Shown: positions 1 through 64,000 of the stretch, one piece after another
How positions within the stretch are numbered: position 1 is the first letter of the stretch
Layout of the letters: the number at the start of each line of letters is the position of its first letter
Origin: Siphonodentalium dalli
Taxonomy: Eukaryota > Mollusca > Scaphopoda > Gadilida > Siphonodentaliidae
Direction of reading: 5' to 3'
NCBI GenBank assembly: GCA_032622095.1
Contig: CP136061.1
Span: 37,205,797 to 37,269,796 of the forward strand
DNA length: 64,000 nucleotides
Notes under the pieces: generated by a model
Told to the model about the DNA's origin: nothing
The model's database searches: none
What the model saw: the letters and a program-made list of their open reading frames with translations, nothing else
Position numbers and translations under genes: made by a program

Positions 1-532
1 TACTCACAGAGGGTAATATGAGCATGAGACAACGTGTATAATAGATAGACTTTGTTCATATATTGCTAAATTTTCTATGATGAGACATCGCGCGTTGAAA
101 TATTCATTGCTGATAAAAACCATGCATAAAGGTCCACAGTACAGGAGGTCAAATCATTGAAACGTATTTCAGAAAAGACAGTCGCCACTCGATTGCTATA
201 TTTCGGAAATAATTTCAAATTAGTTTTGCATTGAAAATGAACCCAATGACCTATTGGCGAGCACGCACTGAGAATTATTATAGTGATCGTTGATTGGTTA
301 AACCTGCATCACGCGTATTTTGTATAGGTTGGAATTTTAAGAATCGGTTCAGGCGTTTGTGAATTATGGCTAGTAGTGAGGAGGCATCTGGAAAAGTAAA
401 CTCCCATTGTTACGCATAGTATTGCGAAGCGATTTTGAAAGTGGCTCGCTCGATTTATATTTAATTATTTTTAAATTTATATTTTACTCGTTTGACGGGT
501 GGTGGGCTTGGGGAGGTTTGGGGTACGCTCTT
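1..532. other. Unassigned AT-rich sequence
   Basis: No convincing coding exon, RNA gene or repeat boundary is seen here on either strand. A short G-rich stretch (around 496-520) precedes the repeats that follow. Confidence 0.5.
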
Positions 533-600
533 TAAAAACACTTCTTCAAATATTTCCGTTATTTCGTCAAAAACACTTCTTCAAATATCTCCGTTATTTA
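533..600. repeat. Direct duplication, about 32-bp unit
   Basis: The unit aaacacttcttcaaatat plus its cgttattt tail occurs twice (about 533-564 and 568-599) with few differences. No coding content. Confidence 0.75.
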
Positions 601-640
601 GTTAATAAAAATATTTTCTTATTTTAGGATCACATATCAA

Positions 641-699
641 AATGAGAGGATATGGTGATCCCCTTTTCGTGGGATCACCATATCCTCTCATTTTGAAAA
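641..699. repeat. Perfect hairpin with 25-bp stem
   Basis: The sequence aaaatgagaggatatggtga... reads back as its own reverse complement after a short ttttcgt loop. Copies of the flanking motif aggatcacatat recur at about 627, 741 and 775, so the hairpin lies in a small repeat cluster. Confidence 0.85.
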
Positions 700-842
700 A
701 TGATCCTGCCTTCATTGAGCCACGAGTTACTCCTGAGACGAGGATCACATATTATATGATACCCTATCCTACGGAGGATCACATATTGTTTGATATCTAC
801 TCAGGGATGTGGCTAGAGGGTCTCCCTTGGGAATTTCCAACT

Positions 843-1040
843 GCACCCCCCCCCCCCCTTGAGTCGCAATCACACCAACACAACTTTTTGCATAATTCCA
901 TTTGCACCCCCCCCCCCCTTGAGTCGGAATCACACCGACACAACTTTTTGCATAATTACATTTGCACCCCCCCCCCTTGTGTCGGAATCGTGCCAACACA
1001 ACTTTTTGCATATTTCCATTTGCACCCCCCCCCTTGTACC
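843..1040. repeat. 59-bp tandem repeat with poly-C runs, about 3.3 copies
   Basis: Units start with gcacccccccc and continue ttgagtcg/aatcacaccaacacaactttttgcat. The C-runs differ in length between units. Open frames over this stretch exist in several frames on both strands, which is typical of repeats and not of genes. Confidence 0.85.
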
Positions 1041-1195
1041 TCATGCTCAGGCCTAATTTCCTATATATTCATAAGCCATGCTTCTATTTTCCCAGTATGA
1101 GAACATTAAGATATTTTAACCTGAAAATTGGCCCCAAAAAAAACAACTAGTGATCTAATTCCAGACAAATGCACACAGCTACCGACAACAGACCA

Positions 1196-1830
1196 GGAAA
1201 CACCGGGCCGACCATGGTTGTTCGGCCCGGTGTGAGAAAATTTTGAAAACTATACAAGTAAATCGCAAATCCTAGCATCAAGACTGGCCTCAACTGAAGC
1301 TTTCCTAGTGTTGGAAATTTCAAACCTCATACTCCCCGTCAGGTTGGAAAATTCTTCAACTGATGACCATTTATGTCTACAAGTTTGACCAAATGTAGTA
1401 AAATATTGTTTTGCTAAACTAATTAGCAGTTTTTGTATTGGCCATGTGAATGGGGCAATGACACACCGGGCCGACCATGGTTCGGCCCGGTGTGTAAAAA
1501 TTTTGAAATCTGAACAAGAAAATCGCAAAATCCTAACATCTAGACTAGCCTCAAGCCTTCCTACTGTTCGAAATTTCAAACCCTACACCCCCACTTAGGT
1601 TGGAAATTTTCCAACTGATGACAATTCCAATGACAATTTTGACCAATTGTATGACAATATTGTTTTCTTAAATTAACTAGAAGTTTTTGACTGGCCACGG
1701 GGGAGAGACCAGGACACAAGCTTTCCAAGTGTTGGAAATTTCCAACCTGTCACCCCCCTAAGGTTGGAAAATTTCCAACTGATGACAATTTCTGTCAAAA
1801 TTTTTGACCAAAAATAGGAACATATGCAAA
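1196..1830. repeat. Degenerate tandem repeat, about 265-bp unit, 2.5 copies
   Basis: Three successive copies share the order: GC-rich hairpin, ttttgaaa block, tcgcaaatcctaacatc, gttggaaatttcaaacct, ttccaactgatgacaatt, gaccaa. The hairpin (caccgggccgaccatgg and its complement) is present at about 1200-1234 and 1461-1494 and absent from the third, partial copy at about 1711. Copies have diverged by point changes and small indels. Confidence 0.75.
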
Positions 1831-3353
1831 TATTGGTTGAAAAACAATAAATTCCCCCAATAAATTGTTTTATAATCAAACTACAAGAACATTTTCAACC
1901 TATTGTTGGTGTGAAATTTCGTTGTGGCAGGTATGAAATTTCCAACTATTGAAAATATAGCTCTCTGCTGGGGGGGGGGTGAGACACGGGGGGGGGGGGT
2001 GAGACACCCCCCACACCCCCCCCTCTAGCCACATCCCTGTATCTACTATACACCCGTGCGCATGACCTGACCGGTCTGTGTGTCATGCTATTGTCGCTAT
2101 AACATTGTAATTCTGACAAGTTATGGGTTAATGGCGGCCCATCTGCATGCAGGTTTTCGGGAGATCCTAGCCTCCCACTGTTCTTGTAACTAAATTCACC
2201 CCTATATATACCACAAGGGCGGTCCGGTCGGTCCGGTCCGGGCTCTGTTTAGTCACACCCCTCATATATACTATATAACGCAGGCCACCGAATAATGAAC
2301 ATTTTGGACTGCAGAATTCGCAATAATTGCAGTCATCTAAATTTTGACAAGATAGGCAAATTATATCTCTACTCACCAGGCTGTGCATGTGGTAATACGT
2401 ATTACGATGCAATCCATTAGTTTTGCCATTGACCATTTTGAGTTTGTCCAATCATATATCTACGGAGTGTTTAGCAATTTGTTTTTCATAGTTCTCATAC
2501 CTTTCATATCGTTATTACATTCTCCAATCTTACCGAAACTGCGCTCAAATCCACAGCTATGACGTCACACCATCCGGCACCACCCTGGAAAATTATATCT
2601 CTCTGTCTGGAGGACGGTGCTCATTGTGTGTCAACTGAGAGTCGGCAACGGAGCCCAACTCCACCTTAATTTATGAGTCCCATAACAACACCATCTTCAT
2701 ATGTACTATAACAGCTGTTTTCGGGGGAGATGAACTCCCACTAGTTGCATATCTTGTGTCCCAATCCCATGTGCACCCATATTCCTGATTGTAATCCTAA
2801 ACTGTTACGTAATCTTAATCTTTGTATACTTGCGTCACAATAAATGCGTTCAACTGCATTCCACACAAACACGATATACAGTCATTGTTTGTGAACAATG
2901 TATACTGCTTGAAGACGCAAGACAACAATAGATGACATGCCGGCGTTAGTTTATTTGAGATGTCGTGTGTTTATTTCGGGCTTTCATTTCACATAAGGAA
3001 CAGAATGAAGGTATTAGATTCGTCTTGGGTCACTTGGTGATGTCACCTTTCTATGTGCACGGGTATTGCGATTATGGTCTCAGTTACGTTTTGGCATGCC
3101 GTATAGTTGTATGGAAAACCTTTTATACAGATATATACGTGTATGCGCAGGTCGTTGTTGGGAGGAACGTCAGCGCGGTTTCGTTTGTGGTAATTTGACG
3201 TGCTTGGACATGCTTCGAAAGACTTTTAGCTGGTAAGCTATAGCATCGCTGGTATCGGCGACTGGATTCAATGTCATATGCATGGGCCTTTAAGGGGGGA
3301 CGTAAAAGAAAAACATAAAGTTATAATTACCAAAGGTTCTTAAATATTTTGTC
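1831..3353. other. Unassigned intergenic sequence
   Basis: Holds G- and C-runs at about 1971-2022 with gagacaccc motifs, then ordinary AT-rich sequence. Small open frames (for example 2965-3198, plus) show no motif I recognise and no splice context. No gene called. Confidence 0.45.
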
Positions 3354-3355
3354 AC

Positions 3356-3392
<37 letters not shown>
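3354..3392. repeat. (AAT)n microsatellite
   Basis: About twelve uninterrupted aat triplets followed by a degenerate tail. Confidence 0.95.
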
Positions 3393-3393
<1 letters not shown>

Positions 3394-3584
3394 TAATGGT
3401 GCTTATATAACACTTATCTCTATAGTACCAGCCGACACTAAGCGCTTCACAATAATCGCTTTTACCAAAAATTTCACAAAGAAATTCCTGACAAATTTTG
3501 AGAAAATCCATTTTGAAATACCAGGAGATTTTGGCAAAACGTGCGTCTGACCCTTAAATGCCAAGATAATATTCAAGACAAATC

Positions 3585-4058
3585 TTAAAGGTGGATTATC
3601 TCTTTGTAAACACGTATTATATTTATACCGGAGTATAAAATATTAGATCTGAATCGAAGACTCCTGTCCGGAAATGCTTCTATTGACTAATATTAATTAT
3701 ATTTCGAATATTTCTGATTTAAAAAGGTGTGATTGTTTAGCTAACGAACAATGGTGGTTACTGTTAACAGAGACCAGGAATTTTATTGTGTAATTGTACT
3801 CATTATCGCTTATAACTATGGAATAAAACAATACAACCAATCAATATGTGACATTTGACGTTCGGTACATAGTCATAGGAACAAGCTAATGCTCTATATC
3901 TATATTTGTCTGTTCTGAAAATAGACAAATAAACGGTCCCAATAAAATATTCGAAATAAAATCAATATTAATTGATAGAAGCCTTTCCGGACAGGGGTCT
4001 TCAGTTCATATTTACTATTTTATATTTGTTATTTAAAGAGATAAACCATCTGTAATAG
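3585..4058. mobile_element. Foldback/MITE-like element, about 474 bp
   Basis: Imperfect terminal inverted repeats: ttaaaggtggattatctcttt at the left and aaagagataaaccatctgtaata at the right. A second inverted block lies inside: ctcctgtccggaaatgcttctat (about 3661) pairs with atagaagcctttccggacagggg (about 3976). There is no coding capacity. Class is not assigned because no clear target duplication is visible. Confidence 0.65.
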
Positions 4059-5658
4059 GTTTTGAGACATTACTCCGATCATAATAGTAATAAGTCGAAA
4101 AATACTTCAGATACTAATCTTTAATACATTTTCGAATGTCTGTCTGTCCGCTATAGACATTACCATGGGACGATCTGGATGACTCAAAACTTGTCTACCT
4201 ATTGGTATCACACTGTATGAGCATTTGTTAATCACTGCTCAACCGATATCTTAGACCAGGCGAATCAGACATATCGCAGGTTCTCAACACAGCCATGTTG
4301 CAATTCCAGGTATTCTGGGGAGTAAGCTACACAGGCGTTTGTGCAAGAGATATTAACTTAAGAACAGCGTCAGATTGAACTTTCTATAAAAATCTATCAG
4401 GAGAGTAATCAGGTCCATAGAAACGGTTGTCAAGGAATTTTAAACTAAATACAAGGTGATCACTGTTTATCCATCCTTGCTAAATGACCAGGAGAAAATA
4501 TACTGCACGGAGAAAGACTTACAATCAAAACTGAAATAATTTTGTATTACGAAGATGCTTGTTATGGTCATTGGAAACATATTAGCTTCTTAATAAGTTA
4601 ATATGTGCATATATGATGTCGTTGCCATCGAAAACTGTTTTATTTTTTCATACACATGACCAATAGCCCGGTCTCTTCAATAATGTTTTCCAAAGTCTGA
4701 ATTTACACAGTTTCACATTGTATAGTCCATTCAATATTTTGCCCAAATAAAAAAACATAGGCCTTAAACCATTATACCATCAACTCCAATGTCGGTATCA
4801 ATGGGAGGGTCCGCACGCTAAATCCTGGAGGGGCAGAATATTACCCCTTTGTGTGTGGCACAGGATATTTGATTATATTGCCTCCCGAGAGGGTATGTTA
4901 TACCCCGCAATGACAGACAGGTGTATCATCCAAAGTGGTAGTGTTAGTGTTAGTTATATGCCCATACAAGGGGGAGCAATGTTACGCCGATGTAGTTGGC
5001 TATAGGAGCAAAATACAGTTTCGTGAATCTGAATCTGAAAATAACCATGCCATTTTCCGGGGTAGTTATTTTGCTGCTTGTATTGGGCTTTACAACTGAT
5101 ACCTCGTGCTTTACAACTGGTACCTCGTGCTTTCCAACTGTTGGAAATGTTCAACTTATGATCATAAAACTGGTTGGAAAATAAAACTATCTATATTCAA
5201 TCTGAAATGTGCCAAACATTTAAAATTGTTGAGATGACATATATAGGATACGTAGGCGTTTTCACCAAAATGGCTGCCATGGGTACTGTACTCAAACGTT
5301 GTTGGTCTATAAATATTCTCTGCTTGGTTAATTCAGGAAAGGATATTTCCAGTATTTAAATATATGCTGAGTACGAAGTAATGTTACAGATGACAGATAA
5401 GCCGGAATGCAAAAATAGATATACTTTTGTACATTTTTCAGGAAAATGTATCAAATATATATTATATTATAATCATAATAGTCCCAGATACTCATTAATT
5501 TTATTGTATAGTCATAAGTATCTTAATTTCATGCCCCGTATCAACATAATTTGTGCACGAGCTGTACCACGCGTTGCCCAGTCCACTATCTGTCAATTTA
5601 AATACGTCTTGTACATGGAAATTCGTAACTTTGGCTGGAGCCATAAAGGAAATTTATA
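4059..5658. other. Unassigned intergenic sequence
   Basis: No exon with recognisable protein motif. Contains two short duplications of cctcgtgctttacaactg at about 5102-5140. Small open frames at 4996-5359 have no family resemblance that I can name. Confidence 0.45.
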
Positions 5659-6042
5659 TTAACCCTTTACGCAACAGAACGACCCTGTGCCAATGCATTC
5701 TCTTATATATGCGAGTCGACCATAGGTCGCCTCGCATATATAAGAGAATGCATTGGCTTAACATATTAAAAATTATAAAATTGTTAAAGAATGTAAGAAA
5801 AAATGGTAAAAAGTGTTTAGGCCAATGCATTCTCTTATATATGCGAGGCGACCTATGGTCGACTCGCATATATAAGAGAATGCATTGGCACAGGGCATAA
5901 CTTTAACTATCACAATGTGGTCATGGAGCCGGTTCCAATGATATCCATATTTGTATGGTTCTATTGAGACAGACCGAAGATATTTTAGGCTGTTGAAGCT
6001 TTATTTGGGCGTTTTTGGCCGTTTCGTTGGGTAAAGGGTTAA
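5659..6042. mobile_element. piggyBac-like MITE with two 69-bp palindromic cassettes
   Basis: The element proper (5663-6038, 376 bp) starts CCCTTTACGCAAC and ends GTTGGGTAAAGGG. It is flanked on both sides by TTAA (5659-5662 and 6039-6042). TTAA duplication with CCC/GGG ends is the signature of piggyBac-type elements. Inside lie two 69-bp palindromes (5689-5757 and 5821-5889), each running gccaatgcattctctt... to its own complement; they are inverted relative to each other in their central gtcgacc/ggtcgcc block. No transposase is encoded, so it is non-autonomous. Confidence 0.85.
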
Positions 6043-6144
6043 GTTATTAAATCTGATTTTAAGGTAACCTGTTTAGCTGAACTTTTACAGAAGACATCTT
6101 CGACTCAAATTCATTATATTTCTATATATTATCTGTCGAAGATC

Positions 6145-6450
6145 GGGGCATTGGTGGCTCAGTCGGTTAAGGGTACAACTCCAAGCCGTCTCGCCCTCCA
6201 GCGCTGGCGATGAGGATTCAAATCCACATGGTTCCATCGTGGACTTCGTAACTCGAAATCGTTTTCTGGTGGAGTTGCCAGTTACTTGTCGATGGCCTGT
6301 GGTTTGCCCACATGATCGACGAGTTTATTCGCCACTGTTAGATTAGTCGTAAGTGTGCGGATTTACTCCACCGCGAAAACTGGCAATGTCGTGATATGGC
6401 CTTAGTTGGTGAAAGCTACTTTAAACCCCAATCAATCTGTCTAAGATCAA
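6145..6450 (+). mobile_element. tRNA-derived SINE
   Basis: The head resembles a tRNA: ggcattggtggctcagtcgg contains an A-box-like tggctcagtcgg, and ggattcaaatcc about 50 bp later matches a B box (RNA polymerase III internal promoter). A tRNA-unrelated body follows (gttttctggtggagttgccag and onwards). The 3' end is uncertain. It is not called a tRNA gene because the acceptor stem is not intact and the body continues well beyond tRNA length. Confidence 0.65.
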
Positions 6451-7254
6451 GCCTTCTGGCCTATCGGACGAGATTAATTAGAGAACCTATAGATACACTG
6501 ATCAACATTTCAGAGATCACGCATGTACAATCATGCAGTAGTCTGAGTTATCTACAGACTCACATATAAATAGTGAGTCTGGTTACTTGTATATTTTCTA
6601 TTTCCCGAACCGCGGGTTTCCAATCACCTCAATATAAAAGAGTCCAATCGAACGATTAACGTAACGCGATGTGACGTAATTTAGAGAAGCCTATGTGGTT
6701 CCAGGAAATGACAGTTCGACGACGATAGTCTCAGTATGTCAGTATATGTCTCTGCATGGGTGGATGTTTGCCCCGACTGGGTAACCAAATCAGCGTTTCT
6801 AGATCCTGAATTCAACATTTTAGAGAGATCCTGATTCCCCATCAACGTTTCGGGATCTTTGCAGGGACTTGTCCAAGTTTCCTTCGTAGTAAACCAGCTA
6901 GTGATATCGGTTGGGATAATGATGTTTTACTTCGAAGTACAGTGTGTGCATCTTTCTATATCGTGGTTTAGCGTTGTTGACCAGCGCACGTAATATCACC
7001 AATATAGAGTTGTTAACTAAAGGTAATGTGATGTGAAAAATATATTTTATCAGAATGTTTACACGAATGTAAACCCATATTGACTTCGCGAAGTGATAGT
7101 GTGTGTTAAATGTAAACAAACCGATGTTATTGCTCATTATGCGCCATATTAGAGGCGCAATTTAAAATGAAAGTTATCTCATATATATTTTGAAGGCCTC
7201 TGTCTGTCTGTTTGTCTGTTTGTCTGTCATTTATACAAATCTACGATTCTCGAC
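6451..7254. other. Unassigned intergenic sequence
   Basis: Includes a tctgtctgtttgtctg simple repeat at about 7201-7227 just before the minisatellite cluster. No coding or RNA gene recognised. Confidence 0.45.
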
Positions 7255-7600
7255 CGATCGGGACGAAACTTGGTACGTGTGTGTAGTTTGACCAGGCGGC
7301 CGTCGTTGTCGTATTGGCGAGCCCGTGCGGCGCCCGCTTCGCGCATGCGCAGACGAGATCTCGAAAACGGGTGGAACTATCGACTATAAATTTGGTACGT
7401 GTGTGTAGTTTGACCAGGCGGTCGTCGTTGTCGTATTGGCGAGCCCGTGCGACGCCGCACAGCACATGCGCAGACGAGATCTCGGAAACGGGTGGAGCTA
7501 TCGACTTGAAATTTGCTATGTGAATGTATCTTGCCCCGGATACGAATTTTATCGGGTCACCGAGCCCGTGCGACACAAGCTTCGCGCATGCGCATACCAG
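7255..7600. repeat. 126-bp tandem repeat, about 2.5 copies
   Basis: Units share ttggtacgtgtgtgtagttt, gaccaggcgg, gtcgttgtcgtattggcga, gcccgtgcg and gcatgcgcagacgagatctc. The second and third copies diverge progressively. The composition is more GC-rich than its surroundings. Overlapping open frames on both strands follow from the repeat structure. Confidence 0.8.
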
Positions 7601-8420
7601 ATCTCGGGTCGTGACCCCGACCTGACCTTGACCTTCAAAATGATCAATTCGAGGTCAAATCGGGTAAAACCGGATGGATTTCGACGGGTACTTTTGTCGG
7701 GTACTTTTGTCCGGGCATTGTTTTGGACGGGTCAAATCGTGACCCCACCTGACCTTGACCTTCAAAATGGACAATTCAAGGTCAAATAGCAGAAAAGCAG
7801 AGGGGAAACAGCCCGGACGAAGTTGGGACCTGACCTTGACCTTCAAAATGATCAATTCGAGGTAAAATCGGGTAAAACCGGATGGATTCCGACGGGTACT
7901 TTTGTCCGGGCAGTGTTTTGGACGGGTCAAATCGTGACCCCACCTCACCTTGACCTTCAAAATGGACAATTCAAGGTCAAATCGCGCAATTCGCCGTAAA
8001 GCAGAGGGGAAACAGCCCGGACGAAGTCGGGTCCACCTGCTGGGGTGCATTTGTGTGTTAGCTATGGCCGGGAAAACTGCCAGACGGATTTTGAAGACAG
8101 TTTATACCTAGGGGTAATTTTTTCCAGGCAGTGTTTTGGACGGGTCAAATCGTGACCCCGACCCGACCTTGACCTTCAAAAAGGTCAATTCAATGTCAAA
8201 TCGGGTAAAACGGCACGGATTTCGACGAAATTTGATACCTAGAGGAATTTTTGTCCCGGAAGTCTTTTGGACGGGTCAAGTCGTTACCCCGACCCAACAT
8301 TGACATTCAAAAAGGTCAATTCAAGGTCCAATGGTAATTTTGACGGGATTTCGACGAAATTTGATACCTAGGGTTACTTTTGTCCGAGGAGTGTTTTGGA
8401 CGGGTCAATTCGTGAACCCG
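7600..8420. repeat. Irregular minisatellite rich in TGACCT half-sites
   Basis: A composite unit recurs at spacings of roughly 130-220 bp. Its parts are ttttggacgggtcaaatcg, tgaccc, tgaccttgaccttcaaa, gatcaattcgaggtcaaatc, gggtaaaac and atttcgacg. At least five copies can be followed, with internal deletions. The TGACCTTGACCTT block contains adjacent TGACCT half-sites (complement AGGTCA), the core recognised by nuclear receptors; whether that is functional is unknown. Confidence 0.75.
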
Positions 8421-8559
8421 ACCGACCACCATTTGAACTGATTTTGTATTGCTCAATTGTAAACCGCTGTCCAGAAAAGGTTCGTCATCTTGGGTCTAGC
8501 CTCCCTGCGCTTCTTGCTTATAAATGCCCAGACAAAAAAAATGATATGCTCATTATATT

Positions 8560-8945
8560 AAAGACATATTATGTACTTGTTCGGGTGCGTGAAACTGATC
8601 AGGTAGTGTCCAGGCGCTATGCCAACTGGAGGAATATACCATTCTACTAACATCGCCGAAAATCTGAAGCAAATCGACCGTACCACTCCATAGAAAACAT
8701 CGTCTGAACTACGCTCAAATGTAAATATTTACTACTCGATTCGGGACGCATCTGTCGGCGATAAACTAACGAAAACGATTTCGCCATCGAGAGTCACTGC
8801 ATGAAATTAATCTATAAGAATGACGGTATGTGTTGTCAATTTGGATATGATATATATTTGAAAAAATTACTACTTTGAACAAGACTATTCTCCATTTGTA
8901 CTTGATCACCCTACGGGAGTGTTTCACATCACTTTAATTATCGAG
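8560..8945 (+). repeat. Dispersed repeat, copy 1
   Basis: The block ttcgggtgcgtgaaactgat ... accactccatagaaaacat ... ggcgataaactaacgaaaac ... cgagagtcactgcat ... ggagtgtttcacatca recurs at 55,862-56,245 in the same orientation and partly at 56,430-56,545 inverted. It has no coding potential. The ends are not sharply defined; it is probably a MITE or other non-autonomous element. Confidence 0.75.
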
Positions 8946-9236
8946 TTTCGCTGTCGATAGAACGCGGTGCTCCGTATTTGGGAGAAGGATTATCTGGTTC
9001 GTCGATATAGATACACTATACTGCTAAAGTTAAACTAGATATGACTGACGCATTTGTCAGACCTGTGGTCTCGGGTTTAAACTACACATAGTTTTAGCTG
9101 TCAAACGACGATTTAAACCAAGATGTTTACGAAGACCATGTTTAAACTGGAAAGGAACACATGAATAAATGAGACCTGTGTCATGTGCGTTTATTATTGC
9201 ATGAGTGACAACCCACATTAATTCAGCTATACTCAC

Positions 9237-9587
9237 CCCTTGTCGTCTTCTGTCGTTCATGCTGTCTCATCTTAATTTGTGCACAATATACAACGGGGCA
9301 ATGACTTACGACGCCACACGACCTCGCGTGATAACAGCACAGCGCAATAAGTTGCTTGCAGATGGCACATCCAGCATGTTTCTTCTTACATGTGTTGGTA
9401 TGAAGGACAACCCGCTTCATTTTACTGCACCCGGACCGTATACAGTTGGTATCATGGCACCGACACGCGTGAACCAGATTATCAGCACAACGCTGGATAG
9501 ATTCTTTACGTTCTTCCAGCGAAGTCGGTGGCGTATCTACATGGCTCCCCATAGGGCTATGTTCTTGACCTTCAGTCATCTGGTGTT
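9237..9587 (-). CDS. CREBBP/EP300: Internal exon encoding a CBP/p300-type TAZ2 zinc finger
   Basis: The 351-bp minus-strand exon is bounded by an acceptor (ttcaattcag, AG at 9588-9589) and a donor (gtgagt at 9231-9236), and is open throughout. About 35 Ser/Thr/Pro-type residues lead into ERKESIQRC, then three zinc-ligand clusters of HCCC type: HACRC with two later Cys, HTNTCKKK...CAIC, and CCYHARSC...HCPVVYC. KMKRVV and CKQLIALCCYH between the ligands are hallmark TAZ2 residues of CBP/p300, the lysine acetyltransferase co-activators that bind transcription-factor activation domains in the nucleus. The rest of such a protein (TAZ1, KIX, bromodomain, acetyltransferase) is not seen in the window. 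Either neighbouring exons lie outside, to the right for upstream ones, or this is a detached TAZ2 copy. The zinc ligands look intact. Confidence 0.85.
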
Positions 9588-9680
9588 CTGAATTGAATTG
9601 TTTATTTGCAAAGTCAACATCGAAGTTGCAACATGCTACAACGTATATACATATATACAAAACAAACAATAAATAATACA

Positions 9681-9682
<2 letters not shown>

Positions 9683-9772
<90 letters not shown>

Positions 9773-9800
9773 ATTCTCTCTCTCCTTCTCTCCCTCTATT
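9683..9800. repeat. (CT)n microsatellite
   Basis: Near-continuous ct dinucleotides over more than 100 bp with a few interruptions. It lies upstream of the TAZ2 exon with respect to that exon's strand. A short motif shared with the exon, cccatagggcta, recurs just beyond it at about 9830. Confidence 0.95.
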
Positions 9801-12510
9801 CAGTTCCATCTGCTGCTGTACTTGGCTTCCCATAGGGCTAGGTTCTTCACAATCATTATTCCTGAATTTTCCCCAAAACTACACCCAGTGGCTCCTTATT
9901 TGTTATTCTACATACATAACGACAATTTTTATTCGCCTATTTCTTGGAGTTAAATTGGATTTTAAATTGATATCAAGATTTAATATGTAATCAACACATA
10001 CCGATACTATGTCTGTAACTATTTCGTCCGAATCTAACCCTTAGACGACCATCACATAATAAGAACTATAACATGCTAACATTATTCAACTGTATCATTT
10101 CCTTTGGGATACGTTTCTAGGTAATGTTTAGACTTGACTCCTAAAGTTGTACTAAGGGTTTCAGATTCATTTATATGAAACTGATTTTACTTTTTATTTA
10201 GAAATGCCGCGGACACACATAATTATGACGACCAATTGTCACTAAACTCCACCGTAATAAATTGTCACACCTACTATGCCATCGCTACTGTGGTACTTGT
10301 GTCCGCAGCCATTCTATGGTATCAAAATAACATGCCTGGAACAAGAAGTGCTACGAGATTGATGTTGTTTTTTTTTGTATTGAATTTTCATACAGTTTCG
10401 AGGCTTTACAGGAACGCCAAAAATATATTTTTTTAACTTGTGTATATAACAATACGATAGGCTTTGTAGTATTCATCGGTCAAGATAATATGTCATACTT
10501 TATTTTAAAAAACAATCCTATAGCGAACAAAGCAGAAAATAATGTTAAATTGTTCTTTCTATGTGTATGTTGTTGTAACTGTAACTGAAGGTCTGTAACC
10601 ATGAATGCATATTTAACATGATTGAATAATTAAATACGCCTTGTTTAGAGCCCCGTCAAATTCCCGATGTACGGTAATTTATTATATTCTATTTAACTAA
10701 TTGTTTTATTATTTTTTAGGCAACAAGCGACGCGACCGAGGCGTGGTGTTGCCTAATACTGTTTTCGCTTTATAATTGGCTATCGCTTACCCACATTTCT
10801 TTAAAAATGACGATTTATTAATTCTTAAAAACAAGAAGTTATGCAATTGAAATCCATGTAATAAAAGGACGACATGCACTATCAATAATTATATCATGTG
10901 ACGACTTATATGAACATCAAGATTTAATCAACTATGCATATTTATTATAACCAATTACATACATGAATATATGATGCTGCTGCCGATATACGACTGATGG
11001 ATCTAACCAAAATTGTTCACCGGCGCGACTGCATGTAGATGCATAGAACGCGTGTGATTACGCCTTGGTTGTTGGAGTATTGTAATGGCGATTGTATTGT
11101 TTATCTTCGTTTGTGACTAAAAGGCAAACAAATAATCCGAGTAAAAAACACGAAGATGTATCAGTCATTTATACAGTATATAAAACAATGACACTACACC
11201 CTTCAAGCGTCAAGTGCGAGCAGAAACTAAAAACACCTCCAATTCCAAACTACCAAAGGTTCAGCACTATATTTATGTCCGTATACATTACAAACCCGTA
11301 TGTATAGGTAGCTTTTAAAGAAGGTAGTATACGTTTTTCTATATCTGGGGGGGGGGGGGGGGGCAGACGCGCAATATTCCAGTAATTCCACAGAAAATGC
11401 CGGCATGTAAGATCGCACCCATGCATGTTTCAGTTGTTTAAGTTAAGTTAATGGGAGTGTTGGCGGGACAGAAACGTGGTGATTGAAGGATATTGAACTT
11501 CTGAATTTCCTTTGGTTGGAAATTCCTTAATTAGGGCTCCAAATTCCAATGAGTGAATTGCTTTCCCGAAATTTGGGTTGGAATTTGATAAAAATTAACT
11601 ACTGGTGAGCTACACAAATTTATAGCGTGTAATTTGGGGCCACTGCATGGGATGATAATGGGAAACACATTATGGATGATAAATGTTATGAAATATTTTC
11701 AAAATAATCAATCTGGTCAGCAACGAATTTGTTGTCTTATTTGACTTGGGTGATCGTCATAACTTCACCCCAGTCGTTTAATTTTATAAAGCTTCGTTGG
11801 AACACCGGGTCGTACGTACGTCCAGGCCCTATTAATTATATAAAATTTATAGTCTGGTGGTCTGTCTATCCACAGTAGATAATTATATATGTATGCATAT
11901 TGTTAATTGTGATATATAGTATATTGCCCCAACACGATGGTCCTCGTGTTCTTATTTTATACAATTATTTAGACAAATGTTACTCATTCTTCTTGAATGT
12001 AGACAATGCTATTTGCTTTGTGTGCTATAGACATCTTCGCGCTAACAGTGGCAGTTTGACTTTTTGACTGCCATTTTGGATGAAATTGAACAGTTTTATT
12101 GAATTGTGACATCATTCCATATGTGGTACGGTACGAACATTTCTTTTTCCTCACTGAAATCTGCCAGTTTCTTGAAAGCTATTGCTAGAATATCGGAATT
12201 TATTTTTGAGAAAATGCTATAATTCGGTTGTCTAAAGTGGATTTTTGACAGATCGAACATGTTGTGTAAAATAAAATTGTCGTACTACATTGCTGAAGCA
12301 ATACATTAATGATGAATAGTCAAAAATCGCTGTCGCCACCGAACAGAATGTCATTTACAAGAGATAATTTAAAAATCGTATTTAAAAAAAATATTGGTGC
12401 CATTTTGGCAGTCATATTTGACTGGAATAACATTTTGTAATGCACTCTGCTATTGATGAATTTCTCTTACTGAAGAAAGTATCATATTTAAGAAATATGT
12501 ACATAATCCA
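9801..12510. other. Unassigned intergenic or intronic sequence
   Basis: No exon with a recognisable motif and no RNA gene. Contains a 16-base G run at about 11,347-11,362. If the TAZ2 exon belongs to a larger gene, part of this stretch could be its intron. Confidence 0.4.
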
Positions 12511-12690
12511 GGGGGGTGGAAAAAACTTTCAGGCACGTATGCTGATTTTTTTCCTTTCGACTCTTGTTGGGACCCACCCACCACCGCGTCCAAATTTTTT
12601 TCCGTTTGCGGCAGGGGGGGGGGGGGTCGGAAAAAAATTCCAGGCACGTATGATGGGGTGGGTGGGTGTCTCTTGGGTCCAAAAAACAGT
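12511..12690. repeat. Poly-G/C dispersed repeat, copy 1
   Basis: Pattern: ggggggtggaaaaaactttc, caggcacgtatg, a G-run followed by tcggaaaaaaattcc, caggcacgtatga, then ggtgggtgggtgtc and tccaaaaaacag. The same ordered motifs recur at 13,910-14,160, 14,580-14,722, 21,596-21,742 and 45,010-45,092, in either orientation. Open frames across it in many frames are artefacts of the repeat. Confidence 0.7.
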
Positions 12691-13437
12691 TTTTTCCATA
12701 TGCCAAAATGTTTTTCCATTCCTGCTATTGAGTCTTATTTTGATGTGTTTTGAACAGAAACAGGTCATATATAGTTAATACTAATGCTATACTACATATA
12801 GAGGTTATCAGAAGTTGGATCAGTTGCACAATGGCCAACAATAACCCAAATTCAACTTGATAGAACTAGACACTGCGCTATTGGGAAAATAAAATTTAAT
12901 CAGGATACCATCTACTGATACAACAAAATAAGAATAACTATGCAGAACTCAGCTGAAAATAAGCAATAAAATGAAAGCACACTTGACCATATGTGACTTG
13001 GAAATAAAGATATAATAAATAATGGAATAAAATAGACTTTTGACAACGTAAAACAAAATCTTAACAAATAAATTGAAGGCCAGCCGGGCCAGCTTGAACA
13101 ATTTCACATTGTTTTCCATGTTAATGTGGATCAGCTTGTAATGTTAATCAGAGTAACGAAGATTTTTATCGTCACTGATATCGTGAGCAAAAAAGAAGTA
13201 AAATTGGGCTATCCATCCATATTATTCCCAATTATTACGAAGCCTATTACTTCAGGCAGTGGTTGCCATTACATGCTATAACATGTTTCCTCAGTTCTGG
13301 TTTCTGAGATGCCCCAAGAAGAGTCACGCATGTATATCATGGTTATGTTTGGTATTAGCATTATTCTTCAAACTGGGATGAACTGGGATGAACAGTTGTA
13401 TTTCCACATGTTTTGATAAACAATTTGATTCCAGCAA
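12691..13437. other. Unassigned sequence
   Basis: AT-rich; no coding exon, RNA gene or clear repeat seen. A short duplication aactgggatga occurs at about 13,372-13,392. Confidence 0.45.
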
Positions 13438-13575
13438 TACAGTAATGCCCTAATTAAACGACTCCATAACCACAGCAGAATAATGGGTAATTTTCAGGAT
13501 TTATTCGGAAATTAAAATTAAATTACCCATTATTCTGCTGTGGTTATGGAGTCGATTAATTAGGGCATTACTGTA
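13438..13575. mobile_element. Short foldback MITE with TA ends
   Basis: The terminal inverted repeats are about 55 bp each: TACAGTAATGCCCTAATTAA at the left and its complement ending GGGCATTACTGTA at the right, joined by an AT-rich loop. The outer TA on both sides fits a Tc1/mariner-type target duplication. One half of this element (the ttctgctgtggttatg... side) recurs in both arms of the large palindrome at about 35,735-35,790 and 42,330-42,385. Confidence 0.75.
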
Positions 13576-13909
13576 TATCACATAGCAAATATCAAAATAT
13601 CAAATAATCTGAAATTTGTTGTACCGGTACCATGTATTCTGTAGAATACTCAAATGTGATTATGTGACTAGATCATGTGACTATATATTATGAAAATGAA
13701 TGTTAATAAAAACCTTGGCACTCTGCCTATATATCCATAGAAATGTGATTATGTTGACACATTTCTTGATTATGGACACTTATATGATAAATTCAAATAG
13801 TATAGTTATCTCATTATGCACTGTTCTATTCAAATATAGCGCAATAAATTATGATAATGCAGGATAATCAGCTATTTGGTTGCTCAATTGATAATTTTTC
13901 TCAAATTTA

Positions 13910-14160
13910 AGGGGGGTGGGTGTCCAAAACTGACCGGAAAAAACTTCCTGAAACGGAAAAAAAAGGGTGGGTGTCCAAAATTGCCTGGAAAAAAAGGCCG
14001 GAAACAGAAGAAATTGGGTGGGTGGGTGGTCCGAGGCCGGAAAAAAAAAATCATCCATACGTGCCTGGAAATTTTTTCCGACCCCCCCCCCCCCCCTGTT
14101 TGCGGCAGTTTTTTCCCCACCATTTTTGACACCCACCCCCTTTCAACACTAGATTTGCGG
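13910..14160. repeat. Poly-G/C dispersed repeat, copy 2
   Basis: ggggggtgggtgtccaaaac is repeated twice with variation (about 13,911 and 13,965). These lead to catacgtgcctggaaatttt, ttccgaccccccccc, tgtttgcggcagttttttcc and gacacccaccccc. Motif order matches the copies at 12.5 and 21.6 kb. Confidence 0.7.
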
Positions 14161-14281
14161 GGGGGAAATTCACTGTAAACAGTTGTATATGAATTTCTGC
14201 GCATACTATTTGTCATGGATGTTAACATTGACATGTAAATAGGAACGAGTCATTTTGCGGTCTTTCACCCAAAAAAAAAAC

Positions 14282-14560
14282 ATGGCTGCCAGCGGCCATC
14301 TTGGATTTCAAAATTCAATCCATTAGCATGTCTGATCATCATGGAATTTGCCATTTATGCTAATATTGACATTCTAAGGTGTTTAGACAAAACAGTCAAA
14401 AAGACCAGCGGCCATCATGGATTTCAAAATGTAATCCATTAGCATGGGCTACAGGCTATACCGTTTGTCTGATCATCATGAAATTTTGCATTTATGTTAA
14501 TATTGACATTCTAATGTGTTTTAAGCCAAATTTATTGCAAAACATTCAAAAAGACTTGCA
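14282..14560. repeat. Tandem duplication containing a cggccatc...ggatttcaaaa block
   Basis: Two copies (about 14,282-14,395 and 14,404-14,560) share agcggccatc, tggatttcaaaat, aatccattagcatg, tctgatcatcatg, catttatg and taatattgacattcta. The preceding piece ggaacgagtcattttg also occurs at about 48,430 next to aaaaaaacatg, so this is a dispersed family. Confidence 0.7.
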
Positions 14561-14579
14561 GGAAAACAAATTTAGATTT

Positions 14580-14722
14580 CGGGAAAAAATGTTTGTTGAT
14601 CCCATCGACTACCCACCCACCCGACATACGTGCCTGGAACCCCCCCCCCCCCCTGCATAATCCGTCCATTCTTATGACAACCATACATTTGAACTGAACT
14701 GACAATGACCCCCCCCCCCCCC
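14580..14722. repeat. Poly-G/C dispersed repeat, copy 3
   Basis: gggaaaaaatg, acccacccaccc, gacatacgtgcctggaaccc with a C-run, then a second C-run at about 14,708-14,722. Shorter than copies 1 and 2. Confidence 0.6.
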
Positions 14723-14879
14723 CAGTGAGACCGTTCGTGGTAGATATATAATATTGATATTTTGTATCACTATATACTGTATGAATTTTCCGACAGACTG
14801 TCAGGAGAGTGAGAATTAAGAAGCCAGTCAAGCACTGAACGTATACATCACCTATATCAAAGGAAGTGTATGCTAGACA

Positions 14880-14975
14880 GCGTCGCTTCGGTGGCCGTGT
14901 TGTGTTACGTTGGACTTTGGATCACAAGGCGCGGGGTTCTAATACCACCCAATGCAAAAATGTGAATTGTCTCAA
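14880..14975 (+). mobile_element. Degenerate tRNA-derived SINE head
   Basis: gcttcggtggccgtgttgtg resembles a decayed A-box region and ggcgcggggttctaatacc a decayed B-box region, at tRNA-like spacing with cgttggactttggatcac between. No intact cloverleaf. Assigned as a SINE relic. Confidence 0.4.
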
Positions 14976-15689
14976 AAACACATGCAGCTTCTAAAAATCG
15001 CCGCAGTATATGTTATACGTGTATAGTCCCAGACATGCACAAAGGGCAACGCTCGTCGTGTCCTTATTTCCAACTAATTTGGAACGAGCGTCACTCCCCT
15101 AATTTGTTCGATTAACAAATGCATTCCTTCTCATAAATTTGCAGAGAACACCTTTAAGTCGGACGAATAAGGAGTCCACGGTGTGTAGGAGGAGCGATAA
15201 CTCTATAGACTGCATAACAAAATATTTTTAAAGGGACCTGACGCATTCGCAGTGGGTACATGAGGTGCAATCAAACAGAAGTCTATGAGCGCATCGGCAC
15301 TGAACTGTAGAGCATGTAGAGTTATCTGGTTAAATTGCTGATTTTACATGTATACTTGGAGATACTTATTTCACAGACTCTTATAAACTGTATTTTATTT
15401 CGTTTGAACCCACGTCGAATGGTCTGGTATACCTTTAACTAAATTTACTTTATATGGTGATACTTCGCTCACCGATTAATCATTTAGATCAGAAACATAC
15501 CGCATATACATCATTGGGAGTGATCCCTACAAATTTCTTTTTCACCCGGGGTAAATATTTCATTGAGAAAACCTGAATTATAAAAATGTTTACGTGTGTG
15601 TGATTATATATAACTAATGTTCACCACCTATAATCATTTGACGATGTTCACTTCTCTTCTATTTGAATAGGGCGCATGCAGGTTAACAG
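14976..15689. other. Unassigned sequence
   Basis: No coding or RNA feature recognised. A short inverted pair, caacgctcgtcgtgtcctta and aatttggaacgagcgtcact, lies at about 15,048-15,095. Confidence 0.4.
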
Positions 15690-15980
15690 GTCAGCGGAAT
15701 CTTATGATAACCACTATGGGCAGCCAAATTAACATATACTCAAATATTTGAAGATATCTCTAAATATTTAGAGATATCTCTAAATAATTGCAGATTTCTC
15801 TAAATATTTAGAGATATCTTCAAATGGATTGATATCCTAAATAATTAAGGTATGATTTGAAGAGATCTCCAAATCGATTTAGAGATATCTGCAAATGATT
15901 TGAAGATATCTTCAAATGATTAAAGGTATCTCCAATATTTGGCTGCCCATATATAGTGGTTAACATAAGATTCCACTGAC
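15690..15980. mobile_element. MITE with internal gatatct palindromic repeats
   Basis: Terminal inverted repeats of about 40 bp: gtcagcggaatcttatgata at the left and its complement tataagattccactgac-like at the right, both continuing through accactatgggcagccaaat. The interior is an array of near-palindromic units around aaatatttagagatatct, about eight times. No coding capacity. Confidence 0.8.
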
Positions 15981-17968
15981 ATCATTTGCTTAAAAATAGA
16001 ATGGGTTTTCCAAAGTTCAAAATTAGCCAGCCATTCAAATACGGGGTTTCATATAATAACACATTAACCGCATTAATTATTTCGAGGTTGACACGCGGAA
16101 TTGTCAACACTTGGAAATCAATATTAAACTCGGCCTTCGGTAAATATTGATTTCATTGGGTCAATTACAGCAAAACATGCGATAATTGTATAACATAATT
16201 TATGACATAATTTTATTATCATATGAGTTTTATTGCGATGATTATTATTCACAAGGTTCCTTATATATGCGCACTATTTCTTCAAAATGAACACATTACC
16301 ACCATGCTAACTTAGACATAACGAGGCATTGGTAGAATATTATGTTACTGTTTCCATGATACAGGAATGTGTCAATGTATAACCACAATCAGAGGTTTCA
16401 AGTATGCACATGTTTCTTTTTAAGCCTGGAGGAATCAGTGCCAAAAGATGGCAATTGACAAAATGTGCTTTAAATATGAAATAGTTATGGCAATTATTGT
16501 ATGTACTCAGAAGTAATGCCGTGACAAACGCCACAGGCGGGGCTCATGACTTTGACCACAGGTCCCCAGAACAAAATTTGACCCCACCCCAGTAATATAC
16601 TTAATCCTATATATACGTATATAGAAATTTATAGGTGGCCAACTTTGCGGGCCTTATATTTTTATCATTTTTAATGCCCATAAACTCGTTGCTCTTGGTA
16701 TGAAATAGGTCTGACGAAGACCTGCTGTAATTTCTACTCGTTCGACTTGATGTCCACTAAACTGGACCAGATTCTGAATTCACATTGACTTGCGTTTCAC
16801 AAACACACCCTATACGGTAAGTAGAATACACACATGTAGGCCTCTGGGGGGGGGGGTAAAATACCAATATAGACTATACCAGTGACAAGATTCATAAGAT
16901 CGATTTTGGCTAAAAACCACACTAACTATCAAACCCTAATAAATTCTAGAAATCTACCACTTCAGCCAAGATATCCTCAAGTGTGTCTTATTGGCGACAA
17001 AATTCCCTTTCATTTGACATATAACTTGGCGAAATTGAAAGAAGGGAAGTCGATATATCATATCGGAAACTACCGAAATCTACCGAAGAAATCGGGTCGT
17101 TATCTTCCCTGTCCGATCAGAGGCCTTTGATCTAGTTATAAAATCAATATTTTCGAGCAATAATTTGTCGCGAACGTGTACAAAAATAGATTGAATTTTT
17201 CACCATAAAATGTATTTCCAAGATAAAATATATTTCATATATCAATTCATACTTGTGACTTGTATCAAACTGTAAGAGTCCGATTGCTTTTCGTTGCAAA
17301 CTGTTCACCCACCCATAAAATGGTTTGGTTTCTAAAGTCTTGAGCATGATTTTAAAGAACATAACTAACATATCAGTGATATTTTATTTTCTTTAAAATC
17401 ATGTTCAAGACCCTTTAGATGTAAGCTGTAGATATTTACCAATTTAAGGTATGTGTCACGCCCTGTTACTGACACTGAAACAATTTCATTTGGACTTGGC
17501 ATGAGTAAGTTTTGTAATTATATAGCACGTAATTGTCATATTATGTACGCATATTGACCGTATAAGGATGTTTTGCCAATTAAATGTATCTTATCTTGTG
17601 ATTATTGGAATCAAGCAAACACTTAAATAGACAACTTCACAGTGTTTCTTCTAGTTACGGCATGCTTTTGTTGTAAGTATATATAATGACAATCTACAAC
17701 AACAGTAATATTATGTTTTAGAGGCTACCGCTGGCGACAAATTGATCTGAATAGGAAGTTGACGTGATTTCTTGATTGACAACAAGAGTAGTTATTCGTT
17801 TGTCACCTTAAACGTGATTCATATAAACAAATTATATACTTTGAACGTTTCAAGAAAAATCACACACCCTCTACATTTATACAATTAGCGCACGTGAGAA
17901 TCAGTATAAATCACCATACGGTTTACAATGTATGGATACATGATTATAAGGAATGACTGAAATATCGA
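15981..17968. other. Unassigned sequence
   Basis: No recognised gene. Contains a hairpin whose arms ttgagcatgattttaaagaa (17,336) and ttctttaaaatcatgttcaa (17,391) are complementary. A second imperfect inverted pair surrounds ctcggccttcggt at about 16,131. An open frame at 16,882-17,130 (plus) has no family I can name. Confidence 0.4.
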
Positions 17969-18074
17969 TTGGGTCATTGGTTTTGACCGGCAGAGGAATT
18001 AAACAAAGTTCGTGCGAATCGGGATTAACACACTTTGTTTAATTACTCTGTCGGTCAAAATGTAATGACCCCAA
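17969..18074. repeat. Palindrome, about 106 bp
   Basis: ttgggtcattggttttgacc ... aattaaacaaag is followed by its complement ctttgtttaatt ... ggtcaaaatgtaatgacccca, with small mismatches and a short loop. Probably a solo foldback element. Confidence 0.75.
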
Positions 18075-18462
18075 TTTATTTTCAAGTCTTTTCTTAAATA
18101 GACCCTCAATAAAAATCATTCTTCTGTAGGAATGACTTGTATACTGTGTTCTAAGTATTTCTTATATACACACATTTCCTTTCTTTTATTGTGGACATAA
18201 CATTGAGATCGACTGCGAGTGCCTTGGCTCCCGGTCGAATTCCATCTGCCATTTCTGTTCGCAATACTGCAGTGTTTCGAGAATCATGCAGTTGTATAAG
18301 TACAGTCATAGAATTATGTGTGTACACGTTTATAAGTTTATAAGTGTATACGTACTTGACATCCTAATATATATTGATAGCACTGAATAATTTAACTGAA
18401 TAACATCTTGCGAACACGGAGTGATGTTTCGGAAATGGTAGTAATTAATAACCAACTGGCAC

Positions 18463-19382
18463 CACACCGTATTACCCATCCGGATTACCACCGGTCACGA
18501 TGCGGATCACTACCGGCTGTTTTGACAAAAGCGTGCCACGTGGCATCATTGTAGTTGGATCATTTTCGCGCTACATTCTGTGGAAGGTGTGAATTTTTCT
18601 CCCTTCGTGTATAGAAGTAACTGGGCTAGCGGAGGACGCCGATAAATCTGATAAGTATACAATATATGTTCACTTATTCTTATATTTGTAACGCATGTTT
18701 ACCATTGTGTTTCATTATTTCGAGCAGTAGCTGATATGGATGGTTCATGTTTTATTTCTTTATGCGGTATTCTCGTGGTACGAAAAGATAGACCATTTAC
18801 TAAGTCATTCGCCTAATGTACACGTTTGTATGTTCGATTTGTGGCCATCTGGGACTTTTTGAACATAGATACCCATGAAATGAACGGGTACGGATCTGTA
18901 CCGACAGGTGATGCGGATGTGTACCGAACGGTGATGAACGGTGCCGATCCGCATCCTGTTTTTTGGAACCCATGAGTATGGAAATCGATACTACGCGTTT
19001 AATTTACATTCAACTTGACAAACCATATTGCCATTTTGTACAGTTATGGACATTCTTGTATACGCAACAGAAATAAGAGAAAATTCCATGCATTTGCATC
19101 ATGTATTGTGCCAATGAAGATAAATAATGGGCCACGTGCAACTAGATCCTAGTAACATATGCTACCTCTAAGGTTATCGTAGGCGATTATTTTATATTTT
19201 CTTGGCGTGGCCATTTTCTAATGTATGTAAGAAAGACGGCGGCAACAAACTTTGTGTGGGTTACATTCAGATATATAATATAATTAACGTTTTAGTCGAC
19301 CTACCGTTACTCAAATTGCCACTTTCAGCCGGTAGTGATCCGCATCGTGACCGGTGGTAATCCGGATCGGTAATACGGTGTG
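18463..19382. mobile_element. 920-bp TIR element with 5-bp target duplication
   Basis: The termini are exact inverted repeats of about 57 bp: CACACCGTATTACC(C)ATCC... and its complement ending GGTAATACGGTGTG. The 5-mer ggcac flanks both ends (18,458-18,462 and 19,383-19,387). An internal block near 18,886-18,960 (gtacggatctgtaccg, gatgcggatgtgtaccg, gatccgcatcctg) echoes the TIR vocabulary. No transposase is visible, so it is non-autonomous. A 5-bp GC-rich duplication with CAC ends would fit a Transib-like superfamily, but that is a guess. Confidence 0.75.
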
Positions 19383-19387
19383 GGCAC

Positions 19388-21595
19388 GCTATAGCAGGGA
19401 CGTGGCCAGTGGTTGCGCGATTGGCGGGTGACGGGTGTCCATTCACTATACTAACTGTAAACCGCCAAGACCGGACTATACATTTCTAATTGCTGTAACA
19501 AAAAGAATATAGTTTCATAGACTTGGACATTATTTGCGATTCAAATAACACAATCGTACTGTAGACAGTAATCATGTTGTGACAATTGGTCCGAACATGT
19601 TCACATCTAGGATGACAGTGAATGACTTATACTCAGCTGTTTGATAAATTCTGATGTCGGCTATTATTATTATATGCTTTCCTTTCTATATTATTATGTT
19701 ATAATTTGATTGTAAAATGCATTTTGTAAACTATACTCTACTAGCTGGGGGAATACAGATATATATGTTAAATGTGTCGATGCTATACCATATTTTGGTA
19801 ATAATAACGTATATGTATCTAGAATATATATCGGCAGGATAATAACACATAATAAGCCCGGATATTTTATCATGGTACACCGACGAGAATCTCAGATCCA
19901 ATGTATAACATTTTTTACATCTGCATCACATTTTTTATTAACTATGAAATAAAACAATATCGCATATATAATGTCAAATATATATAGAACAGATATCACT
20001 ATGAACCATCTATTCACGAGTTAATTATAAACGCACTATATACACTCAAATCGTTTTTGGTTTTGTCAAAACATCCATGCAAAATTGTCGTGCAACGTAG
20101 CCCTGTGCGTAGTTTCGAAGGTCACACGCATTTTACTAATAACAGGCGTTTAGCATTTGTCAACATGCAGAAGCAGAGCAGATGGAATTAACATCATTTA
20201 TATATGGCTTCTACAAATATGTCTCAGATTGGAAATTTGGAGCATGATATGAAGTACTATTCACATTACAGTAATAGAGCGTTATGTATCAGTATTCCAT
20301 TACCTTTGGCAGTTAATAAAGTGCGTTTAGCTCGGTGCTTCCGTCGTGGTGTATTTCGTGTGCATGCCATTGTGGGGAAATATTCGGTTTCCTAGTATTA
20401 TAGATGCTTCAAAGACGTACAATGTATTATAACCTAATATCATCAACCCGAAAGGAGCGAACACATGCGTGCCCTGACCTTAGTGACATATGCTATAGGT
20501 AAAGGTTCACCCTCAGAGTTATGATATATAAGTCCTTTTGATAACTTAAATAACATATTGGGGCTCGTTCTATTTGTACATAATAGGTATTGGAAACATG
20601 CAGCTATGCGCCATCCATTTGGGATTGACTGCGTTATAGTCACACCGTGTAATGGTGTTAGCTGTTTGTTTAGACCAACATTTTATTATGTATTCATCCT
20701 CGATATCTCTGTGTTCCCACCAAGTAGCATATTATATTCCTATTCGTTTAATTCACTAATTAGTTGTATTTCCTTGTCCAATGAGGAAGCCCTAGATACT
20801 ATACGTTGATATACCTTTATCTTAACTGGCGATGTGTGCATTGAATCTGACGAGAAAACATACAGATAAAATGCGCGTCCATGCATTATGCACCAGTCAC
20901 TATTATGATTTTCGCCCTTTCATTACAATATCACAATTATGCCTAGACATGCCGTGTTATCTATCACAAGACAATGTACCTTGGCATATATATAGCATAC
21001 ACAGAATCAATATTTTCTGCGCATAGCTCTAATAAATTGTCGAGAGCCAGTCTAAAAGCTCGGGGAACTTAACTTTCTACTTAAGATTTGACATAAGATT
21101 CACCTCACATCTTAGATCAAGTCCATCTTAAGCTCATCTTAAGACTTGCTTCATGAAACTGGTCCCTGACCAACATTTATGAAAAATAAGTCATCTATTC
21201 TTATTATACAGAATGTTTAGTAATAGATACAATTTAAAGTTTGTTTTAAATACTAACTTATTAAGCTCCATTTGACAACTTAGCACGGTCTGCTATTACA
21301 GGAAGGTACACGTACATGCCTTCTGACTGATAAATTTTACCACGCCATTAAACGTTTGTCAACCACTGTGTCAACTGATAACAAACAATTATCAATTAAA
21401 TCAATATTTGAGCAAATCATGATAATCTCTGTACGGTTGATAGATTTTATTTAGGCAGATCATAGTTTATATGAATAGAGTCACATCATACGTGTACATA
21501 ACATTATAAATTAAACAAATATTACAAATGTTATATATGTAAAAACAAGATAATAGTCGGTTACATGTAATCACGTGATTCACCAGTCCCTCCCT
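19388..21595. other. Unassigned sequence
   Basis: No recognised coding exon, RNA gene or element. Small open frames (20,204-21,026) carry no motif I can name. Confidence 0.4.
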
Positions 21596-21742
21596 TCCAG
21601 GGGGGGGGGCGGTCGGAAAACAAATTCAGACACGTACGCTACTTTTTTGTCGATGACCACTTTTTGGACCCACCCAAACACGACCCCATTTTTTTGCATT
21701 TCATAGAGTGTTTTCCAGCCATGTTTTGACACCCACCCCCTG
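21596..21742. repeat. Poly-G/C dispersed repeat, copy 4
   Basis: cttccaggggggggg, cggtcggaaaacaaattcag, acacgtacg, ccactttttggacccaccca, ttttccagcc, ttttgacacccaccccc. Same motif order as the copies at 12.5 and 13.9 kb. Confidence 0.65.
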
Positions 21743-21938
21743 TGGACCGCAAAACACAAACATACAAAGAAAACCAGGACCAAACCTCCTATATTGAGAT
21801 TCAGTGAATCTAGTAATGAACAGCAGGACTGGTCTCTAGCAGTATATTCTTGACTGCAGTGGATTTTTAATCGTTTCTGTTAAATATCATATTTCCACAG
21901 CTCTGCAGACAATTTATTTTAAAGCTTAGTATATGAAT

Positions 21939-22071
21939 AGAGCATGGCTTGGAGTTGACTACGCGAATGTAGTGGCCAATGGGAAGGGTGTAGTTCATGA
22001 GCCGAATGCGAGTGAACTACACCATTCCCACTGGCCACTACATTCGCGTAGTCAACGACAAGACATGCTCT
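21939..22071. repeat. Palindrome, 133 bp
   Basis: agagcatg ... ttgactacgcgaatgtagtg gccaatgggaagggtgtagttca is answered by its complement through catgctct. The central loop is about 15 bp (gagccgaatgcgag). Probably a foldback element. It lies about 290 bp before the LTR-retrotransposon fragment. Confidence 0.85.
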
Positions 22072-22359
22072 AATCATTATTTTATTTTTTTTAATTAATA
22101 AATTTTTATTTGAAAAAAGACAAATACATTATGATAATACATTAATATATTAGAGTTAATGGGTGGTAATAAAACAGTTTTTGTCTCGTTCGTTTTTTTT
22201 TTGAGACTGTAGAAAGGTAGAATAGACAAAAAAGAGTGTGGAGTGAATGGTTTTATGAATGTTGTGTTATTTAGTTATATTAAATTTCCATTAGTTATAA
22301 TAATAAATATGATGAAAATGAAATATTGGGTACCTTACTCGTATTTAAATTCGCGCAGT

Positions 22360-24651
22360 ACTATTTTTCGCACACTGTAAGACAGTAATTGTGCATCAAC
22401 GTGCATCGATTCTCGGTTGGATATGGTCAAATGGTTCACTCAGTGCTAGCCCACATCGTGTCACTACGCTTACAACATGTGTGCCTCCATCCACAGTGAA
22501 AGGTTTGAAGTCATTCATAGGAGCATATAAAGTCCTATCGCGTGTGATTCCTCAGTGTTCTCATATTCTTGCTCCACTTGATGCGATGATTGCCGGTCGA
22601 GCTTCTCATGAGTGTATAAAGTGGTCAGACGACCAGTGTTCTTCATTCAAAGTAGCACACAAGCATTTGTCTACTTGTCAGTCAATTGTGCTTCCAAGAG
22701 CAGATGACTCTTTATGGATCGTGACAGACGGTTCAGTGAAGCAAAATGGTATTGGTGCAACGTTATATGTGCTTCGCAACAAAAAGTTGATGTTGGCTGG
22801 CTTCTTCGGTGCTAAAGTGCGAAGTCAACAAATTCGATGGCTGCCTTGTGAAATTGAAGCATTAAGTATCGCGGCAGCCATAAAGCATTTCAGTGCATTC
22901 ATCATTCAGTCTTGTGATCCAACATGTTTACTCACCGATAGCAAGCCATGCGTACAGGCTTTTGAGAAGTTGTGTGGAGGTGAATTTTCTGCGAGCCCGC
23001 GTGTGTCGACATTTCTGTCAGTCGTCAGTATATACCAGGTATCAGTTCGCCATTTACCTGGTAGTGTGAATTTGATGTCAGATTTCGCTAGCAGAAATGT
23101 ACCTGAGTGTTTCAATCCTGAGTGCCGCATATGTTTATTCATACAACAAACCGAGATTCTGTTGTTCGTCAAACAAGTGTACATGATGTGCTTTCTGGGG
23201 ATGTGAGATTGCCATTTGTGAATAGGTCTACATGGTTACAGGCTCAGTCAGAATGCTATGACCTTCGACGTACTCATTCTCACTTGACACAGGGAACCCG
23301 ACCTTTCAAGAAAGTGACTAACATTCGAGACATCAAGCGTTATCTGTCACAGTTGCAAAAGATGGTCTTCTTGTCGTGAAGCACGAACAGGCTCTAACTC
23401 ATGACCGAGAACGTATTGTTATTCCTCGCAATCGTATAGACGGTGTGGCTACTGCTCTCCACATCAAGCTAAGCCATCCGTCTGCTCACCAACTGAAAGT
23501 GGTATTACATCGGTACTTCTTTGCTTAGGATATGGACAACATTATCGAAACTGTGTCTGCCCAGTGCATGTGCATCTCTCCGCTCCGTAACAAAAACAGT
23601 ACAGAAACAAAGTTCAGAGGACCCCCCACCTGATATTATTGGTTCTACATTCGCTGCTGCCGTTTTCATAAGAAATAAACAAATCATTTTCGTAATTCGA
23701 GAATGCGTTACTTCATACACAGATGCAGTTATTATTGACAATGAGCGTGGAGAAACTTTGCGCAATGCCTTGTTACAGTTGTGTCTGAAATTAAAACCCT
23801 CTGGAGGTCCATTAACTATTGTGCGTACTGATCCAGCGCCTGGCTTTCAAGCTATATACAAGGACAGTCTCTTAAAAAGCCATCTCGTAGCTATCGAGCT
23901 CGGAAGGACAAAGAACTGTAACCAAAATCCTGTTGCCGAAAAGGCTGTACAAGAAGTAGAAAATGAGCTTGCCCGTCAATATAACCGGTATGACATTCTC
24001 ACTTCTGTTAATCTTGCAGTGGCAATTTCTCAGTTGAATTCACGAGTTCGGACAGGCGGACTTTCGGCAAATGAAATGTGGACCCAACGTGATCAGTATA
24101 CCGGTGAACAGTTACCCATTAAAGACTGTGAATTAATTTCTCAACAGAGTGCTCAAAGATCGTTGAATCATCCTGCTAGTGAGATTTCAAAATCACCATG
24201 TGGGAAACTTCCTGTTGATACAAATATGAAGATTGGTGACCTTATTTGTATATATTCAGATGGAGACAAGCACAAACCCCGTGACCGGTATTTAGTAACA
24301 AGCATAGACGGATCATTGTGTAACTTGAAGAAATTTGTTGGATCTCAACTTCGGAACTCTTCCTATCGCATAAAACGTAGCGAGTGTTACAAAGTTCCCA
24401 CCGACAGCAATATTAACAATAACACTCCTAAACATACTCTGACTTGCATTCCAGATGAAGATGGTGAAAACTTGTGTCATGAATCAGACATTGCTGTATC
24501 AGTATGTCCACCACCAATTCCACAAACAATACCAAGTGAACTTTCTATGTGTGAAGATACCGAGAGTACTGGTAGTCCCATGCGATCAAATCGCGAGAGA
24601 CACCCACCGAAATATTTGCCAGACTGTGTCCTCAGCGAGGAAGATGTTTAA
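22360..24651 (+). pseudogene. Retrotransposon pol fragment (RT end, RNase H, integrase), frame-broken
   Basis: The frame 22,391-23,206 begins in the RT thumb ([24 protein letters not shown]). It continues into RNase H with the carboxylates in [24 protein letters not shown] and LLTDSKPCV. The reading frame then shifts near 23,200. The piece 23,390-23,530 holds an integrase zinc-binding-like HIKLSHPS ... CAQC-type stretch (read from the DNA) interrupted by an in-frame TAG at about 23,527. The long frame 23,521-24,651 joins the integrase core after about 40 unrelated residues (DIIGSTF, then RTDPAPGFQ, then NPVAEKAVQEVE for the D,D,E triad) and ends in a Ser/Pro-rich tail. Several frame breaks plus 5' truncation mean it is inactive. 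Confidence 0.75.
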
Positions 24652-24685
24652 TTTGTGTAATTAATTTGTTTTAAAGTTCCTTTAT

Positions 24686-24990
24686 AAGAGAAAAGAGGCT
24701 GCGCCATAACATTAATTTACATTACTTGTTTGGTGTAGTTACGGTACGTCCGGTATAGAGATTCCCAATCGAACACCTACTGTGTTTCCTTGGATTCCCA
24801 ATCGAACACCTACTGTGTTTCCTCTGATTCTCAATCGAATACCTACTGCGTTTGCATGTGCTTTGGTTTCTTCCGGTTTATCTTGTCATTGTCTTATATA
24901 AAACGTTTCGATTGAACCAACTTCTCTAATTATATATTACCAACAATATCCTTATCGTGGCGGTAGTTGTCAGTTAATTAACTAACACGT
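24686..24990 (+). repeat. Polypurine tract and probable 3' LTR with a 33-bp triplication
   Basis: aagagaaaagagg (24,686-24,698) precedes TG at 24,700-24,701, the usual polypurine tract to LTR junction. Within the LTR, gattcccaatcgaacaccta occurs three times (about 24,760, 24,793 and 24,826). A TATA-like tatataaaac is at about 24,896. The LTR's right end is not certain because no 5' LTR is present for comparison. Confidence 0.5.
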
Positions 24991-26059
24991 ACAATAACCA
25001 AGTGAGTCACAATTTGCTACCTTTTCGGATAATGCAGAGAATGTTCGGGATACATTGTAAAACATTAACATTTTACAAATTTGGTTGCCATTTTGGAAGC
25101 CATCTTGAGCAATTTGGCCTATAAACACCGTAGTGCGACACATTTAAGATAGACCAAAACAATAAACACCTTTCAATCCAAAGATAGTTATATTTTACCT
25201 GAAAAAATGGTCCAAACCTGAAAAGTTAATTTTTGCCAATATTTATGTCAAGTTTTTGAGAAAAAAGTCCAATATTTTTGACGATGTCAGTGGTGACAAT
25301 AGTAACAATTAACCATGGTGCATCAGACATGTTAGTATCCAATGTATATAATGCAGAATAGCCAATGTTATACATCAACCACAACTTGTAAACGATTGCA
25401 TGACACGCTGGTGTAATAATTACCATTTTCCATATTTTGGCGGCCATATTGGCAGCCATTTTGATCCAAAGTAAGAATTTTGGTTCCAGTGATTTGGAAT
25501 ATTCATAGGTAATGATATGCCTCACTTACATTACAAATTAATGTTCATTACTCGTTGATATAATTATGACTAGAATCCCAATTGTGATTTTTTTGTGAAA
25601 TTTTATACCGCATTCTGTAAAATCGAATTTTTGAGGGATCGGAAAGGGTTTGGACCCCAATAATTGCATATTTAATTTCTTCAATGATCAGTTAATATAC
25701 AAAATACAAAATAAATTTGCATTACTCAACCAGTTCCAAACAGCATGAATTGATCTAGAATATATATTTGAAAAAATGTCATATTTTCAACTTCCGGTGG
25801 CCATTTTGGAGGCCATCTGGATAGTGAGTTTCAATTTTGGCCCAAAAAAGTGTCATTATGTCTTAGCTTAACGAAACTATATACATTTGTATTCATTTTA
25901 CTAGATTTTCCCGCTATAATTTGCATAAAACTGACTTAGGGTCTGGTCTGAATAACGGCGGCCATGATGGACGCCATCCTATCTGGAGTCTAAAAGGCCA
26001 CTTTTTGTTCTTGTTAACATTGCTTAAAAGTTGACGGACATAATAAGGAACAAAATGAG
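24991..26059. repeat. Degenerate repeats built on ggccattttgg
   Basis: The motif (t)ggcggccat(a/t)ttgg(c/a)agccat recurs at about 25,084, 25,438, 25,797 and 25,960 with similar following sequence (ttgatcc, aattttgg). This suggests an old tandem or dispersed repeat. No exon recognised. Confidence 0.4.
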
Positions 26060-27076
26060 TGGAGTGAAGTTAAGTCCCATGGGTGTGCAAGGGTACCCAT
26101 ATTAGCTCCCGGACTAAGGAATTTACCAATTTTATTCCAAAACATTTAATAAAAATCACACGAGAAGCCACTGGAACCAGGGCTTTTGTTATTGCGCATA
26201 TGTTTTAAATAGGTTAATGCCTTGTATGCAGAAATACGTGATTCAAGGGTGTGAGAAATTTCTGAAGATAATTTATTTGGGAAATTATTTGTGTTATCAT
26301 TTTGAACGCGAACAAATTGTTCAATGTCCGATACATTTGTGTTCTCGTGTCTATTTTCATATAATTTTTCGTAATATAGTTTGGCCTCTTCGAGAATATC
26401 ATTTTGATATGTAACCACTTTGCCATCCTCTTTTTCAACCCGAAGAAGTGCTTTATTCATATAATGTCTTTTTTCTGAGTTAAGAAAATATTTAGTTGGT
26501 TTTTCCCCATCACTGACCCATCGAGCTCTTGAACGTATCATTGCATGCGCCTTCTAATTTCTTTTTTCTTATATCTTCTAATCGTAGTTTAAGTAGTTGT
26601 AATTTCTCAATACCATCATCATCAGAAAGCCGATTTTCTAAAACTTCAATGTCTGCTTCGAGTAAAGATTCTTCTTGGCGTTTAGTATTTGCTAGTGTTT
26701 TTTAAAAAGTTAACGTCGTTTTTCTCATCTCCATGAGCAATCTTTCAAAGAATACTTGAGTTGGTCGTTTATTTGAAACTTTGGACTCTGTTCGTTATCA
26801 CATAGCGTGTCATTGTCCGACGATTTATACTGTTCGACAGTCGTATCTACAGTTTCATTTATTTTATCGACAAAAGTTTTATTAGAAACTAGAGAGTTAT
26901 TAAATTTCCAATAGCCACGCCCAGGTTTCGTATCACATAATTTGAAATTCACAGTTACTATTGAATAGATAACCAGGTATTACGGAAGATGATTCAATAA
27001 AAGGCATAATAAGTTTGATATGAGAAAATAATCTAAACGTGCTTGTTTAAACGGGGACTTTCTTCGCCAAGTATAT
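26060..27076 (-). pseudogene. LINE-A fragment: end of endonuclease domain and linker into RT
   Basis: The minus-strand protein similarity to LINE-B below runs as follows: YTWRRKSP and QARLDYFLIS near 27,070-27,030; GRGYWKFNNSLVSN (26,860-26,930); MIRSRARWVSDGEKPTKYFLNSEKR (about 26,480-26,541); NKSPGSSGF (about 26,150); and a decayed FFKFFW-like piece near 26,120. It is interrupted by stops and shifts. It is the downstream part of a Tx1/L1-like LINE whose upstream part lies 16.3 kb away at 43,379-43,840. Its 3' half, including the RT catalytic core, is absent. Confidence 0.8.
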
Positions 27077-27579
27077 ATATATATTTTTTTTTTTTATATT
27101 TTTTATTGGTGAAGTAGATATAACAACAACAAAACTGAGACAGACATACATACACACAAGCATTATATTAACGATACATTGATACATATTATATTCTTGC
27201 ACTCACTTTTGCAGGCTCCCAAGTGAATTTCACTCGGGCTATACTTTCTCACTGGCGACATTAATACAATCATGCTTGAATCATATAGTTGTTTTTGGTG
27301 TAGTTATTGTAATGCGATAAATAGTTTGTTTTTCCGTTGGCTATTGGGCGACACAACGTTTGTGCATTTAATGACGCGTGTCAGTTATACAGTTATATAA
27401 AGAGTAAAGTTAGGCGCAGATAAATTCTTGCCGGCTTTTTGATGATCAAGTTAGGAAAAGATTAATGTAAATTTGAGAGATAGCTCGGGTTCCAGGCTCT
27501 ATATGTATATAATTATATTAATCGGGGTGTATACATGTATATACATATAAATTTGGTTTTGTTGTGGAATATCAGCAAG

Positions 27580-30070
27580 TCAATCGGTGTTGTCATTAAT
27601 AATATTTTCTAAGGGTAGCCATCGATTTTTAAACTCTTGATATCGCATGTTGCTTCTGGATGTGTATTTATCGCATTCATATTTGAATTTTAATTCAGCG
27701 AGAAATGCCTTTATTGAAAGTTGGATCGGGTCAAATTTAGTCCTATATATATATTGCTTTAGCATAAGTAGGAAGTAATTTATGATAGAATTCACTTGGC
27801 AATGATTAACGCCAAAAAGCATACTTGGTTTGGTTATGTGTATAGACACTTCATTAATTTTCAACCAAGACTGAATTTCGGTTATAAACCGATTTGTATA
27901 TGGGCAGTCCCAGAAAATGTGAGAAATGTTCTCTTGAGTATTTTCGCATCGCTTACATAGATCGTCAGCTCTTATGCCTGCTATCTTCAGAAATTTGTTC
28001 GTCGATAGGATTCTCGTATTAATTCTAAATTGGAGCCATTGGAGTTTTGTGTCAGGCGTGGTTGTGAATGGATTGCGAAATATATTGTCCCATGATTGGG
28101 AGTCGTCTTTTATTTCCGAATTCCATTTTTTACATGAGTTTGGCACCCGTTTCCCCATTGACAGGGTTCGATGAAAGAGTTGACCGCCTTTCTTGTCCCT
28201 TAATAACGGGATCAAAGTTTTGGGTAAGAACGGAGAGGGTAATCGTAGGAGGGGCTGATTTCGAGAGTTTGAAAGGCTATATATTTGGCGTTTTAGGCTA
28301 GCTATAATAACGAAGTTAGTAGAAATATTGAATGTAGCCTTAAGGGAGTCATGGGTGTGAAATTCTCCATTTGCTTGGAACAGATCGTTTATAAAATATA
28401 TGCCTGCATTTCTCCACGAATTAAAGTTAATTGGGTTTCCTTCCATTCTGATGTTAGAATTATTCCATGTGGTCTCTGACATGATATTACCATTTTTATC
28501 ATATATGCTTATAAATTTGCACCAAGAGCTGAGAACATCCCTCCAAAATGGGTTAGAAATTTTTGAAGTTTGTTTTGACAGGAACTTAGCATCATATGTT
28601 AGGTACAGGGGGTCGTTGATAATGGGGGTGTCTTTTAGGAGAGGTGCCCAATTTGATTGTTTACATATCAGACGTCTCAGCCATGTGATTTTCATTGCGT
28701 CGTTAAAATGTTCCAAGTTGATCATTTTCAGTCCTCCTAGGGAGTAATCGAGACATAACTGCTTCCTTTGTACTCTGTCTCGTTTAGAGTTCCAGATAAA
28801 CTGGAATACAATTGTGTTTAACTTCTTAACGAAAGCATCGTCTGGATTGGGGAGAGACATGAATATGTGGGTTAGCTTTGGAAGAATAAGTGTCTTAATG
28901 ACAGTTATTCTTCCAATTGGGGTTAGTAGCCTGTGGCTCCATATCTTGGTTAGTCGTTCTATTTCGTCCAATTTACAGGAGTAGTTTGTCATCATCTTTC
29001 GAAGATCAGTGTCGAAATTAATGCCCAGAAAGTTGAAAGTGTTTGAGTAGGATAATTTTAAATCATGGCACATGGTTGATTCACAGTTTGCTCTTGATCC
29101 TATCCATGCCGCCTGACATTTCTCCGGGTTAATACGCAGTCCCGAAACCCGAGCATATAGGTCAAGTATTGAGTAGGCCTCACGAATGCTACTTTCATTG
29201 CCATCAAGTATAAACGTTGTGTCGTCCGCGTATTGTGATATTTTATACTCTGAACCACCGAGGACTATTCCTTTAATTTTATCATTTTGTCTTACCAACA
29301 ATGCTAACACCTCTGCGCAGAGGAGAAAAATATATGGGGATATGGGATCACCTTGTCGACAGCCACGCCCTAATTTAAAACTTTGTGATATGTGACCATT
29401 AATCAGGATGGACGAACTAGCGTCTTGATATAGAGTTGTCATCCACTTTTTTATGGAATCACCAAATTTGAAAAAATTGAGGCATTTATGTATGAAGGAC
29501 CATGACACTGAGTCAAATGCTTTTTCGAAGTCTACTAGGAGCAGGACTCCAGGCTTATCGTGTGCTTTCGCTTGATGCATTATGTCATATAAGAGCCTTG
29601 TGTTATCTCCAATGTATCTGTCAGCTAGAAATCCTGTTTGGTCAGAATTAATTATATACGGGAGGACGCGTTTAAGTCTATATGCGATGCACGAGGAGGC
29701 GAGTTTATATGTTGTGTTCAAAAGGGAGATGGGTCGCCAGTTTTTTAATAATTGACGGTTTTTGCCCTTCTTTGGAATGAGTGTTATAATACCCTGTTTT
29801 TGTGTGATCGATAATTCTTCGATTGAAAATGATTCGTTAAGTGAGTCTGTCACAAAGGGCCCCAGATCAGACCAGAAAAATTTGAAGAATTCATATGTGT
29901 AACCAGATGGTCCCGGGCATTTGCAGTTTTTCGATTGTTTTAATGCATGTGTCAATTCTTGTAAAGTTAGCGGACCCTCAATGCTCGATGCTTGAGATGG
30001 CGTTAGTTTGGGGGTTTCAGAATTTTTTAACATTCGATTTAGATCTTGATCGTCAGTTTTTTTATGTGAA
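27580..30070 (-). pseudogene. LINE-B ORF2, reverse transcriptase part
   Basis: In the 817-codon frame, RT landmarks are VDFEKAFDSVSW (residues 167-178), GRGCRQGDPISP (222-233) and the catalytic YADD (268-271). A C-terminal zinc-knuckle C-x2-C-x8-H-x4-C (C693, C696, H705, C710) is typical of L1/Tx1-type LINEs. The catalytic Asp pair is present. It is separated from the endonuclease frame only by an 11-bp tandem duplication at 30,066-30,087; otherwise it reads through to a stop at 27,580. The frame-break is the only disabling change I see, so the copy is fairly young. Confidence 0.9.
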
Positions 30071-31367
30071 TAGAGAGTGAATAGAGAGCTTCCGACATGA
30101 TGCTGTCTTGTGTTGTCAAATTATTACCGTTCTTATCCGTCAAACTGGTCAGGGTTTTAGAAATATAATTACGTTTCTCTAAATTCAGAAAATATTTTGT
30201 GGGTTTTTCTCCTTCCTCGACCCATTTCGCTCGGGATCTAATCATAGCACCACGATTGCTCTCTCTTCGTATTTTTTCTAATTCAGATTCAGTTTTTTCC
30301 ATGTCTTCCATGAGCTTCTGTTTACATTTAAGACTTACTGATGGGTTGTCCAGGTTAATTGATATGATGTTTTTCATTTCAGAGAGGAGTTGTTCTCTTT
30401 TAAGACGTTCTCGTTTACGGTTCGCACAGAACTTTATAGTTTCTCCTCTAATGTCTAACAAGATGGCATCTAAAAGAAGTCTCTTGTTGATATTACATGA
30501 AGCTTTATGTTCACCGCCATCTTCTACACATGAGTAGCCATAGCGAACTTTATTTTCTTCTATGAGTCTTTTAACTAAGTCGCAATATTCCTTGCTATGT
30601 AAAATAGAGTTATTGAACTTCCAAAACCCATGACCAGTTTTCATGTTGCTAACGGTTATTTGACAGGAGATAATTGAGTGATCGGTTTTATAACCCGGTA
30701 TTATCGCGGGTCCCGTGTTTGATAAATTGAGGAGTTCCGAAGAAACTAAGAAATAATCCAGCCGAGCCATTTTTATTGGGGACTTTCTTCTCCATGTGAA
30801 TCGTGTTTCACTGGCATTGTAGATTCTCCAAATGTCGATTAGTTCGAGGCTGTCGATAAGATTTTTGACTTGAATTTTTGCACGTGGGTTATTTTCTTGT
30901 TTATAGTTATAAGTATCAAGATTCTGATTTTGAACAAGATTCCAATCGCCGCACATTATAATCTGGGTATTCCCGATTTTGTCGAGAAGTTTTTTCAAGT
31001 TAGAGTAGAAGTCAGGGTTATCCTCGTTTGGGCCATACAGATTGACTAGACTTAATCTAAGATTTTCGATAGTGATATCCAGTACGATGAAATTTCCATT
31101 TGGATCACGCTGGACCTGATGCAGTTTGAAGTCAAAATTATTTTGGAATAAGATAGCTACTCCTCTCGATTGAGAAGTAAAGGGAGCCATGATAGTTTTG
31201 TAGCCCCATTCAGCTTCTATGCATCTTTCCATTGATTTTGTGAAGTGCGTGTCTTGGAGACAGTATATTGAACCATCTAAAGAACGCAAATGGCGGAACA
31301 CATCACGACGTTTTTCTGATTGATTCAGTCCACGGCAGTTCAGAGATAATATCTTAATTGTAGTCAT
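30071..31367 (-). pseudogene. LINE-B ORF2, APE-type endonuclease part
   Basis: The likely start is the Met at 31,367 (MTTIKILSLNCRG); 14 codons upstream are also open. Landmarks counted from that Met: N10 in LNCRG, QDTH at 38-41 (the usual catalytic Glu is Asp here), GDWN at 140-143, RLDYF at 202-206 and TDHS at 228-231. The linker carries GAMIRSRAKWVEEGEKPTKYFLNLEKR, written here only as a landmark: RSRAKW and EGEKPTKYF are shared with LINE-A. The frame leaves register at the 11-bp duplication ahead of the RT part. Confidence 0.88.
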
Positions 31368-31409
31368 GATATGAATTGGCGGACGACCACGCCAACGGAA
31401 ATAATACAT

Positions 31410-34023
31410 TGTATACAGCTAAAAATTCATAATGAGATGCCTTGTATCCAAAAAGAAACACATTGAAGTCGCCACCATACACACAACATAAGAGACATAC
31501 AGAGAGAACATGGAGAAAACAAATAAACAAAACGAAAATAAATAATACATTCATTCCAGTTGACGATTGTGTCATAAGACAGCATCAACCACCCAACAGT
31601 GGTTTTAATACTCAAAACGCTGCCGCATGGGTCACACTGCCTGCCATTCCGTAAATGTTTTTAAATGAGCTATTGCATAGCTGAATTGGGACATAACCTG
31701 TTACTATTTTTGAGCTTTGAACAATGTTATTGTTGTTGGAAATATTATACGACAATACACCTTTAATTTAAATGCACTTGGTGATTTTTTAATCTTAGAT
31801 TATACTAATCTCTGTCAAATTAAAGTATGGTTCCAATGGGCAATACTATGACGACAAACTTGCGAGGTACCTTAAATATAGTCATCGGATTGTCACTTAA
31901 AGATAGAGCTAATTCGTAGAATGTATACAATGTTGGAATCGGTTTTATTTGTCACTAATTACTCCCGATCGTTCGTGGTAATTGTCCTGTAAATTGTAGA
32001 AATAAAGAGCGTTTCTTTGGTTTGTTTTTCTTAGATGAAGGCTTGGCTCGGTAATTGATTTTCTATAATTTATATGAATTTTTGTTTCGAGTAAAAGAGG
32101 TTATCATAAGGTAACTTCGAATATTTGTCGACCCATATTTTACCTGATAGCAAATATATAATTATAAGTTCAAATAAAGCACGTCCATTTAACGTGTTAA
32201 TAAGTTTAGTCGTGCATGGCGTTTGTTAACATGAATGGCTGACTTTGTGACCCATGCTTTCAGCTAAAAGTGTTTTTAATCATTTTGGAATCTGCATCAG
32301 TAGACAGAAACACGAGTAGATGTCAAGTTTTTTTTTTTTTGCTTTCCGCGTTATTAATCGTTGTAGGTATCAACATATATAATATTGCATGCAGACAGTA
32401 GTGGAAAGCTATTATAATATGCCGTTCAGATCAGCCTCCTTGAAAAGCCGACAAAGATCCTCTTTCGGTGTACATCCGTTAAGATCATTGTCGTCTCCTC
32501 AACGAGACTGATTTCCGATCTATATAATCTGGCAATTCAAATTTAGTTGTAAGCTTACACTGTGAGATATACATAGCTGTATATGATCTGACACTTCTAA
32601 TATATGTGCAATAAATATAATCTGAAAATTCAAAATTCTACGTAAACTCATACTGTGTGTTACACATTATAGCTATAGATATATAGTATCTGACAATTCA
32701 AATTTATTTGTAAACTTACGCGTAACTCTTCATTTGTATTTAGTAAGATTTGCTGAAGGTTTTTACAAAACCGGAAATGGTGGGCCATGGAATGGGACAT
32801 GAGTTGGTTAATGTGTGTGTGTGTGTGTGTGGGTTGGGGGGGGGGGGGGTACCAGCATTTATATAATCAGCCAGAAGCTTATTAATTAATTGAATGTTTT
32901 ACAGCGGGCCCCCCCTTCCAATTAGTTAGCAATGTGGGGTGTGTTACTGTATATACGACCCTGCTATATGTTTTTTCCCCTGTGTGGACCGATCGATATT
33001 TCATATACATTCCGATCTTGATTGGCAGGTGATAATCGTGATGATTTGTTGTGAGTTGTACCGAAATTGTGTCTGTCGCCTGTCCGGATCAAGTAAATGG
33101 GTCAATAATACTCAGCGTAAATTGACCCAGTCGTAAGAGCGATTTCGCATTTCTATTTGGTTTGTTATAAGATGGGAGACACTTAACTTATAATGTTGAC
33201 TTCTTAAATAAGGATGATAGTCTTTGATCTGATGATGTGGATATTGAAGGATATAGTTTTATTCTTTGAATGTGTTTTGATGGCATTGGAATAATGTTAC
33301 AGCAGGAAAATGATTCGAGTGTTACTTTGATAATTGTTGTTATTTTCAGATATGAGTTTGGTAAGTGAATTTTACGAGCTTATTTTTTGGCGGTGTGTTA
33401 GTCTTACCACTGTGGGTGGGGGGGGGGGTAATTTAATTGAGTGTGGGTTGTTATTGTGTCTTGATTATGGGTCGTCTGGAAATTTGCAGAATAGAAACAA
33501 ATAATACAGATATACAACATATATGAAAATGAAACAAGAACAGCGGAGGAAATTGTCTTCCCCGCTCGAGGTTGATCGATTTTGTGTGTTGACAATAGTT
33601 GAAAGCAAAATATTTACTAGTAATGTGAGGTTTTATCGGGAAAATAGTAATGTAGATCATGTAATAGTGTTTTGAACCACACGTTTTGGTAGATTTATAT
33701 CCGTTTTCGTGGAAAAGAACTGAAGTGATATGTAATAAACTTCACCAAATATTTATTTTTTAAAGTCTTGATCATTGCTGGTCCAAATTTCACATACATA
33801 GGTAGCCACACATATAGTTAGTTAATAAGTCATTACCTATAGTAATACACGTGTATTCCAATAATGGCATAATATAAGCAGCTATAATTTGTGCAGTTAG
33901 TATTTATTTTATTTTACCAATTTTTTATATATTTTTTCTGTTTATATAATGTATATTCCACTATTATCAACACATAAAATACATCTTTGGATATATCTCT
34001 TGATCAACTACATAAGATACAGG
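31410..34023. other. Long spacer between LINE-B ORF1 and ORF2
   Basis: 2.6 kb with no recognised coding motif. Contains a (GT)n/G-run tract at about 32,813-32,849 and another G-run at 33,417-33,429. This is much longer than the inter-ORF distance usual for L1-like LINEs, so it may contain a further insertion whose ends I could not identify. Confidence 0.4.
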
Positions 34024-34744
34024 TTAAGACCCAATAAGGGCATTAAGTTCCTCTTCTGTTCGAAATTTTTCAATTTTGCCAGTAGCCAATTTCAAGTATA
34101 ACTTTCCATTTGTTAACCATGAGTTATTTACAGAAGGTGCTTTATATGCCTTCGACAGAAGATGTGAGTTCATAAGGGTTGCATCTTCCACTATAGAAAT
34201 CCCAGATCTCTTCAATTGGCTTCTGGCTTCTATTATATCACACTTTGTGTATCTGTTCGTGAATTTCACAATCATGGCACGGGTTTTAGGTTTCTGCTGC
34301 TGGTTACCAGAATTTTGAGTTTTATTTTCATCAGAATTCGACACCTTCCTGCCAATCCTATGGCACATATGAATTTCCCATGGTTCTATGTCGATATGTA
34401 ATCGAGTTTTGAACATTTCGAGGACCTTTCGCCGACAATCTTTCCCGGATTCGTTGCCTTCCACTTCATTGATGCCGAATATCCTTATCGAATCTTTCCT
34501 GCCTTGCTGTTCTAAGTCGTTCAGCTTATATGTCAACTCCTTCATTTCTGTGGCCATATCGTTTTCTCGTGTCTGAAACTGTTTAAATCGTGTGTCCTTT
34601 TCGATTTCCAGCTGTTTAATTTTTCCCTCCAGAGTAGAGATCTTGTCGGTGAATGCCTGCAGGATTTCTTCTTTGAATTTGTTCACAATCTGACCGAAAT
34701 TGCCAATCTGATCGTGCTGTTCTTTGGAGTAGGACTTAGTTGTA
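34024..34744 (-). pseudogene. LINE-B ORF1 (L1 ORF1p-like), N-terminally truncated
   Basis: The minus-strand frame ends at 34,024. From the junction it reads TTKSYSKEQHDQIG, then a heptad-rich stretch (KISTLEGKIKQLEIEK...LTYKLNDLEQQGR) predicted as coiled coil. An RRM-like RKDSIRIFGINE and the MCHRIGRK ... RAMIVKF motifs follow, typical of the L1 ORF1 RNA-binding protein (Transposase_22 family). The original N-terminus is missing: upstream codons in the same frame (34,745-34,830) belong to the inserted palindromic element. Confidence 0.8.
34739..34744. repeat. Left 6-bp target-site duplication, gttgta
   Basis: gttgta abuts the left end of the palindromic element and is repeated exactly at 43,373-43,378, abutting its right end. 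Confidence 0.85.
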
Positions 34745-35800
34745 AGAAGAATAGGGGCCTCGTTACTCTCACATCTAAAAATAGAATCTTTGGGGTCTAA
34801 AATTGGTTGTGGGTGTCTCGTTACCTTCACATCTAAAAATAGAATCTTTGGGTCTAAAAATTGTTTGAGGGTAAAATTGTTTGAGGGTAAAATTGGTTGT
34901 ACTAAAATATTCCCAAAATATCAAAACCCAAAAAAAAAAATTCAAAACTTCCAAAAATTATTTTTTCCACAAAATTTCAAAATCCCAAAACTTCAAAAAT
35001 TTTAAAACCCCCAAAATTTCAAAAGAAAAAAATTTCAAAACCCCTCAAAATTAGTTCTCTAAAAAAAAAAGTTTAAATAAAAAAATTTATAACGAGTTTA
35101 CGGTTTCTGATAATCTCGATATTAAAAAAATGTCGAATGATAAATTATTTGCGTGTAATATCTTTCGTTATTTTTTTTGTTCAAATATTTGTCATGAAAT
35201 TATTAATCGATGTGTATGGACAGTCGCTGTAATGTTGGACATTGTGACCATCGATATGAATGCATACATTCCAGTGTTTTATCGGACGCAGTTCATATAA
35301 TTGTCATACCTGAAAATAGACACCATTACTTTTACATAAATAATAAACAGCGTTTATTCTTTACACTCTCTCTATCCCATATGACAGGTGTGTATTATCG
35401 TGAATTATTGGAAGTTTTGAGATGTACTATGTTCAATCCCTAACGGTCGAAAATTGTAATGTGAAATTAGAACCCTCCAGAATGAATTGTTCGCTGTACA
35501 CGCAATCACACGCGACATTGATGGTAACAATGTCGTGTGTCACACCTTTGCTTTACCAAATGAATTATATTATTTCCCCACAACATTACGTAATAACCCC
35601 TTATCACTCCATTCACACTTACGACCATTTTGTATGCCGAAAACTACAGGTAGCACCGATGATGTAACATTATATCACTGCTATTGTACCAATGATAGGT
35701 TCAGACATGTTCTATGTTTAGAAAAGAAAAGTTACCTATAATTCTGCTGTGGTTAAGCAGTCCATTATTTAGGGCATACCTGTATGTAGGCCTACCAGTG

Positions 35801-35978
35801 GATGAATAGTCTGCCGGAGAAGTACTGTGTAGACAGGTCTTGTCGGTAAGAGAGTCAGACGAGTAGTGAAGGCTCGGCTATTAAAACATAGTAATGCGAT
35901 AGCGAACATCAAACGAGTCTGCGCACGCATATCTGTCAAAGGATACAAGGGCAGTCATTGGTCAATTTATCCCCGGTG
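35801..35978. repeat. Outer copy of the ATPase-flanking repeat (left arm)
   Basis: gatgaatagtctgccggaga ... ttgtcggtaagagagtcaga ... catagtaatgcgatagcgaa ... catatctgtcaaa ... gtcattggtcaat recurs in direct orientation at 38,683-38,876, on the other side of the ATPase gene. The inner copy has an extra stretch of about 18 bp. Inverted counterparts in the right arm are 42,139-42,316 and 39,241-39,434. Confidence 0.85.
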
Positions 35979-36880
35979 TCAGCTCAGTACCCAATCGGGA
36001 CGAAGCCGAAGGTCAACTCATTTTTTTTTGCTCATTATAGTACGTCACTTGGACATTTTATCAGTTTATCACGTCATCACTAAATGTGGCAATCGGGTAT
36101 CCACCGATGCCTGCAATTTATTATTTATAATAATTGGACTCATTGATCTCACGTAAATAATACTCTTAGTTGTTCCAATAAAATAGTTATCAAATTCGAT
36201 CACCAATAGATTTGACTGTGGAATATAATGACCTTTAACTTATTTATCGATCTATGTTAGAACATGGTCTTAACAAAAAACTTGACCATAACAAAAATTA
36301 CCTTACATTTATGCATGAATCTAATTAGACCATGCGTAAATATTGTCAGCTTATCGTCTGATGAGCAAATCCGATGTTTATCAAAAATAGTACAACTTCC
36401 AGTTGGTAATTACTCTTACGAATGAAGAGCGTTGAACATATACGAAATTACTACACGAATGAACTGAAATTTATATTTCACATCTTACCAACAACAGATA
36501 CAGACATAGTCATAGTGTTATACTATCTTACATGTACACACGCTATGACATCATTCGAAGGGGCAATACACTCAAGGAGTTAAAGTGACACGAAACAAGG
36601 GACGTGATGCAATATTGGTGTTTGAATATTAAAAGGAACACAAGACACTCTAAAGGGACACTCATTATGAATGAATGTTAACAATACAAGCGCAGTGGTT
36701 GAAAGTTAAAATGACAGATCAATATTTAAGGGTCAAATTTTCGGGCACTTAATGCACCTTTTATCATTACGTATCGTTTCTCACTCTACAATTCCCAATA
36801 ATCCACACACTCTCTCCCTCCCCCAGCTTATAGATATATAACGAAAACGAGAATATCATGTTGATGAAGTTTATTGAAAT

Positions 36881-38582
36881 TTAATCGTCCGAATTGTCAT
36901 CACTTTCGCCAGAAGTGTCATATGTTACGTCCATGAATTTTTCTAGCATCGGTTTGTACTTTAATATTGACATTTTCACTGCATCATATTCTCCATAACC
37001 ATTATTCAAATATTTGTCGACTTTATCCATGACTCTGTTGTGCAGAGTCCCATTGCGCAGCTGCAGATACGATACTATTGTCCAAGCATAATCAGTCATA
37101 AAGTGTATCATATCTTTACTTTTAAGGTCCTTGTCAGCTTGTTCTTTTGCTTCTGCGTCTTTCGAGCCATTTTCCTTATACGTGTCCACTTTATCACTCC
37201 ATTCCTCACGTGTTTTATCTCTACTTTTATCACGCAAACTTTTGAAGTATTCATCTTCATTCAATTTAATTTCCTTATTCTGACTATCATCCGGGTCCTC
37301 AGTTAATTTTCGTTTTAACTTATTTTCTTGACACCAGTTTTTTTACGTGTCTCTGAACATCATAATGATCTGCGAACAAAAGCCCGCATTCATTACAAGG
37401 GTACGACATGTCTTCTTGAATGTCTCTGTTTTGATGGTTCTTCTTATTAATTTCATCGAGCTCACCAGGTGGCCGTATGTCGTTAGTATAGTCATTATGT
37501 TGACCCTGGGGCACAATATAATTATATGTTATGCCCTTCTGTTGACCGGGGAGTTCTCTGTCATCGTATTTCATCGCATTCTGTTGACCCTGGGTCTCAG
37601 TGTCTTTTGTATGTTTTATCATCCCATTCTGTTCATCTGGGTGTTCTCTGTCTTTTTGGAGATTATATTTCATGCCATTCCATTCACCCCTATGTTGGTT
37701 CGTGTCCTCTTTTAGTACATTCTGTCGCAGACGTAATGTGTCCGGTGTTGCGGCTTTTAAATCCACCAGTAGGTAACCGTACGGTTCACTCGTCGCTTCT
37801 GAAAACTCTCGAACCATACGCTGAGGACATTCAGGATACATCTGTCTTGATAATGTTGAAATTAATCCCTTGTCGATTGGGTTATTGAACAATACCAAAT
37901 ATTGACAATTTCGTCGTTGCGTTGGATCTTTGTTGTAGTAGAAATTCTGGTTCAAACTTATCAAAGATAAGTTCAAATGGTGACTTCCTTCGGAATGCAA
38001 ATCATTAACTCTCTGGTCTTTTGATGAAGTTTGCATCAAGTCATCGAGTATAACTAGATTTTTATACCGGGGGTTGATAAGCGAATCCAAGTTTGCTGGT
38101 ATTCCTCGTATAAAGTTGACCTGAGGGGTGACGGTATACTTTAATTCGTCATATAGGGGCTGCCAATATTTATAAAACCATATTATTCTGTCAGGTGCGG
38201 GTGATATTTTTGAGGCAGACTTTTGTAGTAAGGTTTTCACGAAGTATGTCTTACCACAAGATGTCGGTCCACTTACACATGCCGTGAATGGATGCTTGAA
38301 AATAAAATCTTCATGGACATTGGCCATTGGATCATCAAAGCAGGATGTTATGTCGCTTTGTTGCTGTGTCCCCTGCTGGTGTTGTAGTATCTGGTGTGGC
38401 TGTAATGGCTGTTGTTGTGGCTGATGATACTGCTGCCTGTTGCTGCTACGGTCTGTTGCTGTTGCTTGGTGCTGCTGCTGTGGGTGTCGGTTAACAAACT
38501 CAGTGTGCTTAGATTGTACATGTCTTATCAAATCATGGTTCCGCACATACCCCCTAGAGCAAATTGAACACTGGTGCTTCAT
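36881..38582 (-). pseudogene. Zinc-finger/packaging-ATPase-like gene, left copy, frameshifted
   Basis: Same gene as the right-arm copy, mirrored. It opens at 38,582, reads 420 codons and then leaves frame at an A-run (T-run on the plus strand, about 37,336-37,342) that is one base longer than in the right arm. The remaining 127 codons are open in the next frame to 36,881. The shift falls inside the second zinc finger, right after its His, so the last Cys ligand and the acidic C-terminal domain are lost. Walker A here reads GPTSCGKT. Two further amino-acid differences from the right copy are seen (position 106 P/Q, position 452 K/E). Confidence 0.85.
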
Positions 38583-38682
38583 TTATACTTGACTAAAATG
38601 TCTCGGTATATGGATTTCCTTTATACAAATGTTCCTTATAACCTAAAAATATGTCATGTCCGTATGTTTGATAACTTTATGT

Positions 38683-38876
38683 AGATGAAATAGTCTGCCG
38701 GAGAAGCACTGTGTATACGGGGAATCAACAGGTCTTGTCGGTAAGAGAGTCAGACGAGAAGTGAAGTATCGACTATTAAAACATAGTAATGCGATAGCGA
38801 ACATCAAACGAGTCTGGACACGCATATCTGTCAAAAGATACAAATAGCCGTCATTGGTCAATCTATCCTCGGTATC
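38683..38876. repeat. Inner copy of the ATPase-flanking repeat (left arm)
   Basis: Direct repeat of 35,801-35,978. It lies between the start of the ATPase gene and the CGG core, so it may hold the promoter-proximal region. A possible role as promoter or former terminal repeat is inference. Confidence 0.8.
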
Positions 38877-38937
38877 ACTTTTCGTTTTACAAAATCAATT
38901 TCACCGAGAGGTTCCCTCGTCATTTGTAGTGACGTAA

Positions 38938-39181
38938 TTGTGGCACCGCCGCCGGCGGCGGCGGCGGCGGCGGCATTGCGGTATTTGCCGGCGGCGGCGG
39001 CATTGCGGTATTTGCCGGCGGCGGCGGCGGCATTGCGGTATTTTACTGCGGCGGCGGGGTCCGCCGGCGGCGGACCCCGGCGGCGGTGGCTGCACCGCCG
39101 CCGCAGTAAAATACCGCAATGCCGCCGCCGCCGGCGGCAAATACCGCAATGCCGCCGCCGCCGCCGGCGGCGGTGCCACAA
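38938..39181. repeat. CGG/CCG-triplet hairpin core of the palindrome
   Basis: Runs of ggc/gcc triplets are punctuated by gcattgcggtatttgccgg units, three in the left half and two (inverted) in the right. The centre (39,058-39,094) breaks symmetry and contains its own small palindrome, ggtccgccggcggcggacc. The open frames here in all directions (Arg/Ala-rich) are consequences of the triplet repeat and not genes. Confidence 0.9.
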
Positions 39182-39240
39182 TTACGTCACTACAAATGAC
39201 GAGGGAACCTCTCGGTGAAATTGATTTTGTAAAACGAAAA

Positions 39241-39434
39241 GTGATACCGAGGATAGATTGACCAATGACGGCTATTTGTATCTTTTGACAGATATGCGTG
39301 TCCAGACTCGTTTGATGTTCGCTATCGCATTACTATGTTTTAATAGTCGATACTTCACTTCTTGTCTGACTCTCTTACCGACAAGACCTGTTGATTCCCC
39401 GTATACACAGTGCTTCTCCGGCAGACTATTTCAT
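39241..39434. repeat. Inner copy of the ATPase-flanking repeat (right arm)
   Basis: Inverted counterpart of 38,683-38,876; direct repeat partner at 42,139-42,316 beyond the ATPase gene. Confidence 0.8.
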
Positions 39435-39493
39435 CTACATAAAGTTATCAAACATACGGACATGACATATTTTTAGGTTATAAGGAACATTTG

Positions 39494-39499
39494 TATAAA
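39494..39499 (+). promoter_or_regulatory. Possible TATA box for the right ATPase gene
   Basis: TATAAA lies 38 nt before the ATG at 39,537 and would give a very short leader. A mirror copy precedes the left gene. Position only; no other support. Confidence 0.35.
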
Positions 39500-39536
39500 G
39501 GAAATCCATATACCGAGACATTTTAGTCAAGTATAA

Positions 39537-41237
39537 ATGAAGCACCAGTGTTCAATTTGCTCTAGGGGGTATGTGCGGAACCATGATTTGATAAGACATG
39601 TACAATCTAAGCACACTGAGTTTGTTAACCGACACCCACAGCAGCAGCACCAAGCAACAGCAACAGACCGTAGCAGCAACAGGCAGCAGTATCATCAGCC
39701 ACAACAACAGCCATTACAGCCACACCAGATACTACAACACCAGCAGGGGACACAGCAACAAAGCGACATAACATCCTGCTTTGATGATCCAATGGCCAAT
39801 GTCCATGAAGATTTTATTTTCAAGCATCCATTCACGGCATGTGTAAGTGGACAGACATCTTGTGGTAAGACATACTTCGTGAAAACCTTACTACAAAAGT
39901 CTGCCTCAAAAATATCACCCGCACCTGACAGAATAATATGGTTTTATAAATATTGGCAGCCCCTATATGACGAATTAAAGTATACCGTCACCCCTCAGGT
40001 CAACTTTATACGAGGAATACCAGCAAACTTGGATTCGCTTATCAACCCCCGGTATAAAAATCTAGTTATACTCGATGACTTGATGCAAACTTCATCAAAA
40101 GACCAGAGAGTTAATGATTTGCATTCCGAAGGAAGTCACCATTTGAACTTATCTTTGATAAGTTTGAACCAGAATTTCTACTACAACAAAGATCCAACGC
40201 AACGACGAAATTGTCAATATTTGGTATTGTTCAATAACCCAATCGACAAGGGATTAATTTCAACATTATCAAGACAGATGTATCCTGAATGTCCTCAGCG
40301 TATGGTTCGAGAGTTTTCAGAAGCGACGAGTGAACCGTACGGTTACCTACTGGTGGATTTAAAAGCCGCAACACCGGACACATTACGTCTGCGACAGAAT
40401 GTACTAAAAGAGGACACGAACCAACATAGGGGTGAATGGAATGGCATGAAATATAATCTCCAAAAAGACAGAGAACACCCAGATGAACAGAATGGGATGA
40501 TAAAACATACAAAAGACACTGAGACCCAGGGTCAACAGAATGCGATGAAATACGATGACAGAGAACTCCCCGGTCAACAGAAGGGCATAACATATAATTA
40601 TATTGTGCCCCAGGGTCAACATAATGACTATACTAACGACATACGGCCACCTGGTGAGCTCGATGAAATTAATAAGAAGAACCATCAAAACAGAGACATT
40701 CAAGAAGACATGTCGTACCCTTGTAATGAATGCGGGCTTTTGTTCGCAGATCATTATGATGTTCAGAGACACGTAAAAAACTGGTGTCAAGAAAATAAGT
40801 TAAAACGAAAATTAACTGAGGACCCGGATGATAGTCAGAATAAGGAAATTAAATTGAATGAAGATGAATACTTCAAAAGTTTGCGTGATGAAAGTAGAGA
40901 TAAAACACGTGAGGAATGGAGTGATAAAGTGGACACGTATAAGGAAAATGGCTCGAAAGACGCAGAAGCAAAAGAACAAGCTGACAAGGACCTTAAAAGT
41001 AAAGATATGATACACTTTATGACTGATTATGCTTGGACAATAGTATCGTATCTGCAGCTGCGCAATGGGACTCTGCACAACAGAGTCATGGATAAAGTCG
41101 ACAAATATTTGAATAATGGTTATGGAGAATATGATGCAGTGAAAATGTCAATATTAAAGTACAAACCGATGCTAGAAAAATTCATGGACGTAACATATGA
41201 CACTTCTGGCGAAAGTGATGACAATTCGGACGATTAA
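39537..41237 (+). CDS. Zinc-finger/packaging-ATPase-like protein (A32/FtsK-HerA-like), right copy, intact
   Basis: 566 codons, single exon, ATG at 39,537. An N-terminal C2H2 finger (C5, C8, H21, H26) is followed by a Gln/His-rich linker (33-78). The P-loop ATPase domain (about 90-290) has Walker A GQTSCGKT (105-112), Walker B LVILDD (176-181) and a following SHHLNLSLISLNQN stretch that resembles the sensor region of viral genome-packaging ATPases. Residues 298-366 hold degenerate repeats of about 15 residues (GQQNAMKYD-like). A second finger, C396-C399-H412-C417 (C2HC), precedes a charged segment and a C-terminal domain (490-550) with an acidic tail. Related predicted proteins are, as I recall, scattered through invertebrate genomes without assigned function. 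By family logic it would pump DNA into capsids or act in element replication, but neither is shown here. Confidence 0.75.
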   Translation: MKHQCSICSRGYVRNHDLIRHVQSKHTEFVNRHPQQQHQATATDRSSNRQQYHQPQQQPLQPHQILQHQQGTQQQSDITSCFDDPMANVHEDFIFKHPFTACVSGQTSCGKTYFVKTLLQKSASKISPAPDRIIWFYKYWQPLYDELKYTVTPQVNFIRGIPANLDSLINPRYKNLVILDDLMQTSSKDQRVNDLHSEGSHHLNLSLISLNQNFYYNKDPTQRRNCQYLVLFNNPIDKGLISTLSRQMYPECPQRMVREFSEATSEPYGYLLVDLKAATPDTLRLRQNVLKEDTNQHRGEWNGMKYNLQKDREHPDEQNGMIKHTKDTETQGQQNAMKYDDRELPGQQKGITYNYIVPQGQHNDYTNDIRPPGELDEINKKNHQNRDIQEDMSYPCNECGLLFADHYDVQRHVKNWCQENKLKRKLTEDPDDSQNKEIKLNEDEYFKSLRDESRDKTREEWSDKVDTYKENGSKDAEAKEQADKDLKSKDMIHFMTDYAWTIVSYLQLRNGTLHNRVMDKVDKYLNNGYGEYDAVKMSILKYKPMLEKFMDVTYDTSGESDDNSDD

Positions 41238-41242
41238 ATTTC

Positions 41243-41248
41243 AATAAA
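41243..41248 (+). promoter_or_regulatory. Polyadenylation signal AATAAA
   Basis: AATAAA begins 5 nt after the ATPase stop codon (41,235-41,237); the mirror copy follows the left gene. Supports a short polyadenylated transcript. Confidence 0.5.
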
Positions 41249-43372
41249 CTTCATCAACATGATATTCTCGTTTTCGTTATATATCTATAAGCTGGGGGAG
41301 GGAGAGAGTGTGTGGATTATTGGGAATTGTAGAGTGAGAAACGATACGTAATGATAAAAGGTGCATTAAGTGCCCGAAAATTTGACCCTTAAATATTGAT
41401 CTGTCATTTTAACTTTCAACCACTGCGCTTGTATTGTTAACATTCATTCATAATGAGTGTCCCTTTAGAGTGTCTTGTGTTCCTTTTAATATTCAAACAC
41501 CAATATTGCATCACGTCCCTTGTTTCGTGTCACTTTAACTCCTTGAGTGTATTGCCCCTTCGAATGATGTCATAGCGTGTGTACATGTAAGATAGTATAA
41601 CACTATGACTATGTCTGTATCTGTTGTTGGTAAGATGTGAAATATAAATTTCAGTTCATTCGTGTAGTAATTTCGTATATGTTCAACGCTCTTCATTCGT
41701 AAGAGTAATTACCAACTGGAAGTTGTACTATTTTTGATAAACATCGGATTTGCTCATCAGACGATAAGCTGACAATATTTACGCATGGTCTAATTAGATT
41801 CATGCATAAATGTAAGGTAATTTTTGTTATGGTCAAGTTTTTTGTTAAGACCATGTTCTAACATAGATCGATAAATAAGTTAAAGGTCATTATATTCCAC
41901 AGTCAAATCTATTGGTGATCGAATTTGATAACTATTTTATTGGAACAACTAAGAGTATTATTTACGTGAGATCAATGAGTCCAATTATTATAAATAATAA
42001 ATTGCAGGCATCGGTGGATACCCGATTGCCACATTTAGTGATGACGTGATAAACTGATAAAATGTCCAAGTGACGTACTATAATGAGCAAAAAAAAATGA
42101 GTTGACCTTCGGCTTCGTCCCGATTGGGTACTGAGCTGACACCGGGGATAAATTGACCAATGACTGCCCTTGTATCCCTTGACAGATATGCGTGCGCAGA
42201 CTCGTTTGATGTTCGCTATCGCATTACTATGTTTTAATAGCCGAGCCTTCACTACTCGTCTGACTCTCTTACCGACAAGACCTGTCTACACAGTACTTCT
42301 CCGGCAGACTATTCATCCACTGGTAGGCCTACATACAGGTATGCCCTAAATAATGGACTGCTTAACCACAGCAGAATTATAGGTAACTTTTCTTTTCTAA
42401 ACATAGAACATGTCTGAACCTATCATTGGTACAATAGCAGTGATATAATGTTACATCATCGGTGCTACCTGTAGTTTTCGGCATACAAAATGGTCGTAAG
42501 TGTGAATGGAGTGATAAGGGGTTATTACGTAATGTTGTGGGGAAATAATATAATTCATTTGGTAAAGCAAAGGTGTGACACACGACATTGTTACCATCAA
42601 TGTCGCGTGTGATTGCGTGTACAGCGAACAATTCATTCTGGAGGGTTCTAATTTCACATTACAATTTTCGACCGTTAGGGATTGAACATAGTACATCTCA
42701 AAACTTCCAATAATTCACGATAATACACACCTGTCATATGGGATAGAGAGAGTGTAAAGAATAAACGCTGTTTATTATTTATGTAAAAGTAATGGTGTCT
42801 ATTTTCAGGTATGACAATTATATGAACTGCGTCCGATAAAACACTGGAATGTATGCATTCATATCGATGGTCACAATGTCCAACATTACAGCGACTGTCC
42901 ATACACATCGATTAATAATTTCATGACAAATATTTGAACAAAAAAAATAACGAAAGATATTACACGCAAATAATTTATCATTCGACATTTTTTTAATATC
43001 GAGATTATCAGAAACCGTAAACTCGTTATAAATTTTTTTATTTAAACTTTTTTTTTTAGAGAACTAATTTTGAGGGGTTTTGAAATTTTTTCTTTTGAAA
43101 TTTTGGGGGTTTTAAAATTTTTGAAGTTTTGGGATTTTGAAATTTTTTGGAAAAAATAATTTTTGGAAGTTTTGAAATTTTTTTTTTGGGTTTTGATATT
43201 TTGGGAATATTTTAGTACAACCAATTTTACCCTCAAACAATTTTACCCTCAAACAATTTTTAGACCCAAAGATTCTATTTTTAGATGTGAAGGTAACGAG
43301 ACACCCACAACCAATTTTAGACCCCAAAGATTCTATTTTTAGATGTGAGAGTAACGAGGCCCCTATTCTTCT

Positions 43373-43378
43373 GTTGTA
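43373..43378. repeat. Right 6-bp target-site duplication, gttgta
   Basis: Exact partner of 34,739-34,744. Beyond it the sequence (tatcttagttg) is LINE-A. Confidence 0.85.
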
Positions 43379-43840
43379 TATCTTAGTTGTTCTGGGTTCT
43401 GATATCTCCATACATGAATGAGGTCTTTTTCGCCGATTAGTTTAAATATAGTTCCTTACGAGCATTCGGGTTATTGTCACCAACGTAATTAAAACAGTCT
43501 TTTGAAGGATTTAATAAGGGCAATATTGTAATCACCACAAATCACCACGTTATCCGATATGATATCATCGGTTAGTATTTTGTTAATTTTTTCATAAAAA
43601 ACGGGGTATCTGCATTGGGTCCATATATATTTACTAATGTTAGCTTGAAATCATCTACATTAATTTCGGCTATGAGCATGTTCCCATTTGGGTCCGTATG
43701 TCATGCATTAATCTTTAGACCAAATGTATTGTTGAATAAAATCGCGACGCCTCTACTTGATGATTTGAAAGAATTAGTAAAGCAACATGTATAACCTCAC
43801 TTCGATTGAATATATCTCTCTTGATCGCGAGTAAAATCTA
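43379..43840 (-). pseudogene. LINE-A fragment: upstream part of the APE endonuclease domain
   Basis: The minus strand reads DFTRDQERYIQSK near 43,830, then GYTCCFTNSFKSSSRGVAILFNN-like similarity, DPNGN, NVDDFKLTLVNIYGPN, a decayed GDWN region, DNNPNARKELY and IQNPEQLRYT ending exactly at the junction. These align residue by residue with LINE-B's endonuclease and join LINE-A's other piece at 27,076 (YTWRRKSP). Several stops are present. Upstream of 43,840 the similarity stops. Confidence 0.8.
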
Positions 43841-44186
43841 ATCATTATATTATATCGAACATTTATAGACAAAATGACGTTCTAATATTTATATACTATC
43901 GAACATTTTATTGCTAAACTGAAGTCATTGTATTGTGTCCAGGTTGCATTCAAATTCCTTCTCGTAACAATTCGTCACAAAACCTATTAAGCAACTTTAT
44001 TGCTAATGTGTATAGCAGCTATGCCTGAGAGGGTAACCGGTCACTGACACAGCGCGCACGGTTAATCATAATTAATAATCACTGTTTTAGTGCCAAACTA
44101 TGTGTGGTGGTCCTTTTTAGAGACCTTTTTAGTTTTTGTGTTTTTTTACTTTGTTATGGAAATTTATAAAGATATTATGTCTATAC
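43841..44186. other. Unassigned sequence
   Basis: AT-rich; no gene or repeat recognised. Confidence 0.4.
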
Positions 44187-44296
44187 ACCAGGTAGGTGAT
44201 ATTGCACTACACCAGATAGGTGATTTTGTTTTACACCAGATAGGTGATATTGTTTTACACAAGATAGGTGATTGTATTATATCAGATAGGTTAAAT
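44187..44296. repeat. 26-27-bp tandem repeat, about 4 copies
   Basis: Units of acaccagataggtgatattg ttt, with the last unit decayed. The open frame across it (HQIGDFVLHQIGD pattern) reflects the repeat. Confidence 0.85.
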
Positions 44297-45456
44297 TATT
44301 ATATGCTACGTGCCACCCAGACTCATTAGGCATTACTAAAACATGTTTATCGCACATATAGCAATACACTAGAGCACACAGGATCACCAATGGGAAATCA
44401 AAGAAAGTTAATGTTACGATTGATTCCAATTGATTCAGATTGGTCAGGATTGGTTAGGAATTTTATAACGTTCACAATTTATCTTGTATGAATTCAGGAA
44501 TCTTGTATGAGTTCAGAGAAGGCATTATTTCTATTGGACTGCTCAAGTGTAGCATGTGAGAGTAAAGCATATAATAAAAAACAAACCTACACTTTTAGTA
44601 GAAACCTGTATTAACTCATGCATGAATACACGAGATTGTGAATTATTGCCAGTTTCTATCTCTTTTGTCACCTCTGATATAATTGTGTTATCCACTCATA
44701 AGTCTAGGTATGTTACATGTTTTTTCGTTATACATCAGTGTATACATCAGTGTTTAATGTCCATGTTTGACCAGATTTGGCATTAAATTTATTTCTTTAA
44801 AGTTATCCTTATTTGATGTTAATAGAATACTGCATGGGCGATTCAGCTGCATTAAGAACACTTTCCCTTGTACTAAAGAGGCACAAACCAACACCCAATA
44901 GCCCTAGCGTGTTTAATGTTACTGCAGTTCCATATTATTGATTTCTTAGTGTTACAAACCAGTACAAATCCAATAAAAGGTGTGAAGGAAACAAAATAAT
45001 TTTGTCACGGAAAAAATTGCTTTGGGCTTATTTTGACACCCATCACCCCCATGATATGTGTCGGAAAACAAATTCTCCCCCCCCCCCCTGTCCCTTCCTC
45101 CCTCTCATAATATATTATGTGTTGAGTATCGTTATATGTGAACGCATTTCGTACTTGTTTTATTGTGGCCATTTTGTGGCCATTTTGTCCCACATTCACA
45201 TTCTGGTTGTTATTTATTAAACAGCCAATTTGAAAGAGAAACTGTCTCATATCATGTGATCAAGTAAATCCCACCCTCGGCTCATATATATTTGGGTTTC
45301 TTAGGGATTGTTCATTTAGCCATGCTACACTGTGCATAATATATATAATGTAATTTAATTATATTATTCTGACGAGAAATGTTGAGTGTCATATAATGAA
45401 TGTCGCAAATTTGATTATGAAATAAACTGAGACGACTAAATCCTAATAAATGGTTC
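44297..45456. other. Unassigned sequence with poly-C repeat, copy 5
   Basis: No gene recognised. At about 45,010-45,092 the motifs gaaaaaattgctttgg, tttgacacccatcaccccc, tgtcggaaaacaaattc and a C-run match the dispersed poly-C family seen at 21.6 kb. Confidence 0.5.
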
Positions 45457-45718
45457 TTAACCCTTTAATGACGGGAGCTCGCTGGTGCAGCATTAAAGAT
45501 CATATGCCAGTGCATTCTGTTATATATGCGAGTCTCCCATAAGGAGCCCCGCATATATACGAGAATGCACCGGCTTACACGGTTAAAGTAAATATTGTGA
45601 TGCCAATGTAATCTCTTACATATGCGAAGCTCCCTATGGATGACTCGCATATATAAGGGATTGAATTGGCACAGGGTTTTCGCTAAATTTCAAGAAGCTC
45701 CAGTCATGGAAGGGTTAA
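45457..45718. mobile_element. piggyBac-like MITE with two 69-bp palindromic cassettes
   Basis: The element (45,461-45,714, 254 bp) starts CCCTTTAATGACGGGAGCT and ends AGCTCCAGTCATGGAAGGG, with TTAA on both sides (45,457-45,460 and 45,715-45,718). The two cassettes are 45,506-45,574 and 45,602-45,670, each exactly 69 bp and each a palindrome (gccagtgcattctgtt..., gccaatgtaatctctt...). It is related to, but clearly different from, the 5.7-kb element. Non-autonomous. Confidence 0.85.
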
Positions 45719-46183
45719 TACAATGACTACATTAGAAGAAACTGACATATCACATAAGGAAAATAAGAACGGAGAAAAGAGGGAAAAGAGAGTGCTTTAC
45801 TGTAAAGCTCACATAGACAACACAATAAAGATATAAATTTGGATTATTTCGGCTATAGTTTTTTTTATTTTGATCGCAACTGTACCGAGCACACTTCATC
45901 TGATGACATTAGCATTCCGAACAACATGTCGCAGTCATACTTACTGTAATACTATGTCAAAATAATACTATGTCGCACAGTCCATGGTAAGATTAATTGC
46001 GGCATTTAATATTTTCCATAAACTCTCTACTCTGGCTACGCTTGTACGGGCTTATGCCGAGCGGTATCCGTGAGTGCTGTGGCTATATGTAGGATGAGTT
46101 AACAGTTATTAAATAACAAAGTACACACGTAGTATTTTAAAGCAAACAATGAAGTGTATTTACCAAGTTGGCTTGTCGATCCA

Positions 46184-46720
46184 TACACTCTTAGAACAAA
46201 TGTGTAGAAATACTACACAAAATGTGTTACATTTTATCTTATTAAAACAAAATTGTGTAGAAATGACACATGACATATAATTATTAAATGTGTCGGTGGA
46301 ATATCATCAATGTTGAATATGATTGAATATGTGAGTGTATCATAGTTATTAGATGAAATGTGTTCTATTGGAGGCACAAAACTCGTAAAGGCTACCACAG
46401 AACAAACAATTGGCAGCAGCTTTAAACTTTGTTATACACTATGTTTGTGTAAAAACTGAACAACACATAATTGTGTATCTCAAAGTTTTAAAGCAGCTGC
46501 CAATTTGTTTTATTATGGCAGCTTTTACGAGGTTTATGTCTCAAAAAGAACATATCTCATCTATTAAATATAATATACTCACATATACACTCATATTCAA
46601 TGTTGAGAAAATTCCACCGACATATTTATGTCATGTTGCATTTCAGTCTACACAATTTTGTTTAAGATCAAATGTAACACATATTGTGTAGTATTTATAC
46701 ACATTTGTTCTAAGAGTGTA
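46184..46720. mobile_element. Full-length foldback element with TA target duplication
   Basis: It begins TA|CACTCTTAGAACAAATGTG and ends CACATTTGTTCTAAGAGTG|TA. The inverted similarity is not confined to the ends. It runs through the whole 533 bp: gtgtcggtggaatatc pairs with gaaaattccaccgacat, aactcgtaaaggct with agcttttacgaggtt, and attggcagcagctttaaac with gttttaaagcagctgccaat. The folding point is near 46,452. TA ends point to Tc1/mariner mobilisation; no coding capacity. Confidence 0.85.
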
Positions 46721-48971
46721 TATTATACGGCGTAATAAATCATGATTAACTTACAAGTTACAGGGTTTCCATGATTATATAAATGAAAATTCATTAAAAC
46801 AAAACTAATTAAAACAAAACGATTTAAATTTGAAGAGACAACTAAATTTACTGACCTCAGGCTTGAATAATCTGGGTTTTCCCCGCATTGGGTTTTCCCC
46901 ACATTACAATAGTGGGAATTACGCTGTACAAAACTCGTCATTGTGGTCGATGATGTGTGAATCAATCGCTCAGCCGATTCGTGGAGGGCGAGCGAAGTCA
47001 GGATCATTCAGAATGTGATATCAAATATAGACTGATAAAAACCAGGATATAAAGCACTGTGCGTATAAAGCTTGATAACAACCTTTCCGTGGACACATTA
47101 CCCGTGCCGTCAACTAGAGAATGCTATGTATGTATATAATTTGTATCTATCGACATATTTTTCACACTTTGATTATTGCGACATAACGAAGAAGCGGGCC
47201 CCATTGGTTCAGAGTGCCCGGATGAAGATAATTAATCGAGTGTGTTTATCACAGTACGGGCTAACTGCATCGCTTGGTACTGGGGTACTATGTGAAAAGC
47301 ATGCAGTTTCTTTGAAAAGCAGACGAAATTCATAAACGATGTTCATCTGTTAGGAATTTCGTCGGCTTTTCAAAGAGACAGGCTATATTTGGCCATGCGT
47401 TTGTCACAACAGACCTGTTTCTTGCGTGCATGCATCATTCGTGTTTTATTGATAGTAATGATGAAAAGAGTAACGACTTGTATTAATCGAATAATAAAAA
47501 TGAAGTTAGTTTGCCTTATCGTAATCAGGATGGACTTTATATTACCTACGGACTGTTCATTCTTGAAAGTGGCGGGGTTGTTGGCGGGGGGGGGGGGGTG
47601 TCACGCATGCAAATATATAGTGACATTGGCATTAACCTTTACTAATAAAAATAAATTGAGTTCGTGTGTCTGTCCGACAAAAGGCGACAAAACGACTGAA
47701 CCCCTCTGAAAATGTGTACATGGGGTCATATCATGCACGTAACCCGGGGATTAAGGGCGCTAATAATGTTATAACTTTGGCTATATATAGGCGATCAAAC
47801 GGACAGATTTTAAAAAAATCTATCATTTTTTTGAATTTGGGAATAGATTTTTAAAACTTGTTTTGCTGTATCCTATTTTATGGATGTTAGTTTTGAAGAC
47901 TATTATAATATTTATGGAACGGGCAGTCCTGTCAACACATTTGGTATTTTGAAAAAATAGTGATTTTGAAGCCATTTTCACCAAGCTTGGTGTTATTTCT
48001 TTAAAATTGGGAATGTGACCCTTAAAATAATATAATAAAAAAAAATCCCGGACCCCTGCGTCTTATATATATGTACTTTTAGTATTATGACCAATTTGTG
48101 CCAGGGCCGGTGGTTGTACTATGCATGTGTGTTTCCGAATACGTTGTTCGAATAAATAGGATTATCATTATTTGTGGCTGAGACATGAGAAGCTGCATAA
48201 TTTTATATGTAAGACGCTATTTCAGAATGCTTTTTAGCTCAAGCTGCTGAACATGAAAATTCAAGTTGAGATATTGGCAATTTGCCATGGGCTGGTATCC
48301 ATCGCCAGTGGTTTCCGAACATAAGTTCGTTCGTCGACAATTTCCATTGGCATAGGCTACAGGTTGTAACTTTGGTCGGATCTTTATGAAATTTGCCATG
48401 ACTGTTGACATTGGTAACATGTAGATTGGGAACGAGTCATTTTGTGGGCCAGTCGGCAAAAAAACATGCATCATATATCTCAAATTTCAATCTATATATA
48501 GTATACCGGCTAGAAGCCGCCACCGAAAGCGACAAAATGTGCGATATTAACGAATGTTTCGGCGCACCGAAAGCGACAAAACGTGGCCCTAATAGTATTC
48601 CATACAATTGATATTCTAATGCAATTATTATACTGATCGCCTCATCATTCTTTGTGTCTGGCGAATTACATTCATGCTAATGGCAGACATTTGTATATGA
48701 GGGTATCACCCCCTCCCCCGAATCCTAGTTAATTTTGTGGGTGAATCCTGAATACAAGTTAATTTGGGGGGGGGGGGTGAATCCTCAATACATGTTAAGA
48801 AATAATATGCGATAAATGACATTTGACGAGATACAATGACAGGTTAATCTATTAAGGGCAGGTTATCCTTAACGGTGTGTGATTATTGTTATATTTCTAT
48901 AGATTGACAATATAAAAACTTCCTCCTTAACACTTTCTATACTGGAACATCATTTATGAGTAGTTATCCCA
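46721..48971. other. Unassigned sequence with a hairpin and dispersed-repeat pieces
   Basis: A hairpin has arms gtttctttgaaaagcagacg (47,306) and its complement ending aaagagac (47,379). A G-run is at about 47,585-47,598. The piece ggaacgagtcattttgtggg at about 48,430 matches the repeat at 14.24 kb. G-rich tgaatcct repeats lie at 48,745-48,785. No gene recognised. Confidence 0.45.
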
Positions 48972-49049
48972 TAGGAAATGTTCATATAATAAGTTCAACA
49001 AACAACCAAAGGGGGTCGTTTGTTGAACTTATTATCTGAACATTTCCCT
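48972..49049. repeat. Palindrome, about 78 bp
   Basis: aggaaatgttcatataataa gttcaacaaac is answered by gtttgttgaacttattatctgaacatttccct with one small gap. Stable hairpin or solo foldback. Confidence 0.8.
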
Positions 49050-49094
49050 CAATACATTTGACTCAATCTTGGACAGAATTCTGTTTCCTAGGCC

Positions 49095-49420
49095 GCAGAA
49101 ATAAACTGGACAGCATTTAGTTTCTAGGCGCTTGCCAGGATATCTTGCCCCACCCGTTCCCAAAAAAAATCACCCCCCCCCCCCAGAAAAATTGGACATA
49201 ATTCTGTATCCTATAGGCCCCAGAAAAAAATTGGACAGCATTTTGTTTCATAGGCGCTTGCCAGGATATCTTGCCCCACCCATTCCCAAACAAAATCACC
49301 CCACCCACCCCAGAAAGAAATTGGGACATAATTCTGTTTACTTGGCTGCAGAAAAAAAATGGACAGCATTTTGTTTCTAGGCGCTTGCCATGATATCTTG
49401 CCCCACCCGTTCCCAAACAA
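49095..49420. repeat. 125-bp tandem repeat, about 2.5 copies
   Basis: Units share ggacagcattttgtttc, taggcgcttgccaggatatc, ttgccccacccgttcccaaa, a C-rich run and cagaaaaattggacataatt. The open frames across it on both strands are repeat artefacts. Confidence 0.85.
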
Positions 49421-50246
49421 AATATCGCATTATGGGCGTTATGAGGCCATTATGATACGATTAATGATACTTTTAAATATGATGGCATGGTGGTCGAATA
49501 TGCCCAAGAAGCTATTCTACCCACCCATTCATACAGATAACTAGCACAAAATATTATTTTGCGCCATCAAAACCTGCGTCCAAGATGTTTTACTTGAACC
49601 CGAATACCAGTTAATTCGGGGGTATGAATCCCGCGTACGGCTTCAAAACACCCTGAATCCCGGGTACCGAAAGGGGGTGACACCCTCGTATATGGCGCTA
49701 TCACAACGAACATGACATTTGGAACTTATTCCCTATTCCTTTAATTTCCTTATTTTCAAAAATGTCGCTTTCGGCCGACTTGACGACATGGGTGTGTGGC
49801 CCGCCCCAAACACCACCTAGAAACACCCGACCCCCCCCCCCCCCCACCCATCACCCCTGGGTGGTACCTCCCAACCCAAAACATATAATGGCTTACTAGA
49901 GACTGGGACTCATATAATATATAATAATATATTAGTCCCAGCTAGAAATGTGAACAGCAGACATCCTGAGATACAAAAACATTTACTGCATGCAAACAAT
50001 ATATATTATTGATTGTTTGATTTTCCAACCAGTAATTACCAGTGTCGGAATGTGTTGTTTTTAGACAAACAGCAGTATATTCTTCTACTTTTGGTCCAAA
50101 GTTTGGTCGGAATGGCTATCGGTTGAACACTTTAGGTTTAGAGGGTGTCAGGTTGGAGATTTCGAGAATTGTTCTCCAAGTTATTTTTCATGGTATTCTA
50201 CCTATACTGCCGCCTTGTAACTGTTTTGGATCAGCTGGCTGATATA
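49421..50246. other. Unassigned sequence
   Basis: C-run at about 49,830-49,847; no gene recognised. Confidence 0.4.
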
Positions 50247-50722
50247 TTACATACTAGTCACGTGCATGCTGGAACCATCCAGAGTACACTCAGAGAAGTC
50301 AAAATTGTCGATAGCAAACAGTTTCTGTGTAAATTTGCAGGGACAAATGTTCGAAGAAAGCGGTATATTTCCTTCAGCAGTTTCATCTAGTATATTGTAT
50401 GCTGCGGATGTTAAAATTCGCTGTAGACCAGCATAGCTGATACATAACCCCAGTCTGTTAAGAATGGTGATGATATCACGACTTCTAGTTTTGTGGTATA
50501 CGTAAACTGTAAGTCCCACATGTTGTGGTGTTCGGGTACCAACAGCAGTGTAAGTAACATCCTGGGCAAGACTTTTTCCCTTATGCTAGGTTGGGACCGG
50601 ACATGTTGAGAGAGACTTTCAGTTATAATAATTATGCCATCTTCACCAACGTTGTCAAAGCTTGCGTCAGAACATAACAAGAATGCACAGAAGTTATATA
50701 GACTGACTGGAACTGTCGTCAA
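50247..50722 (-). pseudogene. Fragment of a mobile-element-associated invertebrate gene of unknown function
   Basis: Two minus-strand frames overlap and appear to be one product broken by a shift near 50,520-50,560. The upstream part has VPVSLYNFCAFLL and LSQHVRSQPS. The downstream part has YHKTRSRDIITILNRLGLCISYAGLQR and FAIDNFDFSECTLDGSSMH. I recall this arrangement (an NFL/W start, a KTRS...LLN.LGH.ISY block, then a DN-D motif followed by a hydroxyl-rich segment) from a large family of uncharacterised proteins repeated in cnidarian, mollusc and amphioxus genomes, probably carried by transposons. No catalytic assignment is possible. Confidence 0.45.
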
Positions 50723-51840
50723 GGCTCATATGTGACGTTCTATGTTTCTTCATTCTCATCTTTTGGGTGACTCTGTATTTCTCTAACTAACATAATTTAC
50801 GATATTTAACTCCAGCTGCTACCAAATCAATTAAAGTTGATGGGGGTAATTAGCTCGCCTGTGTGTATGTCACAACAGATGTTTCCCTTAGTCAAAAATG
50901 TCCATGGATTTTGATGAACTGCGATATTTATCAAGAAAACGCATTGTGCATTGTTTGTTATTTGGTGTAGCAAGGCAGTTGAATGTATGCTATATATATT
51001 TACAATAACAAGGCATAGAGGATTATATTGAAATGCAATGATAACAGCCATAAAATGTTAGTTTTCCTACATGCCTAATATTATCGACACATGTTGCATA
51101 CAGTGTCCCGTGTCACTAATATGGGCATATCATGGAATATCATATCATAGAAATGATGCAACAGGTAAGTAGAGTACACACAAAGTGATATAATTAAAAT
51201 TGCGGTAAATTTTTCAAAATGCGTTAACTGATGGATATCTTAATCTATAATTAGCGGGAATTACAATGTCGGCATGGAAATTGAATAACGAAATGCATAA
51301 CTCAAACAAATCAGGCCGAATCCAGGGGTGTCCATATTCCCCCATAGTGTTCTTATTACCCCAGCATTGTGATGTCCCTCAACTCAGATCAAGCTTAAAA
51401 TCGGTCCCGATTTCGCCCATATCGGGGTTTGAACCCTCACCGACCTCGTCTAGCCCAGACTGCGATGCTCTCTTCCACAACATAACCATGTACGTAAACT
51501 TTAAAAAAATACTTGACCTAACCACCTCGACCATTGTGACAACCGTCACACGGAAGCCATTTCATCGATAGTTTTGAACCGCGCCTATCAGTCTGAACAT
51601 GGGGTTCTAATATATTGGCACAGACTGGATCTACCGTTATAGCACAATGCACTTGTATCTGTGGTATTGCGATTACCTATACTGGCGTATATATAAGATT
51701 TATGGATCGAAGTGCGGACTCAGTATGAGTGTCTCCTTCCTCTCAGTTTAATCATTTAAATTCATCAAAATGTTCTGCAAAATATGACTATTATGTTTGC
51801 CATATGCAGTAAAAATTAAGATAAATTCAAACCTGAGATT
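50723..51840. other. Unassigned sequence upstream of the IAP exon
   Basis: A tRNA-like relic on the minus strand at about 51,415-51,480 has a B-box-like gggttcaaacccc. No 5' IAP exon could be identified here, although the first mapped exon needs one because it begins in mid-codon after an acceptor. Confidence 0.35.
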
Positions 51841-51933
51841 ATCGGGATTAGAACCAGCTTTACCATCGCTGGATGCTTACTTGTGGTCTAATGCGCCATG
51901 CACCTTTACCAACCGAACCACCGGGAGCCCGGA
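51841..51933 (-). mobile_element. tRNA-derived SINE relic
   Basis: On the minus strand, gggctcccggtggttcggtt supplies an A-box-like segment and gctggttctaatcccgat a B-box-like segment at tRNA spacing. The acceptor stem is imperfect, so it is not a functional tRNA. Confidence 0.45.
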
Positions 51934-52001
51934 TATCTCTATTGTAATAATTGCCGGGGCTTATATAAGTTGCAACATTAATATGTCAATTTACGTTACA
52001 G

Positions 52002-53145
52002 GGAGGAACGACTTCTGTCAAGAATACCGACGCTACATTTAGATACGCAATTGAATAACACTCGTGGCTACCAGGCGATATCCGTTACCATCAACCGACT
52101 GGCCACTTTCTCCAAATATGGATCAACAAAAATCAGTTCAATTCACCTTGCAAACATGGGTTTCATATACCAGGGACACAGTGGAAGAAATGAACTAATT
52201 TCATGTTATTCCTGTAAATTTTCTTGCGATGCTCTCAAATTTCAATCCATCGATGATATTAACAAAGCTCATCGTGATAAGATGCCAAATTGCGCTCTTT
52301 TGTCGAAAGCAGTAACCATGACCGAACATGCCAGAACAGATTCGGGACCCACTAAAGATGCTCGGTCAGAATCTGGACCTACGGAACATGCTCGTACAAA
52401 ATCGGGACAACATCACCCATCATCGACCACAGGAATGCAGCTGCTAACGGTTGTGTCGTTGGTGACAAATATCCGACCAGGAGCGACTACCGAGAATGAA
52501 GTAACCAATAGAAAAACAGTCAGTGGTGAGGACTATCCCGATTCGGTGTCAGTTGTGAGCTGCGACGGTGACTTCAACGTGCCTATATCCAAGAAAAACA
52601 AAGGACCAACCAGAGAAGCGAGACCGCCCCACGTGATCCGGAGTGAGACTGCAACCGAAGCAACCAATATTGTGACCGACTGTGCATCTGGGAACAATGA
52701 GCCGCGACCCATATCTAAGTCCGATAGTTCTGTTTTTGAACCGCCCAGATCGACGTCATCACATCTCCCATCGGAACAGAGTACCCAGCAACGGAATAGC
52801 AATTCATCAAACCAAAAGATTCCTGCGGGATGCGGGGTGGTGTATGCCAAACCAGTCCATAGTGATATGCGGACGATCCCCGCAAGAGTCAAATCCTTCC
52901 AAGGATCATGGCCTTATGATCACGTACAAACAGTTCGTGATCTTACGAAGGCCGGGTTCTACTTTGTGAAGTCACCAGATGGCGTTCGTTGTTTCTTCTG
53001 CAACGGGGGGCTTAAAAATTGGAAGAAAGGAGATGTGCCTATTCTCGAGCACGCCCGATGGTTTCCCAAATGTGGATATCTACGTCAGCACACCGGCATG
53101 GACTTCATTCAACTCGTTCAGAAGCTCCATGGAGAGAAACAAGCG
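52002..53145 (+). CDS. Inhibitor-of-apoptosis protein, exon with two BIR domains
   Basis: The acceptor is gttacag (AG 52,000-52,001) and the donor is gcg|gtattt at 53,146. Open throughout; it starts with the last base of a split codon, so at least one exon lies upstream. Residues from EERLLSR onwards lead into BIR1 (NRLATFSKYG ... CYSCKFSCDALKF ... AHRDKMPNC). BIR1 is degenerate: it lacks the usual Trp and GGL between the Cys pair and the His. A Ser/Thr-rich linker follows with three tandem HAR-T/S-x-SGP repeats. BIR2 is canonical (SFQGSWPYD, AGFYFVKSPD, CFFCNGGLKNW, EHARWFPKC; zinc ligands C-x2-C-x16-H-x6-C). BIR domains bind caspases or IAP-binding-motif peptides in the cytosol. With the UBA and RING exons below, this is a BIRC2/3/XIAP-like E3 ligase. 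Confidence 0.92.
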
Positions 53146-53411
53146 GTATTTATACAAGCCTACATATATATCATCATCCTACCTCTTGTGACTACCTGCA
53201 TGGGGCACTCCTAATACATTCAGATCAACGCCAGTTATTCTGTCATCAGACATCGCAGGTAATCTGAGATCCTTTTTGCACATGGTCCAGAATGTATATC
53301 GGGCATGCATGGATGAGACATGACATACTTTCACTTACTATATATTCCACACCCGTGAACATTTAATCAACGGAATAATCGCATTAGAATACACATTTCT
53401 CTCAACAAACG

Positions 53412-53522
53412 TTGAATATTAAGTTTAAGTTATGAATGTTAAGTTTAAGTTTTGAATACTAAGTTTAAGTTTTGAATACTAATTTTAAGTTTTGAATATT
53501 AAGTTTAAGTTTTGAGTATTAA
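53412..53522. repeat. 22-23-bp tandem repeat in IAP intron
   Basis: Five units of aagtttaagttttgaatact/att, with one a-to-t change and one tg variant. Lies in the intron after the BIR exon. Confidence 0.9.
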
Positions 53523-55632
53523 ATTCAGAGCGGCGATATATAAACTACAACTATCCGCTCCGCTTTTTATCTATTCGATTATGGTCGTTGTAGTATCAGT
53601 GAAATTGTTAATCACATATTTGGTCGGTGGTTAACCGATACAAGGGTGTGGAATAAACATAGAACACAGCGCTCATCGTGATGTCAATTAAATTATCGAA
53701 CTCGTCGAATTTCACTCGAGGCTTCGGTTCTCGTAAAATATATAATTTAGTCATGCGCATCTGATTCATATGGCCTTGTGTTCTGTGACTTCTTATGTTG
53801 TTTATGCCAGTTGCATCAATATTCTGGACCATGCGCTCTCGGTTATAGGCGGTGTCTATTATAGATCTTTAATCAACTGTTTCTTACATTGATCACTTAC
53901 AAATCTCTTAAATTTCAACGTTTTGGTTCGAGTTCCCATGGCACAAATTATATATGGTTTTTTCTAAAATAGGACAGAAATATATGTTCCATCTCTATGC
54001 GAATCCATGCGGCCTACATTTATATGTCCAAAAAAAAGTTGTATAAAACTACTCGAATCATCCATTATCGCTGAAATGTTAAGAGTTTTCTCACTTATAT
54101 TGCATTGTAATTCAAGTTGAATAATTTCGCTGAAACACGCATTCTGATTGGTCGAGAGTGGCTAACTAGTGTTCACCGGCATCGGTCGCTGATCTGATGT
54201 CATGGACAACGTTCGTAAGATACGTCACCACGCTGCCATGAGTCGCGTAATCGAATCTGATTGAAAACAAGATATCTCACTTCATAGCATGAAACGTCGA
54301 TAAAAAGTACTTTTCGTGCAGTTTCTTTTACATTTTTTTGGCAGATTGATAGATAAATGTACCCTGTTTCGCTGGATATTCTGTGATTCTATCATGAAAG
54401 CATTTGTGATCTCGTCAGCAACCCGGCTCGTTCACAGACTGTTTTCCTGCTCGAATACCTGAATATCCAACTTAAAATTGTTCTCCTAAATGATAGTCAT
54501 CTATATACTACGCTCCGCTTGAAAACAAGCGCGCAACATTTCCAAATAAACATGGACAGTTCCACAGTAAAACATCATACCGGTCATAACATTTATTCTA
54601 CTGAATAGCTTCGATTTATGTTTGCTTTTGGAGCTTCCTTTTTATAATATCTCATTATATAATAGACACTATGATGTGTGATTTATGTGCAATTTCAAGT
54701 TAAGAATTGTGAGTGCCTTTATTTCCGATAACTCAAAACATGACGTGCCTTTCCCTGGACGTTCTGTGTTTATTATACTGTCGATTTCAGTGCTCTATTA
54801 TATGTTTGATTTGCAGAACATGACAGACGCGACCAACTGCTATGTATAATTTGAAGACTAACTACTATGACTCATATGAGCTTATCTAGAGGGAGACTTT
54901 ACGCCAATTCCAATGCATTCATTGTAGTAACATCGATCTATAGTATCGATACTATATTTCAAAAATAATTAATTTGAGTCTAAGATGTCTGCTGAAAACA
55001 TTCCGGTTAACAAGCTACCATAAAAATCTAATTTAATTATTTAATATAAATTAGTTTTAATATGACTGGAGTGATAAATTAAGTTACGAATTTCCATATA
55101 CGTGACGTAACCACAATTAATTAACGGGTGTGGGTTGGGTTACATTTAGCACACATCGTGTAATATGACTATCGTATAAATCGAATAAATTTCTAAGACA
55201 GGTATGCATATAATGTCACATTTTATTTTATGCATCTGCCTGAACATTGTACGATAATATGTCGATGATGAACGTACTATTCATTGCATTCCGTCCGGTT
55301 TTGCTGCCATCCGTAAAATATTTTTATTCCCGACGATTAGTACTCAATCTCATCGTACTCAGTGCAGTGAACGTAAGGTTTTGGCCTACTCACATGTTTT
55401 ATTCCAGAGCGATGTCCATTTCCATTGGTGCTCACGCTTGAGTAGAGTCTCGCTTAAACAGTCTCCATTAAACCCTTTATTTGCTAATTACTCATTTGCG
55501 TACTAGTTCTCTTAAGAAATGTGCAGATATATACGATTTCAATGTGTAATTTAAAACTGATGTGAGAATTCATTTAGTAAAGAAAAGTTTAACACTTTCA
55601 CTTCCATTCATTGTCATTTATTAAAATTACAG
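53523..55632. other. IAP intron sequence
   Basis: No further exon, RNA gene or element boundary recognised. Ends with a T/A-rich stretch and acceptor aaaattacag before the next exon. Confidence 0.5.
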
Positions 55633-55807
55633 ACCGCGGAAAACCCAGAAATCAACCAGCACCTGTGTCGTATCATGGGAGAGTATTTAGATGACTATCT
55701 CCCCACCAAGAAGAGCCCTGCGATAGAGAGCGTTGAATGTATGGGGTATTCAATGGACCAAATAAACGTGGCTGTCAACACTGCAATGCGTCAGATGAAT
55801 ATATCAG
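55633..55807 (+). CDS. IAP exon: start of UBA-like domain
   Basis: The acceptor is attacag (AG 55,631-55,632) and the donor tcag|gtgagt at 55,808. It is in phase with the BIR exon (KQA joined to TAENPEIN). It encodes 58 codons plus one base. SPAIESVECMGYSMDQI with NVAVNTAMRQ is a UBA-type helix pair (Met-Gly-Tyr/Phe loop), the ubiquitin-binding element found between BIR and RING in cIAP/XIAP-like proteins. It was too short and too internal to stand out as an open frame; it was found by reading for splice sites and phase. Confidence 0.85.
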
Positions 55808-55834
55808 GTGAGTTAATATGAAAGTGAAGTAATT

Positions 55835-56545
55835 ACTCCACTGGAGTGTTCACGTGCACACCATCTTAAAGACATATCATGGACTTGTTCGGGCGCGCGA
55901 AACTGATGAGTTAGTATTCGTGCACCATGCCAACTGAAGTATCATTCTACTAACATCGCCCAATATCTCAAGCAAATCGACAGTACCACTCCATAGAAAA
56001 CATATTGTGAACTACGCTCAATTGTTTATATTTAGTTCTTTATTCGGGACACAACTATCGGCGATAAACTAACGAAAACGATTTCCCCATCGAGAGTCAC
56101 TGCATTCAATAGATATGTAAGAATAACAGTGCGTGTTGTCAATTTGGATATATTATTTGTAAAAATAACTACTTTGGTCAAGATAATTCTCCTTGCTATA
56201 TTTTATCAGCCCACCGGAGTGTTTCACATCAATATCAAGGGATTTGAAACACTCTGATGATGCTCACAGGGAATAAATAAGCTCAACGACAGTTCTTTTA
56301 AAGTTTGTATCAATTTGACCAGTTCACAACGTCATTCTTTCACATAAATTAAATAAAGTGACTCTCGTTCTAATTTGTTATCGGCGATTTGTTCGGGACG
56401 ATGAAGGACTGCCTGTTTACATTTCTGTTAAAGTGATGTGAAACGCTCCCGTAGGCTGATCAAATATAGAAAGGAGAATAATCTTGACCAAAGTAGTTAT
56501 TTTTACAAATAATATATCCAAATTGACAACATATATAAAACAAAC
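55835..56545. repeat. Dispersed repeat, copies 2 (direct) and 3 (inverted), in IAP intron
   Basis: 55,862-56,245 matches 8,560-8,945 over most of its length (ttgttcgggcgcgcgaaact, accactccatagaaaacat, ggcgataaactaacgaaaac, cgagagtcactgcat). 56,430-56,545 is the complement of its terminal part (gtgatgtgaaacgctcccg, ttgaccaaagtagttatttt). Together they form a foldback pair with a loop of about 190 bp. Confidence 0.75.
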
Positions 56546-57884
56546 TCATACCACCCTGTATAGTTCTTCTGTTTTTTATGTGGGGAATATGTCGATGTAT
56601 TCGTGACTTCACCTTGTCTCGATGAAGTTAATTTCCTTGTAGATATCGGCTTCAAATATTCTTTCAAAGATCATTGCTTACAATCTCGAATTGGGTATTG
56701 GTATTCTTATTAGTACCAGACACATATTGAATTATGACAATTCCCATAAACCTCTTTTTAATTCATTAGTATCTGATGCATCCATGATCCATCCATCGTA
56801 GCATGGACTTCTAATCTCCTTATCTCATCTTCCCAACTAATATGGCGCCTTATATCATTTTTCGGGGTTCTAATACCTGTCAGATATTTTGCTTGCTGTT
56901 GCTAAACTATGATAACAATCTACCACTCATCTGAATGAGCCTCATCCAGCATACCCATCTAACAACCTCTTTCACGATTCACAAATTAAGACTTAATAAA
57001 CTCAGAGGTACTTGTATTTGTCGGATACATCTGGTTTTATAGCACCGATACCTGAATCCGACGTTTTCAGCACAAGGCTCTACTTTAGGAGTAAACTGAT
57101 GTATTGTCTTCAGACGATGACAACACATGTGCGGTGTGTAGACATTTTCTTTGAATATAACTCAATTTCCTCGTCTTTTTTGCTGCCATCTTATTATTGT
57201 TGCCGAGTTTCGAATCCCACTGCTACCACCAAATTGTCACGTGACTATTGTTTTGATGTATAATTGTTTGAACAAATTTGACGAGCAATTATGAAAAGCA
57301 ACAATAAATTGTGAGTTCATCAGATAACTTGCTGATAACTCTGCATTTGGAATCCGTCGATCTAATATGATAATGATACAATTGTACTTGGCATGCAAGA
57401 TTTAAGACATAACTATATATTGGTGTAAACAATATTTATTCCCAATACAAAACAAGATGAATATTTTACAAAAAATGCTAATGGATGAGTATGGGTGATT
57501 GAAAGGGATGAGACAACAAGCCTATTGTGGCTTGTTTGTAAGTCCTCTCCCAACTATATATTAGAAATGTCAAAAAATTGAAGATTGAACAGACTATGAC
57601 TTAATGACATTTCCTACCTAAATGAGAGCAAGTTGGTGCATTTTCCTGCTCACGATGAACCTAAGAAAGAAATGCACACAGCACTGCCTAAATATTCTCT
57701 CTTAATGCAATATAATAGTTTGGGTTCTTGAAGCTGCTTGGCCGACAATTATAAATTAGTCAACGTTTGTGTGACAATATTAATGAATTAAGACGAATTG
57801 GAATAGTTTGAGTTTGGTTGTTACTTTGACAGTTTTGAAAATCTTGATGGCAAAATTAGTGGAAATTGGAAGTGTGTCGTCCAC
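56546..57884. other. IAP intron sequence
   Basis: No exon joins in phase with its neighbours, and the flanking exons fit each other directly. No repeat recognised. Confidence 0.45.
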
Positions 57885-58039
57885 TGACAGTTTAAGGGCG
57901 GAACCCGGTCAGATTGTACATCACAGACACCCTACCCCAGCATGGGCTTCATATGGTGATTGACAGCTTAAGGGGCGGAACCCGGTCAGATTATACCTCA
58001 CAGACACTCTACCTCCAGCCTGGTCTTTAGATGGTGATT
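57885..58039. repeat. Tandem duplication, about 77-bp unit
   Basis: tgacagtttaagggcggaac ccggtcagattgtacatcac occurs twice (57,885 and 57,961), each ending atggtgattg. Confidence 0.85.
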
Positions 58040-58213
58040 GCCCGTTGCACACAAGATGTCACAGCTGTTGACAGATTATTTGCTGTTATTTAACAGTGAC
58101 AATACGATGCAATAACCAATATATGTACATTGATTATAGACAGGGACGTGGCTATGTGGTCACGGTTAGGGAGGTGACCACATTGGAATTACATATAATC
58201 CATCTTCTTTTAG

Positions 58214-58309
58214 ATCACAACCTGGTATCGTCTGCGGAAATCATGATGGTCCTATTGGATGACGATTCTGTGCCGAGTAGTCAAACATCGAGCATTCGAT
58301 CACCCTCAG
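58214..58309 (+). CDS. IAP exon: end of UBA-like domain
   Basis: The acceptor is tcttttag (58,206-58,213) and the donor ctcag|gtatgt at 58,310. It begins with two bases completing the Asp codon from the previous exon. DHNLVSSAEIMMVLLDDDSVPSSQ finishes the UBA helix bundle and starts a Ser-rich linker. It ends one base into a codon, which the RING exon completes. A MITE starts only 9 bp beyond the exon end. Confidence 0.85.
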
Positions 58310-58318
58310 GTATGTGTA

Positions 58319-58789
58319 TATATGTGACCCGCCATATCAAATCCAGTCGTAAGTCGGGATTTGTTTTACCCTGTGCCAATGCATTCTCTTATATATGCGA
58401 GTCGACCATAGGTCGCCTCGCATATATATAAGAGAATGCATTGGCCTAACAATTTTTTACAATTTTAATAATTTGTTCTTGTATTCTTTAACAATTTTAT
58501 AATTTCACCCATACAGAGCCCCAGACAAACATGAGCAGACGACACTCTTCTATATGCTTCTATATATGTGTGGGGCTCCCTGCAGGGTAATGGATGTTTT
58601 TTATTTTATGTCCTAAAAATTGTAAGAAACAATTATTTAAAAAACATGATAAAAAATTGTTAGGCCAATGCATTCTCTTATATATGCGAGGCGACCTATG
58701 GTCGACTCGCATATATAAGAGAATGCATTGGCACAGGGTAAAAATAATTCCCGACTTACGACTGGATTTGATATGGCGGGTCACATATA
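58319..58789. mobile_element. TIR element in IAP intron carrying two copies of the 69-bp palindromic cassette
   Basis: Outer inverted repeats of about 50 bp: TATATGTGACCCGCCATATC and its complement ...GATATGGCGGGTCACATATA, with TA at each end. Inside are cassettes 58,375-58,445 (71 bp, one extra ta) and 58,664-58,732 (69 bp), practically identical to those of the TTAA element at 5.7 kb. The outer ends and the probable target duplication are different. The interior also has an agcccca/tggggct inverted pair at about 58,517 and 58,572. Confidence 0.85.
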
Positions 58790-60541
58790 ACCACTAACGA
58801 TGAACGTCAGCCATGTCAACAATCCGATTCGATGGACCCCGTATCATCAGATTCCAACAACAACATTTCTTCAAAAGACGCTTTATATAGTTATCAGAAT
58901 CGATTGATTATAAAAACAATAATGATAACCACTGCCAACTCTATTATACAATTTTCCAAAACGTGTTATATATCAACTTTCTGTTCAACGCAATTTGGTA
59001 TCGAGAGAATATTTGCTTGGCCGCCAAATATTCCAGGTAGTGGAACATAACAGATGTCAAGAAGAACTCTGGGCTTTGATGGGTCGGTTCCTCGACTCGA
59101 ATCAAATATTTTTTACCCCCGAAGCCAAAGAAATAGTAATTTAGGAGCGCTAATTCGGATTATGTATCTTTTACCCTTCCATGACTGGAGCTTCCTGGAA
59201 TTTGGCGAAAACCCTGTGCCAATGCATCCTATTATGCGAGTCTCCCCTGGGGAGCCTCGCATATATAAGAGATTACATTGGCATAACAATAAGAGTGATC
59301 GCATATAATACGGAAAGTACAACAAGATGGTTGGTTTTCTGTCTCATTGTCGATTGCGAAACCGATGACAACTATATTGCACATACATCGTATGGAAATA
59401 GAACATATCTGTCTCACTAGTGGATTATAGTGTCTTGTCGTGCATATATAGACAGAACACAACGCGCATCTTAATCGAGAATATTTTATTGAATGAGTTG
59501 CGGATGGGGCAAGGATATATTTCGCGAGAGCGCAGCGAGAGCGTAATGTAACTATGCGCCATCCGCAACGGGTTCAATAATAGATTCGAGATTATGATGC
59601 AAGTTGTGTTCTGTATTTATTCCACACTGATGTGTCAGATAAGTTCAATCCATGACTGTCACCTTCATTGATACTATAGCTACCTTTATTGTGATTAACG
59701 CTGACGAATAGCCAGTAATGATCGGGATATGTCGAAGTGAATCGTTGACGTAATATACGTCACTTTTATTGACGACAACGTCAACAAAAATAGTTCCGAC
59801 TTGTTCCACTTGAGGTACCGGTATACAATATGTGTATTCAATGGCTGTGATTCCGTTGAATACATGTGCCTCACGTCAATGGTTGTGGAATATATCAGGT
59901 TATATATTATATCGATTAGTGGATTATAGTTTCTTGCCGCGCAAATATATAGCTGCATATATAGCGGGGTTTTTAAAAAATATATATAGTATATCGATTT
60001 GTGGATTATAGTTTCTTGATTCAGAGAGAGCTTAATTGAATATTTACCGGCGCCGTCAATCTGGACACCCTTCAGTTGACAAAATATGCTAGATTAATCC
60101 AGAAGCAAATTTATAGGTCAGTAAATGTTGAGCATTTCCTAGAATCCACGGGATATGCACTAAGTCATTAAAGTCAGTTGTGTTGAGTAGCATTTGTATC
60201 AAATGTAGACATTTACTATTGTATATGCTATAACACTATATCACTTTGTATGGGAAAACCTGGTACTCCACTATCAAGATGGCTGCCAAAATGGCGAGAT
60301 GAATTGGGGAAAATACAACTTTTCACCAAATATCGCCTAATTCAGCTTCCATTGTTTGGAACTGGTGAAAAATTTGGATTCTAGGAAATGTGCAAGTGTG
60401 TGATCTGCACATCAACCTTGAAATTTAAACACCCGCCATCCAGATCACAATCCACAGCGAAAAAACGTTTAAGTGAGCATTGTTACTTCACCTCTATATT
60501 GCTCCTGGACAACTATAATGCCCCTTTTGTCTTATTTTCAG
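58790..60541. other. IAP intron sequence, possible extra linker exon, and a partial MITE
   Basis: The stretch 58,797-58,893 reads NDERQPCQQSDSMDPVSS in an open frame with Ser/Asn-rich character that would suit the IAP linker, but no good acceptor precedes it. 59,170-59,287 is a partial relative of the 45.5-kb MITE (tacccttccatgactggagc; cassette 59,218-59,282, 65 bp) with TTAC in place of TTAA. The motif tggattatagtttcttg recurs at 59,412, 59,921 and 60,002. Confidence 0.5.
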
Positions 60542-60726
60542 ACTCAGAAGATGCTGATGATTACTGCATCATATGTGCCGAAAATAAGCGTCGGATCCTC
60601 TTCCAGTCGTGCGGCCACCTGATCACGTGTTCTGAGTGCGCTTATGCATTCGCGGAATGCCCGCTGTGCAGAATCCCCGTTAATGGAACGGTCAGAGTGG
60701 AAACATGTAACCATAATTATCGCTAA
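60542..60726 (+). CDS. IAP terminal exon: RING finger
   Basis: The acceptor is cttattttcag (AG 60,540-60,541) and the stop TAA is at 60,724-60,726. The first two bases complete the Asp codon left open by the previous exon. DYCIICAENKR, FQSCGHLITC, SECA and CPLCRIPV give the C3HC4 RING order C-x2-C ... C-x-H-x2/3-C-x2-C ... C-x2-C typical of IAP E3 ubiquitin ligases, which recruit E2 enzymes and dimerise through this domain. It ends 18 residues after the last Cys, about as usual. From the BIR exon to here the mapped exons encode 532 residues. Confidence 0.9.
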
Positions 60727-63700
60727 GTCGTTTCGTTATTTTGAAAGGTCATATATCGAGAATTATTTTTCTTTTTAGTAATACGGTGTTAACGAGAATG
60801 ATTACTTTGCTACAGTATATACACATTAGAAAATTAATGTTAAAAAACAGCGAATTTATTAATTGTGTAGATTATGATTGGTCCCCTTTGAACAGGTCTG
60901 GCGCATATGCATGCATATATGAATGTACTCGTGCTATACCAGTTTATCGTCGAATTTATTACCATAACGAGCGTATTTTTGAATATGGAGTTTTAATCAC
61001 CATCTTGATGCGTCCTGTGAACTCCATGAAATAACATCATGACGAGTTATGTAGAAGTCTAGTATTCAATTATTGTCGAGAAGTGAAAAATGACTAATGA
61101 TATCTGAAAAATGAGTGGAATTTGTTAGAAAAAAAAAATATATTCATTCCAAAATCTGGTAGCTCGCATAAAATCGATTTCATATGGTCAAATTTGCACA
61201 TGAGCCAGTCCTGTAAAACGCATATATATTATCCGCATCTATGGGGGGGGGGGTCACACTGATTGAGATACCGGTTGCCGATGTCACATGTAGGATGGTA
61301 ATGACCAAGGAAAATCAGTCTAAAAATAATATGGTTCATGAGACATAGTTTTGTCATAGAGAGCCCAACTGTGGTCAAAATGTTCAACAGTAATTGCATG
61401 GCAGTTTCATGCTCGACTCAATTACAATATGAAATGTCAGACCGAAAGAGCTTTACAGTTTGTTCCCATACGTTAGCTTCCAGCCAACATCTAGTGCGAA
61501 TATGTTGTTTACAGACCAATATTCGATCAAATAGTATCCTATACTTTTAGTCAAAATTGTTTACTGCAATAATCTTCAGTTGACGATATTGAAGATGTTT
61601 TGAAACCGTACCAGACCGAAAAGTGACTCTTGTCAGGCATCAAGTCTGTGAGGCCGGGCAGAATTTTGTTCGACCACCGATTGCGATCAATTATATGGCA
61701 TCATATGTCAAAGTGATACGATCGTTCTATCACTAGATTTTCTCCTCCACATTCGCTTGTCATTCTGGTCTTGGTTTGAGGGAAATGTATATCCCCATTT
61801 TGAAAGTAAACAACTTGCCTTCTATTTAGTAAACTTGAAATCATACTATGGGTAATTTGTTTTCCGGGACCTGTAGCTGGGACCTGTAGCTGGGACCTGT
61901 GGTTCGGATGTATGAATAAATTCAGATTGTAGATTAACATGTAATAATAATTGCTTTATTCTTTGATACAATTTGACATGAGCAAACGAAATTAGATACA
62001 AAATATTGACAGAATGAAGAAATTATGAAAGTACAAAATATATAGTGACCTCTCGAACTTCATAATCATCATTGTCATCATCATGTCATCATCATCATCA
62101 TCATCATCACTGTCATCATCATCAATTTCATCGTCATAATAATAATCATCATCATCATCACAATCATTGTCGTCGCTACCTTCATTATCATATAGTCTTT
62201 GTCACCATCATCATCGTCGCCGATCATAATCAACATGATCATAATATGATCATCCAGTTCAGCATTCGCCGTTGTCGTTCTAAACAACAACAACAACAAC
62301 AACAACGACAACTACAGTAGCGACTGAAACAACTTAACGTTCATCAGTCGTATAAACGAGCAAAGTCTACGTACAGAAATTATGTCTTTCAAATTTAGTA
62401 TGTCGTAATAGTCTAACACGAACAGCGCCGAAACAAAATATTTGATTCCGGAAATACAATACATCTTTGAACTCTGACCTTTCAAAATGACGAAACGATT
62501 TATAGTGATACATGTTGAAATAATACATGTATATAGTTATAGGTTTGCGTGTGGTTTTACATGTGGTTGCTGGTTATATTATAATATAAAGTTTATCTTT
62601 TATACGTGTGTGTTATTTCCTTCGATTAAATTCCATCAGCACCCTCGCTTATATTGCACACTTAATCGATCCCTTTTCGCTTACCAGTTTTCATAACCAG
62701 ACACCATGTACCCCATGTTAACGACCTTTTTGCGCCCTCTAGTTTCTGCATGTTCCAATGTTCCGCATTTTTGTATATATTATACACGCTCCTTGATTAT
62801 CCCCCACACCCTAAATGCTAAGACACTTTCGAATTCCATTAGATTAGATTGCTTTATTGTAAAAGATGACATTTAATGGGTAACATGCATAATAAATATA
62901 CAATACTTTATATACAATACAGTGTTATCTAGACGTATGGTATTATTATGATATACCTATCATATATACTGAAGACTGCTATATTAGGACATTATTATAT
63001 TCTTGTCTTTATACACATTTATGTTTTTTACAACTTGTTCTCCAATCTCGTGCTATGTATTTAATTTATTCACGGTGCATTATTAACATTAAATTAAATT
63101 TAAATCAAATCTCACCATCGTACATTTAAAAGGGACTCAATGCCGTCAAAGTGGGTTAATTCTTGGTTTCTTCTGATCTTCATTATTAATAACTCTTAAC
63201 TAATGAGATTTCGTTCACCATCGTTATGTGAACAGTATACGGTTACAATGGAATTAGAGATATTTGACCAATTATTCAGACTAAAATATTCGAACTTACT
63301 ACAAGTTTTTAACAAATCACTGCCACAGTTTTGTTTACATAACAAAGATTTCAACACGCGAAAGTTCGTTCAATTAGAGAACTCTAAACAATGAAGGAAG
63401 TTCAATGAGAATCATGTTGGGATTTACCAAAAAACAACATCGAAAAATGTAACTAGAGAGTACTGTCGTTGGGCGCGAATCGCCCGGGATTGTCGAAAAG
63501 ATCGAGTGATCTTCTCCTTCGCCTAATTTAACTTTCAAGAACCATTGACAAAACACCAATGGCAGCTTAGCATTCGAGGTCAGTTTAGTGTAAACGTCAT
63601 ATAGGTCACTATTTCATTTTCTGCTAACTATTCCAACTGAACTTCCAGATGTGCCAATTGGATATATTAATTTTTCTGGATTATTCATTCTTAAATAGGT

Positions 63701-64000
63701 TTCGTTTGAAGATATATATTTCCAATAAGTAATACAAATTGACGCATGTTTTAATAATCAATGAGGAAAGGGCAAAGTTTTAAAAAGCTTATATGTTGTT
63801 GATATTTTAGTTTATGTTTAATTGTGCTGGTGGGGATACTCTTGAACGAATAATGAGACTCCACACTGCATGTTGATATACGCAGAGTTCGCCTGATAGT
63901 AAAATATGTGAATAACATATGTGAATACATGTACACTATAATCTATACTATTAATGTCGCTGATTAAGCGGACCGCATTATTGTGTGTTCTGAATGACGT
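60727..64000. other. Unassigned sequence with simple repeats downstream of the IAP gene
   Basis: Contains a G-run (61,231-61,251), three copies of ctgtagctgggac at about 61,870-61,900, an (ATC)n/(CAT)n tract (about 62,065-62,160) and (CAA)n (about 62,284-62,307). No exon or RNA gene recognised; open frames at 62,072-62,320 are products of the triplet repeats. Confidence 0.45.

Follow-up and report, generated by a model that had tools for sequence, protein, structure and literature searches.

The window analysed here, a stretch of 64,000 nucleotides from Siphonodentalium dalli, contains a palindromic element of 8628 bp (positions 34745-43372) that, judging from its sequence, is probably a non-autonomous satellite of Polintons (Mavericks), kept palindromic by fold-back replication at its central hairpin. 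A preliminary description of the window had reported an 8.6-kb near-perfect palindrome; self-comparison bore this out, and the element begins and ends exactly where it had been placed. The termini are exact (AGAAGAATAG at the left, CTATTCTTCT at the right) and are flanked on both sides by the 6-bp target duplication GTTGTA (34739-34744 and 43373-43378). Three inverted-repeat arm pairs, 34745-35043/43074-43372 (98% identity), 34924-37343/40775-43194 (99% identity) and 37339-38968/39151-40780 (100% identity), span the whole element except for about 180 bp at the centre. Between the left arm (34745-39055, + strand) and its mirror, the right arm (39103-43372, - strand), four of 3354 inner sites and two of 834 end sites differ, in addition to two 1-bp indels. 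The outer segment of each arm (arm 1-981; 34745-35725, + strand, and 42392-43372, - strand) resembles the TIR of full Polintons, as discussed below. The earlier view of a Polinton-related element with TIRs of practically its entire length also held. Two 58-bp direct repeats lie just inside the left end (34754-34869, + strand; repeat families D4 and D5; mirror 43245-43360). The direct repeat R has an outer copy in the left arm at 35833-35948 (+ strand; repeat families D2 and D3; mirror 42170-42285) and an inner copy close upstream of the start of the ATPase gene at 38728-38843 (+ strand; mirror 39276-39391).

Each arm carries a zinc-finger packaging-ATPase gene. One complete gene per arm had been claimed, which is correct for the right arm (39537-41237, + strand, intact, 566 aa), whereas the left-arm gene (36881-38582, - strand, start at 38582) is frameshifted after 420 codons, near 37.34 kb. 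The right-arm protein consists of a C2H2 finger, an A32-type ATPase core (Pfam match at residues 92-234), a second C2H2 finger and a C-terminal helical domain, and its Pox_A32 match was above the Pfam cut-off. The best viral match to the predicted structure was an A32-like packaging ATPase; over the whole protein the top TM-scores were 0.25-0.30 by query length, low values that reflect the disorder of much of the model. A PDB sequence search yielded zinc fingers only, and a PHROGs search two matches only, both above E 0.09. The closest relatives in the protein search were zinc-finger ATPases of bivalves; in viral contigs no relatives were found by protein search, protein alignment or a centre motif. 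A contig assigned to a bacterial symbiont of a Bathymodiolus mussel bears a broken frame of a zinc-finger ATPase, divergent from what appears by eye to be a PolB fragment; this would be consistent with an ATPase lineage that resides in Polintons. Among 15 intact ATPase frames, from eight of nine copies, 21 nonsynonymous and 11 synonymous changes were counted (pN/pS 0.46, p = 0.04), a weak signal of selection, with 32 changes in all. The ORF list of the window element comprises the ATPase frames and otherwise only ORFs of at most 128 aa; PolB and RVE integrase genes are absent from it, and it includes no ORF of suitable size for a capsid or protease gene. The ATPase frames contain no Rep/NS1 domain.

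The centre of the element is a GC-rich block with CGG/CCG runs and GCATTGCGGTATTT units (38946-39177). The CGG hairpin claimed at this place is real and more elaborate than supposed: DNA folding gives a T-shaped double hairpin (39039-39113, + strand), in which stem A is followed by hairpin B (GGGGTCCGCCGGCGGCGGACCCC; 39056-39078, + strand), hairpin C (GGCGGCGGTGGCTGCACCGCCGCC; 39079-39102, + strand) and stem A'. The module is asymmetric in the window element. The full T shape, with two small hairpins on one stem, is present in 19 of the 24 centres assessed, and hairpins B and C recur over three arm types (14 of 15 palindromes and five of six extra centres), including palindromes that have the same ends but carry a 203-aa zinc-finger frame or, as in L028, no gene that could be named. 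L014/L015 have a reduced T-hairpin and the two-gene copy L033 has none, so that a copy can be palindromic without it. The centres of L048, where about 2.2 kb of the left arm remains, and of L050 are both damaged; it was noticed post hoc that the centre is damaged or lost at all three loci that lack one mirror gene. The T-hairpin motifs had no match in the full Polintons examined.

A search of the host genome with the ATPase gave 77 scored matches at 45 loci on all nine contigs, so that the window element is no isolated oddity but belongs to a group of at least 45 loci with the ATPase. Mirror pairs were found at 32 loci, in divergent (-,+) order in all 32 and spaced by 821-1150 bp, and of 11 loci with a single match that were checked, eight carry a whole or partial mirror gene. 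Both mirror genes are thus present, complete or in part, at 42 of the 45 loci (the window element and L017 included); loci without one mirror gene are rare (3/45). A first search with the end sequence recovered 25 elements, assigned by hand to 15 palindromes, two full Polintons, six elements beside a Polinton integrase and two unsorted elements. Polintons have AG...CT ends and 6-bp target duplications. AG...CT termini with a 6-bp duplication were found in all 17 elements with both ends read; the duplication was perfect in 16 of 16 such elements (14 palindromes and two Polintons), where L014/15 and L025/26 require three extra bp at one end, and also in L049/L051.

It is very unlikely that the palindrome is an assembly artefact, with the inverted duplication introduced by hairpin reads or during assembly. 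Missed adapters can yield palindromic long reads; against this stand flanks that differ while bearing matching, perfect 6-bp duplications, differences private to one arm and an asymmetric centre, together with the recurrence of the same layout at 45 ATPase loci on all nine contigs.

Two full Polintons of the genome were read, and arm 1-981 of the palindrome is 94-97% identical to both ends of each (L019/L020, of 19.2 kb, and L022/L023). The frames of L022/L023 match rve with a chromodomain and DNA_pol_B_2, with an adenovirus protease match just below the cut-off. Polinton integrases gave at least 107 scored matches in the genome at 99-100% identity, of which 99 of 107 were without stops. Given these near-identical integrases and about 1 kb of common end sequence, the Polintons are plausible helpers, and terminal sequence common to a full element of the same genome is a mark of a non-autonomous derivative. 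The Polinton gene set is reported to include an FtsK/A32-type packaging ATPase (PMC4028283). The palindromes resemble Polintons (polintoviruses) in their ends, their 6-bp duplications, the end sequence of about 980 bp and a packaging ATPase that belongs broadly to the same family; they differ in that frames for PolB, integrase, protease and capsid were not seen in the palindrome, in TIRs that make up nearly the whole element, and in the lineage of the ATPase. The proposal that the element had simply kept the Polinton ATPase did not hold, as the ATPase of the end-sharing Polintons is a different one, of about 230 aa and with 30.6% identity over 206 columns. The element looks chimeric, because its ATPase differs from theirs and is nearest to bivalve zinc-finger ATPases. 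An origin by simple deletion of a helper Polinton is unlikely given this low identity, the opposite reading direction (inward from the left end in the Polinton, outward in the palindrome) and an arm that, beyond position 981, matches either full Polinton at better than E 1e-4 over just two short stretches (31 and about 54 bp).

The two arms of a copy are each other's nearest relatives in the copies compared, and both seem to be copied from one during propagation. Arms were sisters in nine of nine ATPase palindromes placed in a tree (0.03-0.15% apart, vs 0.18-0.89% between copies), and ends paired within the copy in 14 of 14 palindromes (0-0.5% apart, with the nearest other end at 1.0-7.3%). 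A total of 147 sites vary between copies yet agree in both arms of a copy. Of 48 differences within copies, 41 have a state private to one arm; the other seven have states also seen in other copies (six in the AT-rich end region, arm 186-341, and one at arm 881), so that homogenisation is imperfect or some sites are recurrent. The pairing of ends is not by itself peculiar to palindromes, since the two ends of the full Polinton L019/20 are also alike (0.3%); those of the other full Polinton are 10% apart.

In the preferred reading, of a Polinton satellite renewed by fold-back replication, full Polintons of the same genome would recognise the outer termini through their integrase and, presumably, their protein-primed polymerase. 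Replication by the helper would displace a strand from one end, which would fold back at the central hairpin and be copied on itself, so that both arms would derive from one and the palindrome would be renewed in every cycle; the helper integrase would then insert the linear double-length product and duplicate 6 bp of the target. This mode of replication is deduced from sequence alone. The anatomy, with its T-shaped centre and like arms within a copy, fits the head-to-head replication dimer, made by copying through a hairpin, that had been suggested in the preliminary description. The zinc-finger packaging ATPase, unlike that of the presumed helpers, would most likely favour packaging of the element's own short DNA into helper capsids.

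It is rather unlikely, if the strongest of the alternatives, that the palindromes are conventional DNA transposons which move as double-stranded DNA and have extreme inverted repeats of the foldback type, with frequent gene conversion after insertion keeping the arms alike and the hairpin serving as a two-way promoter or arising as a by-product. Galileo is a precedent, with long inverted repeats reported to resemble Foldback (PMC3573991). Conversion, for which chromosomal palindromes serve as a model, would be expected to give a similar pattern of arm pairing, but the insertions look young, with perfect duplications and arms 0.03-0.15% apart, which leaves little time for it, and in 14 of 14 palindromes the two ends carry matching variants, unlike in the full Polinton with the divergent ends given above. 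A GC-rich two-way promoter would be expected where the centre sits, between two divergent genes, but the T-hairpin is also kept in L028 and in the palindromes with the 203-aa frame. Displaced single strands with inverted repeats anneal in protein-primed replication of the adenovirus type. A single snap-back origin, after which the intact palindrome was copied as such, would therefore account for arm pairing without self-priming, and for the like ends of Polinton L019/20, if annealing of displaced strands and mismatch repair level the arms and the hairpin has no special function. This course is improbable, as it gives no account of one two-hairpin module common to arm types that differ in inner sequence and genes.

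With foldback-type elements, which include FB and TU as well as Galileo, the palindromes share inverted repeats that account for the greater part of the element and have repeats within them, and they differ from these in their Polinton ends, the genes within the inverted repeats, the recurring T-hairpin centre and the virus-type gene. The AAV ITR is described as two small palindromes in a larger stem, forming a T, and dimers as arising when elongation passes an unresolved hairpin (PMC1131931); self-complementary AAV is reported to be made by deletion of the terminal resolution sequence (PMC11320455). In 19 of 24 centres, by DNA folding, the palindromes match this parvovirus-type T-shaped hairpin with two small palindromes, placed at the turn-round point as in AAV duplex dimers and self-complementary AAV, a likeness in shape only; no Rep gene was seen in the palindrome, the hairpin is central rather than terminal, the outer ends are of Polinton type and the length is about 8.6 kb. 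Symmetric recombinant adenovirus genomes are head-to-head palindromic defective genomes that arise from protein-primed replication. They are similar in this architecture, but are passing defective genomes, whereas the palindromes have a recurring centre and form a transposing family with many integrated copies. In the literature surveyed (titles and abstract openings of open-access papers, which do not prove absence), no palindromic Polinton derivative and no paper on symmetric recombinant adenoviruses was found. Phage satellites (PICIs) and virophages are small, have helper-compatible ends, keep a packaging gene and lack capsid genes. The palindromes agree with them in all these points and differ in that the host is an animal and the helpers would be its Polintons, and in that redirection of packaging is suggested here by gene content. 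It is conceivable, though doubtful, that the family is an animal counterpart of phage satellites, in which snap-back hairpin replication via an AAV-like central telomere, a packaging motor of its own that takes helper capsids, head-to-head dimer integration, and protein-primed ends with a parvovirus-like hairpin are combined in one replicon.

The palindrome family, young and abundant, shares its ends with an equally young family of presumed helpers and offers a natural test of whether Polintons produce particles and are themselves exploited by satellites. If the satellite model is true, palindromes would be expected outside the chromosomes as snap-back DNA, and also within particles, should these form. 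The occurrence of a T-hairpin together with protein-primed-type ends bears on how hairpin and protein-primed replication could meet; bidnaviruses reportedly combine genes from such different sources (PMC4061559). If fresh copies start with identical arms, the differences between arms would also date each insertion.

The insertion at 34745-43372 was confirmed as the near-perfect palindrome that the preliminary description had claimed; it is 8628 bp long, ends in AGAAGAATAG and its mirror, and is flanked on either side by GTTGTA, a repeated target sequence. Between the arms, 4 of 3354 inner sites and 2 of 834 end sites differ. A complete ATPase gene had been claimed for each arm; this holds for the right arm (39537-41237, plus strand, 566 codons, intact), while the left gene, on the minus strand, is frameshifted after 420 codons. 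A direct repeat of approximately 116-150 bp occurs twice per arm (35833-35948, 38728-38843 and their mirrors), one copy preceding the start of the ATPase gene; some stretches of the repeat weakly match (31-54 bp) full-Polinton sequence downstream of PolB.

A search of the S. dalli assembly (2.23 Gb, 9 contigs) for further copies, as had been proposed, revealed a family of palindromes. The first 1256 bases yielded 75 matches, sorted by hand with the aid of an integrase search into 25 elements: 15 palindromes including that of the window, two full Polintons that were read, six more elements with a suitably placed Polinton integrase, and two unassigned. Besides the window element, 16 elements were fetched, 14 of them palindromes; two of these (L014/15 and L025/26) were called palindromic from mirror-image matches in two pieces, and L027 is readable in part only, since other sequence takes over within its right arm. 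Regarding the ATPase protein, the best 77 of 5339 candidates were scored, none of them with a stop within the match, and correspond to at least 45 loci (both counts being lower bounds for the genome, with decayed copies under-counted because best-scoring matches are favoured), namely 32 mirror pairs, all divergently oriented, and 13 singles. Two singles are known palindromes (the window element and L017), and 8 of the remaining 11 have a mirror gene at the expected place, in part at least and in some cases damaged; both genes are thus present at 42 of 45 loci. The exceptions are L048, whose left arm retains its outer 2.2 kb but has lost the ATPase, L049 (4796 bp, duplication CATAGG), whose left arm has shrunk to roughly 250 bp at the end together with the centre, and L050, with no second arm found within 3.8 kb.

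The arms meet in a GC-rich centre whose core generally folds as a stem (TATTTTACTG...) followed by hairpins B (GGGGTCCG...CGGACCCC) and C (GGCGGTG...CACCGCC) and then the closing stem. Of the 15 palindromes 14 have the full fold, as do 5 of a further 6 centres fetched, counting L009, in which hairpin B is shortened, and L036, which was assessed by eye; the centre of L014/15 is a reduced form and that of L033 lacks hairpins B and C. Damage to the centre was seen at each of the three loci that lack a mirror gene, L049 and L050 having each lost half of B and L048 most of the centre, so that the full form is present in 19 of 24 centres assessed. Folding energy alone is little proof, since GC-rich repeats fold readily; the same asymmetric order is, however, kept across three arm types. 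Two centre motifs searched in the full Polintons gave no match, and the GC-rich middle of L023 is a different repeat. Stem A reads GCATTGCAGTATTTTACTG in L010, L011, L012, L021 and L028 and the facing strand keeps CCGCAATG, giving a recurrent mismatch, with variants in L009, L018 and L024-L027. This mismatch recalls the asymmetric bubbles of parvovirus hairpins. To AAV as described in PMC1131931 and PMC11320455, the centre bears a resemblance in shape only.

The ATPase protein carries one C2H2 finger on either side of a P-loop ATPase core and ends in a helical domain; the core matches Pox_A32 above the curated cut-off (E 6e-6). For its predicted structure (pLDDT 70, pTM 0.45), the top two matches among predicted viral structures were giant-virus packaging ATPases, with adenovirus IVa2 ranking 14; TM-scores by query length for the top matches were just 0.25-0.30 because a large part of the model is disordered, and matches in the PDB were weak, to general P-loop ATPases. 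Homologues totalled 222; most of the named ones among the 120 listed come from bivalves (Pecten, Mizuhopecten, Solemya, Ruditapes, Pinctada, Mytilus, Mya, Mercenaria). In three Mya predicted proteins the homologue runs on into an integrase or chromodomain in the same chain. Contig L029 (JACCHT010000018.1), filed under a Bathymodiolus symbiont genome, contains apparently broken Polinton sequence and is probably host DNA.

Other genes occupy the same palindromic plan. A 203-aa frame replaces the ATPase in both arms of L024 and L027, and in L025/26 it stands in one arm opposite a broken copy. Its product combines a C2H2 finger with a domain resembling the C-terminus of the ATPase protein (hhalign probability 98%; tblastn E 2e-4); its final 62 residues are repeated just downstream in one or two in-line copies in all three elements. 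Among the frames listed for L014/15 and L028 none could be named, the longest being repeat-like.

The two full Polintons, the presumed helpers, match arm positions 1-981 with each of their ends (94-97%). The first, L022/L023 (16.6 kb), has frames matching rve, chromodomain and DNA_pol_B_2, an adenovirus protease match slightly under the Pfam cut-off, and a 230-aa frame with sub-cut-off P-loop ATPase matches only, Pox_A32 included; a 421-aa frame at the position of the major capsid protein had no Pfam match. Two segments of a minus-strand frame (L022:7901-8554) match the PC4 transcriptional-coactivator domain (E 4e-15). Regarding the L022 integrase, the best 107 of 3597 candidates were scored (identity 99-100%); 99 of these are stop-free and 19 share the top score. 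The second, L019/L020 (19.2 kb), has corresponding frames, ordered as in the first; a stretch of about 2.65 kb duplicated in direct orientation (L019:7268-9901 and L020:234-2880, 99.3% identity) would, by its length, explain the difference in size.

Within copies the arms are closely alike: they are sisters in the tree for all nine ATPase palindromes included, with divergence of 0.03-0.15% within versus 0.18-0.89% between copies, and left end pairs with right end in 14 of 14 palindromes (0-0.5%; nearest other end 1.0-7.3%). The ends of L019/L020 also pair (0.3%), whereas those of L022/L023 differ by 10%. Both arms agree within the copy at 147 sites at which copies differ; among the 48 substitutions seen within copies, 41 show a state that no other arm has, and the other seven (six at arm positions 186-341, one at 881) are not arm-unique and therefore speak against perfect homogenisation. 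The paired arms, the recurring turn-round hairpin and the changing arm contents together favour renewal of the palindrome through fold-back copying, which would take place at that hairpin. The main rival, less probable but possible, is arm-to-arm gene conversion following insertion, which would also keep the arms alike. Movement of the palindromes by Polinton enzymes is favoured by their Polinton-form ends, by the matching duplications and by the end sequence shared with the Polintons.

Selection was assessed on 15 intact ATPase frames, which represent 8 copies; of the 18 arms of 9 copies, 3 were excluded as not 566 codons from the start. The pN/pS is 0.46 (p = 0.04), with 21 nonsynonymous against 11 synonymous changes; when these are sorted by hand, those shared by both arms number 10 to 7 (p = 0.03) and those private to one arm 11 to 4 (p = 0.5). 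The counts, though small, fit mild constraint during propagation, with none shown after insertion. That the palindrome keeps a packaging ATPase whose lineage differs from that of the presumed helpers' suggests, short of proof, a satellite favouring its own packaging.

In the window, the palindrome lies on the upstream side of a LINE-like sequence (27580-34744, minus strand; all labels here by eye) with a reverse-transcriptase frame (27580-30033, minus, 817 aa), an endonuclease frame (30039-31409, minus, 456 aa) and, from the palindrome edge down to 34024, a coiled-coil frame (minus) resembling ORF1. An older endonuclease-like fragment is located in the right flank. Two frames at 22391-24651 resemble the RNase H and integrase of an LTR retroelement, and a 387-aa frame at 52051-53214 has apparent BIR (IAP-type) zinc-binding repeats.
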